Below are positions 1 through 64,000 of a stretch of 64,000 bases of DNA, in pieces. Source of the DNA: Pseudooceanicola nanhaiensis (GTDB lineage Bacteria; Pseudomonadota; Alphaproteobacteria; Rhodobacterales; Rhodobacteraceae); assembly GCF_020171315.1 (NCBI RefSeq), contig NZ_JAIUZP010000010.1, forward strand, positions 1-64,000, in the 5' to 3' direction. A model generated the notes under the pieces. It worked only from the letters and a program-made list of their open reading frames with translations. It did not search any database and was not told the origin of the DNA. A program made the position numbers and the translations under genes. Numbering within the stretch: position 1 is the stretch's first letter; each line of letters starts with the position of its first letter.

Positions 1-738
1 TCGATCATGGGGGACGCCAACCCGGCGGCGATGAAGCGCAAAGACGTGATCCGCATGCGTGACAGCAACGCCCACAAGGTCTACTTCGCCAACTACTCGC
101 TGCGCGTGCTCCGTGTCCTCATGGAGCACTGCGTCGATCTGGGCTGGCGAGAGACCAACCCGGCGCGGGGTGTATCAGAGCTGAAGTCCGAGACGGTGAA
201 ACAGCGCGAGCCTTGGCCGCGCGAACTGCTCGACGCCTTCCGCGAAACCTGCCCGCTCGGGACGCGGGAACGGCTGGTGATGGAACTCTGCGTCTGTACC
301 GGCCAGCGGATCGGGGACGTTCTCGAAATGCGCTGGTCCGACATTCAGGAGGGCGCCATCGTCCTCCAGCAGAACAAGACCAAGAAAGTTCTCTGGGTGC
401 CGATCCTGCCGGAGCTACAGGCGGCGCTCGACGTGGCCAAGCGCAACTCGGTCTTCATTGTGACCAATGAGCGGGGGACCAACTCTTGGTCCTATCGCGG
501 CGCGTCACATGCCGTGCGCGAGGTCCGCAAGAAGATCGGGGCGCTCGACTACGACATTCACTCGTGGCGCTACAACGCGGCCTGCGAGCTTCTGGAAGCG
601 GGCTGCGAAGATGATCTGATCGCCGCCGTGACGGGCCAGAGCCCGGCCATGGTGCTGCACTACACCAAGAAGGTTCGGCAGCACCTAAGAGCCATCCAAG
701 CGCAGCGGATGAGAACAGAACAAAAACAGAATGTTTAG
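1..738 (+). CDS. Tyrosine recombinase/integrase, 5' end outside window
   Basis: Site-specific recombinase of the phage integrase family, which cuts and rejoins DNA through a catalytic tyrosine. The reading frame is open to base 1, so the start and most of the arm/core-binding domain probably lie to the left. An internal ATG at 7 gives 243 residues. Numbered from that ATG, the active site reads R101 (TGQRIGD), a Lys in the beta-hairpin near 124-127, H185-x-x-R188 (HSWR) and Y219 (HYTKK). The second His of the family is replaced by Gln211 (TGQSP), a common variant. The gene points at the 3' end of tRNA-Cys 60 bp downstream, the usual arrangement at an integrated element's edge. Function by family is firm; whether it is active is unknown. 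Confidence 0.9.
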   Translation, partial: SIMGDANPAAMKRKDVIRMRDSNAHKVYFANYSLRVLRVLMEHCVDLGWRETNPARGVSELKSETVKQREPWPRELLDAFRETCPLGTRERLVMELCVCTGQRIGDVLEMRWSDIQEGAIVLQQNKTKKVLWVPILPELQAALDVAKRNSVFIVTNERGTNSWSYRGASHAVREVRKKIGALDYDIHSWRYNAACELLEAGCEDDLIAAVTGQSPAMVLHYTKKVRQHLRAIQAQRMRTEQKQNV

Positions 739-753
739 ACTTTTGCTTAGACT

Positions 754-795
754 TTTTCAGGGGTCTTGGCGCGCTTCGCGTTAAGCCCTTGAAAA
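754..795. terminator. Hairpin between integrase and tRNA-Cys
   Basis: An imperfect stem TTTTCAGGGG (754-763) / CCCTTGAAAA (786-795) encloses a smaller GCG-rich stem. It lies just past the 3' end of the tRNA and past the integrase stop, so it could end transcripts from either side. Inferred from sequence symmetry only. Confidence 0.4.
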
Positions 796-798
796 CGT

Positions 799-872
799 TG
801 GAGGCGAGTACCGGAATCGAACCGGTGTGCACGGATTTGCAATCCGCTGCGTCACCACTCCGCCAACTCGCC
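799..872 (-). tRNA. tRNA-Cys (anticodon GCA)
   Basis: On the minus strand a full cloverleaf can be drawn. The acceptor stem GGCGAGT pairs with ACTCGCC (809-803), the anticodon loop TTGCAAA gives anticodon GCA, and the T arm contains GGTTCGATTCC. The discriminator base is U, as expected for tRNA-Cys, and CCA is encoded at 801-799. The 3' end faces the integrase, so the tRNA 3' part is the likely attachment site of the element on the left. Confidence 0.96.
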
Positions 873-1122
873 GCCGGAGGGCCGAAGCCCGTGTGGTACC
901 GCGCGATATAGCGGGCGCTCGCAGAGGCTGCAAGGCGGAATTTGAGGGCGCGCGCGGCAGGACGACGCTGTGCCGCGTGCCGGTGACGGTGACGGAGCGG
1001 GGTAGGGCGCCCCGGGCGTCGCGTGAGGGAGGCCGTGCGGGCCGCAGTGTCGCGCAGGGGGCGCCTGCCACTCCGGTAGGTGCGACCCGGGGCCGGGCAG
1101 GGCCGACCGGTGCGGGAGGCGC

Positions 1123-1322
1123 TTCCCCAGTTTTGGGGAATGGAGCGGCGTGCAGGGATGCGGGAAGGATGGGGCGAGCCCGGGCCTCTGGCAGCGACGC
1201 ATCCCGAACCTTCCCCCGCCGGGGGGCCGGTCTCGCTCAACCCGGATCGAGACTGCACTCTCGGGCAGTCTCCTCGAACCCCAACTCCTGCGCGGACAGC
1301 CCCATGTCCGCGCAGCTTTATT
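1123..1322 (+). ncRNA. Candidate structured RNA or leader with alternative hairpins and a terminator
   Basis: No protein gene is supported between 873 and 1423. The interval instead holds a run of inverted repeats: TTCCCC/GGGGAA (1123-1128/1135-1140), GGGATGCG/CGCATCCC (1155-1162/1198-1205), GTCTCG/CGAGAC (1230-1235/1248-1253), GAGACTGC/GCAGTCTC (1249-1256/1265-1272), and a perfect 10-bp stem TGCGCGGACA/TGTCCGCGCA (1289-1298/1305-1314) followed by a T-rich stretch, which looks like an intrinsic terminator. The third and fourth stems share bases 1249-1253 and exclude each other. This could be an independent small RNA or an attenuating leader for the gene at 1424. I do not recognise a named RNA family in it. 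Confidence 0.4.
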
Positions 1323-1423
1323 TCGTGCGTGCCTCAATTCATGACCGAAAATTGCTCAAATCGGGTTGCGCCTGCCGCGCAGCCATGGGACCGTCGTCCT
1401 CCGCGACGAAAGGGGGGCATTCC

Positions 1424-1912
1424 ATGTTAAGGCGCTGGTTCCTCGCAGGGGCGATGGCAGCCTCCGCCTGCCGGGTGGGGGCGCGCTCTCAGGATGACCT
1501 GCTGGTGGTGACCGGCCCGGGCGGGCAGCGCCACCGGTTCACGGAGGACGACCTTGCCGGTTTCGACTGGCACAGGATCGCGACCCATACCGTCTGGACC
1601 GAGGGGCTGCGGGTCTTCGAGGGGCCACTGCTGCGCGATGTCCTCGCGGCCTGTGTGGCGGACACGGCCGAGATCGGACAGGCAAGCCTCGCGATGCGGG
1701 CGCTCAACGATTTCCGGATCGACATGCCGGCCCGTGACGCCTGGGAGTTCGATGTCATCCTGGCCCGGACGATGGACGGGGCGCCGATGCGGGTGCGCGA
1801 CAAGGGCCCGCTCTGGGTGGTCTACCCGCGCGACGACCGGCGCGAGTTGCAAACGGCCCTCTATGATGAACGCTGGATATGGCAGCTCTGCGAGATCCAG
1901 ATCACGGCATGA
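1424..1912 (+). CDS. Periplasmic molybdopterin-binding-fold (SUOX-like) protein
   Basis: A 162-residue protein with an N-terminal signal peptide (MLRRWFLAGAMAAS..., possible cleavage near residue 22), then a single oxidoreductase molybdopterin-binding-like domain (LRVFEGPLLRDVLAAC, DKGPLWVVYPRDD). The start at 1424 is chosen because a strong GGGGGG Shine-Dalgarno stretch precedes it and the signal peptide begins there; the frame is also open far upstream. I do not see the cysteine context that ligates molybdenum in real sulfite oxidases, so it may act as a ligand-binding accessory. Its stop overlaps the start of the sensor kinase (ATGA), which suggests a role in signal input for that kinase. 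Confidence 0.7.
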   Translation: MLRRWFLAGAMAASACRVGARSQDDLLVVTGPGGQRHRFTEDDLAGFDWHRIATHTVWTEGLRVFEGPLLRDVLAACVADTAEIGQASLAMRALNDFRIDMPARDAWEFDVILARTMDGAPMRVRDKGPLWVVYPRDDRRELQTALYDERWIWQLCEIQITA

Positions 1913-3291
1913 CCTCGCGACTGAACGTCCTCGCCGCGGTGCTGATCTGCCTTTTCGGGGCGGTCTTCATCTCGTCCTACCGGGAGATCCTCGCGATGGA
2001 TCGGCAGCTTGCGCTTGAGCGGGGGGAGCGGAACCTCTGGGCGGCGACACAGGCCGAGAGGGAGCTCTACCGACTGCTGCTCATGGCACAGCCTGCGCCG
2101 GAGGCCGCGCGCCTCGACCTGCAGGCCGAGATCCTGCTGAGCCGCCTCGACCTGATGCTGGCCTCGCCCCAGAGGGAGCATTTCGTGGCCCTTGGCCTTG
2201 GTGGCGCACTGGACGCGGTCGCGCAGGCCGTCGCGCAGGTAGATCGCGCCGGTGGGGGCGAGGGGGGCGGCGGGGCGCGCGTTCTTGGGGCGCTGCCTTC
2301 CGATCTCGGGGCAACGCTGCACGACATTGCGACCCAGACCATGCTGCTGGAGCGTCGGGAGCGGGCCGAGCGCTTGCAGGACCGCAGCGCGGCCTTGCGC
2401 CGGCTGGTCATCTCGGTCGTCGGGGCGGGATGCCTCGGGGCGGCGATGAGCGGTGTGATCGTCCGCAACCTGCTTCGCCTGCGCAGCGCCCGGGACAGCC
2501 TTGCACGGCTCAACGCGACGCTCGAACAGCAGGTGGAGCGGCGGAGCGCAGAGCTCCGCGAGGCGCTTGCCGTCGAACGCCGCGCGCGGGAAATCTACTA
2601 CAGCTTCATCATGGCGGTCTCGCATCAGCTGCGCACGCCGGTGTCGGTGATCCACATCATCTCAGCGCGGCAGTTGCAGACGGCGCGCCCCGCGACCTGC
2701 GACCCGGAAGTCCTGCGCCGGAAGTTCACCAAGATACACCGCGCGGCGGAGCGTCTGAACGATCTGCTCTCCACCGTGCTGGAGGCCGCCCGCATCGACG
2801 CAGACGATTTCGCCGCGCGCCTTGTGCGGCTCGATTTCAACGACCTCGTGCAGGAGGGGCTCGCCGGGGTTGCGCGTGAGCGGCCGGAGGTGCCCCTCGA
2901 TGTCGAGGTGTCGCGGGTGCCGCTCATGATCACCGGGGACAGGCACCTGCTGGAGCAGGTCATCCAGAACGTTGTGGGCAATGCGCTGAAGTATTCGGAC
3001 AAGGGCGCGGCCGTCACCGTGCGCACCCTGCTCTGTGACGGCGGGGTCGAGTGCCGCATCCGCGACCGGGGCGTGGGCATTGCGCCCGAAGTCGGCGACC
3101 GGGTGTTCGACCGGTTCTACCGCGCCCCGAATGCCCGGCTGTTCCGGGGTATGGGGATCGGCCTCTACCTCGGGCAACAGGTCGTCCGGCTGCACGGCGG
3201 GCGCATCAGCTATACCTCGGAGCTGGGGCAGGGCACCGAGTTCCGCATTTTTCTGCCCACGCCGAACAGGGAAGACCAGCATGACCAGTGA
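1909..3291 (+). CDS. Membrane sensor histidine kinase
   Basis: A 460-residue two-component kinase. The N-terminal membrane segment (about residues 5-22) and a second one (about 163-185) bracket a helical periplasmic region of about 140 residues. A coiled coil (SLARLNATLEQQVERRSAELRE) leads to the HisKA domain, with phospho-acceptor His239 in SHQLRTP. The catalytic domain has the N box (NVVGNALKYSD), G1 (DRGVGIAPE) and G2 (GMGIGLYLG). The start overlaps the preceding stop by four bases (ATGA), and the end overlaps the response regulator by 11 bases, so the three genes are translationally coupled. The signal sensed cannot be read from the sequence. Confidence 0.92.
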   Translation: MTSRLNVLAAVLICLFGAVFISSYREILAMDRQLALERGERNLWAATQAERELYRLLLMAQPAPEAARLDLQAEILLSRLDLMLASPQREHFVALGLGGALDAVAQAVAQVDRAGGGEGGGGARVLGALPSDLGATLHDIATQTMLLERRERAERLQDRSAALRRLVISVVGAGCLGAAMSGVIVRNLLRLRSARDSLARLNATLEQQVERRSAELREALAVERRAREIYYSFIMAVSHQLRTPVSVIHIISARQLQTARPATCDPEVLRRKFTKIHRAAERLNDLLSTVLEAARIDADDFAARLVRLDFNDLVQEGLAGVARERPEVPLDVEVSRVPLMITGDRHLLEQVIQNVVGNALKYSDKGAAVTVRTLLCDGGVECRIRDRGVGIAPEVGDRVFDRFYRAPNARLFRGMGIGLYLGQQVVRLHGGRISYTSELGQGTEFRIFLPTPNREDQHDQ

Positions 3292-3916
3292 CCGGAAGCG
3301 GCAGGTGATCCTCTGCATCGAAGACGATCCGGACATCCTCGAAGAGCTGCGCGAGGAGTTGGGTTGGCTCGGCTACGCGGTGTTGACGGTTTCTGGCCCG
3401 GACGAGGCAGAGCATCTGCTGGCCTCGGTCCGGCCCGATCTGATCCTGTGCGACATCGTCATGCCGGGGCGCAACGGCATCGACTTCCTCGTCGAGATGC
3501 GCAAGTCGGGTAAGCTGCCCGTGCGGGTGCCCTTCCTGTTCCTTTCGGCCCTGTCGGATCGCGACACGCGGCTGCATGCGCTCGGGGCCGGGGCCGACGA
3601 CTACATGACCAAGCCGATCGACCTCGAGCTGTTGCAGGTCAAGGTCCGCAACATGCTGGACTTTGTCGATCGCCTGACCGCCCGGAGACCCGCGCCGTCG
3701 CCCAGTTGCGCGATCCACCTGTCGCCCCGTGAAGAGCAGGTGCTGCGGGAGCTGGGGCAGGGCGCCCGGACCGCCACGATCGCCTACGAACTCGGCATCT
3801 CCGAACACACGGTGAACCAGTACATCAAGCACCTCTACCGCAAGATCGGGGCGTCGAACCGGGCCGAGGCGGTGCGTCACGCCATCGCCCGCGGGCTGGT
3901 GCAGCCAGAGCTCTAG
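3281..3916 (+). CDS. Response regulator, receiver plus LuxR-type HTH
   Basis: A 211-residue cytoplasmic transcription factor, the likely partner of the kinase it overlaps. The receiver domain (about 7-125) has the acidic pair EDD near residue 14, phospho-acceptor Asp58 (LILCDIVMPG) and the conserved Lys in YMTKPID. The C-terminal LuxR/FixJ helix-turn-helix (about 145-205) reads LSPREEQVLRELGQG...TVNQYIKHLYRKIG. Targets are unknown; the polysaccharide pair that follows after a 411-bp gap is a possible but unproven target. Confidence 0.92.
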   Translation: MTSDRKRQVILCIEDDPDILEELREELGWLGYAVLTVSGPDEAEHLLASVRPDLILCDIVMPGRNGIDFLVEMRKSGKLPVRVPFLFLSALSDRDTRLHALGAGADDYMTKPIDLELLQVKVRNMLDFVDRLTARRPAPSPSCAIHLSPREEQVLRELGQGARTATIAYELGISEHTVNQYIKHLYRKIGASNRAEAVRHAIARGLVQPEL

Positions 3917-4327
3917 CGCCGCCAGCCGGGCCGCTGTGCGCGGTTCGGGGGCGCCTCGACTGGCCCGGAGACTGGCCTGCTGACTGGGGCAGGGACATGG
4001 CGGAAACATGGCCGGTCTGCGCGGCGGTAGGTGACCTGGGGGCACGTTGCCTCCCGAACGGGGCCGCCTCAGACCCCTTTTCGCTGCATTACAGGTCTTT
4101 CCGGCCCGTCAGACCATGGAAAACGCCCCAGTGTCCCCCTCAGTGCATGGCTCCTATGTCTTTCAAAACTGTGAACAATTCGTTTCCGCCAACCATAATT
4201 TCGCCCTCATTACGGTTTACGTTTGCTTAAGACCGGAAGAGCGCAACGGCGTGCTCGGGTGGCGGCGAATGTCCCCGGTCCAGAAGTGTGTATCCCATCC
4301 CAGACCCCCACTTGCGGAGAAGCCGTC
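3917..4327. other. Intergenic region, probable promoter of the polysaccharide operon
   Basis: A 411-bp gap without a supported gene. Bases 4155-4230 are clearly AT-richer than the surroundings, as expected for a promoter and regulatory region ahead of the HlyD-like gene at 4328. I could not identify a convincing -35/-10 pair or a palindromic operator. Short open frames here (such as 3997-4230) lack family resemblance. Confidence 0.4.
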
Positions 4328-5626
4328 ATGCCTATGACTGTCTTGAGAGTTTCTGCTGCCGCTGTGCTCGTCGCCTCTGTCGCTACAGCTGTGGTGCCCC
4401 ATCTGACTGATTACATTTCTACCAACGCCGTTGTGAACGCCCCTCTGGTCAGCGTGAACGCGCCCTTTGACGGTATCGTCGAAGTCCCAAGCCTGGGCCC
4501 GGCACGGGCCGTGCAGACAGGGGACGCCATCGTCGAACTTCGCAAGGATCGCGGCCAGAACGGCGCCGTCCGGGCGCTGGACAGTGAACTTGAAACCATT
4601 TCGGGCGAGATCGTCGCGCTCCAGATGCAGCGCGAACGCCTGCAAATGCTGTCCCATCAGCTCAAAGAGCGGCGCGATGCCCAGATCGAGGCCCGCGTGG
4701 CCTGGTACAAGGTGCGCCTGCAGGAAGCGCAGGCCGATGTCCACAGCGCCGAGGGCGCGCTGACCCGTGCCGAGGCCGCCGCCGACCGGGCGCAGCGCCT
4801 GCAGGAACGTGGCCGCATGGCCGAGAGTGACGCGATCGAGGCACAGGCCGATCTGGCCGAGGCCCGCGCGGCACTGGAGCGTGAGAAGGCCGTCGTGGAG
4901 CGGATGAGGATTGAACAATCCTACCTTGCGGATGGCGACGTGATCGACCTCTCCACCAACGACATCGAGCGTGTCGACTACCGGATCGACGAACTGGCCC
5001 TGCGGGATGCCGACCTCGACTCGCAGTTGCTGGCCCGGCAGTCCCGCCGCGCCGCCCTCAAGCGCGAGATCGACGCGCTGGAGGTCGAGACGCTGCGCAA
5101 CGAGCGCTTCCGCCCCCTCGCCGCCGCAGAGGGCGTCATCTGGGAATCCTCCGGTCAGCAGACGGCCACCGTCTCGACCGGGGAGCAGGTGGTGCAGCTG
5201 CTGGACTGCTCGCGCCGCTTCCTCGAATTCATCCTCCCCGAGCGGTACTTCGAGGCGATCACGCCCGGAACGCCGGTGTCGGTGCAGCTGAAGGGCTCGG
5301 ACGAGACCTTCGAGGCCGAGATCTCGGCAGTCTACGGGGGCGGTGCCCGTCCCAACCTCAAGATGCAGGCGGCTCAGCCGCGGCTCGACAACCGCGATGG
5401 CCTGCGCGTCATCGTGCGGATGCCGCCGGTCGACGTCTCCGATGTCAACGTTGCGCGGGGCTTCTGCGATGTGGGCCGCTCTGCCGAGGTCCGGTTCCAG
5501 GGCAAGTACGAGACCAACGTCGCTGGGCTGGTCCAGCGGGTGCGGGATGTGACGGGGCTGTTCCCGGATGCGGTGGCCCTTGATGGTCAGGCGTCTGGCG
5601 GGGCCGGCCGGACCGTCACGAACTGA
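4328..5626 (+). CDS. HlyD-family periplasmic adaptor, BgsB-like
   Basis: A 432-residue inner-membrane-anchored adaptor. One N-terminal membrane segment (about 5-22) is followed by a lipoyl/biotinyl-like half motif (APFDGIVEVPSLGPARAVQTGDAIVEL), a long coiled coil (about 80-240) and a beta-barrel region (LPERYFEAITPGTPVSVQLKG). The start at 4328 follows GGAGA at a 7-base spacing. It sits 13 bp upstream of a processive beta-glycan synthase, the same order as bgsB-bgsA, the mixed-linkage beta-glucan pair known from Sinorhizobium. By analogy it would carry the nascent glucan across the periplasm. The HlyD family is clear; the BgsB assignment is inference from context. Confidence 0.82.
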   Translation: MPMTVLRVSAAAVLVASVATAVVPHLTDYISTNAVVNAPLVSVNAPFDGIVEVPSLGPARAVQTGDAIVELRKDRGQNGAVRALDSELETISGEIVALQMQRERLQMLSHQLKERRDAQIEARVAWYKVRLQEAQADVHSAEGALTRAEAAADRAQRLQERGRMAESDAIEAQADLAEARAALEREKAVVERMRIEQSYLADGDVIDLSTNDIERVDYRIDELALRDADLDSQLLARQSRRAALKREIDALEVETLRNERFRPLAAAEGVIWESSGQQTATVSTGEQVVQLLDCSRRFLEFILPERYFEAITPGTPVSVQLKGSDETFEAEISAVYGGGARPNLKMQAAQPRLDNRDGLRVIVRMPPVDVSDVNVARGFCDVGRSAEVRFQGKYETNVAGLVQRVRDVTGLFPDAVALDGQASGGAGRTVTN

Positions 5627-5639
5627 GGGGCGCGCGGGC

Positions 5640-7712
5640 ATGTCAGAGCATTTCATTCCCCTTGCCCTCGTCGCCATCGTCATCCTCCTCGCGCCGCAGA
5701 GCCGGCTGGCAGGGCCCCGTACCAACAACGTGATCGTGGCCGGTCTGCTGCTGCTCGTCGGTCTGCTGGGGGCGCGCTATCTCTACTGGCGCGCGACCGA
5801 GACCCTGCCCGCCCCGGGGACGGGGCTGGGCGAGGCGGCCTTCGCCTGGGCGCTCTTCCTGCTGGAAATGGCGGTCTGGGTGGATACCTCGATCCTCTTT
5901 GCGACGCTGTCCCGCCGCCGGGACAATTCGGCCGCGGCGGATGAGGGCGAGGCGCGGCTGCGCGGGATGGCCCCCGCGGATCTGCCCACCGTCGATGTCT
6001 TCATTGCGACCTACAACGAGGAACTCGAAGTCCTCGAGAAGACCATCGTCGGGGCGCTCGCGCTGGACTGGCCGGCGGACCGTCTGCGCGTGATCGTGCT
6101 GGATGACGGCAAGCGCGGCTGGCTGAAGGACTTCTGCGCGGCCAAGGGGGCGGATTACTTCACCCGGGCCGATAACGCCCATGCCAAGGCAGGCAACATC
6201 AACGCGGCGATCCAGCGGACCGATGGCGAATATTTCATGGTCCTCGACGCCGACTTCGTGCCGCAGCACAACTTCCTGTTCCGGGCCATGGGGCTCTTCG
6301 AGGATCCGAAGGTGGGGATCGTGCAGATCCCGCATTCCTTCTACAACGCGGACCCGATGCAGACGAACCTGCGGATGCGGCACACGCTGCCGGATGACCA
6401 GCGGCTCTTCTTCGGCCAGATCATGGCCGGGCGCGATGGCTGGGATGCGGCCTTCTGCTGTGGCTCCAATTCGATCACCCGTCGCACCGCGATCGAGGCG
6501 GTGGGCAACGGGCTGCCCACGGGCTCGATCACCGAGGACATGCTGCTGACGCTGGTCATGCTGCGGAAGGGTTACGTGACCCGCTACCTGAACGAACGGC
6601 TGGCCATTGGTCTGGCGCCGGAATCCCTGATGGCGATGTACGTGCAGCGTGCCCGCTGGGCCCGGGGCGCGATCCAGATGCTCTTCCTCAAGGAGGGGCC
6701 GCTGGGCCCCGGTCTGTCGCTTCAGCACCGGCTGCTCTTCCTGCCGATGCACTGGCTGCTTCAGCCGCTGATGATCCTCTCGGCGCTCTCCGTCCCGGCG
6801 ATTTGCCTCTGGACCGGCTGGTCCCCGATGCCGAATGTCCCCGTGCGCGATCTGGTCAGCTTCCAGCTGCCGGTGATCCTGGCGACGCTCGGGGCGCTGC
6901 GCCTGCTTGCGCCGGACGGGTTCTTCCCGCTGGCCTCCTCGGTGCACGCCGCGCTTCAGGCGCCGCGCATCCTGCCGACCGTGATCACCACGCTGATCCA
7001 GCCCCATGGCCATGCCTTCAAGGTCACGCCCAAGGGCAGTGCGGCAGGGGCCGCGCGGGATCGCGTCATGATCTTTGCCCCGGCGGCGCTGATGCTTGTG
7101 ACCGCCCTCGGCTTCGTGGTGAACGCGAACCTGAACACGCGGGTGATGGCCTCGACGGACCACCTGCCGCTGATGGCCTTCTGGGCCGCCTACAGCATGG
7201 TGATCCTGCTGGTGGTGCAGGTCGTCGCCGTCTCGACGGGCCGGCCGCAGCGCGAGGAGCGGTTCCACCTCGAGATGCCTTGCCGCGTGGGCAACCGTCC
7301 CAGCAACTCGGTCGCGGCGCGGCTCGACTGGCTGTCGCTCTCTGCGGCTGGGGTTGCCCTGCTGGAGCTGGACCGCATCGGGCATAACCTTCGCTGGGTC
7401 GAACTCAACATTCCCGGTGTCGGGCCGGTCGCGGGGCGGGTCGTCAAGCAGGACGACGCCGAGTTGCGGCTTGTCTTCGAATTGACCGGCGAAGCGCGGC
7501 GGGACGAGTTGATCCGCCTGCTGTTCACGACGGGGCTGGAAAACCCGATGTCGAAACGCTGGGCGCTCAACGTCAGCCTCGGGATGCTGTCGCGGGTCTT
7601 CGTGCGCTCCAAGCCGCAGCCCGAGGCGCTCGATCCGTCCGCCCTGCGTCCGCCGCAATGGTTGCTCGACGCCACCGCAGAGGTGCCGGAGGCCGCAGGC
7701 AAGGCCGCGTGA
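5640..7712 (+). CDS. BcsA-like processive beta-glycan synthase (GT2), BgsA-like
   Basis: A 690-residue membrane glycosyltransferase. N-terminal membrane helices precede the GT2 domain, with D155-D-G, D203-A-D, T298-E-D and Q336-R-A-R-W, the full set for a processive beta-1,4 synthase using a UDP-sugar. Further membrane helices follow (about 390-530). The C-terminal region (about 538-650) is PilZ-like in position, but it lacks an exact RxxxR and has SLSAAG where DxSxxG would be, so canonical c-di-GMP binding is doubtful. No bcsB, bcsZ or bcsC homologue follows, which argues against a cellulose operon and fits the BgsA type. The polymer made is inferred, not shown. Confidence 0.85.
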   Translation: MSEHFIPLALVAIVILLAPQSRLAGPRTNNVIVAGLLLLVGLLGARYLYWRATETLPAPGTGLGEAAFAWALFLLEMAVWVDTSILFATLSRRRDNSAAADEGEARLRGMAPADLPTVDVFIATYNEELEVLEKTIVGALALDWPADRLRVIVLDDGKRGWLKDFCAAKGADYFTRADNAHAKAGNINAAIQRTDGEYFMVLDADFVPQHNFLFRAMGLFEDPKVGIVQIPHSFYNADPMQTNLRMRHTLPDDQRLFFGQIMAGRDGWDAAFCCGSNSITRRTAIEAVGNGLPTGSITEDMLLTLVMLRKGYVTRYLNERLAIGLAPESLMAMYVQRARWARGAIQMLFLKEGPLGPGLSLQHRLLFLPMHWLLQPLMILSALSVPAICLWTGWSPMPNVPVRDLVSFQLPVILATLGALRLLAPDGFFPLASSVHAALQAPRILPTVITTLIQPHGHAFKVTPKGSAAGAARDRVMIFAPAALMLVTALGFVVNANLNTRVMASTDHLPLMAFWAAYSMVILLVVQVVAVSTGRPQREERFHLEMPCRVGNRPSNSVAARLDWLSLSAAGVALLELDRIGHNLRWVELNIPGVGPVAGRVVKQDDAELRLVFELTGEARRDELIRLLFTTGLENPMSKRWALNVSLGMLSRVFVRSKPQPEALDPSALRPPQWLLDATAEVPEAAGKAA

Positions 7713-7875
7713 TCCTGTCCTGCCGGCGTGTTTTTCCCGCCGGCAGAACGTCGAATTTGCCAGCAACTGCGGGCCCCATCGCGCCCCCGCCGGAAAAAGC
7801 GGTGGCTGGGCCGTTGCCGGGCGAAATCAATTGTGGCACAACCTCAGGCAAGGAATCCGAACTCACGAGTTTAGT

Positions 7876-8526
7876 ATGACCGACTTCGCCTCCCGCCGCA
7901 CCATGATGGTCGATGCGCAGGTTCGCCCCGCAGATGTGACCAAGTTCCCGATCATCGAGGCGATGCTTGCCGTTCCGAGGGAAGTCTTCGTTCCCGGCGA
8001 GAAACGCGAAGCCGCCTATCTTGGCGACAACATCCCGCTCGGCGGGTCGCGCGTCATGCTCGAACCCCGGACGCTGGCAAAGATGCTCGACGCGCTCGAC
8101 ATCCAGCCGGACGAACTGGTGCTCGATCTGGGCTGTGCCCTGGGCTATTCGGCGGCCGTGATCTCCTGCCTGGCCGAAGCGGTGATCGCCGTCGACAGCG
8201 AGGACATGCTGGGCGACGCCGAGGCGACGCTGTCCGAGGTCGGCGCGGACAACGTGGTCGTGCAGGTCGGCGATCTGACCGCCGGCGCGCCGGAACACGG
8301 CCCCTATGACGTGATCATTCTGGAGGGCGCGGTGGAAACCCTGCCCGACGCGCTGACCGATCAGCTGAAGGACGGCGGCCGGATGGCCGTGCTCTTCGCG
8401 GAAGGCGCCCTTGGCACCGTGAAGGTGGGCTACAAGATCGACGGGAAGATGAGCTGGCGGTTCGCCTTCAACGCCGGTGCGCCGGTGCTGCCGGGCTTCG
8501 AACGTCACACGGCCTTCACGTTGTAA
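7876..8526 (+). CDS. Protein-L-isoaspartate O-methyltransferase family protein
   Basis: A 216-residue SAM-dependent methyltransferase-fold protein. PIMT repairs isoaspartyl residues in aged proteins. The SAM-binding motif I is LDLGCALGYSAAV, followed by an acidic residue at the end of beta-2 (AVDSED). The N-terminal part (FASRRTMMVDAQVRP...VPREVFVP) is PIMT-like. The stretch that normally reads GxxxSQP in true PIMTs reads GGSRVMLEPRTLAKML here, so substrate and activity may differ. It lies 163 bp after the glycan synthase and 87 bp before tolC. Confidence 0.75.
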   Translation: MTDFASRRTMMVDAQVRPADVTKFPIIEAMLAVPREVFVPGEKREAAYLGDNIPLGGSRVMLEPRTLAKMLDALDIQPDELVLDLGCALGYSAAVISCLAEAVIAVDSEDMLGDAEATLSEVGADNVVVQVGDLTAGAPEHGPYDVIILEGAVETLPDALTDQLKDGGRMAVLFAEGALGTVKVGYKIDGKMSWRFAFNAGAPVLPGFERHTAFTL

Positions 8527-8613
8527 TCCGATACAGCTCCGGGCGATGCCGGGGCTTGACGACAAAAATGACCCCCGTCGCCCGAGGCGCAGAGGGCACA
8601 CGAGGTGACGAGC

Positions 8614-10029
8614 ATGAAGGCATTCGCTGGAACGACGAAACGCATCGCCCTTGCGGCAGGTCTGGGCGTCTTCAGCCTCAGCCCCGCAAGCGCGGAAACT
8701 CTCACGGATGCGCTTGTCAGCGCCTATGAGACCTCCGGCCTGCTGGAGCAGAACCGCGCCCTGCTGCGCGCCGCCGACGAGGATGTGGCGCAGGCGCTGT
8801 CTCAGCTCCGCCCGATCATCGGCTGGTCCGCGGACATCACGCACAGCGCCGCCCGCGCCGCGACGGCCTCCAACAGCTACCGGATGACGAACTCGGATTC
8901 GACCTCGGCCTCCATCGGCCTGTCGGCGCAGCTGCTGGTCTATGATGCCGGTCAGACCCGCCTTGGCGTGGATGTGGCCAAGGAAACCGTGCTGTCGACC
9001 CGCCAGTCCCTGATCGCGGTCGAACAGTCGGTGCTGCTGAATGCCATCACCGCCTACCTGAACGTGCAGCTGAACCAGGAAATCGTGAAGCTGCGCCAGA
9101 ACAACGTCCGCGTGCTGGGCGAGGAACTGCGCGCCGCGAACGACCGGTTCGAGGTGGGCGAGGTGACGCGCACCGACGTGGCGCAGGCGGAATCCTATCT
9201 CGCGCAGGCCCGGGCCTCGCTGACGCTGGCGCAGGGTGACCTGACCGATGCGCGCCTGACCTACATCAATGTCGTCGGCCACGCGCCGGGCGCCCTTGCC
9301 AACGTGAACGCCGCGCCGATGCTGCCCAGCAACGTGGATCAGGCGATCCAGGTCGCTCTTGCCGCGCATCCCTCGCTGATCCAGGCGCAGAAGTCGGTCA
9401 CCATCGCCGAACTTCAGGTCGAGATCGCCCGTCGTTCCGTCCAGCCGACCGTGTCGCTGAACGGGTCGCTCGGGGCCTCGAACACGCTGAACAGCGATGC
9501 GCGCTCGAACTCGGCCACCATCGGCCTCAGCGTTTCGGGCCCGATCTACTACGGCGGCCAGATCGCCTCGCTGCAACGTCAGGCGATGCAGAGCCGCGAC
9601 GCGGCCCGCGCGAACCTGCTGCAGGTCAGCGACGACATCCGCGAAGCCGCAGGCTCCGCCTATTCGCAGATCTCCGTCACCGCCGCCTCCCGCTCGGCCA
9701 GCGCCGAAGCGGTACGCGCCGCGCAGGTCGCCTTCGAGGGCGTCCGCGAGGAAGCCTCGCTCGGGGCCCGGACCACGCTGGAAGTGCTCGACTCTGAGCA
9801 GGACCTGCTGGATGCCCGCGCCAACCAGATCTCGGCTGAAGTGAACCAGCGGCTGGCCGGCTACTCGCTGCTCTCGGCCATGGGCAAGCTGACCGCCAAG
9901 GACCTGAACCTGCCGGTCACGCTCTATGATCCCACCGACTACTACAACATGGTGAAGGGCGCCCCCGCCGCGATTTCCGCGCAGGGCCGCAGCCTCGATC
10001 GCGTCCTTCGCTCGATCGGAAAACAGTAA
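8614..10029 (+). CDS. tolC: TolC-family outer-membrane efflux/secretion channel
   Basis: A 471-residue protein with a signal peptide (cleavage probably after ...LSPASA near residue 27). It has the duplicated outer-membrane-efflux organisation: long helices with the NDRFEVGEVTRTDVAQAESYLAQA type motif in the first half and FEGVREEASLGARTTLEVLDSEQDLLDA in the second. TolC trimers form the outer-membrane exit duct for type I secretion and efflux. The ATG at 8614 is preferred over GTG 8605 because GAGGTG stands six bases upstream of it. The HlyD-like gene 4 kb upstream could in principle dock here. Confidence 0.93.
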   Translation: MKAFAGTTKRIALAAGLGVFSLSPASAETLTDALVSAYETSGLLEQNRALLRAADEDVAQALSQLRPIIGWSADITHSAARAATASNSYRMTNSDSTSASIGLSAQLLVYDAGQTRLGVDVAKETVLSTRQSLIAVEQSVLLNAITAYLNVQLNQEIVKLRQNNVRVLGEELRAANDRFEVGEVTRTDVAQAESYLAQARASLTLAQGDLTDARLTYINVVGHAPGALANVNAAPMLPSNVDQAIQVALAAHPSLIQAQKSVTIAELQVEIARRSVQPTVSLNGSLGASNTLNSDARSNSATIGLSVSGPIYYGGQIASLQRQAMQSRDAARANLLQVSDDIREAAGSAYSQISVTAASRSASAEAVRAAQVAFEGVREEASLGARTTLEVLDSEQDLLDARANQISAEVNQRLAGYSLLSAMGKLTAKDLNLPVTLYDPTDYYNMVKGAPAAISAQGRSLDRVLRSIGKQ

Positions 10030-10057
10030 AAGCCCGCCTATCCGTTGTGTGATTGCT

Positions 10058-10086
10058 GGCCTCGCGGTACACTCAACCGCGAGGCC
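10058..10086. terminator. Strong hairpin between tolC and the acidic PopZ-like gene
   Basis: A perfect 11-bp stem, GGCCTCGCGGT (10058-10068) and ACCGCGAGGCC (10076-10086), with a 7-base loop. It is followed by AAAAG rather than a T run, so it is a weak classical terminator on the plus strand. It could act as a transcript-end stabiliser for tolC or an attenuator for the gene at 10105. Confidence 0.5.
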
Positions 10087-10104
10087 AAAAGCAGTGCGAG
10101 AATT

Positions 10105-11637
10105 ATGCCCGATCCCGTTACGAATCTTCAGATCGAGGATGTATTGTCCTCTATCCGCAAGCTTGTGTCCGAGAATAACCGGGCCGAAGCGCGACTTAGC
10201 ACCGACGCGGCAGAGCCGTCGGGCGAATCGGATGTGGCGCATACATCTCAGGGTGGTGTCGCCGCGGCGGCTGTTGCCGCGCCGGATCGCCTGCTGCTGA
10301 CGCCCTCGTTGCGCGTTGAAGAGGCAGACGACGACGAAGCCGATTTCATGCATGTCGAAGACGACGACTTCGACGGGGAGGTGGACGAAGACGAAGAAGA
10401 CCGCCTCGCCGGGGATATCGCCGCAGCCTTCGCCGCGCAGGACGAGGAAGAAGAGACCGCATTGCGCGCGAAGGCCCCTGCCAAGGCGCCCGCTAAGGCC
10501 CCGGCCAAGGCCGAGCGCTCGCCGCTCTTCCCGTCGATTGACCCCGAGGAGGACGCCGCCGAAGCCGCGGCCAATGCCGCCGAAGAGGCCGTCGTCACCG
10601 ACATCATGTCCCTGCTGAACGCCGCCCGCTCCGCACTCGACGCGGTGACGCAGGACAAGGTGACCGAGGCGAAGGACCCGCTGCAGCGCGCGCAGGAAGA
10701 ACTGCGCCGTCTCTCTGCCACCGTCGCGCCGCTGGCCGCCGCACCCGCCGCCCGCCGCAAGGCGACCCCGCCGCCGGTCGAAGAGCCGGTGGTCGCGGAG
10801 GAAGCGCCCGAGATCGTGGCCGAGAGCTCTGCCGAGGCGGACGATTACGACGAGGATTTCTGGGACGGTGACACCGCCATCCGCGAGGATGACGAGGACA
10901 CCGCCGAGGTTCTGAGCGTCGCCGAACGGGGGCGCAGCAGCTCCCTCGAGGCGCGCATCGCCGAGCTGGAGGCCGCCGTCGCCCACCGCGATGACGAGTG
11001 GGAGCCGGACGGCACCGAGGGGGAGGGCGACGATGTCCTGCCCTGGAGCAGCCAGTTCGACCCCGATGCCATCCTCGCCGAAGCCGCCCGCGAGGCCGCC
11101 GCGCAGGACGTGGCGGAGGACGAGGACACGGCAGGGCTGGCCGAGGACGCCGCCTATGACGACGCGGCCGACGCCGAGGAGATCGAGGCTGCCGACTGGG
11201 ACGAGACCGCCGAAGCCGAGACGTGGGAAGATGCGCCCGAGGAAGACGCCTGGGAGGATGTGACCCCCGAGGCGGCCTTTGGCGCGGTTGACTGGGAAGA
11301 TGCGCAGGACCTGCCCGACACCGAGGCATGGCCGGCGGAAGAGCCCGCCACCCGGAGCCTTGAGACGGACGCCGCCGCTGCAGCCTTCGCCGCTGCCTAC
11401 AGCGCCACGGTCGACGCTGTGGAGAGCGGGCTGCAACCGATGGTCGCGGGCACGGAGCCTGCCGAAGAGCCCCTGATGCTCAACGGCGCGATCGACCGTG
11501 AAGAACTGCGCGCGCTCGTCAGCGAGATCGTGCGTCAGGAGCTTCAGGGCGCGCTCGGAGAACGGATCACGCGCAACGTGCGCAAGCTGGTGCGGCGGGA
11601 AATCCACCGCGCGCTGATGTCGCAAGACCTCATCTGA
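10105..11637 (+). CDS. Large acidic PopZ-like protein (DUF2497-type ends)
   Basis: A 510-residue protein made of two conserved ends and a long acidic, low-complexity middle. The N-terminus (LQIEDVLSSIRKLVSE, about 7-22) resembles the amphipathic helix of PopZ/DUF2497 proteins. The C-terminus (about 460-510, REELRALVSEIVRQELQGAL then ITRNVRKLVRREIHRALMS) is a basic helical block. The middle is rich in Asp, Glu and Ala with a short KAPAKAPAKAPAKAE repeat. PopZ forms polar scaffolds through exactly this helix-IDR-helix layout. A polar or scaffold role is inference. The start is set by the conserved N-terminal helix. Confidence 0.65.
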   Translation: MPDPVTNLQIEDVLSSIRKLVSENNRAEARLSTDAAEPSGESDVAHTSQGGVAAAAVAAPDRLLLTPSLRVEEADDDEADFMHVEDDDFDGEVDEDEEDRLAGDIAAAFAAQDEEEETALRAKAPAKAPAKAPAKAERSPLFPSIDPEEDAAEAAANAAEEAVVTDIMSLLNAARSALDAVTQDKVTEAKDPLQRAQEELRRLSATVAPLAAAPAARRKATPPPVEEPVVAEEAPEIVAESSAEADDYDEDFWDGDTAIREDDEDTAEVLSVAERGRSSSLEARIAELEAAVAHRDDEWEPDGTEGEGDDVLPWSSQFDPDAILAEAAREAAAQDVAEDEDTAGLAEDAAYDDAADAEEIEAADWDETAEAETWEDAPEEDAWEDVTPEAAFGAVDWEDAQDLPDTEAWPAEEPATRSLETDAAAAAFAAAYSATVDAVESGLQPMVAGTEPAEEPLMLNGAIDREELRALVSEIVRQELQGALGERITRNVRKLVRREIHRALMSQDLI

Positions 11638-11765
11638 CAGGCCGCGCCCGCCGATGGCGGGCGCAAGAACTCACCCCTGCATGCCGGACGCGACAGTCTG
11701 GCGGCCTGTTGGCGTGCCGCAAAGGCCGCGCGGTGAAGCCCCGCATCTCCGCCGAAACCGAAGGA

Positions 11766-13223
11766 TCAGAGGGGGCCAACCTCCCGGGCCAAGTCCAGCA
11801 GGCGATCAAGGTCGAGATGGGCCTCCAGATGGGCGGCGAGGGCCTCCAGCGTGTCCTCCACGCCCGCGTCGTAGCCCGTTCGGGACGCAGCCCCAATCCC
11901 TGCGAGGTAGGCCGCGCGGAAGCCGTCCGCGGCGAAGAGCCCGTGCAGGTAGCTGCCCCGCACCTGACCGGTGTCCGAGGATGCGCCCTCGGGCAGCCCG
12001 GCCACCGTCAGCCAGGGGCGTTCCGCGTCGGCCCCCGTGGTCTCGCCCAGGTGGATCTCATATCCCGTCAGCTCCGATCCGCTCTCGGGGTGATGCGCCT
12101 CCACCAGCCCCAGCCGCTTGGCGGGCCGCAGGATCGTCTCCACGTCCAGAAGGCCCAGCCCCTCCACCTGCGCCGGGGCGCCCTCCAGCCCCTCGGGGTC
12201 CGAGATCCGCCGCCCAAGCATCTGGTAGCCGCCACAGAGGCCCAGCACATGGCCGCCGCGCCGGACGTGGGCGGCAAGGTCGATGTCCCAACCCTCGGCC
12301 CGGAAGGCGGCCAGATCGGCGATGGTGGACTTGCTGCCCGGGATCAGGACAAGCGCGGCATCGCCGGGCAGGGGCCGGCCGCGCCGGATCAGCTGAACCT
12401 CCACCTCCGGCTCCGCGACCAGCGGGTCGAGGTCATCGAAATTCGCAATCCGCGGCAGGCAGGGCACCGCGATCCTGACCGGGCCGCCCGGGCGCTGCGC
12501 GAGGTCCAGCACATCCTCCGCCGGCAGCCGCCAGGCCGCATCGAACCACGGGATCACGCCAAGTGAGGGCCAGCGGGTCGCCGTCTCCACGATGCGCACA
12601 CCGTCCTCGAAGAGGCGCGGATCGCCCCGGAACTTGTTCACGGCAAAGCCCGCGATCATCGCGCTGTCGCCGGGCTCCAGCACGACCTGCGTGCCGACCA
12701 GCTGCGCGATGACGCCGCCCCGGTCGATGTCCCCCAGAAGGATCACCGGCACGTCTGCGGCCCGGGCAAAGCCCATGTTGGCGATGTCGCCTGCGCGCAG
12801 GTTCACCTCTGCCGGGCTGCCCGCCCCCTCGACGAGCACGAGGTCGGCCCCGGCCGCCAGCCTGTGAAAGCTATCCAGCACCTGCGGCAGCAGGCTCTGC
12901 CGTTTGCCGGTGAAGTCGCGCGCCTCCCACTGGGCCAGCCGCTTGCCGTGCAGGATGATCTGTGCGCCGGTCTCGCTCTCGGGTTTCAGGAGCACGGGGT
13001 TCATGTCCACGTGGGATGCCACGCGGGCGGCGCGGGCCTGCAGGGCCTGCGCGCGGCCGATCTCTCCGCCCTCGGGGGTGACGGCGGCGTTGTTGGACAT
13101 GTTCTGCGGCTTGAAGGGCCGGACCCGCAGGCCGCGGTTGGCAAAGGCCCGGGCCAGCCCCGCGACGATCATCGACTTGCCGGCGTTGGAGCCAGTCCCC
13201 TGGATCATGAGTGCGCGGGCCAT
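11766..13223 (-). CDS. cobQ: Cobyric acid synthase
   Basis: A 485-residue amidotransferase that amidates four side chains of adenosyl-cobyrinate a,c-diamide in B12 synthesis, with ATP and glutamine. The N-terminal dethiobiotin-synthetase-like domain opens with [12 protein letters not shown] and continues with [11 protein letters not shown]. The C-terminal class-I glutaminase-like domain carries the nucleophile in [11 protein letters not shown] and the histidine in GSYLHGLF. The start at 13223 is preferred because AGGAGG sits six bases upstream; an ATG at 13229 touches that site directly. No other cobalamin gene is adjacent. Confidence 0.95.
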
Positions 13224-13314
13224 GGTCATCCTCCTGTCCCCCGTCTTGGCGGGGCAGGGGGCGCGGCGCAATGGCAATTTCCGCAGGGCGCCTCCAACGC
13301 GAAGCGACGGCCAA

Positions 13315-13348
13315 GAAAAAACGCGCCCCGCAAGGGGGCGCGTTTTTG
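13315..13348. terminator. Bidirectional terminator upstream of cobQ
   Basis: The stem ACGCGCCCC (13321-13329) / GGGGCGCGT (13335-13343), loop GCAAG, is flanked by an A run on the left and a T run on the right. It lies just past the stop of the small gene at 13374-13694 (minus strand) and so most likely ends that transcript. Confidence 0.8.
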
Positions 13349-13373
13349 TCGGAGGGCTTTTCGTCTGTTCGGA

Positions 13374-13694
13374 TCAGGCCGCTTCGGCCTGCTCGGCGGC
13401 GTGCCGGCGTTCGCTTTCCTCGCGCGAGAGAGCCACGGAGGTACGGACACCTTTGGACACGAATTCCATGAGACCGGACACGACCCGTTCATTGGGATCG
13501 ATACCGGCGCAGCTTAGAACTTCCCGACCATCGCGCGACCGGGCCCAACGAGCGATCTGCTCAGGACCGTTGCCGTATTTCTTGTCATCCGCGATGGCGT
13601 CGTCGAGTGCAGCCAGTACAACGGCTGCGAACAGTTTACGTGCACGGTTGCCCTGCTCATTATTGAAGGCCGTGCCGTCAACGAAATCTTTCAT
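13374..13694 (-). CDS. Small conserved Rhodobacterales protein (DUF6280-type)
   Basis: A 106-residue soluble protein (MKDFVDGTAFNNEQGNRARKLF..., then DDAIADDKKYGNGPEQIARWARSRDGREVL). I recall this as a conserved domain of unknown function in Rhodobacteraceae, probably DUF6280, but could not check the accession. It is all-helical in appearance with no membrane segment or catalytic motif. It is divergent from efp with a 213-bp intergenic region, and followed by a bidirectional terminator, so it is an independent single-gene transcript. The start is set by the conserved MKDF opening; the frame is open 28 codons further upstream. Confidence 0.75.
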   Translation of the reverse strand: MKDFVDGTAFNNEQGNRARKLFAAVVLAALDDAIADDKKYGNGPEQIARWARSRDGREVLSCAGIDPNERVVSGLMEFVSKGVRTSVALSREESERRHAAEQAEAA

Positions 13695-13907
13695 GATTCG
13701 TCCTTTTGTTTTTGCTCTTGTGCTTCTGGGGCGACGCGCTTTATGGCGAATTAGATGCGATTCGGATAGCGTTCTCACGCAAGTCCGTCATGCTTTATTT
13801 GCATGGCACGGGAGGGGCGTCGCATATCTCCGGTCTCCTTGCCAGCCGCTCTGCCCGCATATATAGGGGGCACGAATTTTCTATCAACCAGAGCAGCGGA
13901 CTCCGTC

Positions 13908-14471
13908 ATGCCCAAGATCAACGGCAATGAGATTCGCCCCGGCAACGTGCTGGAGCATAATGGCGGCCTCTGGGCCGCGGTGAAGGTCGACCACGTGAAG
14001 CCCGGCAAGGGCGGCGCTTTCGCGCAGGTCGAGATGAAGAACCTGCGCAACGGCTCGAAGCTGAACGAACGCTTCCGTTCCGCGGACAAGGTCGAGCGCG
14101 TGCGCCTTGAACAGAAAGACCAGCAATTCCTCTACGAGACCGACGGGATGCTGGTGTTCATGGACACCGAAACCTACGAACAGATTGAACTTCCTGCAGA
14201 TCTTCTGGGCGAGCGTCGCCCGTTCCTGCAGGACGGCATGACCATCGTGGTGGAATTCTACGACAGCGAGGCGCTCAACGCGACCCTGCCGCAGAAGGTC
14301 ACCTGCAAGATCGTCGAGACCGAGCCGGTGGTGAAGGGGCAGACGGCTGCCAACTCCTTCAAGCCCGCGACCCTCGACAACGGCGTCAAGGTCATGGTGC
14401 CCCCCTTCATCGGTCAGGACGAGGACATCATCGTCAACACCGAAACCATGGAATATTCCGAACGCGCCTGA
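13908..14471 (+). CDS. efp: Elongation factor P
   Basis: A 187-residue translation factor that binds between the P and E sites of the ribosome and relieves stalling at polyproline runs. It has the full three beta-barrel domains of normal length. The tip of domain I carries Lys34 in HVKPGKGGA, the residue lysylated in bacteria with EpmA/EpmB. C-terminal signature: [23 protein letters not shown]. The start is the first Met giving [12 protein letters not shown]. Confidence 0.97.
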
Positions 14472-14492
14472 CGCTGCGTCACGGGAATCGAA

Positions 14493-14522
14493 AAGGCCGG
14501 GTCCTCGTGACCCGGCCTTTTT
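14493..14522. terminator. Bidirectional terminator after efp
   Basis: An 11-bp stem AAGGCCGGGTC (14493-14503) / GACCCGGCCTT (14509-14519), flanked by A residues and followed by T residues. It lies between the convergent efp and ygfZ genes and can serve both. Confidence 0.85.
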
Positions 14523-14564
14523 CATGTCACGCAGACGTGACCGATGGGGCAGGGGGCGCGGGCC

Positions 14565-15296
14565 TCACTCAGCCTTCGCGACCACTGCATCGCCCGCCTG
14601 CATGGCGCCCTCGGCCCGGTCGAAACGCAGCCAGGCGATGGCGCGATCGCCTGAACGGGTCATCAGGACGCCCGCCACCTTGTCGCCCGCGGTGATCTCG
14701 GTGCCCGGTTCGGCGGGGCCCTCGACGGTCACGAGGGCCAGGCCCTTGCGCAGTTCCGTCTTGTGCTTCATCCGCGCGGTGACCTCCTGCCCCACGTAGC
14801 AGCCCTTGCGGAAATCCACGCCGTGCAGCCGCTCGAAACCGTTTTCGAGGATATAGCTCTCCGGCGTCAGTTCGATCCCGGTCTCGGGGATGCAATGGGC
14901 CACGCGGATCGCGTCCCAGTCGCTGCCGTCATCGCCGCCCTCGGCACCGTAGAGCCGCCAGCCGAGCGCGTCGTGCCGGGGATCGGCCACCGCGCCCTCG
15001 GGTGCCGGGCCGGTGCCGCGTTTCACCTGCAGGTCGGTCTCCTCGATCTCGACCTTGGCGCGCAGCTTGTACATCTTCAGCCGTTGCAGCAGCCCGGGGG
15101 CCAGTGCGCTGTCCACGTCCAGCAGCACGGCCTCGCCCTCGGCCACGAGGAAGAAATCCGCGAGGTACTTGCCCTGCGGCGTCAGCAGCGCGGCATAGAC
15201 CGCGCCCCGGTCGAGGCCCGCGATGTCATTGGTGACCAGCCCCTGAAGGAAGTCCCGGGTGTCGGGTCCGGTGAGGCGGAGGATGCTGCGCGTCAT
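14565..15296 (-). CDS. ygfZ: YgfZ/GcvT-domain folate-binding protein
   Basis: A 243-residue tetrahydrofolate-binding protein of the YgfZ/IBA57 family, which helps assemble or repair certain iron-sulfur enzymes. The family signature K-G-C-Y-x-G-Q-E is present (FRKGCYVGQEVTARM), with the N-terminal SILRLTGPDTRDFLQGLVTND. The start at 15296 has AGGAAG upstream; the frame is open far beyond, but the family N-terminus begins here. It is divergent from the glycosyltransferase-like gene with 66 bp between starts. Confidence 0.92.
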   Translation of the reverse strand: MTRSILRLTGPDTRDFLQGLVTNDIAGLDRGAVYAALLTPQGKYLADFFLVAEGEAVLLDVDSALAPGLLQRLKMYKLRAKVEIEETDLQVKRGTGPAPEGAVADPRHDALGWRLYGAEGGDDGSDWDAIRVAHCIPETGIELTPESYILENGFERLHGVDFRKGCYVGQEVTARMKHKTELRKGLALVTVEGPAEPGTEITAGDKVAGVLMTRSGDRAIAWLRFDRAEGAMQAGDAVVAKAE

Positions 15297-15362
15297 GTCG
15301 TCTTCCTTTCCTGCTTCGCACCGTAATATAGGGTTGGGGCGCAGGGACAACAGGGGCCGATC

Positions 15363-15911
15363 ATGCCAGCAGCCATCAGCGTCATCATTCCCGTGGGCAA
15401 TGCCGCCCGCAGCCTGCCGGGCTGCTGTGCCGCGCTCATGGAGGGGCTGGAGGAAGGCCTGCTGCGCGAGTTGCTGGTGGCCGACATGGGGAGCGAGGAT
15501 GACAGCCTGCGGATCGCAGACGCCATGGGCGGCGAGGCCGTGCGCGGGCCCCAGGCGCTTGGCGATGCGGTGGCGCAGGCCAAGGGGCAGTGGCTGCTCC
15601 TCCTGCGGCCCGAGACGCGGCTGGCGCGGGGCTGGACGGTGCCGGTGGCCGATCACCTCTCCGCCGGGCAGCGGCCTGCGCATTTCCGCATCGTGCATGA
15701 CGCGCCGGGGCTGGGGGTGCGGCTCTCTGCATCGCTCACCAACCTGCGCAGTGGGCTGACGGGACGGGCCGTGCCGCTTCAGGGCCTGCTGGCGCCCCGC
15801 CGGGTGGTGGAAAAGGCCGGTGTGCCCGGGGGCCGCGATCCCATGGCCGGGCTCTTTCGCCGGGTGACGGGGGTGGGCAGCCTGCCTGCGGAGATCCGCG
15901 TGACCGGCTGA
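15363..15911 (+). CDS. Short divergent GT2-fold glycosyltransferase-like protein
   Basis: A 182-residue protein with a GT-A-like N-terminus (ISVIIPVGNAARSLPGCCAAL, VADMGSEDDS). The position where family members carry DxD (for example LDADT) reads LLRPETRL, so metal and nucleotide-sugar binding looks compromised. The C-terminus (RRVVEKAGVPGGRDPMAG) resembles the acceptor side of short GT2 proteins. It may be a degenerate or reassigned enzyme. Confidence 0.6.
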   Translation: MPAAISVIIPVGNAARSLPGCCAALMEGLEEGLLRELLVADMGSEDDSLRIADAMGGEAVRGPQALGDAVAQAKGQWLLLLRPETRLARGWTVPVADHLSAGQRPAHFRIVHDAPGLGVRLSASLTNLRSGLTGRAVPLQGLLAPRRVVEKAGVPGGRDPMAGLFRRVTGVGSLPAEIRVTG

Positions 15912-15921
15912 CCGCTGTCGC

Positions 15922-17892
15922 TCAGCCGCGCCGTCCGAAGACGCCTGTTGCCAGCCGACGCCAGAACCCTGCCTCGGCCCGGTCGCCCGCGGCCTCCTTC
16001 GCGGCACGGGCCCGCGCGGCCTTGTCCCGCGCCATGGCATCGGCCGAGGGCCCGTCGGTGCGGAACTGCAGGTCATGCAGCTTGGCATAGATGCCGCCCC
16101 GCGCCAGCAACTCCTCGTGGCGGCCCTGATCCACCACCTGTCCGCGGTCCATTACCACGATCTTGTCCGCGCTGCGCACGGTCGAGAGGCGGTGCGCGAT
16201 CACCAGCGTCGTGCGGCCCTTGGCCAGCTTCTCCAACGCGCCCTGCACCACGGCCTCGCTCTGCGCGTCCAGCGCCGAGGTCGCCTCGTCCAGCAGCAGC
16301 ACCGGCGTGTCGCGCAGCAGCGCCCGCGCGATCGCCACCCGCTGCCGTTGCCCACCGGACAGCGCCGAGCCGCGCGGGCCCACGGGCGTTTCCAGCCCCA
16401 GCGGCAGCTTGGCCACAAAATCGGCCACGTGGGCGGCCTCCAGCACCTCTTTCAAGCGCGCCTCGGGGACATCGGTGCGCCCCAGTAGGATGTTCTCACG
16501 CAGCGTCTCGTCGAAGAGCGCGGCATCCTGCGACACGACCGAGAAGCGGTCGCGCAGATCGCCAAGCGCCATGGCCGAGACGGGCACGCCGCCCAGTGCC
16601 ACCTTGCCCGAGGCCGGGTCCACCAGCCGCGTCAGCAGGTTGAAGATCGTCGATTTCCCCGCACCGGACGCGCCCACAAGTGCCGTGGTCTGGCCCGGCT
16701 CCGCAGTGAAACTCGCGCCGCGCAGCACTTCCGTCTCACCGTAGGAGAGGCGCACATCCTCCAGCACTACGCCCGGCACGCCAGTTGGGGCCTGCACCGG
16801 CTTGGTGGGCGAGACGATGGAGGGCTTGGTCTCCAGCAGTTCGCGCAGCCGTTCCATCGCGGCGGCCGCCACCTGCCACTGGCCGCTGACCGCCCCGAGG
16901 CGGCGCAGCGGCTCGAAGGCAAAGCCGATGGCGGTGAAGAAGGACATGAACTGGCCCACGGTCTTCTCGCCCGCGATGATCTCGCCGCCGCCGAAGATCA
17001 GCACGCCGACGAAGCCGACACCGGCCATGATGTCGATCAGCCCGGGGATCGAGGCGGCGCCCAGCGTGGCGCGCACCTCGGCCCGCACCAGTTGATCGGT
17101 CAGCGCGCCGTAGCGTTCGGACTGGTAGCGTTCCAGCCGGTTCAGCTTCACCGGGACAATGCCGTGGAACACCTCGTCCAGCCGGGTGGCCAGCTTGGCG
17201 CCCAGATCGCGGGCTTCCCGCGCCCGGCGGCGCACGAATTTCTGCACCACCGCCGAAGGGGCCACCATGACGGGCGCGCCAATGCAGGCGATCAGCGTCC
17301 AGCGCCAGTCGACCGAGACGGCCACACCCATCAGGATCACCAGCGCCACCGCGTCACGGCCCGCCCCGGTCAGCACCGAGGACCAGACGTTGTTGATCTG
17401 CTGCACGTCGCTCTGCACCCGCTGGATCAGGAAGCCGGGCGGGTGGCTCTGGTGGAAGGAGCCGTCCTGCGTCATCAGCCCGTCGAGCAGATCACGCCGC
17501 ATCTTGGCCGAGGACTTCTGCGAGATCGTCGCCAGCAGGCCCTTCTGCGCGACCGAGGCGAAGGCCCGGGTCAGGAAGATCGCGAGGATCGCCAGCGCCA
17601 CGCCGGTCATCGCGCCGGAGTTGCCTTCAAGGAAGACGTTGTCGAACATCGGCTTCATCATCCAGCTGAGCGCGCCCAGCATGGAGCCCTCCAGCGCCAT
17701 GAAGACCACCGCGAGGACGAGAAGCAGGATGTGGTGACGCAGGTAGCCCTGCCAGAGCCAGGTCAGAAGCCCCTTGGCGTGATCCGATGCGAGCGCCGGA
17801 GCCGGAGCCGGAGGCGTCGCTGCGGCAGGCGTGGCCGGGGCGGGCGACTGTGAGGCGGGCGCGGCAGCCGGGGTCTTCTCGGGCGTCGTCAT
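15922..17892 (-). CDS. MsbA-like ABC exporter (fused membrane and ATPase domains)
   Basis: A 656-residue half-transporter forming a homodimer in the inner membrane. A Pro/Ala-rich cytoplasmic N-terminus (about 1-40) precedes six membrane helices (about 50-340) and the ATPase with Walker A GASGAGKST, signature [10 protein letters not shown], Walker B VLLLDEATSALD and the H-loop IAHRLST. The closest well-known families are lipid A or multidrug exporters; the substrate is not readable. The start codon overlaps the stop of the upstream phosphatase gene (ATGA), so the two are translationally coupled. Confidence 0.9.
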   Translation of the reverse strand: MTTPEKTPAAAPASQSPAPATPAAATPPAPAPALASDHAKGLLTWLWQGYLRHHILLLVLAVVFMALEGSMLGALSWMMKPMFDNVFLEGNSGAMTGVALAILAIFLTRAFASVAQKGLLATISQKSSAKMRRDLLDGLMTQDGSFHQSHPPGFLIQRVQSDVQQINNVWSSVLTGAGRDAVALVILMGVAVSVDWRWTLIACIGAPVMVAPSAVVQKFVRRRAREARDLGAKLATRLDEVFHGIVPVKLNRLERYQSERYGALTDQLVRAEVRATLGAASIPGLIDIMAGVGFVGVLIFGGGEIIAGEKTVGQFMSFFTAIGFAFEPLRRLGAVSGQWQVAAAAMERLRELLETKPSIVSPTKPVQAPTGVPGVVLEDVRLSYGETEVLRGASFTAEPGQTTALVGASGAGKSTIFNLLTRLVDPASGKVALGGVPVSAMALGDLRDRFSVVSQDAALFDETLRENILLGRTDVPEARLKEVLEAAHVADFVAKLPLGLETPVGPRGSALSGGQRQRVAIARALLRDTPVLLLDEATSALDAQSEAVVQGALEKLAKGRTTLVIAHRLSTVRSADKIVVMDRGQVVDQGRHEELLARGGIYAKLHDLQFRTDGPSADAMARDKAARARAAKEAAGDRAEAGFWRRLATGVFGRRG

Positions 17893-18575
17893 CAGAACAG
17901 CTTCTTCGGCGCGGCGTCGAAGGAGACCTGCGCGGCCTCCTGATCGTATTCCGTGGCGATCCACTCCTCGAAACCGATGGGGGCCTCGGCGTTGCGCGTG
18001 GCATAGAGGTCGAGGATGTGATCGAGCACGCCGGTCTTGGTCCAGCGGAAATGGACGTATTTCACCGAAAGCATTCGGCGGGCCTGCTCAACAGGGACGC
18101 CCTTCACCACCATGAGATAGACCGCCGAGGCAAAGCCCGCACGATCCGCCCCCGATTTGCAGTGCATCACGAAGGGCGGCTCGATCCGCTTCAGCACGTC
18201 GATCAGCCCGAGGATTTCCTCGCGTGAGGCCGCCTTGCGCGCGTAGAGCCGGGAGGAGACGAGCGTCAGCCCGAGCTGCTCGCAGGTTTCCGCCTCGGTC
18301 AGGTAATGCGCCTGCGTGCCGGAGCCGCGCAGGTTCAGCACCGTACGGATCCCCATGGCCTTCATCTTCTCGAACCGCTTCCGCGTCGGGTGGTTCGACC
18401 GCCAGACGCCCGGGGCGATCTCGAAGAAGTTCGTCCAGACGCACCGCAGGACCGCGTGATCGAACCAGAGATTGTAGATCTCCGCCTTGCGGCGGTTCTC
18501 GGGGGTCGACAGATCGGTGTTGTAGGAGCGTCGCAGCTCCTTCTCCCAGCGTTGCAATCTGGCGAAGGGGTTCAT
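17892..18575 (-). CDS. Tyrosine/dual-specificity phosphatase family protein
   Basis: A 227-residue cysteine phosphatase. The P-loop C-x5-R is present as HCKSGADRAG, preceded by TVLNLRG, the typical strand of the dual-specificity fold; the general-acid region is not obvious. The start at 18575 (MNPFARLQRW) is preferred; a longer form from 18620 is possible. It is coupled to the ABC exporter that follows, suggesting action on an envelope phospholipid, lipid A or a phosphoprotein linked to that transporter. Confidence 0.8.
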   Translation of the reverse strand: MNPFARLQRWEKELRRSYNTDLSTPENRRKAEIYNLWFDHAVLRCVWTNFFEIAPGVWRSNHPTRKRFEKMKAMGIRTVLNLRGSGTQAHYLTEAETCEQLGLTLVSSRLYARKAASREEILGLIDVLKRIEPPFVMHCKSGADRAGFASAVYLMVVKGVPVEQARRMLSVKYVHFRWTKTGVLDHILDLYATRNAEAPIGFEEWIATEYDQEAAQVSFDAAPKKLF

Positions 18576-18721
18576 TTTGAGTCCCGTGGCTGCTTCTGCC
18601 CTCTGACGGGCTGCATCCATCTAAGGAAGGCTGCCCTGCATGGCAAGCATGGCGCGGGCGATTGACGCGGCGCCGCTTCGGGCTAATGGTGTCCGCGCTC
18701 CATGATTTCCACGAGGTTGAA

Positions 18722-19918
18722 ATGTCTCTTGCCAACGGCCGCACGCATCTTGCCATCCCGGGTCCCTCGATCATGCCCGATGCAGTGCTGCAGGCCATGC
18801 ACCGCGCCGCGCCCAACATCTACGAAGGCGATATTGTCACCCTCGTCGAAGGGCTGATCCCCGACCTGCGCAAGGTGGCCCGCACGGAACACGCGGCGAC
18901 GATCTATATCGGCAACGGTCACGCGGTCTGGGAAGCCTCGCTCGTCAACGTCATCAACCCCGGTGACAAGGTGCTGGTGGCGGCCACGGGCCGTTTCGGC
19001 CACGGCTGGGCCGGGCAGGCGGCAGGCGTGGGGGCCGATGTGCAGGTGCTCGACTTCGGGCTCAAGGCGCCGCTCGACGCCCAGAAGATCGAGGATGCCC
19101 TGCGCGCCGACACCAACCACGAGATCAAGGCCGTGCTGGTGAACCACGTGGACACCGCCACCTCGATCCTGAACGATGTGCCCTCGGTCCGCGCCGCCAT
19201 CGACGCCGCTGGCCACCCGGCGCTGCTGATGGCCGATTGCATCGCCTCCATGGCCTGCGACCGGTTCGAAATGGACGCCTGGGGCGTGGATATCGCGATC
19301 ACCGGGTCCCAGAAGGGCCTCATGGTGCCCCCGGGCCTCGGCTTCGTCTTCTTCGGCCCCAAGGCCAAGGAAGCACGCGAGAAAGTCGAGCGCGTGTCGC
19401 TTTACTGGGACTGGAAGCCGCGCTCCGAGCCGGCCTACGTGGCCGAATACTTCGGCGGCACCTCGCCCACCCACCACCTCTTCGGCCTGCGCGCCGCGCT
19501 CGACATCATGCATGGCGAGGGGATGGAGAACGTTTGGGCCCGCCACGACAGCCTTGCCCGCGCCCTCTGGGCCGCCTGCGATGCCTGGGGCCAGGGTGGC
19601 CCGCTCACCATGAACGTGGCCGATCCCGCGCACCGCTCCCGCGCGGTGACCGCGCTGTCGCTGGGCGGTGACAAGGGCGAACGGCTGCGCAAATGGTGCG
19701 CGGAGGAGGCGGGCCTGACGCTCGGCATCGGCCTTGGCATGGCCCCGCGCGGCAGCGCCGAGGCGGCGGGCTTCTTCCGCATCGGCCATATGGGGCACCT
19801 GAACGCCCACGTGATGCTGGGCACGCTGGGCACGATCGAGGCGGGTCTCACCGCGCTCGACATCCCCCATGGCGCAGGCGCGCTGAGTGCCGCCGCCAAG
19901 GTCATCGCCGCGGGCTGA
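18722..19918 (+). CDS. Alanine/serine-glyoxylate aminotransferase-type PLP enzyme
   Basis: A 398-residue class-V aminotransferase. The PLP lysine is in ITGSQKGLMVPPG, preceded by the pyridine-binding aspartate in LLMADCIASMAC. The C-terminus (FRIGHMGHLN) is typical of serine-glyoxylate or alanine-glyoxylate aminotransferases, which link glyoxylate to glycine in serine-cycle or photorespiratory-type metabolism. The start at 18722 fits the family N-terminus (LAIPGPSIMPDAV). The gene is monocistronic, with a repeat module downstream. Confidence 0.87.
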   Translation: MSLANGRTHLAIPGPSIMPDAVLQAMHRAAPNIYEGDIVTLVEGLIPDLRKVARTEHAATIYIGNGHAVWEASLVNVINPGDKVLVAATGRFGHGWAGQAAGVGADVQVLDFGLKAPLDAQKIEDALRADTNHEIKAVLVNHVDTATSILNDVPSVRAAIDAAGHPALLMADCIASMACDRFEMDAWGVDIAITGSQKGLMVPPGLGFVFFGPKAKEAREKVERVSLYWDWKPRSEPAYVAEYFGGTSPTHHLFGLRAALDIMHGEGMENVWARHDSLARALWAACDAWGQGGPLTMNVADPAHRSRAVTALSLGGDKGERLRKWCAEEAGLTLGIGLGMAPRGSAEAAGFFRIGHMGHLNAHVMLGTLGTIEAGLTALDIPHGAGALSAAAKVIAAG

Positions 19919-19927
19919 CAGCATAGA

Positions 19928-20136
19928 GGGGGGCACGCCGCCCCCCTTCATCTTTCGTCAGATACTCCGGGGAAGTACGCCGCCCTGCGGAGCAAGGGGG
20001 CAGAGCCCCCGGAAATTTTCAAAATTCCGGACCGGAAAATGCGCATTTTCCGGAGACCCCCGCCAGGGGCGCATCACGTACCGCAAGCGCAGAAAACTCT
20101 TCGAAGACTTTTCCCAAGAATTTTCGAAAATTCTTG
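19928..20136 (+). repeat. Mosaic palindromic intergenic module, copy A
   Basis: A chain of inverted repeats in fixed order: GGGGGGC/GCCCCCC (19928-19946), a CTTCATCTTTC...ATACTCCGGGG stretch, GGGGGCAGAGCCCCC, a GGAATTTTGAAAATTTCC-like element, a perfect palindrome with core GGAAAATGCGCATTTTCC (20032-20053 in full), and AAGAATTTTCGAAAATTCTT (within 20115-20136). The same order recurs on the other strand at 50579-50792. No ORF is supported here. It is a REP/mosaic-type extragenic element placed between two converging genes. Confidence 0.85.
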
Positions 20137-20148
20137 GTGGCGCAGGCC

Positions 20149-20337
20149 TCAGTCGCGCGCGGACCGGCGGCGGTCCAGCAGGGTGATGAGGTGGTTCAGC
20201 CCCAGACCGGCCAGCAGCAGCCCCGGCAGACCCCAGAGCGCAGAGACGACGCCGAGCATCCAGAGCAGGTTGATGAACCCCATCCAGAGGGTCGCGGTGG
20301 TGTAATCGGGGGCGGATGCGTGGGAGGAATCGTGCAT
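20149..20337 (-). CDS. Small hypothetical membrane protein
   Basis: A 62-residue protein with two hydrophobic segments (about 15-34 and 36-52) and a basic tail (LLDRRRSARD). The opening MHDSSHASAPDYTTATLWMGFINLLWM looks like real coding sequence and I recall similar small proteins in this order. No Shine-Dalgarno is evident. It lies in front of the hisC-like gene on the opposite side of a 77-bp gap and shares its strand. Confidence 0.55.
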   Translation of the reverse strand: MHDSSHASAPDYTTATLWMGFINLLWMLGVVSALWGLPGLLLAGLGLNHLITLLDRRRSARD

Positions 20338-20414
20338 GGTCGGACTTTCGAGGGGAGAGCCCGATTGAAGCCCGCAGGCGGCCCCGGATCAAGTGCCGGG
20401 GCTGCGCTGATCGC

Positions 20415-21542
20415 TCAGGTCCGTTCTGCGGCCCGCGCATGGCGGGCGGTGTCCAGCGCGCCGGGCAGGGCCTCGGCCAGCAGGTCCATCTGGGCGGGCG
20501 TGCCACAGGAAATCCGGATGCAGCGGTTCTGCGGCGCCACGAAGGGCATCCGCACGAAGACCCCCTGCGCAACCAGCGCGTCCAGCACGGCCTTGGCAAA
20601 GGCCCCGTCCGCGCCGCAGTCCACCGCGACGAAGTTCGTGGCCGAGGGCAGGGCACTCAGCCCGTTTGCCGCGGCGATCTCGCCGATACGCGTCCGGGAC
20701 GCGGCGACGGAAGCGCGGGTCTGCGCCAGCCAGTCGGCATCCTGAAGGGCCGCGAGGGCCCCGGCCTGCGCGGCCCGGTTCATGCCGAAATGGTTGCGGA
20801 TCTTGTCGAAGCTGCGGATCAGCTCCGCCGCGCCGAGGGCATAGCCCACCCGCGCGCCGGCCATCCCATAGGCCTTGGAGAAGGTCCGCATGCGGATCAC
20901 CCGCGGATCGTCGATCGGCAGGGGCAGGGCGGCATCCTCGGGGGCGAACTCACCATAGGCCTCGTCGAGGATCAGCAGTGTGTCCTCGGGCAGGGCCGAG
21001 AGCGCCTCGGCAATCTCCGCGCCGGGCAGGTAGCTGCCCATCGGGTTGTCGGGGTTGGCGAAATAGACCAGCTTGGCCTTCACCTCGGCACCGCGCGCGA
21101 TCAGGGCGCGCAGGTCTTCGCTGTCGCCGAGGTAGGGCACCATCTCCAGTGTCCCGCCAAAGCCGGTGACGTGGTAGTTGAAGGTCGGATAGGCGCCCTG
21201 CGAGGTGACGACCACGTCGCCTGGGCCCACCAGCAGCCGCACGAGGTAGCCCAGCAGCGCGTCGATGCCTTCGCCCACGACGATATTCTCGACCCCGCAG
21301 CCGATGTGCGCGGCCAGTGCCTGACGCAGCTCCCACGACAGCGGATCGCCGTACATCCAAATCTCGCCCGAGGTCGCCTGCATCGCGGCAATCGCCTTGG
21401 GCGAGGGGCCGAAGACGTTCTCGTTCGCGCCCAGACGGGCGGTGAAGGGCGCGCCGCGCAGGCGTTCCATCTCCTCCGGTCCCACGAAGGGCACGGAAGC
21501 GGGCAGAGCGGCAACCAGATCGGTATAACGAGGTCCAGACAT
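20415..21542 (-). CDS. HisC-like PLP-dependent aminotransferase
   Basis: A 375-residue fold-type I aminotransferase of the histidinol-phosphate aminotransferase group. Features are the N-terminal GANENVFGPSP, the PLP-binding strand LLILDEAYGEF and the Schiff-base lysine in TFSKAYGMAGARVGY, with arginine near the C-terminus (CIRISCGTP). It lies outside a his operon, so it may act on phenylalanine/tyrosine or another amino acid rather than histidinol phosphate. The start at 21542 follows the family N-terminus. Confidence 0.85.
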   Translation of the reverse strand: MSGPRYTDLVAALPASVPFVGPEEMERLRGAPFTARLGANENVFGPSPKAIAAMQATSGEIWMYGDPLSWELRQALAAHIGCGVENIVVGEGIDALLGYLVRLLVGPGDVVVTSQGAYPTFNYHVTGFGGTLEMVPYLGDSEDLRALIARGAEVKAKLVYFANPDNPMGSYLPGAEIAEALSALPEDTLLILDEAYGEFAPEDAALPLPIDDPRVIRMRTFSKAYGMAGARVGYALGAAELIRSFDKIRNHFGMNRAAQAGALAALQDADWLAQTRASVAASRTRIGEIAAANGLSALPSATNFVAVDCGADGAFAKAVLDALVAQGVFVRMPFVAPQNRCIRISCGTPAQMDLLAEALPGALDTARHARAAERT

Positions 21543-21705
21543 GGCAGGCGCGATACGCCCGAAGGTCCGTTCCGGGCAAGCGGATTCGTCCCCCGGCATG
21601 TTCACATTCTGCAACAAACCGTTCTGCCGTCACGTCCCGGTGGACCGCCCGGCGGTGCCCGTGACAGGCTCCGCCCAAGTTGAGCCCATCGGGAGGAGGA
21701 CCCAG

Positions 21706-22494
21706 ATGACCCGCGTTTCCGTCGAGATCACCGATCACGTCGCCCATGTCACCCTGACCCGGGGCGACAAGATGAATGCCGTCGACAGTGCCATGGCCGA
21801 GGCCATCGTCGAGGCCGGAGAGGCGCTGTTGCCGCGCGACGACATCCGCGCCGTGGTGCTTTCGGGTGAGGGGCGGGCCTTCTGTGCCGGGCTCGACGTG
21901 GCCTCCTTCGGGGCGGCGCTGATGCGGGACAGTTCCGACTGGCTGATGCCGCGCAGCCACGGTGCCTCGAACCTGATGCAGCGGGTGGCGATGGTCTGGC
22001 ACGAGATGCCGGTGCCGGTGATCGCGGCGCTTCAGGGCGTGGCCTTCGGGGCGGGCTTCCAGCTGGCGCTCGGCGCGGATATCCGCATCGCCCATCCGGC
22101 CTGCAAGCTGGCCGTGATGGAGATGAAATGGGGCCTCGTGCCCGACATGGGCGGCATGGTCCTGCTGCCGCGGCTCTGCCGCTCCGACGTGATCCGCCGC
22201 CTGACCTACACGGCCGATCCGGTGAGCGCAGAGCAGGGCCTCGCCATGGGGCTTGTGACCGAGCTGGCCGAGGACCCGCTGGCCGCCGCCCGCGCCATGG
22301 CCGAGGGCATCGCCGGGCGCAGCCCCTCCGCGATCCGCGCGGCCAAGGCGCTGATCGGCTATGCCGAGAGCGGCGCCGGGATGGAGGAGGTTCTGCTGGA
22401 AGAGAGCCGCGCGCAGGTTGGCCTGATTGGCGGCAGTGACCAGCGCGAGGTCGTCGCGGCCAACATGGCCGGGCGCGCGCCGGTGTTCGGATAG
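21706..22494 (+). CDS. Crotonase/enoyl-CoA hydratase family protein
   Basis: A 262-residue crotonase-fold enzyme acting on acyl-CoA. The oxyanion-hole strand reads AFCAGLDVASFG and the second one ALQGVAFGAGFQLALGAD. The usual active-site glutamate region reads EMKWGLVPDMGG, where one of the two glutamates of true hydratases appears to be missing, so isomerase or another activity is possible. A strong GGGAGGAGGA site precedes the ATG at 21706. It is divergent from the hisC-like gene, 163 bp between starts. Confidence 0.85.
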   Translation: MTRVSVEITDHVAHVTLTRGDKMNAVDSAMAEAIVEAGEALLPRDDIRAVVLSGEGRAFCAGLDVASFGAALMRDSSDWLMPRSHGASNLMQRVAMVWHEMPVPVIAALQGVAFGAGFQLALGADIRIAHPACKLAVMEMKWGLVPDMGGMVLLPRLCRSDVIRRLTYTADPVSAEQGLAMGLVTELAEDPLAAARAMAEGIAGRSPSAIRAAKALIGYAESGAGMEEVLLEESRAQVGLIGGSDQREVVAANMAGRAPVFG

Positions 22495-22632
22495 CGGCTG
22501 TTCGCCCGCCCTTTCCTTGGGGAATGGCGTCGCTGCGGGGGTGACACGGTCCTGCGGCGGCTGTTGCCCGGAAGGGCCGCAGAGATTGCTGGCGCCGAGA
22601 CTGCGGCAGGCCCGACTGCTATAGCCGGAAAT

Positions 22633-22669
22633 GCGAAAGGGCGCGCCCGTCAGGACGCGCCCTTTCGCA
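22633..22669. terminator. Bidirectional terminator
   Basis: A 13-bp stem GCGAAAGGGCGCG (22633-22645) / CGCGCCCTTTCGC with loop CCCGTCAGGA. It lies just beyond the stop of the acidic 919-residue gene (minus strand) and 139 bp after the crotonase stop. Confidence 0.7.
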
Positions 22670-22682
22670 AGGATCGGGGGGT

Positions 22683-25442
22683 TCAGCCCGCGGCGCGCTG
22701 ATCCGGGCGGAAGCTGATCCGGTCGGAGACCGTGAACCGGCCGCCCTTGACCTTGCGGATCTTGCCTTCGCGCAGCAGCTGGCCGAAGGAGCGCAGGCCG
22801 TCCTCGCGGGAGAAGCCCTCCATTTCCACCTGACGCACCTTGGTCATCAGCTGCGGACGCGAGAACTGGTCCCGCCCTTCGATGAAAGACAGGTAGGAGG
22901 CTGCGGCCTCCAGCACGTCGGGCAGGGCGACGGCGCCCATGGTCTCCGCGAACTCCGAGAAGGAGCCGGCCTGTGCCGCTTCGACGGAGACGTCCTCGTG
23001 ACGCTCGGCCTCGTTCTCTTCCTCGACCCGGCGGGCGAGGTCGGCGATGGTCACACGGCGCGGACGCACCGGGGCCTTCTGGGAGGCATCCAGCGTGTCG
23101 ATGCGCTGCTCGGCCACCAGCTTGAGCGGCGCGGGACGGTCCTCGGCGCGGCGCGTGGGCGTCTGGCCGGTGGGACGGGCGCGGCGGGGGCGCACGACCT
23201 GGGCGAGGTCATCGCGGTAGGCGTCGGTCTTCTTCGGCGCGGCGGCCAGATCGGAACCGGCCTGCTTCTCGGCGCGGGTCGCGGCGACGGCCGCCCGCAG
23301 GTGGGCGATGGCGCTGCGACGGCGGTTGCCTTCGCTCTCGCCCAGCTGGTTGTTGGTCTCGGCGAGGATACGATCCATGTCGCCGTCGGTGGCGGCTTCG
23401 CTGAGACGGGCGCGACGGGCCAGAACCGGACGGCGCGGGGACACGGGTGCCAGCTCTTCTTCGGCCACGGGCTCCTCGGCCACGGGGGCGTCCTCTTCGA
23501 GGGCCTCCTCGGGCTCTGCCTCCGCGGCAAGCGGTGCTTCGGCCTCGATGTCGTCCTCAGCCTCGGCGGCAAGGTCATCCTCGTCGTCATAGTCCGCGTC
23601 AGCCTCATCGTAGGCTTCGTCTTCCTCGGCCCATGCGTCGATGCGGCTGTCCTGCGTCGCCACGAAGGGCGTGTCGTCGTAGGCTTCTTCCTCTGCGACT
23701 TCCTCTGCGACGGCCTCATCCGCGTTCTCGTCTTCCGCGACGATCTCGTCCTCGGCGTAGGCGTCGTCTTCCTCGAGGTCCTCGGCGTAGAGCTCTTCCT
23801 CGACCAGGTCGGGGGTCTCGGCGGCCAGCGAGTCTTCGTGGATGTGACGCAGGGCTTCGCGCAGCTCGGCCTCGTCCTCGGAGGAGAGGGTGCTGATCTC
23901 GGCGTCGTAGCCTTCGAACGCATCCTCGTCTTCGGCTTCGTCGTCGAAGGCGGCTTCGACCTCTTCCTCGGCCTCAAGCGTTTCGGGCAGCGCCTCGGGC
24001 GCCTCCTCGACGGCGTCGACCTCGGTCATCTCTTCCGCGAAGACGGGGGCCTCATCGGCCAGCACCTCTTCCTCGGCGATCATCTCTTCAGCGACCAGTT
24101 CCTCGGCGACTGCCTCGGCGATCATCTCCTCGGCGACCGGCTCTTCGATCGTTTCCTCGACAACCGGGGCGGCGACGGCGGGCACGACGACGGGGCGGCT
24201 GGCACGCGGAGCGCCGCCTTCCAGATCGCTGCGCTTGACCTTCATCACGCGGGCCCAGCCGGTGGCGGGATCCTCGTCCGGTGCCGGGGCTTCCTCGGCA
24301 GCGGCGATGTCTTCCTCGTAGTCGGCTTCGGCGTCGATCTCTTCGTAGTCGTCCTCGTCGAAGAAGCCGTCGTCACCGGCCAGTTCGGCCTCCTCGAGGT
24401 CGTCCTCTTCGATCACCTCTTCGGTCTCGACGGAGAGGATCTCCTCCTCGGCCTCGACCATGTCCATCGTCTCGGCGGCCTGCATGGCGGCAACGGCGAC
24501 CTCGTCCTCGATCTCCTCGGCGTCCTCGTCCTCGATATAGGCTTCGGCCTCGGTGATCTCGGCGGGCTGACGGGCCACCACGGCGCGGATGCGCTGCAGC
24601 TTGGCGGCGACGGAATTGTCGATGGCCGGGGCCGGGGCGGCCTCTTCCTCGAGCGCCGCGGCAAGCACGTTCTCCTCTTCGTCATCGTCGCCGAAGAGCA
24701 GGTCGTCCTCGGCATCGAGGGCGTCGAAGTCTTCTTCCTCGGCGGTGTCGTCCTCGGCGCTGTGGGCGAGGGCGTCATCCCAGAGGTTGTCGGTGCTTTC
24801 GGACAGGGCGCTTTCGATGGCGGCGCTGAAGATCGCGTCGTCCTGCGCGGTGTCTTCGAGGACGTCTTCCTGCGCATCGGCGATGGCGGCCTCTGCGACG
24901 ACGTCTTCCTCGGGCACTTCGGGCAGATCGTCTGCTTCGGCGGTCTCTTCGGTGACCTCTTCGATCAGCGCCTCGGCGATGTCCTCCGCGATGGCCTCTT
25001 CGGCGATCTCCGCGACAGTGGCGACCTCGGTGACCACCTCGGCCTCGGCAACCTCGGCTTCGGCCGGGGCCTCCGCCACGGGCTCTGCGGCAGGTTGGGC
25101 GGGGGCAGGCTGCGAAACCGGGGCCTGAGACACGGGTGCCTGAGACACGGGGGCCTCTGCCGCCGGTTCAGCCACCGGAGCCGCAGCGGCCAGGCCGGGA
25201 CGCAGCAGGATGCCGCCTTCCTGGGCGCGGGCTTCGACGCGGTGGCCGTCACGGGCGGCGATACGGGCGATCAGCTCGGGGTCGGGGGTCGGCGGTTCCG
25301 CACCGAAATACCGGTCGTCCGCTGCCAGATCACGGAAGTATTCCGCGATGGATTTCATCATGTCGAAGGCGTCGTCAAACCCCTCGAGGGTGCACGAGAA
25401 CGTGCCATACGACACCGTGAGGATCTTGTTTGACTCTACCAC
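22683..25442 (-). CDS. Giant acidic protein with conserved ends, function unknown
   Basis: A 919-residue protein in three parts. The N-terminus (about 1-85: SYGTFSCTLEGFDDAFDMMKSIAEYFRDL) and the C-terminus (about 800-919: YLSFIEGRDQFSRPQLMTKVRQ, REGKIRKVKGGRFTVSD) look conserved and folded; the latter resembles a small winged-helix. Between them are about 600 residues of Glu/Asp/Ala/Val low-complexity sequence with EEAVAEE-like repeats, surely disordered. The frame begins with GTG at 25442. I recall similar proteins being annotated as hypothetical, or misleadingly as CheA, in Rhodobacteraceae. It is divergent from the thiamine pyrophosphokinase gene. Confidence 0.8.
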   Translation of the reverse strand: MVESNKILTVSYGTFSCTLEGFDDAFDMMKSIAEYFRDLAADDRYFGAEPPTPDPELIARIAARDGHRVEARAQEGGILLRPGLAAAAPVAEPAAEAPVSQAPVSQAPVSQPAPAQPAAEPVAEAPAEAEVAEAEVVTEVATVAEIAEEAIAEDIAEALIEEVTEETAEADDLPEVPEEDVVAEAAIADAQEDVLEDTAQDDAIFSAAIESALSESTDNLWDDALAHSAEDDTAEEEDFDALDAEDDLLFGDDDEEENVLAAALEEEAAPAPAIDNSVAAKLQRIRAVVARQPAEITEAEAYIEDEDAEEIEDEVAVAAMQAAETMDMVEAEEEILSVETEEVIEEDDLEEAELAGDDGFFDEDDYEEIDAEADYEEDIAAAEEAPAPDEDPATGWARVMKVKRSDLEGGAPRASRPVVVPAVAAPVVEETIEEPVAEEMIAEAVAEELVAEEMIAEEEVLADEAPVFAEEMTEVDAVEEAPEALPETLEAEEEVEAAFDDEAEDEDAFEGYDAEISTLSSEDEAELREALRHIHEDSLAAETPDLVEEELYAEDLEEDDAYAEDEIVAEDENADEAVAEEVAEEEAYDDTPFVATQDSRIDAWAEEDEAYDEADADYDDEDDLAAEAEDDIEAEAPLAAEAEPEEALEEDAPVAEEPVAEEELAPVSPRRPVLARRARLSEAATDGDMDRILAETNNQLGESEGNRRRSAIAHLRAAVAATRAEKQAGSDLAAAPKKTDAYRDDLAQVVRPRRARPTGQTPTRRAEDRPAPLKLVAEQRIDTLDASQKAPVRPRRVTIADLARRVEEENEAERHEDVSVEAAQAGSFSEFAETMGAVALPDVLEAAASYLSFIEGRDQFSRPQLMTKVRQVEMEGFSREDGLRSFGQLLREGKIRKVKGGRFTVSDRISFRPDQRAAG

Positions 25443-25604
25443 TGTTCAATCTCGCTTCTAATGCGTTTCTTGGAACAATCCGCGACTTCAACGTCCGGTT
25501 TCGATAGCGAGGACAATGCTGTCCAACCTGCCCGAATCTATGGTGCATCCGGTGTCATTTTGTGACGATATTGTGTTTCGAGTCCATTGAGGGCAGGAAG
25601 GGCC

Positions 25605-26297
25605 ATGCCCAACGCGATCGTGACTTCTGACCGGCCCGTGGCTCTTTTCGGCGGCGCCGGTGCCGAAAAAACCGTGGTTAATGACGTTCTGGCGCTCTGC
25701 GGTCCGGTGGCCGCCGCCGATGGCGGGGCCGACGTGGCGCTGGCCCACGGGGTCGTGCCGCAGGCGGTCATCGGCGACATGGACAGCCTAAGTGCCGCCG
25801 GACGTGCCGCAATTCCGCCCGGATCGATTCACGGAATCACCGAGCAGGAGACCACGGACTTCGACAAGGCCCTGCGCAGCATCGCGGCGCCGCTGATCAT
25901 CGGTGTCGGATTTCATGGAGCGCGGATGGATCACCAGCTGGCCGCGTTTACCGTGCTGGCGCGCCACGCGGACCGGCGCTGCCTGCTGGCCGGGCCCGAG
26001 GATTGCGTCTGCCTGATGCCCCCCCGGCTGGAGCTGGAGGCGACCCCGGGCGAGTTCCTTTCACTGTTTCCGCTGGGGCCGGTAATGGGCCGCTCGGAGG
26101 GGCTGGAATGGCCCATCGACGGCATCGCCATGACGCCCGCCGGGCGCGGCGGCACCTCGAACCGGGTGACGGCAGGGCGCGTGGTGATCGAGGTCGACGC
26201 ACCCCTGATGCTGCTGATCAGGCCGCGGGCGGCGCTGGCGGGATCGGCCCGGGCGCTGATGGCCGCGCCTGCGCAATGGCCCGCTCGCGCCAGATGA
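25605..26297 (+). CDS. Thiamine pyrophosphokinase
   Basis: A 230-residue enzyme converting thiamine and ATP to thiamine diphosphate. Family features: AAADGGADVALAHGVVPQAVIGDMDSL (substrate aspartates) and EQETTDFDKAL with GFHGARMDHQLA. The start at 25605 has AGGAAG seven bases upstream. Its last 80 bases overlap the 3' end of the convergent EamA transporter gene. Confidence 0.9.
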   Translation: MPNAIVTSDRPVALFGGAGAEKTVVNDVLALCGPVAAADGGADVALAHGVVPQAVIGDMDSLSAAGRAAIPPGSIHGITEQETTDFDKALRSIAAPLIIGVGFHGARMDHQLAAFTVLARHADRRCLLAGPEDCVCLMPPRLELEATPGEFLSLFPLGPVMGRSEGLEWPIDGIAMTPAGRGGTSNRVTAGRVVIEVDAPLMLLIRPRAALAGSARALMAAPAQWPARAR

Positions 26298-27174
26298 CAT
26301 AGAGGCCGGCGCCCACGGTGATCGCGATGCCGACGGCGGCCCGCCCGTCCGGCAGGTCGCTGAAGAGGATCAGCCCGTAGAGCGTCGCCATCGGGATCTC
26401 GAGGTACTGCATCGGCGCCAGCGTGGCGGCCGGGGCGAACTTGAGCGAGCTGGTCATCAGCAGGTGCCCGCCGGTGCCCAGTAGCCCCAGCAGCAGGATC
26501 AGGGCGCCGGTCGTCAGGTCGGGCATCGGCAGCGCCAGCGACTCGACGCCAAAGACGCTTCCCGCAAGCACCGGCGGCAGCGTCACGAGGCAGGCGATCC
26601 AGCCCGAGACGACCTGCAGCGTCACCGCGTCGGTCTGTTTCGCCACCTGCCGCGTCACCAGCATGAAGAGCGCAAAGCTCACCGCGACCCCCAGCGGCAG
26701 CAGGGCGATCAGCCCGACCTCGGCAAAGCTGGGCTGGATCACCAGCAGCGTGCCGGCAAAGCCCACGGCGCAGGCGATCAGGCGGCGCGGCCCGACTTCC
26801 TCGTTCAGGAAGACCTTGCCGAGCAGCAGCAGGATGAAGGGCATGACGAAGGCAATCGCGATCGTATCGGCCAGCGGCATGTAGCGCAGGGCCGTGAACA
26901 TCATGGTGATGCCCACGATATGCAGCAGCGTCCGCAACACCGAGAGCTTCAGCAGCCGCCCGCGATAGCGCCAGTCGCGCCCGGTGATCAGCACCACGGG
27001 CGTCAGGAAGACCGCCTGCAGGAAGAACCGCAGGAAGACCAGCGGCCAGAGCGGCGCATAGGCGCCGAGGATCTTGGCAAGCGCATCGCCGAGCGGCGCG
27101 GTGATGCAGAAGCCCAGCATCAGCAGGATGCCGAGCAGGGGGCGGTCTTCGGTGTGGGCGGGGGCTTGGCGCAT
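26218..27174 (-). CDS. EamA-family (DMT) transporter
   Basis: A 318-residue inner-membrane protein with ten predicted helices in two EamA repeats (about 15-150 and 165-300), for example ALRYMPLADTIAIAFVMPFILLLLG in the first and ATLAPMQYLEIPMATLYGLILFSD in the second. Such proteins export amino acids or other metabolites. The ATG at 27174 is preferred over the upstream TTG at 27210. Its 3' end overlaps the thiamine pyrophosphokinase gene by 80 bp tail to tail. Confidence 0.88.
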   Translation of the reverse strand: MRQAPAHTEDRPLLGILLMLGFCITAPLGDALAKILGAYAPLWPLVFLRFFLQAVFLTPVVLITGRDWRYRGRLLKLSVLRTLLHIVGITMMFTALRYMPLADTIAIAFVMPFILLLLGKVFLNEEVGPRRLIACAVGFAGTLLVIQPSFAEVGLIALLPLGVAVSFALFMLVTRQVAKQTDAVTLQVVSGWIACLVTLPPVLAGSVFGVESLALPMPDLTTGALILLLGLLGTGGHLLMTSSLKFAPAATLAPMQYLEIPMATLYGLILFSDLPDGRAAVGIAITVGAGLYVIWRERAIAQARPSAPGPIPPAPPAA

Positions 27175-27312
27175 GGCCGGGACGCTAGGCAGGGCGCAGA
27201 GCTTTGGCAATGCGCATCCTAGGGGCAGGGTACCCGGCCCGGCGCTCCGGTCGATGCCCCCTGCTGCGGCGGGACGAGGCCTCGCGTGGAGCCCCGGCCA
27301 TTTGGGGCAGTG

Positions 27313-27924
27313 TCAGGCGGCGGTGATCTTCTCGACCGCCTCGGCGCAGGTCATCACGTCGGTGACCGACCCCAGCGAGACCAGCGTCGCGTCGTGGACC
27401 TTCTGCGAGAACGCCGCGCAGCCATCCGACAGCAGTACGGTGTGAATGCCGCGCAGGTGCGCATCGCGCAGGGTGGAGGCGACGCCGCCGTTGGTGACGA
27501 TCCCGCCGACGATCAGCGTGTCCACCCCGATGGCCTTCAGCACGTATTCCAGCCGGGTCTGGTAGAAGGCGGAGTAGTTGATCTTCTCGACCGTGAAATC
27601 GGCGGGCTTCAGGCTGTCGACGAGGTCATGGCCAAAACTGCCCGGCTCGAAATCGCCGCGGCCGAGGAAGGGGCGCAGCGCCTTCAGGTGCGGGGCGATC
27701 AGCGGCTCGCGCCCGTGGTGCGGCACCAGCGTGAACTGGGCCGAGACATAGCTGCCCCCCTTGGCCCGCAGCGCGTCGATCACCGGCTTCACCCGGTCGG
27801 GCAGGGCCGCGATCTCGGGCGCGCTCTGGCCGCCGCGGCCATAGGCCCCCTCGGGGTGGAGGAAATCGTTCTGCAGGTCGATGGTCAGCACCGCGGTGCG
27901 GGCCGGGTCGATGGCGTGGCTCAT
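27313..27924 (-). CDS. Isochorismatase-fold hydrolase lacking the usual cysteine
   Basis: A 203-residue member of the cysteine-hydrolase/isochorismatase superfamily (maleamate amidase, nicotinamidase, N-carbamoylsarcosine amidase). Asp16 (IDLQNDF) and Lys114 (VEKINYSAF) are in place, but the cis-peptide and nucleophile segment reads G-I-V-T-N-G-G-V, with Gly147 where amidohydrolases have Cys. True isochorismatases also lack that Cys. It lies 91 bp downstream of the GntR gene on the same strand. A maleamate-amidase role, suggested by the neighbouring isomerase-like gene, conflicts with the missing Cys. Confidence 0.82.
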   Translation of the reverse strand: MSHAIDPARTAVLTIDLQNDFLHPEGAYGRGGQSAPEIAALPDRVKPVIDALRAKGGSYVSAQFTLVPHHGREPLIAPHLKALRPFLGRGDFEPGSFGHDLVDSLKPADFTVEKINYSAFYQTRLEYVLKAIGVDTLIVGGIVTNGGVASTLRDAHLRGIHTVLLSDGCAAFSQKVHDATLVSLGSVTDVMTCAEAVEKITAA

Positions 27925-28015
27925 GGTCGGGGTCCTTGTTGGGAGAGGCGTTTTTCGTGGCCGCGCGTCGTGGCGCTGCGCCCGGAAGACGCGACGCCCC
28001 CCGGCGCGGACCGGG

Positions 28016-28867
28016 TTATGGCGTCTTAGGGGCCTTTGCCGCGGGCGCGCCGGGGCGGTCGGGGCGTCCTTCCGGGCGTCCGGTGGGGCGGGGCACCCAG
28101 GCGGCGCCGTTGTCGCCCTGCACCCGGCGCATCGCCACTTCGATCTGGTAGAGCTCGGGCCGGTAGAGGACGCGGATGAATTCCACCGGGCGGTCCTGCG
28201 CATCGAAGACCACGCGCCGCGTGTCGATGAGCGGCGCACCCATGGGCACATCCAGCGCGGCGGCACTCAGCGCGTCGGCCAGCGTGGCGGTGATCGTCTG
28301 GGTGGCGGAGCTGACGGAAATCCCCGCGCGCTCCAACTGCAACAGCATCGGCGTGGGGCTTTCGGCCTCCAGCGCGGCGCCCTCGGCCACATCCTCGGGG
28401 ATCCAGGCCTCGAGGAAGGAGACGCTCTGATCGTTCAGCGAGCGGACGCGGCGCGATTGCAGGGCGCGCGCGCCCTCGGGCAGGTTGAGCGCCGCGCGGA
28501 TTTCAGGCGGGGCAGGCATCAGGGCAGAGGAGAGGACGCGCACGGCGGTGTTGCGCCCCATCTCGCCCACCTTTTCCAGCAGCCCGTCGATACTGGCCTT
28601 CAGCGGCTGCGGCGGCAGCCGGTCGGTCACCCGCGTGCCGCTGCCGCGCTTGCGGATCACCAGCCCGGTATCGGCCAGCTCGTTGAGCGCCCGCTTGGCC
28701 GTGATCCGCGACACGTCATAGGCCTCGCAGAGCTCCGCCTCGCCCATGATCTTGTCGCCGGGCTGCAGGGCGCCGCCATGTATCTGGCTGCGCAGCAGGA
28801 GGTAGAGCTGCTGGTAGAGCGGGACCGGAGAGCCCGGATCGAGGGTGGCGCTATTTTGGGCTGTCAC
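28016..28867 (-). CDS. GntR/HutC-family transcriptional regulator
   Basis: A 283-residue regulator with an N-terminal winged helix (about 14-80: PLYQQLYLLLRSQI, GEAELCEAYDVSRITAKRALNELADTGLV) and a C-terminal UTRA ligand domain (about 100-240: FLEAWIPEDVA, VEFIRVLYRPELYQ). The tail is Pro/Ala-rich. It starts with GTG. It is divergent from the FAD monooxygenase operon and probably controls that operon and its own through the symmetric sites in the 152-bp gap. The inducer is likely a pathway intermediate. Confidence 0.88.
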   Translation of the reverse strand: MTAQNSATLDPGSPVPLYQQLYLLLRSQIHGGALQPGDKIMGEAELCEAYDVSRITAKRALNELADTGLVIRKRGSGTRVTDRLPPQPLKASIDGLLEKVGEMGRNTAVRVLSSALMPAPPEIRAALNLPEGARALQSRRVRSLNDQSVSFLEAWIPEDVAEGAALEAESPTPMLLQLERAGISVSSATQTITATLADALSAAALDVPMGAPLIDTRRVVFDAQDRPVEFIRVLYRPELYQIEVAMRRVQGDNGAAWVPRPTGRPEGRPDRPGAPAAKAPKTP

Positions 28868-28909
28868 GATCTGTCCCTGCTGAAGCTGTCTGCCTGTCTC
28901 ATCTTTATC

Positions 28910-28973
28910 GTTGACATAATGATATATCTATAGACCAAATGAAATGGCTTATTGGCATAACATTATGACAAAC
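28910..28973. promoter_or_regulatory. Candidate GntR operator pair in divergent promoter
   Basis: Two related half sites face each other: GTTGACATAATG at 28910-28921 and CATTATGACAAAC at 28961-28973. They sit in an AT-rich block between the divergent GntR and FAD-monooxygenase genes, the natural place for an autoregulated operator. Assignment to GntR is inference. Confidence 0.45.
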
Positions 28974-29019
28974 TGGTGCCGGCCCAGCCGGATGCCTGAA
29001 AATTAGAGGAAAGAGGCCC

Positions 29020-30192
29020 TTGGCGCAGAAGACAATCCTGATCGTGGGCGCAGGGCCGGTGGGGCTGACCCTTGCATGGCGTCTGGTCGAGGCCGGGCTC
29101 GACGTGAAGGTTTTCGAGGCAGATGCCGAGATTTCCGACCAGCTCCGGGCCTCCACCTTCCATCCGCCGACGCTGGACATGCTGGCGCCCGCGGGAATCA
29201 CGCAAAAGCTGATCGACAAGGGGCGGATCACGCCGACCTGGCAGATCCGCATGCAGTCCACCGGCGAGAAGGCGGAATTCGATCTTGCCGTGTTGAAGGA
29301 TGACACCGACCATCCCTATCGCCTGCAGTGCCGCCAGGCCGAGCTGAGCCGCGCCGTCTACGCCCTGCTACCCGAAGGCACGGTGCAGTTCGGCGCCGAG
29401 GTGACGGAAGTGTCGCAGGATGCCTCGGGCGTGCGGCTGGTGGCCAATGGCGAGGAGCATCGCGGTTGGGCCATCGTCGGCTGTGACGGGGCGCGCAGCC
29501 TCGTGCGCAAGGCCGTGGGGGCCGAGTTCGAAGGTACGACCTACCCGGAAAGCACGATCCTCGTGACCACGCATTTCCCCTTCGAAGAACACCTCGAAGG
29601 GCTGTCGGGCGTGAACTACATCTGGAAGCCGGGCGGCACCTATTCGCTGCTGCGTCTGCCCGATCTCTGGCGCGTCTCGCTGCATCCGCAGGAGGGGCAG
29701 GACGTCGAGGACGCGCTGTCCGACGCATCCATCCGCGCCCAGACCCGCGCCGTGGTGCCCGAGGCCGGGGACATCGATATCGAGGAGAAACGCGTCTACC
29801 GCGTCCATCGTCGCGTCGCATCGACCTACCGCAAGGGGATGATGTTCCTCTGCGGGGATGCGGCGCACCTCAACAGCCCCAAGGGCGGCATGGGGCTGAA
29901 CGGCGGCGTGCATGACGCCTTCAACCTCGCCGAGAAGCTGGCCGCCGTGGCGGCGGGCGAGAGCGACGCGCTGCTCGACCTCTACGAGGCGCAGCGCCGC
30001 CCGATCGCCCGGGATGACATCCTCGCGCAGGCGGACGAGAACCGCCGCCGCATGAACACCACCGACCCGGAAGAGCGCCTCAACCACCTGCGCCGGCTTC
30101 AGGGCATCTCGGCCGACCCGGCGAAGGCGCGGGAGTTCCTGCTGCGCTCCTCCATGATCAGCGGGCTGCGCCGCATGGCAGAGCTGGCATGA
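29020..30192 (+). CDS. FAD-dependent monooxygenase (aromatic hydroxylase type)
   Basis: A 390-residue group-A flavin hydroxylase. The Rossmann motif is ILIVGAGPVGLTLAWRL, the DG motif GCDGARSLVRKAVG, and the GD motif FLCGDAAHLNSPKGGMGLN. Such enzymes hydroxylate aromatic or heteroaromatic rings with NAD(P)H and O2. The start is a TTG at 29020 with AGAGGAAAGAGG upstream; the next Met would delete the flavin-binding motif. First gene of a probable seven-gene operon; its stop overlaps the SDR start. Confidence 0.88.
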   Translation: MAQKTILIVGAGPVGLTLAWRLVEAGLDVKVFEADAEISDQLRASTFHPPTLDMLAPAGITQKLIDKGRITPTWQIRMQSTGEKAEFDLAVLKDDTDHPYRLQCRQAELSRAVYALLPEGTVQFGAEVTEVSQDASGVRLVANGEEHRGWAIVGCDGARSLVRKAVGAEFEGTTYPESTILVTTHFPFEEHLEGLSGVNYIWKPGGTYSLLRLPDLWRVSLHPQEGQDVEDALSDASIRAQTRAVVPEAGDIDIEEKRVYRVHRRVASTYRKGMMFLCGDAAHLNSPKGGMGLNGGVHDAFNLAEKLAAVAAGESDALLDLYEAQRRPIARDDILAQADENRRRMNTTDPEERLNHLRRLQGISADPAKAREFLLRSSMISGLRRMAELA

Positions 30193-30911
30193 CCCGCGCA
30201 TTGGCCATCCTTGGCGGCTGCGGCGGCATCGGCCGCCAGCTGGTGCGCGACGCACAGGCGGCAGGCTACACGCCCATCGTGCTGGACCTGCCGCGTTCGA
30301 TCGAGGCCCACCCGCTGGAGGGCGTCACCTGCATCGCCGTCGATGCCACCAGCGAGGACAGCCTCGCCGCCGCCGCCGCGCAGCTGCCTCAGCTGGCCGG
30401 GGTCGTGAACCTCTGTGGCTACGTGACCGAGGCGCTGCCGGTGATGGACCACGACGCCGCCGACTGGGCCGCGGCGATGGAGGGCAACCTGCACTCGGCC
30501 TTCCTCGCGGCCAAGGCGCTGGTGCCCCATATCGCGCCGGGCGGCGCGCTGGTGATGACGGGCTCTGGCCTCGGTCACTTCGCGCGCCCGGGCTACGGGC
30601 CCTATGCGCTTTCCAAGGCGGGCGTCGCCATGCTGACCAAGCAACTGGCGCTGGAACTGGCCCCCGACGTGCGGGTCAATTGCGTCGCGCCCTCGGCGGT
30701 GGAAACCGCCTTCCTCACCGGCGGCACGGGCCGCTCGGACGAGGCGGCGCCCAGCCGGTTCGACACCAAGGCCTACGGCGCGAACATTCCCATGGGCCGC
30801 ATCGCGCAGCCCGCGGACATCACTCAACCCATTCTCTTCCTGCTGTCGGATGCGGCTGGCTACATCACGGGCCAGATCCTGCACATCAACGGCGGCGCCT
30901 ACATGCCATGA
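30189..30911 (+). CDS. Short-chain dehydrogenase/reductase
   Basis: A 240-residue NAD(P)-dependent oxidoreductase with GGCGGIGR at the nucleotide site and catalytic Y-x3-K in GPYALSKAG. The usual NNAG is changed to NLCGY, and the serine lies in VMTGSGLG. The C-terminus (GQILHINGGAYMP) is classical. It overlaps the FAD monooxygenase by four bases and is followed after 10 bp by aldehyde dehydrogenase, suggesting alcohol-to-aldehyde-to-acid steps in one pathway. Confidence 0.88.
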   Translation: MTRALAILGGCGGIGRQLVRDAQAAGYTPIVLDLPRSIEAHPLEGVTCIAVDATSEDSLAAAAAQLPQLAGVVNLCGYVTEALPVMDHDAADWAAAMEGNLHSAFLAAKALVPHIAPGGALVMTGSGLGHFARPGYGPYALSKAGVAMLTKQLALELAPDVRVNCVAPSAVETAFLTGGTGRSDEAAPSRFDTKAYGANIPMGRIAQPADITQPILFLLSDAAGYITGQILHINGGAYMP

Positions 30912-30921
30912 AAGACCTGAC

Positions 30922-32412
30922 ATGAGTTTTGACCTTCCCATCCAGCCGCCCGAACGCATCACCGGCCTCGTGAACGGGACGGCCAGCCTCGGCGGCGGGA
31001 TCGACCTGCCGGTCTTCTACCCGGCCACCGGGGCCCAGATCGCCACGCTGACCGAGGATGACGAAACCTCCGTCGCCCGCGCGGTGGAAGCGGCCCGCGC
31101 CGCCTTCGACAAGGGCCCCTGGCCGGGCCTGAGCACGGCCAAGCGGATCGAGGCGCTGGAAGCCTGCCGCGCCGTGATCCTCGCCAACGTGGACGAACTC
31201 GCCCGCCTCGAATGCGCTGCCACCGGCCTCGTCCTTGAAGAGCTGCGGGCGCGCCACATGACGCGGGCGGCCTACAACTTCCGCTTCTTCGCCGAATACA
31301 TCAGCCAGTCGGCGGGGCAGAGCTATACCCAGACCGAGGGTTACCTGACGACCGTGACCCGCGAGCCGGTCGGCGTCGCCGCCCTGATCGCCCCGTGGAA
31401 CGCGCCGGTGGCACTGGCCACGATGAAGATCGCCGCCTCCCTCGCCTTCGGGAACACGGCCGTGCTGAAACCCTCCGAGCAGACGCCGATGGCACTAGCC
31501 CGTCTGGTCGAGCTGCTGCAGGAGGTCCTGCCCGAGGGCGTGCTGAACATCGTCAACGGGCGCGGGGCCGTGACCGGTGCCGCGCTGGTCGCGCATCCCG
31601 GCGTCGACCTCGTCAGCTTCACCGGCGGGACGGAAACGGGCCGGGCGATCATGTCCTCCGCCGGGCGCAACCTCGTGCCCTGCACGATGGAGCTGGGCGG
31701 CAAGTCGGCCAACATCATCTTCGCCTCCGCCGATCAGGAGCGCGCGCTGGACGGCGCGCTTCAGGGCATCTTCTCCAACAACGGGCAGCAGTGCCTCGCC
31801 GGCTCCCGCGTGCTGGTGGAACGCACGATCTTCGACGATTTCGTGGGCCGGTTCCGGGAACGGGCGGCCAAGGTCCGTGTCGGCGATCCGCTGGCCGGGG
31901 ATACCGAGGTCGGGCCGCTGGCGTCGCTGGCGCATATGAACCGGGTGCTGGGCTTCGTCGACAAGGCGCGCGAGGACGGTGGCCAGCTGCTGGTGGGTGG
32001 CGCCCGGCGCGAGGATCTGGGCGAGGGCTATTTCATCTCCCCCACGGCGGTGCTGGCGAATTCCAACGCCGACCGCTGCGCGCAGGACGAGATCTTTGGC
32101 CCCTTCGCCACCTTCATTCCCTTCGACACGGCGGACGAGGCCGTGGCGATTGCCAATGACACGGCCTTCGGGCTGGTCAGCTATGTCTGGTCGGATCACC
32201 TGCCGACGGTCATGGCGACGACCCCGCGCCTGCGCTCCGGCGTGGTCTGGGTCAACACGCCGATGATGCGCGAGCTGCGCGCACCCTTCGGCGGCTACAA
32301 GACCTCCGGCGTGGGCCGTGAGGGCGGCGCTTCGTGCGAGGCGTTCTATACAGAAGAAAAGACCACGACCATTCCGACGATCCCGCCGGCGCTGCGACGC
32401 TTCGGGGCCTGA
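30922..32412 (+). CDS. Aldehyde dehydrogenase
   Basis: A 496-residue NAD(P)-dependent ALDH superfamily enzyme. The oxyanion asparagine is in IAPWNAPVAL, the general-base glutamate in MELGGKSANIIF, the catalytic cysteine in NNGQQCLAGSR, and the late motif EIFGPFATFIPF. The start at 30922 follows the SDR stop at 10 bp. The real aldehyde is unknown; the context is aromatic or heterocycle catabolism. Confidence 0.93.
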   Translation: MSFDLPIQPPERITGLVNGTASLGGGIDLPVFYPATGAQIATLTEDDETSVARAVEAARAAFDKGPWPGLSTAKRIEALEACRAVILANVDELARLECAATGLVLEELRARHMTRAAYNFRFFAEYISQSAGQSYTQTEGYLTTVTREPVGVAALIAPWNAPVALATMKIAASLAFGNTAVLKPSEQTPMALARLVELLQEVLPEGVLNIVNGRGAVTGAALVAHPGVDLVSFTGGTETGRAIMSSAGRNLVPCTMELGGKSANIIFASADQERALDGALQGIFSNNGQQCLAGSRVLVERTIFDDFVGRFRERAAKVRVGDPLAGDTEVGPLASLAHMNRVLGFVDKAREDGGQLLVGGARREDLGEGYFISPTAVLANSNADRCAQDEIFGPFATFIPFDTADEAVAIANDTAFGLVSYVWSDHLPTVMATTPRLRSGVVWVNTPMMRELRAPFGGYKTSGVGREGGASCEAFYTEEKTTTIPTIPPALRRFGA

Positions 32413-32474
32413 ATGTGGGCCTCAATCTGGGCCTGATCGGAAGACCTCATAAATAACCAACAGGGAAACGAAAC

Positions 32475-33485
32475 ATGTCTTACTTCAAAACCTTCGCGGG
32501 CTCTGTCGCCCTTGCGGTCGCGGCCATGTCCACGCCCGCCGTCGCCGCCGACATGATCAAGGTCGGTGCCTTCGTGCCCGAGCAATCCACCGGCGTGGCC
32601 AAGGTCATCAAGCCCTGGCTCGAAGCCGTGCAGGCCGAGGCGGGCGACACCGTCAAGATGCAGCCCTTCTGGGGCGGCACCCTGGGCAAGGACCCGTTCA
32701 AGCAGTTCGAGCTGGTGCAGAACGGCGTGGCTGACGTGACCTGGGTGCTGCCCGGCTACACCGCAGGCCAGTTCCCGGAAATGGGCCTCTTCGAGCTGCC
32801 CTTCTTCTTCCGCACCGCGCAGGAAGCCTCGACCGTCGGCTGGAAGCTGAACGAGATGGGCCTGCTGACCGGCTTTGACGGCGTGCATGTCGTCGGCTTC
32901 TTCGCCGCCGAACCCAACGCGATCTTCATGAAGACCACGGTCGAGAGCCTCGACGGGCTGGCCAACCTCAAGGTCCGCTCGGCCGGTGCGATCCAGGCCA
33001 AGTGGCTGGAAAGCCTCGGCGCGGCACCCCAGACGCTGAGCTCGGCCGAGTTCAACGAGGGCATCTCGCGCGGGACGGTCGATGGCGCGATCCAGGGCTG
33101 GACCGGCATGAAGACCTTCAAGTCGCTGCCGCTGGTCGATCAGGCGATCGAAGCCCCCGCCGGCGCGATCCCCTTCCTGCTGCTGATGAACGAACGCAAG
33201 TGGGAAGGCCTGACGCCCGAGCTGCAGGAGATCGTCATGAAGCACGGCGGCATGGCCTTCGCCGAGGCCGGTGGTGAGGCCTATGCCTCGGCCGGGGCCG
33301 CGATCCGTGAAGAGGTCAAGGCCGAGGGCCGGATCGCGATCATGGAGCTGAGCGACGAAGAGCTGGCCAAGTACGAAGAGGCCGCCAAGCCGATCCACGA
33401 CGAATGGATCGCCAGCACCCCCAACGGGCAGGCGGTCTATGACGCGGCGGTCAAGCTGCTGGCCGACATGCGCGGCGAAAGCTGA
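32475..33485 (+). CDS. TRAP transporter solute-binding protein (DctP type)
   Basis: A 336-residue periplasmic receptor with a signal peptide (MSYFKTFAGSVALAVAAMS..., cleavage after PAVAA). The DctP fold has the conserved arginine of the ligand pocket in NLKVRSAGAIQAKWLESLGA, which usually binds a carboxylate. It is followed by the small and large membrane subunits. Together they import an organic acid using the Na+ or proton gradient, probably the substrate of the upstream oxidative enzymes. Confidence 0.92.
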   Translation: MSYFKTFAGSVALAVAAMSTPAVAADMIKVGAFVPEQSTGVAKVIKPWLEAVQAEAGDTVKMQPFWGGTLGKDPFKQFELVQNGVADVTWVLPGYTAGQFPEMGLFELPFFFRTAQEASTVGWKLNEMGLLTGFDGVHVVGFFAAEPNAIFMKTTVESLDGLANLKVRSAGAIQAKWLESLGAAPQTLSSAEFNEGISRGTVDGAIQGWTGMKTFKSLPLVDQAIEAPAGAIPFLLLMNERKWEGLTPELQEIVMKHGGMAFAEAGGEAYASAGAAIREEVKAEGRIAIMELSDEELAKYEEAAKPIHDEWIASTPNGQAVYDAAVKLLADMRGES

Positions 33486-33496
33486 GAGAGGGCGTC

Positions 33497-34042
33497 ATGA
33501 ACACCGCTCAGAAGATCGACCGGATCACCCAGAACGCGGCCGTCATCGGCTTTTCCGGGCTCGTGGTCATGGCGCTTCTCATCACCTGGGACGGGGCGGC
33601 ACGCTACCTGTGGCTGCCCCGGATCTCGGGCTTCTCGGACTATGGGGAGGTCGTCTTCCCCATCGTCATCGCAAGCTGCTTCCCGGCCGGTCTGCTGCGC
33701 CAGACCAACGTCACCGTCCGGGTCTTCGGCACGCTGGGCGGGCCGCGCCTGCACGCCGCGCTGGAAGCCTTCGGCGCGCTGCTGACGCTGGCCTTCTTTG
33801 GCCTGCTGACCTGGCAGTTCATCCGCCTCACCGGCCAGTTCGAAAGCGGCGGGCGCACGACCCGCACCATCGGCCTGCCGCTGGCACCCTACTGGTACGT
33901 CGTCACCGCCATCATGGCCGTCTGTGTCCCGGTGCAGGTCTACGTGGCCTGGTCGTGGATCAAGGCCGCGCTGCGCGGGGACACGCCCGACATCGCCGCC
34001 CTGCGCGATGCCGAAGAAGACCTCGCCGATTTCGAAGGATAA
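33497..34042 (+). CDS. TRAP transporter small permease (DctQ type)
   Basis: A 181-residue membrane protein with four helices (about 15-35, 50-70, 85-110, 130-155), the topology of DctQ. It lies 11 bp after the binding-protein gene and 6 bp before the large permease. The C-terminus (ALRDAEEDLADFEG) is cytoplasmic and acidic. Confidence 0.88.
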   Translation: MNTAQKIDRITQNAAVIGFSGLVVMALLITWDGAARYLWLPRISGFSDYGEVVFPIVIASCFPAGLLRQTNVTVRVFGTLGGPRLHAALEAFGALLTLAFFGLLTWQFIRLTGQFESGGRTTRTIGLPLAPYWYVVTAIMAVCVPVQVYVAWSWIKAALRGDTPDIAALRDAEEDLADFEG

Positions 34043-34048
34043 GCCCTC

Positions 34049-35362
34049 ATGTTTTCCGATCCATTCGTGACCGGCCTGCTCGGGCTGGCCGCCATGTTCG
34101 CGCTGATCGTCCTGCAGGTGCCCGTGGGCATCGCCATGGGGCTGACCGGCGTGGTGGGCTGCGGCCTGATCATCGGCTTCGGCCCCGCGCTGACCCTGCT
34201 GGCGACCGAGCCCTCCTCGGCCATGTCCTCCGAGGGCTATGCCGTGATCGCCATGTTCCTGCTGATGGGCAACTTCGCCCATGTGGGCGGCCTCTCGCGC
34301 GAACTCTACAAGCTCGCCTATGTCTACCTCGGCCACCTGCGCGGCGGCCTCGTCTTTGCCACGGTGGGGGCCTGCGCGGGCTTCGGCGCGATCTGCGGCT
34401 CCTCCGTGGCGACGGCGGCGACCATGGCGCGCATCGCGCTGCCCGAGATGCTGGAACGCGGCTATGCCAAGTCGCTGGCCGCGGGCTCCATCGCTGCCGG
34501 CGGGACGCTGGGCATGATCGTGCCGCCTTCGGTGGTGATGATCCTCTACGGCATCCTGACCGAGAACTCGATCATCGCGCTCTTCCTCGCGGCCATCGTG
34601 CCGGGCGTCATCGCGGTGGTCTTCTATTTCATCGCCGTCTTCATCGTCGTGCGCCGCAACCCCGAGGCCGCCCCCGTGGGCGAGAAGGCCCCTTGGGCTG
34701 AACGCCGCCGGGTGACGATCCAGAGCTGGGCCGTGGTCCTGCTGGCGGTCATGGTGTCGGGCGGCATCTACTCCGGCATCTTCACCGTGTCCGAGGCGGC
34801 CTCGGTCGGGGCCTCCGTCGCGCTGCTGCTGGCGATCTTCCGGCGCCGCCTGACGGTGAAGAACTTCCTCGCGGCGCTTGGCGACACGGCGGCCAACACC
34901 GGCATGATCTTCGTCATGATCATCGGCGCCTCGGTCTTTTCCTACTTCGCCACGCTGTCGGGCCTGCCCGCGGCAACGGTGAGCTGGATCCAGGGCCTCG
35001 GCCTGCCGCCCTTCCTCGTGCTGATGCTGCTGATGCTCTTCTACCTGATCCTCGGCGCGATCTTCGACACGATCGCCGCCATGGTGCTGACGCTGCCCTT
35101 CGTCTACCCGCTGATCCTCGGCCTCGGCTACGATCCGGTCTGGTGGGGCGTGATCAACATCGTGGTGATCGAACTGGGCATGATCACCCCGCCCATCGGG
35201 ATCAACGTCTTCGTCCTGCACGGCATGGCCAAGGACCTGCCGCTCAGCACGATCTTCCGGGGCGTGGTGCCCTTCATCTTCGCTGACGTCGCGCGTCTGG
35301 TGGTCCTGATCACCTTCCCGGCGCTCAGCCTCTGGCTTCCGGGAGCAATGGGATGGCTGTGA
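34049..35362 (+). CDS. TRAP transporter large permease (DctM type)
   Basis: A 437-residue membrane protein with the DctM pattern of twelve helices or hairpins and family motifs such as GAICGSSVATAATM, AGGTLGMIVPPSVVMILYG and ITPPIGINVFVLHG. It forms the transport channel of the TRAP system. The end overlaps the start of the next gene by 10 bp, so the isomerase-like protein is translated from the same message. Confidence 0.93.
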   Translation: MFSDPFVTGLLGLAAMFALIVLQVPVGIAMGLTGVVGCGLIIGFGPALTLLATEPSSAMSSEGYAVIAMFLLMGNFAHVGGLSRELYKLAYVYLGHLRGGLVFATVGACAGFGAICGSSVATAATMARIALPEMLERGYAKSLAAGSIAAGGTLGMIVPPSVVMILYGILTENSIIALFLAAIVPGVIAVVFYFIAVFIVVRRNPEAAPVGEKAPWAERRRVTIQSWAVVLLAVMVSGGIYSGIFTVSEAASVGASVALLLAIFRRRLTVKNFLAALGDTAANTGMIFVMIIGASVFSYFATLSGLPAATVSWIQGLGLPPFLVLMLLMLFYLILGAIFDTIAAMVLTLPFVYPLILGLGYDPVWWGVINIVVIELGMITPPIGINVFVLHGMAKDLPLSTIFRGVVPFIFADVARLVVLITFPALSLWLPGAMGWL

Positions 35363-36129
35363 GAGAATACGGTAACGCGGGCACCATCGGGGTCCTGACC
35401 CCGCAGGCCAATACCACGGTCGAGCCCGAGCTCTGGTCCCTGCTGCCGGCCCACTGGTCGATGCTGAACGCGCGGCTGACCTCGGACAAGGACACGATCG
35501 AGAAGCGGCTGGTGGATTACACCACCAAGTTCACCGAGACCTCGGGCCAGTTCGCCAATGCGCCGGTCGACGTGCTGGCCGCGGCCTGCACCGGGGCGTC
35601 CTACCTGATCGGCGGGGCGGAAGAGGCCAAGCGTGTCGACGAGGTCCAGACCGCCCGGGGGCTGCCCTTCCTGACGGCAGCGCTCGCCTCGGTCGCGGCG
35701 CTGCGCGAGATGGGGGCAAAGAAGATCGCCCTGCTGACGCCGTACCCCGAGAGCCTCAACGAGAAGTCCACGCCCTACTGGGAGAGCTTCGGCTTCGAGG
35801 TGGTGGCCAAGTCCGGTCCCGCGCTGGAGACCGAGGCCTTCCACCCGATCTATGCCATGACCGGCCCGGGCGTGTTGCAGGCCTACCGCGAGCTGTCGCG
35901 CAGCGGCGCGGATGCGGTGCTGATGCTGGGGACCGGCATGGCCACGCTCTACCCGATGATCGCCGGGGCGGAGGAGGGGCTGATCCCCTCGGTCTCCTGC
36001 AACGTGGCGCTGGTCTGGGGCTGCGTACAGTGCAAGCCGTGGGAGGAGCTGTCGGGCCATGACCTCGAAGGCTGGACCACGGGCAAGCTCTGGCGCGAGC
36101 GGCTGGAGCTGATGTTCCCGGCGGGATAG
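35353..36129 (+). CDS. Maleate isomerase/AMDase-like protein, second Cys absent
   Basis: A 258-residue protein of the aspartate/glutamate racemase superfamily, closest to maleate cis-trans isomerase and arylmalonate decarboxylase (TIGVLTPQANTTVEPEL, LPFLTAALASVAAL, KKIALLTPYPESLN). The first catalytic Cys is present (Cys79, AAACTGAS). The second, normally in a SCT-type motif, appears to be replaced at MLGTGMATL (residues 191-199); Cys216 lies further on. Maleate isomerases need both, and decarboxylases of the family use one. It is the last gene of the operon, so it probably acts late on a dicarboxylate. Confidence 0.8.
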   Translation: MAVREYGNAGTIGVLTPQANTTVEPELWSLLPAHWSMLNARLTSDKDTIEKRLVDYTTKFTETSGQFANAPVDVLAAACTGASYLIGGAEEAKRVDEVQTARGLPFLTAALASVAALREMGAKKIALLTPYPESLNEKSTPYWESFGFEVVAKSGPALETEAFHPIYAMTGPGVLQAYRELSRSGADAVLMLGTGMATLYPMIAGAEEGLIPSVSCNVALVWGCVQCKPWEELSGHDLEGWTTGKLWRERLELMFPAG

Positions 36130-36313
36130 GGGCAGGACAAGGGCAGGATAGGGGAGGAACTGCCGTCAGGGACGCTGACCCCTGACGGCGGGTTTCGATC
36201 CTTGCGAGGCGCCCCGGCGGCGGGGTTCTGGCGCGGCGGAATGATCCGTGCGGCAGAGGCGACGGGCCCTCACGCCACAAGCCTCACCAACCACGCTGCG
36301 CTTTCCAGATGCC

Positions 36314-36366
36314 TCCCGCCCGGCCTCAGGCCGGGCAGCGCCTGCCTGCCCCCCCGGCAGGCGCTG
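36314..36366 (+). repeat. GC-rich extragenic palindrome, copy D
   Basis: A CCCGCCCGGCC...AGGCCGGGCAGCGCC stem followed by a GCCTGCC...GGCAGGCGCT stem. The same two-stem design occurs at 38177-38231 in the same orientation, so the pair brackets the serine dehydratase gene. Present in the gap 36130-36492, which holds no supported gene. Confidence 0.7.
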
Positions 36367-36410
36367 AGCTTCGTGGGGGATTGCCCTGTTGGCGGCATTA
36401 GGGGCTGCGC

Positions 36411-36498
36411 GTTCAGCGGTTCAGCGGTTCAGCGGTTCAGCGGTTCAGCGGTTCAGCGGTTCAGCGGTTCAGCGGCTCAGCGGCTCAGCGGCTCAGCA
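36411..36498 (+). repeat. Tandem 8-bp repeat at the sdaA stop codon
   Basis: Eight perfect copies of GTTCAGCG (36411-36474), two of GCTCAGCG and one GCTCAGCA. The array abuts, and its last unit contains, the stop codon of L-serine dehydratase (TGA on the minus strand at 36495-36493). A simple-sequence array prone to slippage. Confidence 0.95.
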
Positions 36499-37863
36499 GT
36501 TCGGCACGTTCACCGCGAGACCGCCAAGGGAGGTCTCCTTGTACTTCTCGTGCATGTCCTGGCCGGTCTGACGCATGGTCTCGATCGCGGCATCCAGCGG
36601 CACGAAATGCGTGCCGTCGCCGCGCATCGAGAGGCTCGCGGCGGAGACTGCCTTGATCGCCCCCAGCCCGTTGCGCTCGATGCAGGGCACCTGCACCAGC
36701 CCCTTCACCGGGTCGCAGGTCATGCCAAGGTGATGCTCCAAGGCGATCTCCGCCGCATTCTCGATCTGCGCGGGCGAGCCGCCCAGCACGGCGCAGAAGC
36801 CCGCCGCCGCCATGGCCGCGGCCGAGCCGACCTCGGCCTGACAGCCTGCCTCGGCCCCCGAGATCGAGGCGTTGAACTTCACCAGCCCACCGATGGCCGC
36901 GGCCGTCAGCAGGAACTCGGGCACGCGCGTCTCGGTCGCGCCGGGGACGTGGTCCAGCCAGTAGCGGATCACCGCGGGCACCACGCCCGCCGCGCCGTTG
37001 GTGGGGGCGGTCACGACCTGCCCGCCGGCGGCGTTTTCCTCGTTCACCGCCATGGCATAGGCCGAGAGCCAGTCATTCACCACATGGGGCGCCGAGAGGT
37101 TCATGCCGCGCTCGGCCAGCAGGGACTCGTGGATGCCGCGCGCGCGGCGCTTCACGCCCAGCCCGCCGGGCAGAATGCCCTCGCCCTCGAAGCCGCGGTT
37201 GATGCAGTCGCGCATCACGTGCCAGACCCGCTGGATACCGGCGTCGAGGTCGCGCGCGCCCCGGGCCACCTCGTTGGCGCGTTTCATCTGGGCGATGGTC
37301 AGGCCGGAATGGGCCGACATCTCCAGCATTTCGGCTGCGGATTTGAACGGGTAGGGCACCGGCGTGCCCTCGTCGGTGTCCTTGCCGGCGGCCAGTTCGG
37401 CCTCGGTCATGACGAAGCCGCCGCCGATGGAATAATAGGTTTCCTGCAGGATCACGTCGCCCTGCGCGTCGGTGGCCATCAGCACCATGCCATTGGCATG
37501 ACCGGGCAGGGCGGGGCCGAAGTCGAAGACCAGATCGTTGTTGGGATCGAAGGAAAGCACGCCCAGACCCTCCGGCCGGACTTGCCGGGTCTCTGTGATG
37601 AGGGCGAGGGCCTTCTCCGCCTCTTCCGCGTCATAGGCCAGCGGCGTGAACCCCGCGAGGCCGAGGATCGAGGCCCGGTCCGTGGCATGGCCCTTGCCGG
37701 TGAAGGCAAGTGAGCCGTGCAGCCGGACCTTGAGGCCCTTCGCGCTGAAGGGCGCGGCGCGGAGCCGGTCGAGGAAGCGCGCGGCGGCGACCATGGGGCC
37801 CATGGTGTGCGAGGAGGAGGGGCCGACGCCGATCTTGAAGACGTCGAAAACGGAGAGGAACAT
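36493..37863 (-). CDS. sdaA: L-serine ammonia-lyase (iron-sulfur type)
   Basis: A 456-residue single-chain enzyme converting L-serine to pyruvate and ammonia with a 4Fe-4S cluster. The N-terminal beta domain has [18 protein letters not shown]; the C-terminal alpha domain holds the cluster cysteines in [13 protein letters not shown] and [19 protein letters not shown]. The start at 37863 has GGAGG nine bases upstream. It stands alone, and its stop codon lies inside the tandem repeat array. Confidence 0.95.
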
Positions 37864-38426
37864 GCGGGGCCTCCGGGGAGCAGTTGGCCCCATCAGGCGC
37901 AGATCGGGCCTGTGGGTGCAAGGCTGGGAGCGACCTTTTGAGCGGGGGGGACGACGTGGGGGGAGGGCTGTGGGAGGGCGATCTCGGCGAGGTCGGTGGT
38001 GGATGCGCAAAGGGGGCGGCGTGGGGATGTCCCCGTTACCTTGCACCGCCGTGTAAGGTGCAGCGATTGCCAAATGCCGCATGGCTGCGGGCGTTAATCA
38101 AGTTGCGCGGCGTGCCAGGCTATCGGCTCTCCACTCGCCTAGATCAGCGCCAGGACGCGGTGTGCCATCCTTCTACCACCCGCCCGGCCGAGAGGCCGGG
38201 CAGCGCCGACCCGCCCCCCTGGGGCGGCGCTATTGCGCCACCCCGCGGGACGGCGCAGCCCTATGTGACAGACGGATGGGATGCTTCTTGGAGCTCTGTT
38301 CTTTGTCGGTCGGCAACCTTTCCGACGCGTGATCGTAAGGCAGATCGTACAGGGAAAGCCCCTTGAGTGCGCTCCCAAGCGGCAAGTCCCCGCTCCAAGT
38401 CCCCGCCGTTCACCGCGTCACCCGGC
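37864..38426. other. Long intergenic region upstream of sdaA
   Basis: A 563-bp gap between the divergent-facing start of sdaA and the end of the polyol operon. Apart from repeat E (38177-38231) I see no supported gene; the open frames here are arginine-rich or repeat-derived. It should hold the sdaA promoter and the terminator of the polyol operon. Confidence 0.4.
38177..38231 (+). repeat. GC-rich extragenic palindrome, copy E
   Basis: Same two-stem layout as copy D: CCCGCCCGGCCGAGAGGCCGGG, then a CGCCCCCCTGGGGCG stem ending in GCGCT. It differs from copy D in spacers and some stem bases, with compensating changes in the second stem. Confidence 0.7.
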
Positions 38427-39854
38427 TCACCGCAACCCGCGGAACAGCTCCAAGGCCTCCGCGAACGCCGGCTGCACCGCCGTAACAGGCGCGATCACCT
38501 CGGCCGTGGCGGGCCGGGTGCAGACCTCCTCCACGCTGCGACCCGCCGCCATCGCCCCCAGCCGCGCCGCCCCGAAGGCCGCGCCATAGTCCCCGTCCGC
38601 CGGGATCTCGACCGGCAGGTCCAGCACCGTGGCGATCATCTCCAGCCAGTAGCGCGACCGGCTGCCTCCCCCCACCGCGGTGAGCGAGGTCAGCTCGGTC
38701 CCCGCCTGCCGCAGCGCCCGCTGGTTGTCCGCAAGCGCGAAGGTCACGCCCTCCAGCACCGCGCGGGTCAGCGCGGCGCGATCGGTGGAATGCGACAGCC
38801 CGTGGAACGACCCGCGCAGGGCGGCGTCGTTGTGCGGCGTCCGCTCGCCCGAGAGATAGGGCAGGAAGGTCACCGGCCCGGGCGCCTGAAGCGCAGCGCC
38901 GAGGTCCCCGGTCAGCGCCTCGGGCGACTGGCCGACCAGCCCCGCGTACCACGTGATCGCCGAGGCGGCCGAAAGGATCACGCCCATCTGGTGCCAGCTG
39001 TCAGGCAGGGCGTGGCAGAAGGCATGGACCGCGCTTTCGGGCAGGGGGGCGAAACCGTCGGAGGCGGCAAAGATCACACCCGAGGTCCCCAGCGAGACGA
39101 AGCCATGGCCCGGCGTCACGATGCCCGTGCCGACACCCGCCGCCGCATTGTCGCCCGCACCCCCGGCCACGACGGTGCCGGGCGCCATGCCCCAGCGGCC
39201 CGCCAGCTCGGCCCTGAGACCGCCGGAGGGGGCGGAGCCCTCGACCAGCGCGGGCATCTGGGCGCGGTCCATGCCGCTGGCCGCCAGCAGATCATCCGAC
39301 CAGTCCCGCGCGCCCACGTCGAGCCAGCTGGTGCCCGAGGCATCCGACATCTCCGAGACATGCTCGCCCGTCAGCCAGAGACGCAGGTAATCCTTGGGCA
39401 GCAGCACCTTGGCGACGCGGCCGAAGATGTCGGGCTCATGGGCCTTCAGCCAGACCAGCTTGGGCGCGGTGAAGCCGGGGAAGACGAGGTTGCCCGAGAC
39501 CTTGTGGAAGAGCGGATCGGCGTCCAGCGCCGCGGCCTCCGCATGGGCGCGGGTGTCGTTCCACAGGATACAGGGCCGCAGCACCTGATCCGCCGCATCC
39601 ACCAGCGTCGCCCCGTGCATCTGGCCCGAGAGGCCGATGCCCGTGACGGCCGACAGGGCCTCGGGCGCCTCGGCCTTCAACCCATCCAGCGCGACCTCGC
39701 AGGCGACGATCCAGGCGGCGGGGTCCTGCTCCGACCAGCCGTCATGGGGCCGCGAGACGTCGAGCGGCGCGGTGCGCGAGGCGACGGCGCGTTGCGCGTC
39801 GTCGATCAGGAGCGCCTTCACGCCCGAGGTTCCGAGGTCGATGCCAAGATACAT
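38427..39854 (-). CDS. xylB: Xylulokinase
   Basis: A 475-residue FGGY-family sugar kinase phosphorylating D-xylulose. The N-terminal phosphate loop is LGIDLGTSGVKALLID; the substrate aspartate and ATP site follow the family (GIGLSGQMHGATLVD, GAGDNAAAGVGTG, TAVGGGSRSRYWLEM). The start at 39854 (MYLGID) is preferred. Last gene of the polyol operon; it would take D-xylulose made from arabitol or xylitol by the polyol dehydrogenase into the pentose phosphate pathway. Confidence 0.92.
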   Translation of the reverse strand: MYLGIDLGTSGVKALLIDDAQRAVASRTAPLDVSRPHDGWSEQDPAAWIVACEVALDGLKAEAPEALSAVTGIGLSGQMHGATLVDAADQVLRPCILWNDTRAHAEAAALDADPLFHKVSGNLVFPGFTAPKLVWLKAHEPDIFGRVAKVLLPKDYLRLWLTGEHVSEMSDASGTSWLDVGARDWSDDLLAASGMDRAQMPALVEGSAPSGGLRAELAGRWGMAPGTVVAGGAGDNAAAGVGTGIVTPGHGFVSLGTSGVIFAASDGFAPLPESAVHAFCHALPDSWHQMGVILSAASAITWYAGLVGQSPEALTGDLGAALQAPGPVTFLPYLSGERTPHNDAALRGSFHGLSHSTDRAALTRAVLEGVTFALADNQRALRQAGTELTSLTAVGGGSRSRYWLEMIATVLDLPVEIPADGDYGAAFGAARLGAMAAGRSVEEVCTRPATAEVIAPVTAVQPAFAEALELFRGLR

Positions 39855-39862
39855 GGGAGGTC

Positions 39863-41434
39863 TCAATTCATCTGCGCCAGCTCCGCCCGATGCGCCTGCA
39901 TCCGCCGGAAGATGGCATAGTCACGGTCGTAGATCGCCTGCCGCCCCGGATCGGGCGAGAGGCTGCGGCAGTGGCCCTGCATGGCCCGTGCCGCGGTGGA
40001 GAGATCGGGCGCCAGCCCGCCGGCCATGGCGGCGGCGATGGCACTGCCGAGGAGGACCCCGTCGGGCGCATCGCGCAGGTGCACCTCGCGGCCTGTCACA
40101 TCGGCATAGAGTTGCAGCAACAGGGGCGAGCGGGTGTGCCCGCCGGTGATCATCAGCCGGTGCACGGGCGTGCCCGCGCCCTCCATCTGCTCGATGATCT
40201 GGCGCAGGCCGAGGGCGATGGCCACCGAGGCGCGCCAGTAGACGCGGAGCAATTCGTGCCCCGTGGTGTCCAGCGACAGGCCGCTGATCACGCCGCGCAG
40301 CAGCGGGTCCGCCAGCGGTGTCCGGTTGCCATTGAAATCGGGCAGCACGTGGAGGTCACGGGCGAAACCGGCGCCCTCGCGCGCCAGCGTCTCGGTCAGC
40401 TGCGCCATGACCCGGTTGTGGGCCGAGATCGTGGTGGCCTTGTCAGGGGTCTTGTCCGGGGCAAAGACCCGCAGCACGTGGTCCAGCAGGGCGCCGGTGG
40501 CGGATTGCCCGCCCTCGGCCACCCATGCGCCGGGCAGGATCGCCTCGTGGTAGGGGCCCCAGATGCCGGGGGCCTGCCAGGGCTCGGGCGTCAGCGCCAT
40601 GATGCAGGAGGAGGTGCCGGCGATCAGCGCCAGATCGCCCGAGCCCGCAGGCTGGCTGCCCAGCACCCCGAGCGCCCCGGCGAAGGCGTCGATCATGCCG
40701 CTGGCCACCTGGCAGGTCTCGCTTAGCCCCAGTTCCGCCGCCGCCTGTGCCGTGAGCGGGCCCAGCGAGGCCCCCACCGGCGTGCCCGCATCGGGCAGGG
40801 CGGCGCGGGAGCGCAGGTCTTCGAGGCCCATGGCGTCGAGGAAATCCGCCTGCCAGCCGCCGTCATGGGCGAGGTAGGTCCATTTCGCCGTCAGCGTGCA
40901 GAGCGAGCGGGCGTTGCTGCCGCTGGCCCGCCAGGTCAGAAAATCCGTCAGGTCCCGGGCCGCGCCGAGGCGGGACCAGAGATCGGGCCGGACCTCTTTC
41001 AGCCACATCAGCTTGGGCGTCTGCATCTCGGGCGACATGGCGCCTCCGATGTGGTCCAGCACCCGGTGGCCCGAGGCGGTGCAGCGCGCGGCCTGCGCCA
41101 CGGCGCGGTGATCGAACCAGGCGATGGTGTCCTGCCCCTCGTCGCCAAGCGGCAGCGGGGCGCCGTCCCGGTCCTGCAGCACCAGCGAGCAGGTCGCGTC
41201 GAAACCGATGGCGCAGATCGCCGCCGGGTCCACCCGCGCGCCAGTCACCGCATCGCGGACCGCCGCGCAGACCGCGCGCCAGATATCCTCGGAGGCATGT
41301 TCGCCGCCGCCGCCGGGTTTTTCCCAGAGCGCGATGGGGCGGACATGGTGGGAGAGGGCCGTTCCGTCCGTCGTGAACACGCCCGCCCGTGCAGAGCGCG
41401 TCCCGACATCGACGGCACAGACATAGCGATCCAT
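39863..41434 (-). CDS. FGGY-family carbohydrate kinase (ribulokinase-like)
   Basis: A 523-residue kinase with CAVDVGTRSARAGVFT at the N-terminus, ICAIGFDATCSLVLQD, and the ATP-side motifs GTSSCIMAL and ITGGHTRSPLLLQLYADVTG. It resembles the D-ribulokinase/FGGY subgroup more than xylulokinase. It ends 8 bp before xylB, so the operon encodes two pentulose kinases with probably different specificities, for example ribitol-derived D-ribulose beside arabitol-derived D-xylulose. Confidence 0.87.
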   Translation of the reverse strand: MDRYVCAVDVGTRSARAGVFTTDGTALSHHVRPIALWEKPGGGGEHASEDIWRAVCAAVRDAVTGARVDPAAICAIGFDATCSLVLQDRDGAPLPLGDEGQDTIAWFDHRAVAQAARCTASGHRVLDHIGGAMSPEMQTPKLMWLKEVRPDLWSRLGAARDLTDFLTWRASGSNARSLCTLTAKWTYLAHDGGWQADFLDAMGLEDLRSRAALPDAGTPVGASLGPLTAQAAAELGLSETCQVASGMIDAFAGALGVLGSQPAGSGDLALIAGTSSCIMALTPEPWQAPGIWGPYHEAILPGAWVAEGGQSATGALLDHVLRVFAPDKTPDKATTISAHNRVMAQLTETLAREGAGFARDLHVLPDFNGNRTPLADPLLRGVISGLSLDTTGHELLRVYWRASVAIALGLRQIIEQMEGAGTPVHRLMITGGHTRSPLLLQLYADVTGREVHLRDAPDGVLLGSAIAAAMAGGLAPDLSTAARAMQGHCRSLSPDPGRQAIYDRDYAIFRRMQAHRAELAQMN

Positions 41435-41448
41435 TTGGGGCTCCCGGA

Positions 41449-42117
41449 TCAGAACTGCGCCTGCAGACTGTCGGGCAAGTCGCGCATCTTGTCCAGCAGG
41501 GCGGCGGGGCCCAGCGGGCGGATGCGGTCGGCCAGCCGGGCAGGCCCGGCATGGCCCCCGCCGGTGAAGGCGAAGACGGGCATGCCTGCCGCCTGCGCCG
41601 CGCTGACCCCGGCGAGGCTGTCCTCCACCACGGCGCAGGCTTCGGGCGCAACACCCATTTCACGCGCGGCGTGCAGGAAGAGATCGGGGAAGGGTTTGCC
41701 GCGCTCCACCATCGTGGCCGAGAAGACATGCGGCCCGAAGAGCGGCGCCAGCCCGGTCAGTTCCAGCGAGAGGCGGATGCGGTCGGGCTGCGACGAGGAG
41801 GCGACGCAGACCTTGCAGGGCAGGGCGCGGATCGCCTCTGCCACGCCCTCGATCGGTCGCAGGTCGCTGCGGAACCGGGCATGGAGCCTCTCGCGCATCT
41901 GCGCGAGGTGGGCCTCGGTCAGCTCCATGGCGAAATCGTCGCGCAGCACCTGCAGGGTGCTGGCCAGCGACCGGCCGAGGAAGCGATCATAGATCGTGGC
42001 GGCGTCGATCGGGCAACCGGCCTCGGCCAGCACCTCGGCGAGGACCTCGGTCGAGATCGGCTCGCTGTCGACGAGGACGCCGTCACAATCGAAGATCACC
42101 AGCCCCGGCCAAGCCAT
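41449..42117 (-). CDS. HAD-family sugar phosphatase/phosphomutase-like
   Basis: A 222-residue HAD hydrolase of the beta-phosphoglucomutase subfamily. Nucleophile and acid/base are FDCDGVLVDSEP, with motif II VASSSQPDR, the lysine in VERGKPFPDLFL and motif IV VVEDSLAGV. The start follows the polyol dehydrogenase stop by one base. It probably removes phosphate from a dead-end or regulatory sugar phosphate of this pathway. Confidence 0.88.
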   Translation of the reverse strand: MAWPGLVIFDCDGVLVDSEPISTEVLAEVLAEAGCPIDAATIYDRFLGRSLASTLQVLRDDFAMELTEAHLAQMRERLHARFRSDLRPIEGVAEAIRALPCKVCVASSSQPDRIRLSLELTGLAPLFGPHVFSATMVERGKPFPDLFLHAAREMGVAPEACAVVEDSLAGVSAAQAAGMPVFAFTGGGHAGPARLADRIRPLGPAALLDKMRDLPDSLQAQF

Positions 42118-42118
42118 G

Positions 42119-43594
42119 TCAGAGCGTGTCCTCGACATAGCGGGTCAGCACGGCGGCGGTGCCCTCGGACCAGAGCGCGGTCAGCGCATTGGCGAAGGCG
42201 GCGGCAAAGACCGGATCACTGCCCAGATCGCCGTAGATGTCGCGCATCTCAAGCCAGACCTGCGGACGTGTCTTGGCCTCCTGCGCCACCGGCTGCAGCC
42301 GGTCCCAGTTGGGATCGTTCGGCGCGATCTCGGCCCCGCTGTCGGAAACCCCGGCGCAGTAGCGGCACCAGAGCGCGCTTTCCAGCGCCAGCCCGGTGAT
42401 CTTGCCCTTCCGCTTCAGCGCATCCGCGATGGAGGGGATGATGAACTTGGGCTGGCGGTTGGACCCGTCGAGGCAGAGCCTGCGGATCGTGTCGCCGATC
42501 TTGGGGTTGGCGAAGCGCGAGGCGATCAGGTCGTAATAGGCCGAGGTATCCGTATCGGGCACCGGCGGCACGCCGGGGATGATCTCCTCCCGCTCGATCT
42601 TGTCGAGGAAGGCGCGGATCAGCGGATGTTCCATCGCCTCGTGGACGAAGTGGATGTCCATCAGCCCGCCCGGGTAGGCGATGACCGCATGGCCGCCGTT
42701 CAGGATGCGCAGCTTCATCAGTTCGTAGGGCGTCACGTCGGGGACGAACTGCACGCCGACCTGTTCCAGCGCCGGGCGGCCTGCGGGGAAATTGTCCTCC
42801 AGCACCCACTGGATGAAATTCTCGCAGAAGACCGGCCATTGATCGGCCACGCCGAACTCGTCCCGCGCGATGCCGCGTTCGCGGTCCGAGGTGGCGGGGG
42901 TGATCCGGTCCACCATGGCGTTGGGGAAGGCGACAGTCTCCGACACCCAGTCCGCAAGCGCCGGGTCCGAGAGCCGCGCCAGCCCGGTCAGCGTGCGTTT
43001 CGTCACCGACCCGTTGTGGGGGATGTTGTCGCAGCACATGATGGTGAAAGGCGCGTGCCCCGCGTCGCGCCGTGCCCGCAGCCCCTTGAGGAGCAGGCCG
43101 AAGACCGTCTTGGGCGCATCCGGTGCGGCGGCATCGGCCACGATGGCCGGATGCGTCGGGTCGAAGTTGTCGTCGCTGTCGAGAAAATAGCCGCCCTCGG
43201 TGATCGTCAGCGAGACGATGCGGATCGCGGGATCGGCCATCGTGGCGGTGAGCTGGTCGATGTCACCGGGGGCGATGTAGTCGATCATCGCGCCGGTGAC
43301 GCGGGCGGTGGACAGCGTCGCCTCCTGTTCCACCACGGTGGTCAGGTAGTCCTGCGCCTTGAGGATCTCACGCGCCTTGGCATCGCCTGGCATGACACCC
43401 GCACCGACGATGGCGAAGTCGCGGCCTTCTCCTTGGGTGAAGAGCCGGTCGAGGTAGACCGCCTGATGCGCCCGGTGGAAGTTGCCAACGCCGAAATGCA
43501 GGATGCCGGCGGTAAGGTCCTCGCGGGCGTAGCCCGGACGGGCGACCGCGGCGGGCAGGTCGGCGAGAGTGGAAAGGGAAAGCTCGGTTGCCAT
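42119..43594 (-). CDS. mtlK: Mannitol 2-dehydrogenase/polyol dehydrogenase
   Basis: A 491-residue NAD-dependent long-chain polyol dehydrogenase, oxidising mannitol to fructose and often arabitol to xylulose. NAD site: ILHFGVGNFHRAHQAVYLD; catalytic signature K-x4-N-x2-H in MKLRILNGGHAVIAY; TSDRERG and VCENFIQWVLED-like motifs follow the family. It is placed 56 bp after the ABC ATPase gene, as in the Rhodobacter smo operon. Confidence 0.93.
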   Translation of the reverse strand: MATELSLSTLADLPAAVARPGYAREDLTAGILHFGVGNFHRAHQAVYLDRLFTQGEGRDFAIVGAGVMPGDAKAREILKAQDYLTTVVEQEATLSTARVTGAMIDYIAPGDIDQLTATMADPAIRIVSLTITEGGYFLDSDDNFDPTHPAIVADAAAPDAPKTVFGLLLKGLRARRDAGHAPFTIMCCDNIPHNGSVTKRTLTGLARLSDPALADWVSETVAFPNAMVDRITPATSDRERGIARDEFGVADQWPVFCENFIQWVLEDNFPAGRPALEQVGVQFVPDVTPYELMKLRILNGGHAVIAYPGGLMDIHFVHEAMEHPLIRAFLDKIEREEIIPGVPPVPDTDTSAYYDLIASRFANPKIGDTIRRLCLDGSNRQPKFIIPSIADALKRKGKITGLALESALWCRYCAGVSDSGAEIAPNDPNWDRLQPVAQEAKTRPQVWLEMRDIYGDLGSDPVFAAAFANALTALWSEGTAAVLTRYVEDTL

Positions 43595-43650
43595 GGAATT
43601 GGTCCTTGGACGGGGTCTGTCGCGGGGGCGGGATCAGGGGCAGGCGCGCG

Positions 43651-44652
<1,002 letters not shown>

Positions 44653-44663
44653 GACAGGTGTCC

Positions 44664-45494
44664 TTATTTCACGGCGCCGAAGGTCAGGCCCCGGACCAGC
44701 TGTTTCTGGCTGAACCAGCCAAGGATCATGATCGGCGCGATGGCCATGGTGGAGGCGGCCGAGAGCTTGGCGTAGAAGAGCCCCTCTGGCGAGGAATAGG
44801 AGGCGATGAAGGCCGTCAGCGGCGCCGCCTTGGCGGCGGTCAGGTTCAGCGTCCAGAAGGCCTCGTTCCAGGCGAGGATGACGTTCAGTAGCAGGGTCGA
44901 GGCGATGCCCGGCACCGCCATCGGCGTCAGAACGTAGAGGATTTCCTCGCGCAGGCCCGCGCCGTCCATCCGGCTGGCCTCGAGGATCTCGCCGGGGATT
45001 TCCTTGAAGTAGGTGTAGAGCATCCAGACGATGATCGGCAGGTTGATCAGCATCAGCACGATGACAAGGCCGATGCGGGTGTCGAGCAGGCCGAGGTTGC
45101 GGAAGATCAGGTAGATCGGGATCAGCACGCCGACGGGCGGCAGCATCTTGGTGGAGAGCATCCACATCAGGATGTCGCGCGTCCGCTTGCCGGGCACGAA
45201 GGCCATGGCCCATGCGGCGGGCACGGCGATGATCACGCCCAGCAGGGTGGAGCCGACCGAGACCACGACCGAGTTCCAGAAATGCCGCCCGTAGTTGGAG
45301 CGCTCCTGCACGGTGGCGTAGTTTTCCAGCGTCCAGTCGAAGTTGAACCAGACCGGCGGATCGGCGATCGCGACGGCCTCGGTCTTGAAGGAGGTCAGCA
45401 CGGTCCAGAGGATCGGGAAGAAGAGCAGAAGCCCCACGGCCCAGGCCAGGACGGTCATCAGCGCCTTGCGGCGGGTCGAGCTGCGGCGGGACAT
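44664..45494 (-). CDS. smoG: Polyol ABC transporter permease (SmoG type)
   Basis: A 276-residue inner-membrane permease with six helices and the EAA loop [20 protein letters not shown]. The start at 45494 shares a base with the stop of the small ORF before it (TGATG), so its translation is probably coupled to that ORF. C-terminal part: [20 protein letters not shown], the typical end of MalG-type permeases. Confidence 0.93.
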
Positions 45495-45775
45495 CAGCGG
45501 TCTCCCTCGATCAGCGAGAATTGGACGGGGGACGCCGCGGAACGGGGCCATGCCCCCGACTGGAGTGTCGATCGTGTTCCCGAATGCGCCGGGTCTTCCC
45601 CAGCAGTCGGCGCAGCGGCGCCCCCGTGGTGCCGGGCCTGTGCCCCTGCGGCGGCAGCCGTGCGGAGGAGGTCCGCAGGTCTGCCCAGCGTAGCCGACAG
45701 GAAGCCGATCCCGGCGATATGGATCGTCAGAGAGGTCATCGTCAGAGAAGTCATGGAAGGCGCCTGCATGATCAT
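45494..45775 (-). CDS. Small ORF coupled on both sides, between smoF and smoG
   Basis: A 93-residue frame filling the 277-bp gap between the two permease genes. Its ATG overlaps the smoF stop (ATGA at 45775-45772) and its TGA overlaps the smoG ATG (TGATG). This double coupling favours a translated gene. The sequence opens [33 protein letters not shown]: a five-residue duplication (encoded by a 15-bp direct repeat at 45725-45754), a weak hydrophobic stretch (about 17-30), then an Ala/His/Pro-rich tail with no recognisable domain. It may be a small subunit or a translated spacer. I do not recognise a family. Confidence 0.5.
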
Positions 45776-46644
45776 GCGTCCAGGTTCTTGCCGATCATCC
45801 GCATCAGGAAGATCGCGACGATATTGGCCAGCACCACCGCGACGATGCCGCCCGCGGCCCCCCCGCCCACGTCGAACTGAAGCAGCGACTGCGCATAGAC
45901 GAGGTAGGTGATGTTGGTCGAGGCATAGCCCGGGCCGCCGTTGGTGGTGACGAGGATCTCGGCAAAGACCGAGAGCAGGAAGATCGTCTCGATCAGCACG
46001 ACGACGGTGGCGGCGCGGCTCAGGTGCGGCACGGTGATGTAGAAGAAGCGGGCAAGCGCGCCTGCGCCGTCCATCTCGGCCGCCTCGATCTGCTCGCGGT
46101 CGAGCGATTGCAGCGCGGTCAGCAGGATCAGCGTGGCGAAGGGCAGCCATGTCCAGCTGACCATCCAGATGATGGAGAAGAGCGGCGCACTGCCCAGCCA
46201 GTCATAGGGTTCAAGCCCGAGGGCCTGGAAGAGATAGGCGAAGAGGCCGTTCACGGGGTTCATGAACATGTTCTTCCACACCAGTGCCGAGACGGTCGGC
46301 ATGACGAAGAAGGGCGCGATCGTCAGGATGCGCACGATGCCCTGGCCCCAGAAGTCCTGATCCAGCAGCAGCGCCAGCAGCACCCCGCCCACGGTGGTGA
46401 TCAGGAGGACCCCGCCCACCAGCAGCAGCGTGTTCTTGAAGGCGGCGTAGAACGCCGGATCGGTCAGGAAATAGCGGTAGTTGTCGAGCCCGGTAAAGCT
46501 CTCCATCCCCGGCATCAGCAGGTTGTAACGCAGCAGCGAGAAGTAGATCGTCATGCCGAGCGGCACGAGCATCCAGCCCAGAAGCAGCAGGACTGCGGGC
46601 GAGATCATCAGGCGGGCTGCGGTTTTGGAATGGGCGGTCGCCAT
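45772..46644 (-). CDS. smoF: Polyol ABC transporter permease (SmoF type)
   Basis: A 290-residue inner-membrane permease with six helices and the EAA loop EAAEMDGAGALARFFYITVPHLS. The start at 46644 has AGGAGG seven bases upstream. With SmoG it forms the membrane channel of the polyol importer. The stop overlaps the following small ORF. Confidence 0.93.
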   Translation of the reverse strand: MATAHSKTAARLMISPAVLLLLGWMLVPLGMTIYFSLLRYNLLMPGMESFTGLDNYRYFLTDPAFYAAFKNTLLLVGGVLLITTVGGVLLALLLDQDFWGQGIVRILTIAPFFVMPTVSALVWKNMFMNPVNGLFAYLFQALGLEPYDWLGSAPLFSIIWMVSWTWLPFATLILLTALQSLDREQIEAAEMDGAGALARFFYITVPHLSRAATVVVLIETIFLLSVFAEILVTTNGGPGYASTNITYLVYAQSLLQFDVGGGAAGGIVAVVLANIVAIFLMRMIGKNLDA

Positions 46645-46728
46645 CGGGACCTCCTGCAAGGCGGGGAAGGACGGGGCCGGTCGCGCGCGGGCGGCCGGCC
46701 CCGGGTGTTTGAAAGGGACTAACGAAAT

Positions 46729-46769
46729 GCGGGGGCCCGGCTCACGGTGGAGTGGGTGCTGGCCCCCGC
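46729..46769 (-). promoter_or_regulatory. Stem-loop between smoE and smoF
   Basis: A 9-bp perfect stem GCGGGGGCC (46729-46737) / GGCCCCCGC (46761-46769) in the 135-bp gap after the binding-protein gene, with no T run. Such hairpins commonly protect the 3' end of the binding-protein message so it exceeds the permease message. That role is inferred. Confidence 0.55.
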
Positions 46770-46779
46770 AAGGCGGCGC

Positions 46780-48096
46780 TTACTTGATGTAACCGCTCTT
46801 GCGCATCTCACGCTCGGTCAGAGCCTGTGCGCTTTGCAGGGCCTGTTCGCCCGACACGGTCCCGGCGAGGGCCGCCGAGAATTGCTGACCCACCGCGGTG
46901 CCGATGCCCTGGAATTCGGGGATCGAGACGAATTGTGCACCGGTGTAGGGGATTTCCTTGACCGAGGGCGCCGAGGTGTCGACCGCGTTGATCGAGTTCA
47001 GCGTCATTTCCGCGAAGGGCGCGGCGGCCTGGTAATCGCTGTTTTCATAGAGCGAGGTGCGGGTGCCGGGAGGCGCTGCGCGCCAGCCTTCTTCCTCGGC
47101 CACGATTTCGGTGTAGTGCTTGGAGGTCGCCCAGGCCACGAAAGCCTTGGCCGCCTCTTCGTTCTTGGTGCCCGCGGGCACGGCCAGGTTCCACGACCAC
47201 AGCCAGTGGCCGCGGTTGTCCATGCCGTCCTTGGCCGGGAACTGGGCAAAGCCCACGCTGTCGGCGACGGTCGAATCTTTCGGATCGGTCACGAAGGAGG
47301 CCGCCACGGTGGCGTCGATCCACATGCCGCACTTGCCCTGCTGGAACAGCGCGAGGTTCTCGTTGAAGCCATTCGAGGAGGCACCCGGCGGGCCGTAGTT
47401 GGTCATCAGGTCGAGGTAGTCGGTCAGGGCCGCGGTCCATTCCGGGCCGGTGAACTCGGGCTTCCAGTCCATGTCGAACCAGCGTGCGCCGTAGGAGTTC
47501 GCCATGGCGGAGATGAAGGCCATGTTCTCGCCCCAGCCCGCCTTGCCGCGCAGGCAGATGCCGTAGACGCCCGCGTCCTTGTCGGTCATCGCCTCGGCGG
47601 CGGCCTTGATCTCGGCCCAGGTCGAGGCGTCGGAGATCGTCACGCCGGCCTTCTCGACAAGGTCCTTGCGGTACATGACCATGGCGCTTTCGCCATAGAA
47701 GGGCGCGGCGTAGAGCGTGCCGTCGACCGAGAGGCCGCCTGCGATGGCGGGCAGCAGGTCATTCGCGTCGTAGTCGTCGCCCATGTCGGTCAGGGGGACG
47801 AGCCAGCCCTGCTTGGCCCAGATCGGCACTTCGTAGTTGCCGATGGTCATGACGTCGTACTGGCCGCCCTTGGTGGCGATGTCGGTGGTGACACGCTGGC
47901 GCAGGACGTTCTCTTCAAGGGTCACCCACTCCAGTTCGATATCCGGATGGGACGCGGTGAAGTCCTCGGTCAGGCCCTGCATGCGGATCATGTCGCCGTT
48001 GTTCACGGTGGCGATGGTGAGCGTCTCGGCATGGGCCGCCGCGGCGAGGGCGCAGGTGGCAGTGGCGCCCAGAAGGGCGCGGGTCAGCTTGTTCAT
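46780..48096 (-). CDS. smoE: Polyol ABC transporter substrate-binding protein
   Basis: A 438-residue periplasmic protein of the MalE/CUT1 class. Signal peptide MNKLTRALLGATATCALAAAAHA (cleavage before ETLTIATVNNGD). Motifs: DIATKGGQYDVMTIGNYEVP, YGICLRGKAGWGENM, and the solvent-exposed C-terminus TEREMRKSGYIK. The start at 48096 follows GGGAGGAG. First gene of the operon; the long upstream gap carries its promoter. Confidence 0.94.
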   Translation of the reverse strand: MNKLTRALLGATATCALAAAAHAETLTIATVNNGDMIRMQGLTEDFTASHPDIELEWVTLEENVLRQRVTTDIATKGGQYDVMTIGNYEVPIWAKQGWLVPLTDMGDDYDANDLLPAIAGGLSVDGTLYAAPFYGESAMVMYRKDLVEKAGVTISDASTWAEIKAAAEAMTDKDAGVYGICLRGKAGWGENMAFISAMANSYGARWFDMDWKPEFTGPEWTAALTDYLDLMTNYGPPGASSNGFNENLALFQQGKCGMWIDATVAASFVTDPKDSTVADSVGFAQFPAKDGMDNRGHWLWSWNLAVPAGTKNEEAAKAFVAWATSKHYTEIVAEEEGWRAAPPGTRTSLYENSDYQAAAPFAEMTLNSINAVDTSAPSVKEIPYTGAQFVSIPEFQGIGTAVGQQFSAALAGTVSGEQALQSAQALTEREMRKSGYIK

Positions 48097-48485
48097 GGAA
48101 CTCCTCCCGAAGTATTTGAGCAATGGCTAATTGCTTGGGCAAATGTTCACATTGAGCTGTGCCAAGTCAACAGCCAAGCGCCTAGCCGCAGTGCAGAACT
48201 GCAGATGTATCTTTTTAAGGGATTGATTAATCGTTGTTTAATTGCCGTGTCGCAGCCGGGGTTGCGCCGCGGCGCAGCGTCGGCGGCTGGTGTCGCGACC
48301 GGGGGAATTGCCGGAAATCGGGGGATTTCGCGGGGGATTGGCGGTGGTTTTCGCGCCGCGCCGCAGCAACCCGGCGGGCCTGCGGGTTGTTGACTGGCGA
48401 ATCAATGCGTGCGGATCGGGCCAGAACCGTCAGGCCTGAAGGGTGGGGGTGCCCGCCGCAGTCCTGCAGTCTCAGGCCAGAAGGC
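48097..48485. promoter_or_regulatory. Control region of the polyol operon
   Basis: A 389-bp gap without a supported gene, lying between the start of smoE and the end of the SorC-type regulator. It contains an AT-rich block (48120-48245) and an imperfect palindrome AATTGCTTGGGCAAAT at 48129-48144, about 33-48 bp upstream of smoE, a plausible site for the SorC-family regulator. Assignment is inference. Confidence 0.45.
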
Positions 48486-49439
48486 TCAGGCCAGCAGGGC
48501 GGTGGCCGTCTCCTCGTCGGTGACGAGCCCGTTGAGCAGACCGCCCTCCAGCGCGCCGCGGATCGCGGGCAGCTTGCCCGCGCCGCCTGCCACGCCGAGG
48601 ATCTGGCGCCCCTCGGCCCCGCCCGCCCAGAGATCGGCGGCCGAGACGCGGTCGTTCATCAGGCCCGCGATCACCTTGCCCTGCGCATCAAAGGCCCAGC
48701 CGAGGATCTCGCCCACGGCCCCGGCGGCGCGCAACTCGTCCAGCTCGGCCCGGGTGATGAACCCGTCCAGCAGCAGCGGCGCGGCGGCGTCCATCTGGCC
48801 CACGCCGACCACGGCAAGATCGGCCCGCGCGGCAAGGTCGCGGGCGGCGGCGATGGTCTTCTGGGTCAAGAGCATGTCGCGTTCCTCGGCGCTGGCCGCG
48901 ATGACGGGCATGGGCAGCGGATAGGTCGGCGCGGTCACCTTGTCGGAGATCGAGAAGAGCACGTTGTAGAAGGCGGTGGAGCCGTCGGGCGCGATGTTCC
49001 CGGTGAGCGAGACGATCCGGTGCTGCGGGCAGTCGATCCGGGGCAGGGCCTCGATCGCCGCACGCAGGGTGCGCCCGGTCCCCAGACCCATGACGCCGGC
49101 CTCGGGCCGCAGGAGCCAGCGTTCGATCACATCCGCCGTGGCATGGGCCACCGGCAGCGAGGCGTCGCTGCCCGGCAGGCTGGGCACCACCTCGCAGAGC
49201 GAGAGGCCGAAGCGTTCGCTGAGGGCTGCGGCCAGCGACATGCACTGCCCGATGGGATGGTCGATCCGCACCTTCACGAGGCCCGAGGACATGGCGAGCG
49301 AGACCATCCGCTGCGCCGACTGGCGCGAGACGCCGAGGATGCCCGCGACCTCGTCCTGCGTCTTGCCCGCGATGTAGTAGAGCCACGCCGCCCGCGCCGC
49401 ATCGTCAAGCCGCTTGGTGGCGCGGTCGGGCATGTCCAT
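48486..49439 (-). CDS. SorC/DeoR-type sugar-binding transcriptional regulator
   Basis: A 317-residue regulator. The N-terminal helix-turn-helix (about 14-50) reads AAWLYYIAGKTQDEVAGILGVSRQSAQRMV; the rest is a sugar-phosphate-binding isomerase-like domain (VMGLGTGRTLRAAIE, AVVGVGQMDAAAPLL, VAGGAGKLPAIRGAL), as in SorC and DeoR-like activators of polyol operons. The start at 49439 has GGAGG seven bases upstream. It is placed between the polyol operon and a divergent fructokinase and likely controls both. Confidence 0.9.
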   Translation of the reverse strand: MDMPDRATKRLDDAARAAWLYYIAGKTQDEVAGILGVSRQSAQRMVSLAMSSGLVKVRIDHPIGQCMSLAAALSERFGLSLCEVVPSLPGSDASLPVAHATADVIERWLLRPEAGVMGLGTGRTLRAAIEALPRIDCPQHRIVSLTGNIAPDGSTAFYNVLFSISDKVTAPTYPLPMPVIAASAEERDMLLTQKTIAAARDLAARADLAVVGVGQMDAAAPLLLDGFITRAELDELRAAGAVGEILGWAFDAQGKVIAGLMNDRVSAADLWAGGAEGRQILGVAGGAGKLPAIRGALEGGLLNGLVTDEETATALLA

Positions 49440-49630
49440 GGTCGTCCTCCTGCTGGGCGCAGGAAACCCCGCGGCGGCGCCCAATGTCCCCGCGCAGGGC
49501 CGACCCTGTCAAGGCTGTGGGCGGCATGGCTGCTGCGCGTGACGTGCAGAAATCTTCTGGACAGCGCGGCGGAGAAGCCTTTATGCGCGCGGCCAAACGG
49601 ACGATAGCGCAAACATCGAGGGAGGGGCCC

Positions 49631-50551
49631 ATGATCCTCTGCGCAGGCGAGGCATTGATCGACATGATTCCGGCGGAAACCACCGGCGGGGAAACGGGTT
49701 ACGTGCCCCGGGCGGGGGGCGCGGTCTACAACACCGCGGTCGCCCTGGGCCGGTTGGGGGCGCAGGTCTCGCTGGCGACGGGGCTCTCCACCGATGCCTT
49801 CGGGGCCCTGCTGGAAGAGGTCGCCGCCGCTTCCGGCGTGGATTGCGCACCCTCTCCGCGGGTGAACCGGCCCACGACACTGGCCATGGTCACGCTGACC
49901 GGCGGGCAGGCCAGCTATGCCTTCTACATGCGCGGCACGGCGATGAACGATCTGACCGGGGCAGAGCTGACAGCGCCCGAACCGCTGCCCGAGATGGCGG
50001 TCTTCGGGGGCATCTCGCTGATGGCGGAGCCCTGCGGCGCGGCCTTCGAGGCGCTCTGCCTCTCGCTGGCGGCCAAGGACGTACCGATCTTCCTCGATCC
50101 CAACATCCGTCCCGGTTTCATCGCGGACGAGGCCGCCTACCGCGCCCGGCTGGCGCGGATGATGGCGGTGGCGGATATCGTGAAGCTGTCGGATGAAGAC
50201 CTGCTCTGGCTGGCCGGTCCCGGGGCGGCGCCTGCGGATATCCTCGCGCAGGGGCCTGCCGTGCTCTGCCTGACCCGGGGTGCGGAGGGGGCCGAGGCCG
50301 TGACCGCGCGCGGCAGGCTGCATGTGCCCGCCCGGGCGGTGATCGTGGCCGACACCGTGGGCGCGGGCGACACCTTCAACGCGGGCGTGCTGGCGAGTCT
50401 TCAGGCGCAAGGCCTGCGCGGGCGCGATGCGGTGCGCGGCGCATCCGACGCGGCGCTGGAGGCGGCGCTGAGCCTGGGGATCGCGGCGGCCTCGGTCACC
50501 GTCTCGCGGGCGGGGGCGAACCCGCCGTGGCGGAGCGAACTGCCCGCCTGA
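49631..50551 (+). CDS. frk: PfkB-family fructokinase
   Basis: A 306-residue ribokinase-fold kinase. N-terminal MILCAGEALIDMIP, the GGAVYNTAVALGRLG motif, and the C-terminal catalytic loop DTVGAGDTFNAGVLA with the base aspartate. Fructose made from mannitol by the dehydrogenase is its likely substrate. The start at 49631 follows GGGAGGGG. It is divergent from the regulator, 191 bp between starts. Confidence 0.9.
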   Translation: MILCAGEALIDMIPAETTGGETGYVPRAGGAVYNTAVALGRLGAQVSLATGLSTDAFGALLEEVAAASGVDCAPSPRVNRPTTLAMVTLTGGQASYAFYMRGTAMNDLTGAELTAPEPLPEMAVFGGISLMAEPCGAAFEALCLSLAAKDVPIFLDPNIRPGFIADEAAYRARLARMMAVADIVKLSDEDLLWLAGPGAAPADILAQGPAVLCLTRGAEGAEAVTARGRLHVPARAVIVADTVGAGDTFNAGVLASLQAQGLRGRDAVRGASDAALEAALSLGIAAASVTVSRAGANPPWRSELPA

Positions 50552-50578
50552 TCGGGGGCTGCACGCGCGGGGGACGAG

Positions 50579-50792
50579 CAAGAATTTTCGAAAATTCTTG
50601 CCAAAATTCTTCGAAGAATTTTGGGTGCCCGACCGGGAGCGGGCGCCGTGAGGCGCGCGGGGACCGGAAAATGCGCATTTTCCGGACCGGATTTTTCGAA
50701 AAATCCGGGGTGGGGCGCTGCCCCCTTGGCCCCTGTGGGGCCAATTCCCCCGGAGTATTTCGGGAAAGATGAAGGGGGGCGGTGTGCCCCCC
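50579..50792 (-). repeat. Mosaic palindromic intergenic module, copy B (inverted)
   Basis: Reading the minus strand this has the same parts in the same order as copy A: a GGGGGGC/GCCCCCC end (50774-50792), the CTTCATCTTTCCCGAAATACTC stretch, an inverted GGGGCC, a GGATTTTTCGAAAAATCC palindrome (within 50687-50708), the identical 22-bp palindrome with core GGAAAATGCGCATTTTCC (50664-50685), an AAAATTCTTCGAAGAATTTT palindrome (50603-50622) and AAGAATTTTCGAAAATTCTT (within 50579-50600). It fills the gap between the fructokinase and the convergent acyl-CoA ligase gene. Confidence 0.9.
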
Positions 50793-50812
50793 TTTCACTG
50801 TCTGCTGACGGG

Positions 50813-52441
50813 TCAGAGCTCCTTGGCGAGCTTGCGAAGTTCGAACTTCTGGATCTTGCCGGTGGAGGTCTTGGGCAGCTCGGCAAAGACCACCTTCTTG
50901 GGCGTCTTGAAGCCGGCAAGGCGCGCGCGGGCGAAGGCGATCAGCTCCTCTTCACCTGCCGAATGGCCGTCCTTCATCTCGACGAAGGCGCAGGGCACTT
51001 CGCCCCATTTCTCGTCCGGCTTGGCCACCACGGCGCAGAGCATCACGTCGGGGTGGCCCATGAGCACGCCCTCGACCTCGACCGAGGAGATGTTCTCGCC
51101 GCCCGAGATGATGATGTCCTTGGCCCGGTCGGAGATCTGGATCCAGCTGTCGTCATGCTGCACGGCGATGTCGCCGGAGTGGAAATAGCCGCCCTTGAAG
51201 GCCTCGCGCGTGGCGCGCGGGTTCTTGAGGTAGCCCTTCATCACGCCGTTGCCGCGCATCATGATCTCGCCCGCCGTGGCGCCATCGCGGGGCACCGGGG
51301 CCAGCCCCTCGTCCATCACGACGACGTTCTCGCAGCCGGGCATGGGCACGCCCTGCCGGGCCTTGACCGCGGCGCGGGCCTCGCCTTCGAGGCCGGACCA
51401 GCGGCTCTCGTCCCAGTAGCATTCCGTGGCCGGGCCATAGGTCTCGGTCAGGCCATAGACCTGCGTGACGTTGAAGCCCATGGGCTCGATCGCGGCCAGC
51501 GTGGCAGGGGCGGGCGGGGCCCCGGCGGTGAAGACCTCGACCACGTGGTCGAAGTCGCGCTTCTGGTCTTCGGGCGCATTCACCAGCAGGTTCAGCACGA
51601 TGGGCGCGCCGCCGAAATGGGTCGCCTTCTCATCCGCGATGGCATCGAAGATCGCCTTGGGCGTGATGTCGCGGCAGCAGATCTCGGTCCCGCCCAGAAG
51701 CGGCATCATCCAGGTGTGGCACCAGCCGTTGCAGTGGAAGAGCGGCACGATCGTCAGGTAGCGCGGATGCAGGACCATCCGCCACGAGATCACCTGCCCC
51801 ATGGCGTTCAGATAGGCCCCGCGGTGGTGGTAGACCACGCCCTTGGGCCGCCCGGTGGTGCCGGAGGTGTAGTTGAGCGCGATGCTCTCCCACTCGTCCT
51901 CGGGCATGATCCAGTCGAAATCGGGATCGCCGGTGTCGAGGAAGGCCTCGTATTCCATGTAATCGCCATAGGCGTTCACGCCGGCATGGGGATCGGCCAC
52001 CTCGATCACGAGGGGCGGCTCGTTCTCCATGTCCTCCATCGCGGCCACCAGCACCGGGATGAACTGCGGATCGCAGAGCACGACCTTGGTGTCGGCATGG
52101 TCGAGGATATAGGACAGCGTGTCCGCCTCGAGCCGGGTGTTGATCGTGTTCAGCACCGCGCCACAGGCGGGCACGCCGAAATGCGCCTCGGCCTGGGCCG
52201 GGATGTTGGGCAGCAGGGTCGAGACCACGTCGCCCGGCTCGACCCCCGCCTTCGCAAGTGCCGAGGCCAGCCGCGTGACGCGGGCGTGGTATTCGGCATA
52301 GGTCTTGCGGTGCGGGCCATAGACGACCGCCATGTGGTTCGGCCAGATCTCCCGCGCGCGGATCAGCCAGGAAAGCGGGGTCAGGGGTACGTGGTTCGCC
52401 TGTGTCCGCTCGAGTCCCGTCTCGTCCTTCAGCCAGCCCAT
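50813..52441 (-). CDS. Acyl-CoA synthetase (AMP-forming)
   Basis: A 542-residue acyl-adenylate ligase. P-loop YTSGTTGRPKGVVYHHRG, aromatic motif YGLTETYGPAT, hinge and C-terminal ISDRAKDIIISGGENISS, and the catalytic lysine in LPKTSTGKIQKF. The length and N-terminal opening (MGWLKDETGLERTQANHVPLTPLSWLIRA) are like medium-chain or methylmercaptopropionate-CoA ligases (DmdB group) of roseobacters, but substrate cannot be decided by eye. The start at 52441 has GGAGGAGG upstream. Confidence 0.92.
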   Translation of the reverse strand: MGWLKDETGLERTQANHVPLTPLSWLIRAREIWPNHMAVVYGPHRKTYAEYHARVTRLASALAKAGVEPGDVVSTLLPNIPAQAEAHFGVPACGAVLNTINTRLEADTLSYILDHADTKVVLCDPQFIPVLVAAMEDMENEPPLVIEVADPHAGVNAYGDYMEYEAFLDTGDPDFDWIMPEDEWESIALNYTSGTTGRPKGVVYHHRGAYLNAMGQVISWRMVLHPRYLTIVPLFHCNGWCHTWMMPLLGGTEICCRDITPKAIFDAIADEKATHFGGAPIVLNLLVNAPEDQKRDFDHVVEVFTAGAPPAPATLAAIEPMGFNVTQVYGLTETYGPATECYWDESRWSGLEGEARAAVKARQGVPMPGCENVVVMDEGLAPVPRDGATAGEIMMRGNGVMKGYLKNPRATREAFKGGYFHSGDIAVQHDDSWIQISDRAKDIIISGGENISSVEVEGVLMGHPDVMLCAVVAKPDEKWGEVPCAFVEMKDGHSAGEEELIAFARARLAGFKTPKKVVFAELPKTSTGKIQKFELRKLAKEL

Positions 52442-52654
52442 GGGCGCCTCCTCCTTTGTTCCTCGGGGGCAACGGTATGCCGCCGCGCGGCATGCCACAA
52501 GAGCCAGCCTGCCGCAGGGACGCGGCGTTTCGCGCAGGGGTTTTCCGTGGCAGGGCAGGGGGCTGGATCGGGTTGGAAAAGGGGGGGCAGGCGGCTGGTA
52601 CAAGCCACCACGGGACCTCTGGATCGGGCGCGGGCGATCGGCTAGCGTCCGCCC

Positions 52655-53308
52655 ATGATCCTGTCGCGCGGCCGCCGCTATATCTTCATCCACATCCCCA
52701 AGACCGGCGGCACGGCCATGGCGCTGGCGCTGGAAGACCGGGCGATGAAGGATGACATCCTGCTGGGCGACACCCCCAAGGCCCGCAAGCGCCGCCACCG
52801 GGTGAAGGGGCAGGCCACGGCCGGGCGGCTCTGGAAACACTCCACCCTCTCGGACATCCGCGGCCTTGCCACCGACGAGGAGATCGCGCGCTTCTTCACC
52901 TTCACCCTCGTGCGGAACCCGTGGGACCGCGCGGTGAGCTACTATCACTGGTTGCAGGGCCAGAGCTTCGATCACCCCGCGGTGACGCTGGCGCAGACGC
53001 TCTCCTTCCCCGCCTTCCTGCGCCATCCGGTCATCGCGCGCGGCTTTGCCGATAACCCGGCGCGGGCCTACATGCGCGGGCCGGACGGGATCGAACGGGC
53101 CTCGCTCTACATCCGTATCGAGCATCTGGAGCAGGATGCGCAGCGCCTGTGGGATCATCTGGGCTTCGAACTGGCACTGCCGCGCGCCAATGCGTCAGAG
53201 CGCGACGCCGACTACCGCCAGTATTACACCCCCGAGGATGCCGGCCTGCTGGCGCGGCACTGCGCCGAGGATATCGCGCGGTTCGGCTATCGCTTCGGTC
53301 AACCCTAG
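52655..53308 (+). CDS. Sulfotransferase-family protein
   Basis: A 217-residue protein with the 5'-PSB motif IHIPKTGGTAMALAL and the 3'-PB motif TLVRNPWDRAVSYYHWLQG, both PAPS-binding. Closest to small bacterial sulfotransferases (sulfotransfer_2 type) that modify sugars or other small molecules. It is alone, divergent from the acyl-CoA ligase gene. Confidence 0.85.
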   Translation: MILSRGRRYIFIHIPKTGGTAMALALEDRAMKDDILLGDTPKARKRRHRVKGQATAGRLWKHSTLSDIRGLATDEEIARFFTFTLVRNPWDRAVSYYHWLQGQSFDHPAVTLAQTLSFPAFLRHPVIARGFADNPARAYMRGPDGIERASLYIRIEHLEQDAQRLWDHLGFELALPRANASERDADYRQYYTPEDAGLLARHCAEDIARFGYRFGQP

Positions 53309-53565
53309 GGAGATTCGCGACGCTCGCGGGGAACAGCCCTTCACGGCCTGATCCGCCCCGAAAGGCGCGCTGCCCTGCGCAAGGACTATGCGCATTGCAA
53401 GGGGTAGATGCGGGATTGCAGAAAAGTATACATTAATAATCACCTAACGGGCCTTCTGCCATGTTCCTGCCGCAATGGGCCGCAATTGATGACCCGACTC
53501 TCCCGATAGGGGAAAATCGGAGAGCTGGGGCAACACGCCCCGATCACGGGAAAGACTAAGGACAC

Positions 53566-54243
53566 ATGATGCTGCAGGGATGGATGCGGGGCGCTGACAG
53601 GTCACGGAATGCGGATTTCCTGACCACCGGCCCCGACGCGGCGCAAGAGGTGACGGGCGTCACCACCGGATTGACCGAAGGCACGCGGGTGGCCACCGCC
53701 GTGGGCTGGCAGCGGATCGAGACGATCCGCGCCGGGGATGCGGTGCTGACCTTCGACAACGGCCTTCAGACGGTGCGCGCGGTCTATGCCGATCCGCTCT
53801 GGTCCGGCAGCCATGACTGCCCCGACCGCTTCTGCCCGCTGCATGTGCCCGCAGGCGCCATCGGCAACAGCGACGAACTCCTCGCGCTGCCGCAGCAGGG
53901 TGTCATGGTCGAAAGCGATGTCTCCGAGGCGCAGTACGGCGATCCCTTTGCCCTGATGCCCGTGCATCTGCTGGACGGTATCTGCGGCATCGAGCGCGTG
54001 CTGCCCGACACGCCGGTGGCGGTCTACATGCTGCAATTCGACAATGACGAGATCCTCTTTGCCGCCTCGGGCGCGATGTGCGTCTGCCCGGCGGCCGGGG
54101 ACATGGTGCACCGCGCCTTCGACGAGGCACCGGCCTATCGCCTGCTGTCGGGCGAAACCGATGGCGCCATGATCGAGAACATCCGCGACGAGCTGGTCAC
54201 CCAGTGGCACAGGCGGCTTGCCAGCCGCCGCGCGGAGAGCTGA
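53566..54243 (+). CDS. Hint-domain protein without the N-terminal Cys
   Basis: A 225-residue protein with an intein-like Hint fold: TEGTRVATAVGWQRIETIRAGDAVLTFDNGLQTVRAV, then PLHVPAGAIGNSDELLALPQQGVMVE. The first residue of the block, Cys or Ser in self-splicing inteins, is not obvious (TTGLTEGT), so autocatalysis is doubtful. I recall many such Hint proteins in Roseobacter genomes, linked to extracellular proteins. No signal peptide is evident. Starts at 53566 or 53569 are equally possible. Confidence 0.8.
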   Translation: MMLQGWMRGADRSRNADFLTTGPDAAQEVTGVTTGLTEGTRVATAVGWQRIETIRAGDAVLTFDNGLQTVRAVYADPLWSGSHDCPDRFCPLHVPAGAIGNSDELLALPQQGVMVESDVSEAQYGDPFALMPVHLLDGICGIERVLPDTPVAVYMLQFDNDEILFAASGAMCVCPAAGDMVHRAFDEAPAYRLLSGETDGAMIENIRDELVTQWHRRLASRRAES

Positions 54244-54350
54244 CAGGTTTCAGCCCGGCTGATGCGGCGGGCTGAACGGAAGGGAGTGGATGGTCGCCCG
54301 CAGCCCGGTTGCGCCGCCGCCCCCTTCCCCCCTCGGGGAGGAGAGGGGAA

Positions 54351-54390
54351 AAGGCGCGGGTCCCTAAGGCCCCGCGCCTTTGCTTTTGTC
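54351..54390. terminator. Bidirectional terminator between Hint gene and fadB
   Basis: A perfect 10-bp stem AAGGCGCGGG (54351-54360) / CCCGCGCCTT (54371-54380) followed by a T-rich stretch, and preceded by an A run. It lies between the convergent Hint gene and the beta-oxidation operon. Confidence 0.8.
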
Positions 54391-54457
54391 GTCACTCTGG
54401 AAGAGAGGCCGCCCGGCCGGTGCCTGACCGGGGCCGGGCAGCGGCAGGGCCGGTGGC

Positions 54458-56647
54458 TTAGGCCGCCTTGGCCTGCGGGCCGAAGCGCTTGTAGAAGCTC
54501 TCGTTCCCCTCGGCCATGTCGCGCAGCAGCGCGGGCGTGGCGAAGCGCGGGCCATAGGTCTCGGCCAGCCGGTCGCAGGTTTCCGCCGCGAAGGGCGTGC
54601 CCACGATGTCGAGCCAGCTGAACGGACCGCCCGACCACGGCGCAAAGCCCCAGCCGAGGATCGCGCCCACGTCGCCTTCGCGGATGTCCTCCAGCACGCC
54701 TTCCTCCAGCGCGCGGACCGCCTCCAGCACCTGCGCGAACATCAGGCGGTGCTGCACCTCGATCACGTCGGGCTGGTCTTCTGCCAGCGGGTATTTCGCC
54801 GCCAGACCCTCCCAGAGACCGGCGCGCTTGCCCTTGTCGTCATAGGCATAGAAGCCCGCCTTGGCCTTCCGCCCCAGGCGGCCCTCGTCGTAGAGCCAGA
54901 ACATCAGGTCATCGACGCCCTTGGCATCGGCCGGATAGGCATCGCCCATGGCCTGCTTGGTCGCCTTGGCGATCTTCACCGCGAGGTCGATGGAGGTCTC
55001 GTCGATCAGCTGCAGCGGGCCCACGGGCATCCCCAGCATCCGGGCGGCATGTTCCACCAGCGCCGGGCTGATGCCTTCGCTGACCATCCGCGCGCCCTCG
55101 TTGAGGTAGGGAATGATGCAGCGGTTGGCATAGAAGAAGCGCGCGTCGTTCACCACGATAGGCGTCTTGCGGATCTGGCGCACGTAGTCGAGCGCCTTGG
55201 CCACGGCCCGGTCCCCGGTCTGCTTGCCCTTGATGATCTCCACCAGCAGCATTTTCTCGACCGGCGAGAAGAAGTGGATGCCGATGAACTGCTCGGGCCG
55301 CGAGGAGGCCTTGGCCAGCCCCGAGATCGGCAGGGTCGAGGTGTTGGAGGCATAGATGCAATCCGCCGGGATCACCGCCTCGACGTTCTTGGTGACCTCG
55401 GCCTTCACGCCCGGGTCCTCGAAGACCGCCTCGATGATCAGGTCCGCGTCCTTGAGCGCGTCGTAATCCGTGGTCGCGGTGATGCGCGACAGCACGGCCT
55501 CCTTCTGCTCGGGCGTGGTCTTCTTCCGGGCGATGCCCTTGTCGAGATAGGCCTCGGTATAGGCTTTGCCCTTGTCCGCGGCCTCCTGCTTCTGGTCGAT
55601 CAGCACCACCTCGATCCCGGCCTGCGCCGAGACGAGCGCGATGCCCGCGCCCATCATGCCCGCGCCCATGACGCCCAGCTTCTTCACCCGCTGATCCGGT
55701 GCCTCGGGCCGGTTCGCGCCCTTCTCCAGCGCTTCCTTGTTCAGGAAGAGCGAGCGGATCATCGCGCCCGAGGAGGGGTTCATGATGATATGGGTGAACC
55801 AGCGCGCCTCGATCTTCAGCGCGGTGTCGAAGGGCACCTGCGCGCCCTCGTAGATCGCCGAGAGCATCGCCTTGGGCGCGGGGTAGGCGCCCCACGTCTC
55901 GGCCATGATCATCGCGTTGGCGCCCACCATGGTCTGGAAGCCCGCCGGGTGATAGGGCGCGCCGCCGGGCATCTTGTAGCCCTTGGCGTCCCACGGCTTG
56001 ACGATATCCGCGTCCTTGGCGCCCAGCACCCATTCCTTCGCCGCGGCCACCGGATCGGCGGCGATCTCATCCACCAGACCGGCGCCCTTGGCCTTCTTCG
56101 GGTCCACCAGCTGGCCCTGCAGCAGGAAGGGCGCGGCCATCATCACGCCCAGCTTGCGCACGACACGGGTGGTGCCGCCCGCGCCGGGGAAGATGCCGAC
56201 CTTGATCTCGGGCAGGCCGAACTTGGCCTTGGGGTTGTCGGCCACAAAGATGCGGTGGCAGGCCAGCGGCAGCTCGAACCCGATGCCAAGCCCGGTGCCG
56301 GGCAGGGCGGCCGCGATCGGCTTGCCGCCCTTCAGGGTCTTGGGGTCCATGCCCGCGCGCTCGATCTTCCGCAGGATCTTGTGCAGCGACATGATCCCCT
56401 CGAAGACGCCCTCGGCGCCGTTCTTCTGGAAGTCAGCGAGGATGTTCAGGTCCATCCCGGCCGCGAAGCTGTCCTTGGCGGAGGTGATGACGATGCCCTT
56501 CACAGCCTCATCGGCGAGCGCCTCGTCGATGAACCCGTCGAGGGTGGCCGCGCCCTCCATCGACAGGACGTTCATGCTCTTGCCCGGGACGTCCCAGGTG
56601 ATCACGGCGACGCCGTCGGCGCCTTTCTCCATCGTGAAATCGGTCAT
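54458..56647 (-). CDS. fadB: Multifunctional enoyl-CoA hydratase/3-hydroxyacyl-CoA dehydrogenase
   Basis: A 729-residue fatty-acid oxidation enzyme. The N-terminal crotonase domain (about 1-190) has KDSFAAGMDLNIL and PEIKVGIFPGAGGTTR; the NAD-binding domain (about 310-500) has GVMGAGMMGAGIA; the C-terminal dehydrogenase domain (about 500-720) follows. Length fits FadB/FadJ. It converts 2-enoyl-CoA to 3-ketoacyl-CoA. It follows the thiolase by 11 bp, so the two act in sequence and are co-translated. Confidence 0.94.
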   Translation of the reverse strand: MTDFTMEKGADGVAVITWDVPGKSMNVLSMEGAATLDGFIDEALADEAVKGIVITSAKDSFAAGMDLNILADFQKNGAEGVFEGIMSLHKILRKIERAGMDPKTLKGGKPIAAALPGTGLGIGFELPLACHRIFVADNPKAKFGLPEIKVGIFPGAGGTTRVVRKLGVMMAAPFLLQGQLVDPKKAKGAGLVDEIAADPVAAAKEWVLGAKDADIVKPWDAKGYKMPGGAPYHPAGFQTMVGANAMIMAETWGAYPAPKAMLSAIYEGAQVPFDTALKIEARWFTHIIMNPSSGAMIRSLFLNKEALEKGANRPEAPDQRVKKLGVMGAGMMGAGIALVSAQAGIEVVLIDQKQEAADKGKAYTEAYLDKGIARKKTTPEQKEAVLSRITATTDYDALKDADLIIEAVFEDPGVKAEVTKNVEAVIPADCIYASNTSTLPISGLAKASSRPEQFIGIHFFSPVEKMLLVEIIKGKQTGDRAVAKALDYVRQIRKTPIVVNDARFFYANRCIIPYLNEGARMVSEGISPALVEHAARMLGMPVGPLQLIDETSIDLAVKIAKATKQAMGDAYPADAKGVDDLMFWLYDEGRLGRKAKAGFYAYDDKGKRAGLWEGLAAKYPLAEDQPDVIEVQHRLMFAQVLEAVRALEEGVLEDIREGDVGAILGWGFAPWSGGPFSWLDIVGTPFAAETCDRLAETYGPRFATPALLRDMAEGNESFYKRFGPQAKAA

Positions 56648-56658
56648 TGTCCCCTCCC

Positions 56659-57870
56659 TTACACGCGTTCGATGATCGTGGCGGCACCCATGCCGGAAGC
56701 CACGCAGAGCGTCGCCAGCCCGACCTCCTTGTCGGTGCGCTCCAACTCGTCCAGCAGCGTGCCGATGATGATCGCACCCGAGGCCCCCAGCGGGTGACCC
56801 ATGGCAATCGCGCCGCCGCAGCTGTTCACCCGGTCCATGTCCACGCCGAAGGCCTGGATGAAGCGCAGCACCACGGCGGAAAACGCCTCGTTCACCTCGA
56901 AGAGGTCGATGTCACCGATGCCCAGGCCGCTCTCGGCGAGGATCTTCTCGGTCACCGGCACCGGGCCGGTCAGCATGATCGTCGGATCGGTGCCGATCTT
57001 GGCCGTCGCCCGGATGCGCGCCCGCGGCTTGAGGCCAAAGGCCTCGCCGAATTCCTTGGAACCGACGAGAACCCCCGCCGCCCCGTCCACGATGCCCGAG
57101 GAATTCCCGGCGTGGTGGATGTGGTTGATCTTCGCCAGGTGCGGGTACTTCAGCATCGCCACCTTGTCGAAGCCGGGCATCACCTCGCCCATCTCCTTGA
57201 AGGCCGGCTTCAAGCCGCCAAGCGCCTGCATGTCGGTGCCGGGGCGCATGTATTCGTCATGGGCCAGGATCGGCAGGCCGTTCACGTCGCGGATCGTCAC
57301 GATCGACTTGTCGAAGCGCTTCTCCTCCCAGGCCTTCGCCGCCAGCGCCTGCGAGCGCACGGCGAGCGCATCGGCGTCGTCCCGGCTGATGCCGTATTCC
57401 GTCGCGATGATGTCCGCGGAAATCCCCTGCGGCACGAAATACCGCTCCATCGCCACGGTCGGATCGACGGCCACGGCGGCCCCGTCCGAGCCCATGGCGA
57501 CCCGGCTCATGCATTCCACGCCGCCCGCGATATAGGCCTGGCCGGCCCCGCCGCGCACCTGGTTGGCGGCGAGGTTCACTGCCTCCATGCCGCTGGCGCA
57601 GAAGCGGTTGATCGAGAGGCCCGGAATGCTCTCGTCCAGATCGGACGCCAGCACGGTGGTCCGCGCGAGGCAGCCGCCCTGTTCGAAGGCCTGGGTCGCA
57701 TTGCCCCAGATCACGTCCTCGACCGCGTGGCCTTCCAGCCCGTTGCGGTCCTTCAGCGCGTTCAGCATCTGCTTGCCGAGCGCGACCGCGGTCACCTCGT
57801 GCAACGAGCCGTCGGGGCGCCCCTTGCCGCGCGGGCTGCGCACGGCGTCGTAGATATAGGCGTCGGTCAT
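56659..57870 (-). CDS. fadA: Acetyl-CoA C-acyltransferase (thiolase)
   Basis: A 403-residue thiolase. The nucleophilic cysteine is in NRFCASGMEAVNL, the base histidine in GGAIAMGHPLGASGA, and the second cysteine in TLCVASGMGAA. It cleaves 3-ketoacyl-CoA to acetyl-CoA and the shortened acyl-CoA. The frame is open further upstream, but MTDAYIYDAVRSPRG at 57870 is the family start. Confidence 0.94.
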   Translation of the reverse strand: MTDAYIYDAVRSPRGKGRPDGSLHEVTAVALGKQMLNALKDRNGLEGHAVEDVIWGNATQAFEQGGCLARTTVLASDLDESIPGLSINRFCASGMEAVNLAANQVRGGAGQAYIAGGVECMSRVAMGSDGAAVAVDPTVAMERYFVPQGISADIIATEYGISRDDADALAVRSQALAAKAWEEKRFDKSIVTIRDVNGLPILAHDEYMRPGTDMQALGGLKPAFKEMGEVMPGFDKVAMLKYPHLAKINHIHHAGNSSGIVDGAAGVLVGSKEFGEAFGLKPRARIRATAKIGTDPTIMLTGPVPVTEKILAESGLGIGDIDLFEVNEAFSAVVLRFIQAFGVDMDRVNSCGGAIAMGHPLGASGAIIIGTLLDELERTDKEVGLATLCVASGMGAATIIERV

Positions 57871-57950
57871 GGTGTCCTCATCCTTTCCGGTCCAGTGGCG
57901 GGGCCTCCACCCCGCCGGGACAGGTCCTCCCCCATCCCATTTCCGTTTCT

Positions 57951-58005
57951 CAAATATCCTCGGGGGGAATTGGCCCGTCAGGGCCAAGGGGGTCAGACAG
58001 CCCCC
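57951..58005 (+). repeat. Partial mosaic module, copy C
   Basis: Contains the boundary part of the module seen at 19.9 and 50.6 kb: CAAATATCCTCGGGGGG, AATTGGCCCGTCAGGGCCAA, then a GGGGG...CCCCC stem. The AT-rich palindromes are missing, so it is a shortened copy in the gap between the thiolase and the GST-like gene. Confidence 0.7.
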
Positions 58006-58081
58006 GTACCCGCCCGCAACGCGGGCCCCTTTGCGGGCCCCGCGCGACGCTTCCAGTCAGAGCCCCAAACAGACGCCCCGT

Positions 58082-58720
58082 TCAGAGCCCCCGATCAGAC
58101 GGGCGCCCCGGCATCAGGTCGTAGGGGTGTTTCCACCCCGGCAGGCTCTCGATGTTCGACAGCCAGCGGTCGATGTTGGGCCAGTCCTTCCGCTCGAAGG
58201 TGAAGGGCTCCGGGTAGAACAGGTACCCGCAGTTCGAGAAATCCGCGTTGGTCGGCCCGTCGCCCACCAGCCAGTCGCGCCCCTCCAGCCCGGCATCCAG
58301 CACCTTAAAGGCGGCCTTCAGCCGGGCGGCGATGAAGCCGATCACCTCGACCGAGCGGTTCGCCTCGGGCAGGAAGTTCATCTGGAAGCGCAGCATCCCG
58401 CATTGCGACGACATCTTGTGGTTGTCGAAGAACACCCACTTCATCACGTTGCGGGCCTCTTCCGGGGTGGCGCCGCCGAACTTGCCGGTCTTCTCGGTGA
58501 TGTACATCTGGATCACGCCGGACTGCGACAGGGTCACGTCGCCGTCCACCAGCACCGGAACCTCGCCCATCACGTTCATGGCGGTGTAATCCTTCGAGCG
58601 GTGCGCGCCACCGAAGAAGTCCACCTTCTCAGGCGCCCAGTCGAGGCCCGAGAGCTCCAGCGGCAGGGCGGCCTTGTAGGCATTGCCGCTTTCGCCGAAG
58701 CAATAGAGTTTGATCGTCAT
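58082..58720 (-). CDS. Glutathione S-transferase family protein
   Basis: A 212-residue GST fold. The N-terminal thioredoxin-like part (MTIKLYCFGESGNAYKAALPLEL, GEVPVLVDGDVTLSQSGVIQMYI) and the all-helical C-terminal half (WLVGDGPTNADFSNCGYLF) fit. Located inside the beta-oxidation operon, it may use glutathione in handling acyl or electrophilic by-products. Confidence 0.85.
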   Translation of the reverse strand: MTIKLYCFGESGNAYKAALPLELSGLDWAPEKVDFFGGAHRSKDYTAMNVMGEVPVLVDGDVTLSQSGVIQMYITEKTGKFGGATPEEARNVMKWVFFDNHKMSSQCGMLRFQMNFLPEANRSVEVIGFIAARLKAAFKVLDAGLEGRDWLVGDGPTNADFSNCGYLFYPEPFTFERKDWPNIDRWLSNIESLPGWKHPYDLMPGRPSDRGL

Positions 58721-58738
58721 CTGTCTCTCCCCTTGGGA

Positions 58739-58951
58739 TCAGCGCTTGCGCGCGTCCAGTTCCGAATTGAACAGCCGAAGCCTGTGCGTGAGGTTGTCCT
58801 CATCGGTGACGGAGTCAAAGTTTTCGAACAGGAAAGAGAGGGCCTCCCCCTCGTCGAGACCGGCATCGCGGGCGAATTTCTTCAGCCGGCGATAGCCGTC
58901 TTCGGTCATGGCGACGGGGATGCGCCGCGTCAGGCGGAAGCGTTTCGGCAT
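58739..58951 (-). CDS. Small conserved 70-aa protein
   Basis: A 70-residue protein (MPKRFRLTRRIPVAMTEDGYRRLKKFARDAGLDEGEALSFLFENFDSVTDED...). The start has GAGGAGG upstream. The basic N-terminus and the helix-turn-helix-like or ribbon-helix-like shape (VAMTEDGYRRLKKFARDAGLDEGEALSFL) suggest a small DNA-binding or accessory protein. It sits 166 bp after the acyl-CoA dehydrogenase gene and 18 bp before the GST-like gene. Confidence 0.7.
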   Translation of the reverse strand: MPKRFRLTRRIPVAMTEDGYRRLKKFARDAGLDEGEALSFLFENFDSVTDEDNLTHRLRLFNSELDARKR

Positions 58952-59117
58952 CTCTGCTCCTCCTCTTCGGGCCGGGGCCCGCGCTGTTGGCCGCACCCGG
59001 ACCGCCTGAAAATAGGGGCGGTCCGGGCGCTCCGGAGCCTTGCGCATGGCGCGCGGCTCCGCCGTGAGTGGGGGCCGAACCCCCTGTCGGTTCCTTACGG
59101 CGCGGGTTGATCCCGGC

Positions 59118-60896
59118 TCAGAAGTTGGCCGCGTCCAGCGCCATGACCGGATCGGCACCCGAAAGGATGCGCTGCAGGTGCATGGCCGTCGCAGGCAGGC
59201 GTCGGGCCATATAGTAGCGCCCGGTCGCAATCTTCGTCTCGTAGAACGCAGCGTCCCCGGCACCGGAGGCGAGCGCTTCCTTTGCGGCAATCGCCATTTT
59301 CGACCACATGAAGCCAAGGCAGACATGACCGAAGAGGTGCAGGAAGTCGGTGGAGCCCGCAAGCGCGTGGTTCGGGTTCTTCATGCCGTTCTGCATGAAG
59401 TACATCGCCGCTTCCTGAAGCTGCTTCGAGGCGGTCTTGAGCGGTTCGATGAACTGCTTCGCGATCTCCTCGTCGCCCGCGTTCTCCTTGCAGAAGGTCT
59501 TGATCATCTCGAAGAGCGCCATGGCGGGCTTGCCGCCCTCGGCGGCCAGCTTGCGGCCCACGAGGTCGAGCGCCTGAATGCCGTTGGCGCCCTCGTAGAT
59601 CATGGCGATGCGGGCGTCGCGGGTGAACTGCGACATGCCCCATTCCTCGATGTAGCCATGGCCGCCATAGACCTGCTGGGCCTGAACGGCGCAGGCAAAG
59701 CCCTCGTCCGTGAGGAAGCCCTTCAGCACCGGGGTCAGCAGCGAGATCATGCCCTCGGCCGCCGCATCCTCGGAGCGGCGCGCCTGGTCGATCATCTGCG
59801 CGCCCCAGAGCGCGAAGGCACGCGCGCCCTCGACAAAGCTCTTCTGGTCCATCAGCGCGCGGCGGATGTCGGGATGCACGATGAGCGGATCGGCGGGGCC
59901 GTCAGGGTTCTGGGTGCCGGTGACGGCGCGGCCCTGCAGCCGGTCCTTGGCGTAGATCACGGCGTTCTGGTAGGCCGCTTCGGCCACGGCGAGACCCTGC
60001 ATGCCGACGCCGAGACGGGCTTCGTTCATCATGGTGAACATCGCGCGCATGCCCTTGTGGGCGGTCCCCAGCAGGTAGCCGGTGGCCTCGTCGTAGTTCA
60101 TGACGCAGGTGGCATTGCCGTGAATGCCCATCTTCTCTTCCAGCTTGCCGACGCTGACGCCGTTGCGCGCGCCAAGGCTGCCGTCCTCGTTCACGAGGAA
60201 CTTGGGCACGATGAAGAGCGACACGCCCTTGATCCCGTCCGGGCCGCCGGGAATTTTCGCCAGCACGAGGTGGATCACGTTGTCGGACATGTCGTGATCA
60301 CCGGCGGAGATGAAGATCTTCTGGCCGGAAATCTTGTAGCTGCCATCCTCCTGCGGCTCGGCCTTGGTGCGCATCAGCCCAAGGTCGGTGCCGCAATGCG
60401 GCTCCGTCAGGTTCATGGTGCCGGTCCACTCGCAGGAGACCATCTTGGGCAGATAGGTCTGCTTCTGCTGGTCGGTGCCGTGGATGTGGATTGCGGAATA
60501 GGCCCCGTGGGTCAGGCCTTGATACATGGTGAATGCCATGTTGGCGGCGGTGAACATCTCACCGGTCGCCACGCCCATCACATAGGGCATACCCTGCCCA
60601 CCGAAGTCGGGATCACAGTCCAGACCGGTCCAGCCGCCCTCGCGGAGCTGATCGAATGCCGCCTTGAACCCTTCCGGCGTGTGCACCACGCCGTTCTCAA
60701 GACGACAGCCCTGCTGATCCCCCACCGGATTCAGCGGCGCCAACACTTCCGACGCGATCTTGCCTGCCTCTTCGAGGATGGCAGAGGTAAAATCGCGGTC
60801 CAGCTCGTCATAGCCGGGGATGGCGCTTTCAGAGGCTTTCAGCACGTCGTGAAGGACGAATTGGAAATCCTTCACGGGGGCGGTGTAACTCGGCAT
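59118..60896 (-). CDS. Acyl-CoA dehydrogenase with extended C-terminal domain
   Basis: A 592-residue FAD enzyme. Motifs: [19 protein letters not shown] and [15 protein letters not shown] in the middle domain; [34 protein letters not shown], with the probable catalytic glutamate in YEG. Members of this length include long-chain acyl-CoA dehydrogenases and the methylmercaptopropionyl-CoA dehydrogenase DmdC of roseobacters; the two cannot be separated by eye. It starts 42 bp after the MerR gene. Confidence 0.92.
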
Positions 60897-60938
60897 GTCT
60901 CTCTCCCTAGACTTCGATGGGCGAGGCGGCCGGGTTGA

Positions 60939-61346
60939 TTATTCGGCCACCTTCTTGGGCGTGCGCAGCGAGGTGATCATCTGTTCCCCCCACCGCATCT
61001 GTTCGGACAGCTCCTCGATGGCCTTGTTCAGCTCATCGCGTTGCTTTTCCATTTCATCCATGCGCTTCTGGGCAACCTCGTAGGTGCGCTCCAGCTGAGT
61101 TAGCTGTTGGTCACCCTTGTCATAGAGGTTAAGAAGCTGGCGGATCTCCTCCAGGCTGAAGCCAAAACGCTTGCCACGCAGGATCAGTTTCAGCCGGGCC
61201 CGGTCACGCCGGGTAAACAGCCGCTTCTGGCCTTCGCGGATCGGGAACAGCAGTTCCTTGGCCTCATAGAACCGCAGAGTGCGCGGCGTCACCTCGAAGG
61301 CGTCGCACATCTCGCGGATCGTCATTGTCTCCGTTCGTTCGGTCAT
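60939..61346 (-). CDS. MerR-family transcriptional regulator 1
   Basis: A 135-residue regulator with the MerR helix-turn-helix (about 8-75: TIREMCDAFEVTPRTLRFYEAKELLFPIREGQKRLF) and a long C-terminal coiled coil (about 78-120) with no metal-binding cysteines. Members of this shape (LiuR group) respond to acyl-CoA and control acyl-CoA catabolism. It leads the acyl-CoA dehydrogenase operon and probably controls it through the palindromes at 61419-61457. Confidence 0.87.
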   Translation of the reverse strand: MTERTETMTIREMCDAFEVTPRTLRFYEAKELLFPIREGQKRLFTRRDRARLKLILRGKRFGFSLEEIRQLLNLYDKGDQQLTQLERTYEVAQKRMDEMEKQRDELNKAIEELSEQMRWGEQMITSLRTPKKVAE

Positions 61347-61418
61347 GGTTAACCCATCCTGATTTTTGATCAGGCGGTAAAAACATTTCTTGACCCACGG
61401 TTACAATGGGAAACGAAG

Positions 61419-61457
61419 TTGACGTAACACAAACGTCACGTCACTTTCGCGGTGACG
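61419..61457. promoter_or_regulatory. Two palindromic MerR-type operator candidates
   Basis: TGACGT (61420-61425) pairs with ACGTCA (61433-61438) across seven bases. Twelve bases on, CGTCAC (61439-61444) pairs with GTGACG (61452-61457), also across seven. Both use the same half site, which resembles the MerR-type LiuR sites of acyl-CoA regulators. Located upstream of the acyl-CoA dehydrogenase operon. Binding is inferred. Confidence 0.55.
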
Positions 61458-61638
61458 TAAGATCATGACAAGTGACGCCGGGTAAAGGAAATTTCCTTGC
61501 GTTTTTGGCCGCCGGGAAACGCTTTATTTCACAGGGAAATCACATAATCGAACAGACGCTCAATAGCGTCTGTAACAATTGCCTTAAGGGCAGGTTTTCG
61601 GGGGCTGTTTCGGGCCTGATGGACAGGGGTGTCCGCGC

Positions 61639-62016
61639 TCAGGCGCCCGAATCGAGTTCCTTGGCCACGCCGTCGCGCAGGCTCTTCAGCTCGGCCATCG
61701 CCTCGTCGAGCTGGCGGCGCTGCTCGGCCAGTTCAAGCAGCTGCTTGTCGGCCATCTCGACCCAGTTGCGCATCTGCGCCTCGGTCCCGTCCTTCTCGTA
61801 GATCTGGAGCCACTGGCGGATGTCCTCCAGCGCGAAGCCGAACTTGCGACCGCGCAGGATCAGCGTCATCCGGGCGATTTCCTTCGCGCCGTAGAAACGC
61901 GAGCGCCCCTGACGCTCGGGGGAGAGGAGCTCGATATACTCGTAGTAGCGCAGGGTCCGCGGCGTCACCTCGAACCGCTCGCACATTTCCTTGAAGCTCA
62001 GGGTCGTATCGCTCAT
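61639..62016 (-). CDS. MerR-family transcriptional regulator 2
   Basis: A 125-residue paralogue of the preceding regulator (FKEMCERFEVTPRTLRYYEYIELLSPERQGRSRFYGAKE...), again with a helix-turn-helix (about 6-75), a coiled coil and no cysteine cluster. Its stop lies 292 bp before the start of MerR 1. The tandem arrangement suggests gene duplication and separate promoters. A divergent target may be the thioesterase pair at 62190. Confidence 0.87.
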   Translation of the reverse strand: MSDTTLSFKEMCERFEVTPRTLRYYEYIELLSPERQGRSRFYGAKEIARMTLILRGRKFGFALEDIRQWLQIYEKDGTEAQMRNWVEMADKQLLELAEQRRQLDEAMAELKSLRDGVAKELDSGA

Positions 62017-62189
62017 GGCTGTCTACTCGATAAAGTCACGGAATGGGGATCGGGAGATCGGTACTCCGGCGGGAGGTTAGGACCGTCTGCCTGCGAGGGC
62101 AACCACCGTCAGAAGCCCGCCGTTCGGGCGGCCCGGCTTGAAAGCCCTTCGCTTTTCCAATCATATACCGCCAAAGGATCGAGGGCGCG

Positions 62190-62633
62190 ATGAACAAACC
62201 AGACATGGAATTCGTGAAGACGCATTTCGCGAAGGAGCTGCCCTATGTCGCGGCCCTGAACATGCGCTTCGACGAACTGACCGAGGGGGTGGCCGTGATG
62301 ACCATGCCCTATGATGCCCGCCTCGTGGGCGATCCCGAAAGCGGGGTGATCCACGGCGGGGCGGTTTCCGCGCTTATGGACACCACCTGCGGCGCGGCAG
62401 TCTTCTCCCACCCCGAGGCCTCCATGGGCACGGCGACGATCGACCTGCGGATCGACTACATGCGCGCGGCCAAGCCGGGCCGCGAGATCACCGCGCGGGC
62501 GGAATGCTACCATGTCACCCGCTCGGTCGCCTTCGTGCGCGCCACTGCGACGGACGGCGAGGGCGACACGCCCGTGGCCACCGCCACCGGGGCCTTCACG
62601 GTGGATCGCGCCGCATCGGAGGGCAAGGCATGA
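62190..62633 (+). CDS. PaaI-type thioesterase 1
   Basis: A 147-residue hotdog-fold acyl-CoA thioesterase, with the signature GVIHGGAVSALMDTTCGAA and central helix. PaaI-type enzymes hydrolyse acyl-CoA thioesters, rescuing free CoA. Its stop overlaps the start of the second thioesterase (ATGA). Confidence 0.88.
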   Translation: MNKPDMEFVKTHFAKELPYVAALNMRFDELTEGVAVMTMPYDARLVGDPESGVIHGGAVSALMDTTCGAAVFSHPEASMGTATIDLRIDYMRAAKPGREITARAECYHVTRSVAFVRATATDGEGDTPVATATGAFTVDRAASEGKA

Positions 62634-63142
62634 GCCGTCGTCCCCCCGAACCGGTGCAGGTCGTCAAGCAGCGGCGTGATGCGGCGCTGGCCGCGCTCGT
62701 GGGCTCCGTGCCCTTCATCTCCTTCCTTGGTGTCACCTTCGACCGCCGCGGGGATGAACTGACCGCGATCCTGCCCTATCGCCGCGACCTGATCGGCAAC
62801 CCGATGCTGCCCGCGCTCCATGGCGGGGCCACGGCGGGCTTCCTCGAGATCACCGCCCTGATCGGCCTCAGCTGGGGGATGCTGTGGGAGCAGGTGGAAA
62901 CCGGGGCGGTCGATGTTGCCGCGCTGGGCGAGGGCTGGTGCCCGAAACTGCCCAAGACCATCGATTTCGCCACCGACTTCCTGCGCTCTGGCCTGCCGCG
63001 CGATGCCTATGCCCGGGCCGAGATCACCCGCTCGGGGCGGCGCTATGCCTCGGTCCGGGTCGAGGCCTGGCAGGATAACCGGCAGCGGCCCCATGCACAG
63101 GCAATCGGCCATTTCGTGATGCCGCAGGGCCCCATGGCATAA
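62630..63142 (+). CDS. PaaI-type thioesterase 2
   Basis: A 170-residue hotdog protein (PFISFLGVTFDRRGDELTAILPY, PALHGGATAGFLEITALIGL), divergent from its neighbour (the HGG is kept). The start is fixed by the four-base overlap with thioesterase 1, and 13 bp separate it from the MATE gene. The pair probably forms one heteromer or two related activities. Confidence 0.85.
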   Translation: MSRRPPEPVQVVKQRRDAALAALVGSVPFISFLGVTFDRRGDELTAILPYRRDLIGNPMLPALHGGATAGFLEITALIGLSWGMLWEQVETGAVDVAALGEGWCPKLPKTIDFATDFLRSGLPRDAYARAEITRSGRRYASVRVEAWQDNRQRPHAQAIGHFVMPQGPMA

Positions 63143-63155
63143 CGCAGGACAGACC

Positions 63156-64000
63156 GTGACCGACACCACCGGGCCCGAGGCCCTCACTCACCGCCGGGTG
63201 CTGCGGATCGCGGTCCCGATCGTGCTGTCCAACGTCACCGTGCCGATCCTCGGCGCGGTGGACACCGGCGTCGTCGGCCAGATCGCCGAGGCGCAGCCGA
63301 TCGCGGCCGTGGGCCTCGGCGCGGTCATCCTCTCGGCGATCTACTGGATCTTCGGCTTCCTGCGCATGGGCACCACCGGTATGACCGCCCGCGCCGCGGG
63401 GCAGGGCGACCGGGGCGAGGTCGCGGCGCTGCTGACCCGCGCGCTGATGTTCGGGCTGGGGGCGGGCGCGGTGATCGTCGCGCTGCAATGGCCGATCTTC
63501 GCAGGCGCCCTCGGGCTGGCCCCGGCCAGTGCCGAGGTCGAGGAGATGTCGCGCGCCTACATGGGCATCCGCATCTGGTCGGCCCCGGCGGCCATCGGGC
63601 TTTACGGTCTCACCGGCTGGCTCATCGCGCAGGAGCGCACCATGGCGGTGCTGGCGGTGCAGCTCCTGATGAACACGGTGAACATCGCGCTCGACCTCTG
63701 GTTCGTGCTGGGCCTCGGCTGGGGCGTCGAGGGCGTGGCCGCCGCCACCTTCATTGCCGAGTGGAGCGGTCTGGCGCTGGCGCTCTACCTCTGCCGGGCG
63801 GCGTTCCGCGATCCGGCGTGGCGCGACTGGGGCCGGGTCTTCGACCGGGTGGCGCTGATCCGGATGGGTGTGGTGAACGCCGACATCCTCGTGCGCTCGC
63901 TGCTGCTGAAGGCCACCTTCCTCTCCTTCATGTTCCTCGCCGCCGATTTCGGCGACGTGCAACTGGCGGCGAACCAGGTGCTGTTGCAGTTCCTCGAAAT
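63156..64000 (+). CDS. MATE-family efflux transporter, 3' end outside window
   Basis: Open from a GTG at 63156 to the window end, at least 281 residues. Membrane segments typical of the multidrug and toxin extrusion family: ALTHRRVLRIAVPIVLSNVTV, TGVVGQIAEAQPIAAVGLGAVI, FGFLRMGTTGMTARAAGQGD. The last motif is characteristic of MATE/DinF-like Na+ or H+ antiporters. It follows the thioesterase by 13 bp and may be co-transcribed. The start codon is GTG; no better ATG precedes it. Confidence 0.85.
   Translation, partial: MTDTTGPEALTHRRVLRIAVPIVLSNVTVPILGAVDTGVVGQIAEAQPIAAVGLGAVILSAIYWIFGFLRMGTTGMTARAAGQGDRGEVAALLTRALMFGLGAGAVIVALQWPIFAGALGLAPASAEVEEMSRAYMGIRIWSAPAAIGLYGLTGWLIAQERTMAVLAVQLLMNTVNIALDLWFVLGLGWGVEGVAAATFIAEWSGLALALYLCRAAFRDPAWRDWGRVFDRVALIRMGVVNADILVRSLLLKATFLSFMFLAADFGDVQLAANQVLLQFLE

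What the first reader, a model, noticed from the sequence alone, without database searches (positions are those of the whole stretch)
27313..36129. Undescribed-looking catabolic locus: hydroxylase, SDR, ALDH, TRAP, isomerase
A GntR regulator and hydrolase diverge from a seven-gene operon with flavin hydroxylase, SDR, ALDH, three TRAP subunits and a maleate-isomerase-like enzyme. It recalls the nicotinate pathway (NicC, NicF, NicE), but the ring-cleavage dioxygenase and deformylase are absent and two enzymes have altered active sites. It may break down another carboxylated ring compound or an open-chain acid.
Basis: partly seen in the sequence, partly recalled or inferred. Interest (0 to 1): 0.7.

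Follow-up and report, generated by a model that had tools for sequence, protein, structure and literature searches.

The report
Aromatic-acid breakdown operon, odd isomerase
A marine bacterium carries a rare set of genes that probably imports an aromatic acid and breaks it down with an oxygen-using enzyme and an unusual isomerase-like partner that has one active-site cysteine instead of the usual two.

Summary
A GntR/UTRA regulator and an isochorismatase-fold protein diverge from seven collinear genes: flavin monooxygenase (FMO), SDR, ALDH, TRAP DctP/Q/M, and a maleate-isomerase/AMDase-fold protein (MAI). Both active-site changes are confirmed: the hydrolase has Gly for the nucleophilic Cys, as has a 66%-identical homologue; MAI keeps the N-terminal Cys but has Gly-Thr for the second one in 21 of 21 members aligned.
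The nicotinate comparison is only partly right: the FMO is nearer PnpA and HspB than NicC. MAI lies in the same locus as this FMO in 18 of 21 related loci; ALDH in 13, SDR in 7, TRAP and an isochorismatase-fold gene in 5 each. Minimal operons are FMO-ALDH-MAI and FMO-SDR-ALDH-MAI. None of six ring-cleavage families occurs in all 12 carrier genomes tested, but intradiol genes occur in all five closest carriers.
Best reading: uptake and catabolism of a hydroxylated (hetero)aromatic acid; the FMO dearomatises or opens the ring, ALDH oxidises an aldehyde, MAI acts as a single-thiol isomerase or opposite-face decarboxylase. Substrate unknown. New variant of a known kind.

The parts
27313..27924 (-). 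isochorismatase-fold protein (ISO), 203 aa; Asp and Lys kept, nucleophilic Cys replaced by Gly (TNGGVAS)
28016..28867 (-). GntR-family regulator with UTRA domain, 283 aa
28868..29019 (.). divergent intergenic region; AT-rich TAATGATATA motif (candidate operator) found in window, L003, L004 and L027, 4 of 6 regions examined (not L028, L020); ribosome site GAGGAAAGAGG before the TTG start
29020..30192 (+). single-component FAD monooxygenase (FMO), 390 aa, PnpA/HspB-like
30189..30911 (+). short-chain dehydrogenase (SDR), 240 aa, YxxxK present (read by eye); accessory: absent between FMO and ALDH in L028 and L030
30922..32412 (+). aldehyde dehydrogenase (ALDH), 496 aa, nearest HpaE-type; catalytic Cys (GQQC) and Glu (MELGG) present (read by eye)
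32475..33485 (+). TRAP solute-binding protein DctP, 336 aa
33497..34042 (+). TRAP small membrane subunit DctQ, 181 aa
34049..35362 (+). TRAP large membrane subunit DctM, 437 aa
35353..36129 (+). maleate isomerase/AMDase-fold protein (MAI), 258 aa; Cys79 kept, Gly193-Thr194 in place of the second Cys

Best explanation
An inducible uptake-and-catabolism operon for a hydroxylated aromatic or hetero-aromatic carboxylate. Shown: gene content, conserved partners, active-site residues, predicted fold of MAI. Inferred: the chemistry. GntR/UTRA controls the divergent promoters; the TRAP system imports the acid; the PnpA/HspB-type FMO hydroxylates the ring para or ipso to a hydroxyl with O2 and NAD(P)H, so that the ring is dearomatised or opened without a dedicated dioxygenase; SDR (accessory) and the HpaE-type ALDH oxidise an alcohol or aldehyde so formed; MAI, the constant partner of the FMO, acts on the resulting unsaturated or gem-dicarboxylate through its single cysteine. 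Most likely it is an isomerase whose intermediate is stabilised by conjugation and so needs no second acid (as with glutathione-dependent maleylpyruvate isomerase, recalled); second choice, a decarboxylase with its cysteine on the face opposite to that of AMDase. The Gly-type hydrolase is an optional helper, perhaps an enol or enamide hydrolase rather than an amidase.
For: FMO nearest solved relatives are PnpA and HspB. In the FMO clade of the window (22 members with the window; FastTree, midpoint root, branch supports not examined) MAI is in the same locus in 18 of 21 loci; L027, L060 and L032 are the exceptions, and their genomes (G250, G358, G000) carry a MAI homologue elsewhere. Within 7.5 kb, ALDH is near in 13 of 21, GntR in 8, SDR in 7, DctP in 5, an isochorismatase-fold gene in 5. 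Minimal operons FMO-SDR-ALDH-MAI (L029) and FMO-ALDH-MAI (L030) have unrelated scanned neighbours. Two sister FMO loci (46%) have a sister TRAP (DctP 50-52%, DctM 59%) and a GST of 349-356 aa. Two clade loci carry a second ring hydroxylase of 553-561 aa in the same locus. MAI model pLDDT 87.4, best match P. putida Iso(C200A) with maleate, TM 0.72. Of 21 MAI members Cys79 is in 19 and Gly193 in 21; 7 of 7 racemase-type relatives have both Cys. None of six ring-cleavage families is in all 12 carrier genomes. TRAP uptake of aromatic acids is documented in PMC5812351 and PMC12442348 (passages).
Against: No substrate or product is shown. PnpA and HspB make a quinone or a diol (recalled), which would still need ring cleavage; intradiol genes occur in all five closest carriers, so an unlinked dioxygenase is not excluded for them. 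The glyoxalase-fold protein of the sister loci L082 and L083 belongs to a superfamily that includes extradiol dioxygenases (recalled) and could be a ring-cleavage enzyme there. Two MAI members (L064, L065) have Thr for Cys79, so the thiol is not strictly needed, and the MAI2 group has neither Cys in 8 of 8. VOC extradiol and most cupin dioxygenases were not searched for. Members are not independent: L003 is nearly identical to the window, and L064 and L065 come from one genus. The DctP model failed (pLDDT 43.5), so the ligand class of the TRAP protein is untested. Of the sister clade only 4 of 6 loci were read at 10-14 kb (none had MAI).
Confidence: 0.42

Rival explanations
1. The FMO makes a hydroquinone, catechol or dihydroxypyridine that a dioxygenase encoded elsewhere (for instance the intradiol enzymes of the genome) cleaves; the operon is then an ordinary peripheral pathway feeding a general one.
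For: PnpA and HspB give a quinone or diol (recalled); intradiol dioxygenase (PF00775) in all 5 closest carriers and 10 of 12 overall, 4 matches in the own genome; one LigB in the own genome; PF04209 in 10 of 12 (2 of them weak), gentisate type in 9 of 12 at E<=0.001; glyoxalase-fold protein beside two sister FMOs.
Against: None of the six families appeared among the 80 neighbouring proteins of related loci scanned with Pfam (not every neighbour was scanned) or in the six flanking genes of the window; no single family of six is in all 12 carriers (two of the 12 genomes are 84-87% complete); the own genome lacks PF04209, gentisate-type and PnpD_N matches; the constant MAI remains unexplained.
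Confidence: 0.28
2. MAI is a natural decarboxylase with the cysteine on the opposite face from AMDase (layout of the engineered G74C/C188G variant), removing CO2 from a malonate-like product of FMO and ALDH.
For: Matched by eye on the DAxL motif: Cys79 falls at AMDase position 74, Gly193 at 188, Thr80 and Tyr131 at Thr75 and Tyr126; the best Pfam and NCBIfam hits are AMDase models, the Pfam one over its cut-off, the NCBIfam equivalog far below; G74C/C188S and G74C/C188G variants are stated to give the (S) product (PMC12576825 passages); the G74C/C188S structure is among the fold matches.
Against: The PxxNxxxE motif and the best sequence and structure matches are of maleate isomerase; AMDase criteria Gly74, Cys188, Ser76 and Pro15 are not met, five pocket criteria were not checked; the engineered G74C/C188S variant is 20,000-fold slower than wild type before further substitutions.
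Confidence: 0.22
3. A nicotinate or nicotine-type pathway: NicC/HspB, NicF, NicE counterparts releasing maleate and fumarate.
For: HspB is the second-best solved relative of the FMO; Iso from P. putida S16 is the best structural match of MAI; isochorismatase-fold protein present.
Against: No 2,5-dihydroxypyridine dioxygenase or deformylase among the nine genes and six flanking ones; ISO lacks the amidase Cys; MAI lacks the second Cys, and the C194S mutant of a maleate isomerase is the form that holds the covalent intermediate (title).
Confidence: 0.08

Closest known systems
Nicotine pyrrolidine pathway of Pseudomonas putida S16 (HspB, Iso, Ami; pathway recalled)
   Same: HspB-type FMO and Iso-fold protein; an aldehyde-oxidising enzyme and an isochorismatase-fold protein at hand
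   Different: no linked dihydroxypyridine dioxygenase or deformylase; hydrolase lacks the Cys; MAI lacks the second Cys; ALDH scores higher with HpaE (483 bits) than SSADH (326 bits), both below cut-off
Nicotinate catabolism nic genes (NicC, NicF, NicE; recalled)
   Same: same broad enzyme classes
   Different: FMO much farther from NicC than from PnpA/HspB; NicX and NicD absent from the locus
PnpA (4-nitrophenol 4-monooxygenase; function recalled)
   Same: closest solved relative of the FMO, over 381 residues
   Different: no PnpD_N hydroquinone dioxygenase match in 11 of 12 carrier genomes including this one
Arylmalonate decarboxylase (AMDase) and TRAP-linked AMDase clusters, PMC4996985
   Same: fold; TRAP neighbours in some clusters; Thr75 and Tyr126 equivalents
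   Different: Cys at 74 and Gly at 188 instead of Gly at 74 and Cys at 188; the word monooxygenase does not occur in that paper's main text
Maleate isomerase (2xec/2xed, 4fq5/4fq7)
   Same: fold, PxxNxxxE motif, nucleophilic N-terminal Cys
   Different: second Cys replaced by Gly-Thr in 21 of 21 clade members aligned

Membership tests
Maleate isomerase (NicE/MaiA/Iso) | Asp/Glu racemase-superfamily fold | tested here: met
   predicted model pLDDT 87.4; 4fq5 TM 0.72, E 2.2e-13
Maleate isomerase (NicE/MaiA/Iso) | two catalytic cysteines | tested here: not met
   Cys79 present, second position Gly-Thr
Maleate isomerase (NicE/MaiA/Iso) | maleate to fumarate activity | not testable with these tools
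   needs an assay
Arylmalonate decarboxylase | Gly74 with Cys188 | tested here: not met
   Cys79 and Gly193 at these positions
Arylmalonate decarboxylase | Thr75 and Tyr126 of the dioxyanion hole | tested here: met
   Thr80 and Tyr131, matched by eye; Ser76 of the same hole is not met (Gly81)
Arylmalonate decarboxylase | pocket residues L40, V43, Y48, V156, M159 | not tested
   -
Arylmalonate decarboxylase | NCBIfam equivalog cut-off 225 bits | tested here: not met
   54.8 bits
NicF-type maleamate amidase / cysteine hydrolases of the isochorismatase fold | Asp-Lys-Cys triad | tested here: not met
   Asp and Lys kept, Cys is Gly; Gly in 3 of 13 proteins compared (window, L003, L031), Cys in 10
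Isochorismatase (PhzD/EntB type) | Gly at the nucleophile position (recalled) | tested here: inconclusive
   Gly present in ISO; PhzD/EntB were not aligned residue by residue here
Class A FAD monooxygenase (PnpA/HspB type) | FAD_binding_3 domain over most of the chain with GxGxxG and GD motifs | tested here: met
   E 4.4e-59, residues 5-331 of 390; alignments
Nicotinate pathway | linked NicX-type dioxygenase and NicD deformylase | tested here: not met
   absent among the nine genes and the six flanking ones
Pathway with an unlinked common ring-cleavage dioxygenase | one dioxygenase family in all carriers | tested here: inconclusive
   not met for six families: PF04209 10/12, TIGR02272 9/12 (2 over cut-off), PF00775 10/12, PF02900 8/12, PF18191 1/12, PF02073 1/12; but PF00775 5/5 in the closest carriers, and VOC extradiol and most cupins not tested
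DctPQM TRAP transporter | three subunits DctP, DctQ, DctM | tested here: met

The most novel reading that the evidence does not exclude
The FMO and MAI together form an undescribed dioxygenase-free ring-opening module, passed among Alphaproteobacteria with changing transporters and helpers, in which MAI represents a natural 'mirror-image' clade of the Asp/Glu racemase superfamily (Cys at position 74, none at 188) with its own chemistry: a single-thiol isomerase, or the natural opposite-face counterpart of AMDase.
Probability: 0.27. Interest if true: 0.72.

Novelty: new variant of a known kind. Interest (0 to 1): 0.5.

Why it matters
If the FMO and MAI act together, bacteria have a compact way to open aromatic acids without a ring-cleavage dioxygenase, and one that is easy to miss because its parts are annotated only by superfamily. 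The MAI clade keeps exactly the cysteine that AMDase lacks and lacks the one AMDase uses, a layout known to me only from engineered enzymes (PMC12576825 passages). PMC4996985 calls the conserved enantiopreference of AMDases puzzling and says their natural substrate remains to be identified (passage). The natural clade makes the question of what one cysteine on that face does directly testable.

Tried and rejected
Homarine or trigonelline catabolism: considered from memory; the listing showed no such operon, and the nine genes include no N-demethylase or two-component oxygenase. Maleimide/cyclic-imide route: suggested by HyuA/HyuB, a PEP-mutase-type lyase and a possible cyclic-imide hydrolase near more distant FMOs; set aside for the window because none of these is in its operon. 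The 'allantoinase-like' label of that hydrolase (cl21) is my guess: it had no Pfam match at 1e-6. MHPCO-type ring opening: kept only as an analogy; MHPCO is not named among the 60 solved relatives shown of 108. TRAP ligand by structure: the DctP model had pLDDT 43.5 from three sequences and was not searched; that its nearest solved relatives (5i5p, 5im2, 4nap/4pgn) bind aromatic or indole acids is recalled, and two paper searches for their codes gave no paper on them (PMC9973260, listed for 4PGP, gave no passage in its main text). Identity of the GST near L082/L083 as a glutathionyl-hydroquinone reductase is recalled from length and domains, not tested.

Rows dropped: for the FMO tree and context count the short loci L001, L002, L011-L019, L035-L039 and L041, the duplicate L008 and the non-FMO loci L066-L070 were left out; longer versions of the same places were used where fetched. 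Context was counted within 7.5 kb, but loci are 3.6-21 kb long (some of the more distant ones 3-4 kb), so absences in short loci are weak.


Full report
What is there. The window lies in a genome of 4.8 Mb in 30 contigs; by its 97.2-99.6% identical copy in Maritimibacter alkaliphilus SY-2-18, same nine genes in the same order, it is Maritimibacter-like. On the minus strand lie a GntR/UTRA regulator (28016-28867) and an isochorismatase-fold protein (27313-27924). On the plus strand lie FMO (29020-30192), SDR (30189-30911), ALDH (30922-32412), DctP, DctQ, DctM (32475-35362) and MAI (35353-36129). Three genes on either side are unrelated and hold no dioxygenase. The divergent region holds an AT-rich TAATGATATA motif that recurs in L003, L004 and L027, so in 4 of the 6 regions examined.

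How rare it is. At E<=1e-100 the FMO is in 7 of 295 sampled genomes of the family, own genome included, and not in the one other genome of the genus that was listed; at E<=1e-95 in 18 of 385 of the class sample and 2 of 398 of the phylum sample, the own genome included in both. It is an accessory locus.

The core. A FastTree of 47 FMOs from loci plus the window, rooted at the midpoint and read without branch supports, places the window in a clade of 22. In 18 of the 21 other loci a MAI gene is in the same locus. The three exceptions are L027 (G250), L060 (G358) and L032 (a second FMO of the own genome, beside hydantoinase A/B). G250 and G358 have MAI homologues of 41% and 43% elsewhere, and 7 of 7 carrier genomes searched have one. 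Within 7.5 kb ALDH is near in 13 of 21, GntR in 8, SDR in 7, DctP in 5, an isochorismatase-fold gene in 5. L029 has only FMO-SDR-ALDH-MAI and L030 only FMO-ALDH-MAI, with unrelated scanned neighbours. So the hydrolase, the SDR and the transporter are interchangeable, while FMO and MAI are the constant pair.

The transporter goes with the FMO further back. In the sister FMO clade of six loci, four were read at 10-14 kb and none had MAI or ALDH. Two of them (L082, L083) carry a TRAP system whose DctP is 50-52% and DctM 59% identical to the window's, plus a GST of 349-356 aa and a glyoxalase-fold protein. I read the GST as a hint of quinone chemistry (recalled link to glutathionyl-hydroquinone reductases); the glyoxalase-fold protein could itself be a ring-cleavage enzyme, which would speak against a dioxygenase-free route in that clade. 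In L061 and L065 a second ring hydroxylase of 553-561 aa is in the same locus as the FMO, adjacent in L065 and with ALDH and SDR between in L061. These points, and the closeness to PnpA and HspB, favour a phenolic or hydroxy-heteroaromatic substrate.

Altered active sites. MAI is predicted to fold like maleate isomerase (pLDDT 87.4; best match Iso(C200A) of P. putida S16 with maleate, TM 0.72). Of 37 superfamily proteins aligned, the 21 MAI members (window included; L077 and L078 are copies not linked to the FMO) have Cys at position 79 in 19 and Thr in 2 (L064, L065, one genus), and Gly at 193 in 21 of 21. Seven racemase-type relatives have both Cys; the eight MAI2 proteins next to more distant FMOs have neither; one paralogue in the own genome (L085) has the AMDase layout, Gly then Cys, and another (L084) both. 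Against the motifs of PMC4996985 (passages; matched by eye), Cys79 is at AMDase position 74 and Gly193 at 188, so the layout is that of the engineered G74C/C188G and C188S variants (PMC12576825 passages). In maleate isomerase the C194S mutant holds a covalent succinyl-cysteine (title), so plain maleate isomerisation by this enzyme is doubtful. The hydrolase has Gly for the nucleophilic Cys; so have its 66%-identical homologue in L031 and the nearly identical L003, whereas the other 10 of 13 proteins compared keep Cys.

Is a ring-cleavage gene hidden elsewhere? In 12 carrier genomes: PF04209 in 10 (two weak), TIGR02272 in 9 (2 over its cut-off), PF00775 in 10, PF02900 in 8, PF18191 in 1, PF02073 in 1. 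No family is in all 12; G539 has only the intradiol type and G578 and G486 have none of it. Against my reading, all five closest carriers (G000, G250, G142, G277, G148) have intradiol genes, so an unlinked dioxygenase remains possible for them. Two of the 12 genomes are only 84-87% complete. VOC extradiol and most cupin enzymes were not searched. Among 80 neighbouring proteins of related loci scanned with Pfam none belonged to the six families; not every neighbour was scanned.

Other contexts. More distant members carry hydantoinase A/B, a PEP-mutase-type lyase, aconitase, NMT1-type binding proteins, PhyH proteins, CoA-transferases or methyltransferases, so the FMO-MAI pair seems to be used on several substrates.

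Verdict. A real, rare, coherent catabolic operon; the aromatic-acid reading is likely, the exact substrate unknown. The constant FMO-MAI pair and the mirrored single-cysteine MAI clade are the interesting parts. No matching pathway turned up in the listings of ten paper searches of an open-access library (two of them were for structure codes), which does not hold most subscription journals. Papers: PMC4996985 abstract and passages; PMC12576825, PMC12661438, PMC5812351 and PMC12442348 passages; PMC9973260 searched, no passage found.

Noticed in passing
own genome C4, about 305689-306870 (locus L032): A second FMO of the same clade (48-49% identical) lies directly after hydantoinase A and B genes and before an aminotransferase.
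   Followed up: partly
L021, L022, L026, L033, L034, L056, L057: More distant FMOs pair with a second MAI-like group (MAI2) that lacks both cysteines in 8 of 8 proteins; several of these loci also have a PEP-mutase-type lyase or an isochorismatase-fold gene that keeps its Cys.
   Followed up: partly
L084 and L085 (own genome C8 and C14): Two further members of the Asp/Glu racemase superfamily in the own genome: L084 with both Cys and L085 with the AMDase layout (Gly, Cys), so three layouts coexist in one genome.
   Followed up: partly
L006, L062, L063, L081: Methyltransferases of 372-505 aa with an unassigned N-terminal part recur within about 5 kb of FMO genes; L062 and L063 also have peptide-type binding proteins (the L006 gene is inferred from 37% identity to that of L063).
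   Followed up: no
L010 and L078: PhyH-family proteins lie next to FMO-MAI in L010 and near the unlinked MAI copy in L078.
   Followed up: no
22683-25442 (-): A 919-aa very acidic, repetitive protein without a Pfam match at 0.001 lies upstream of the locus.
   Followed up: no
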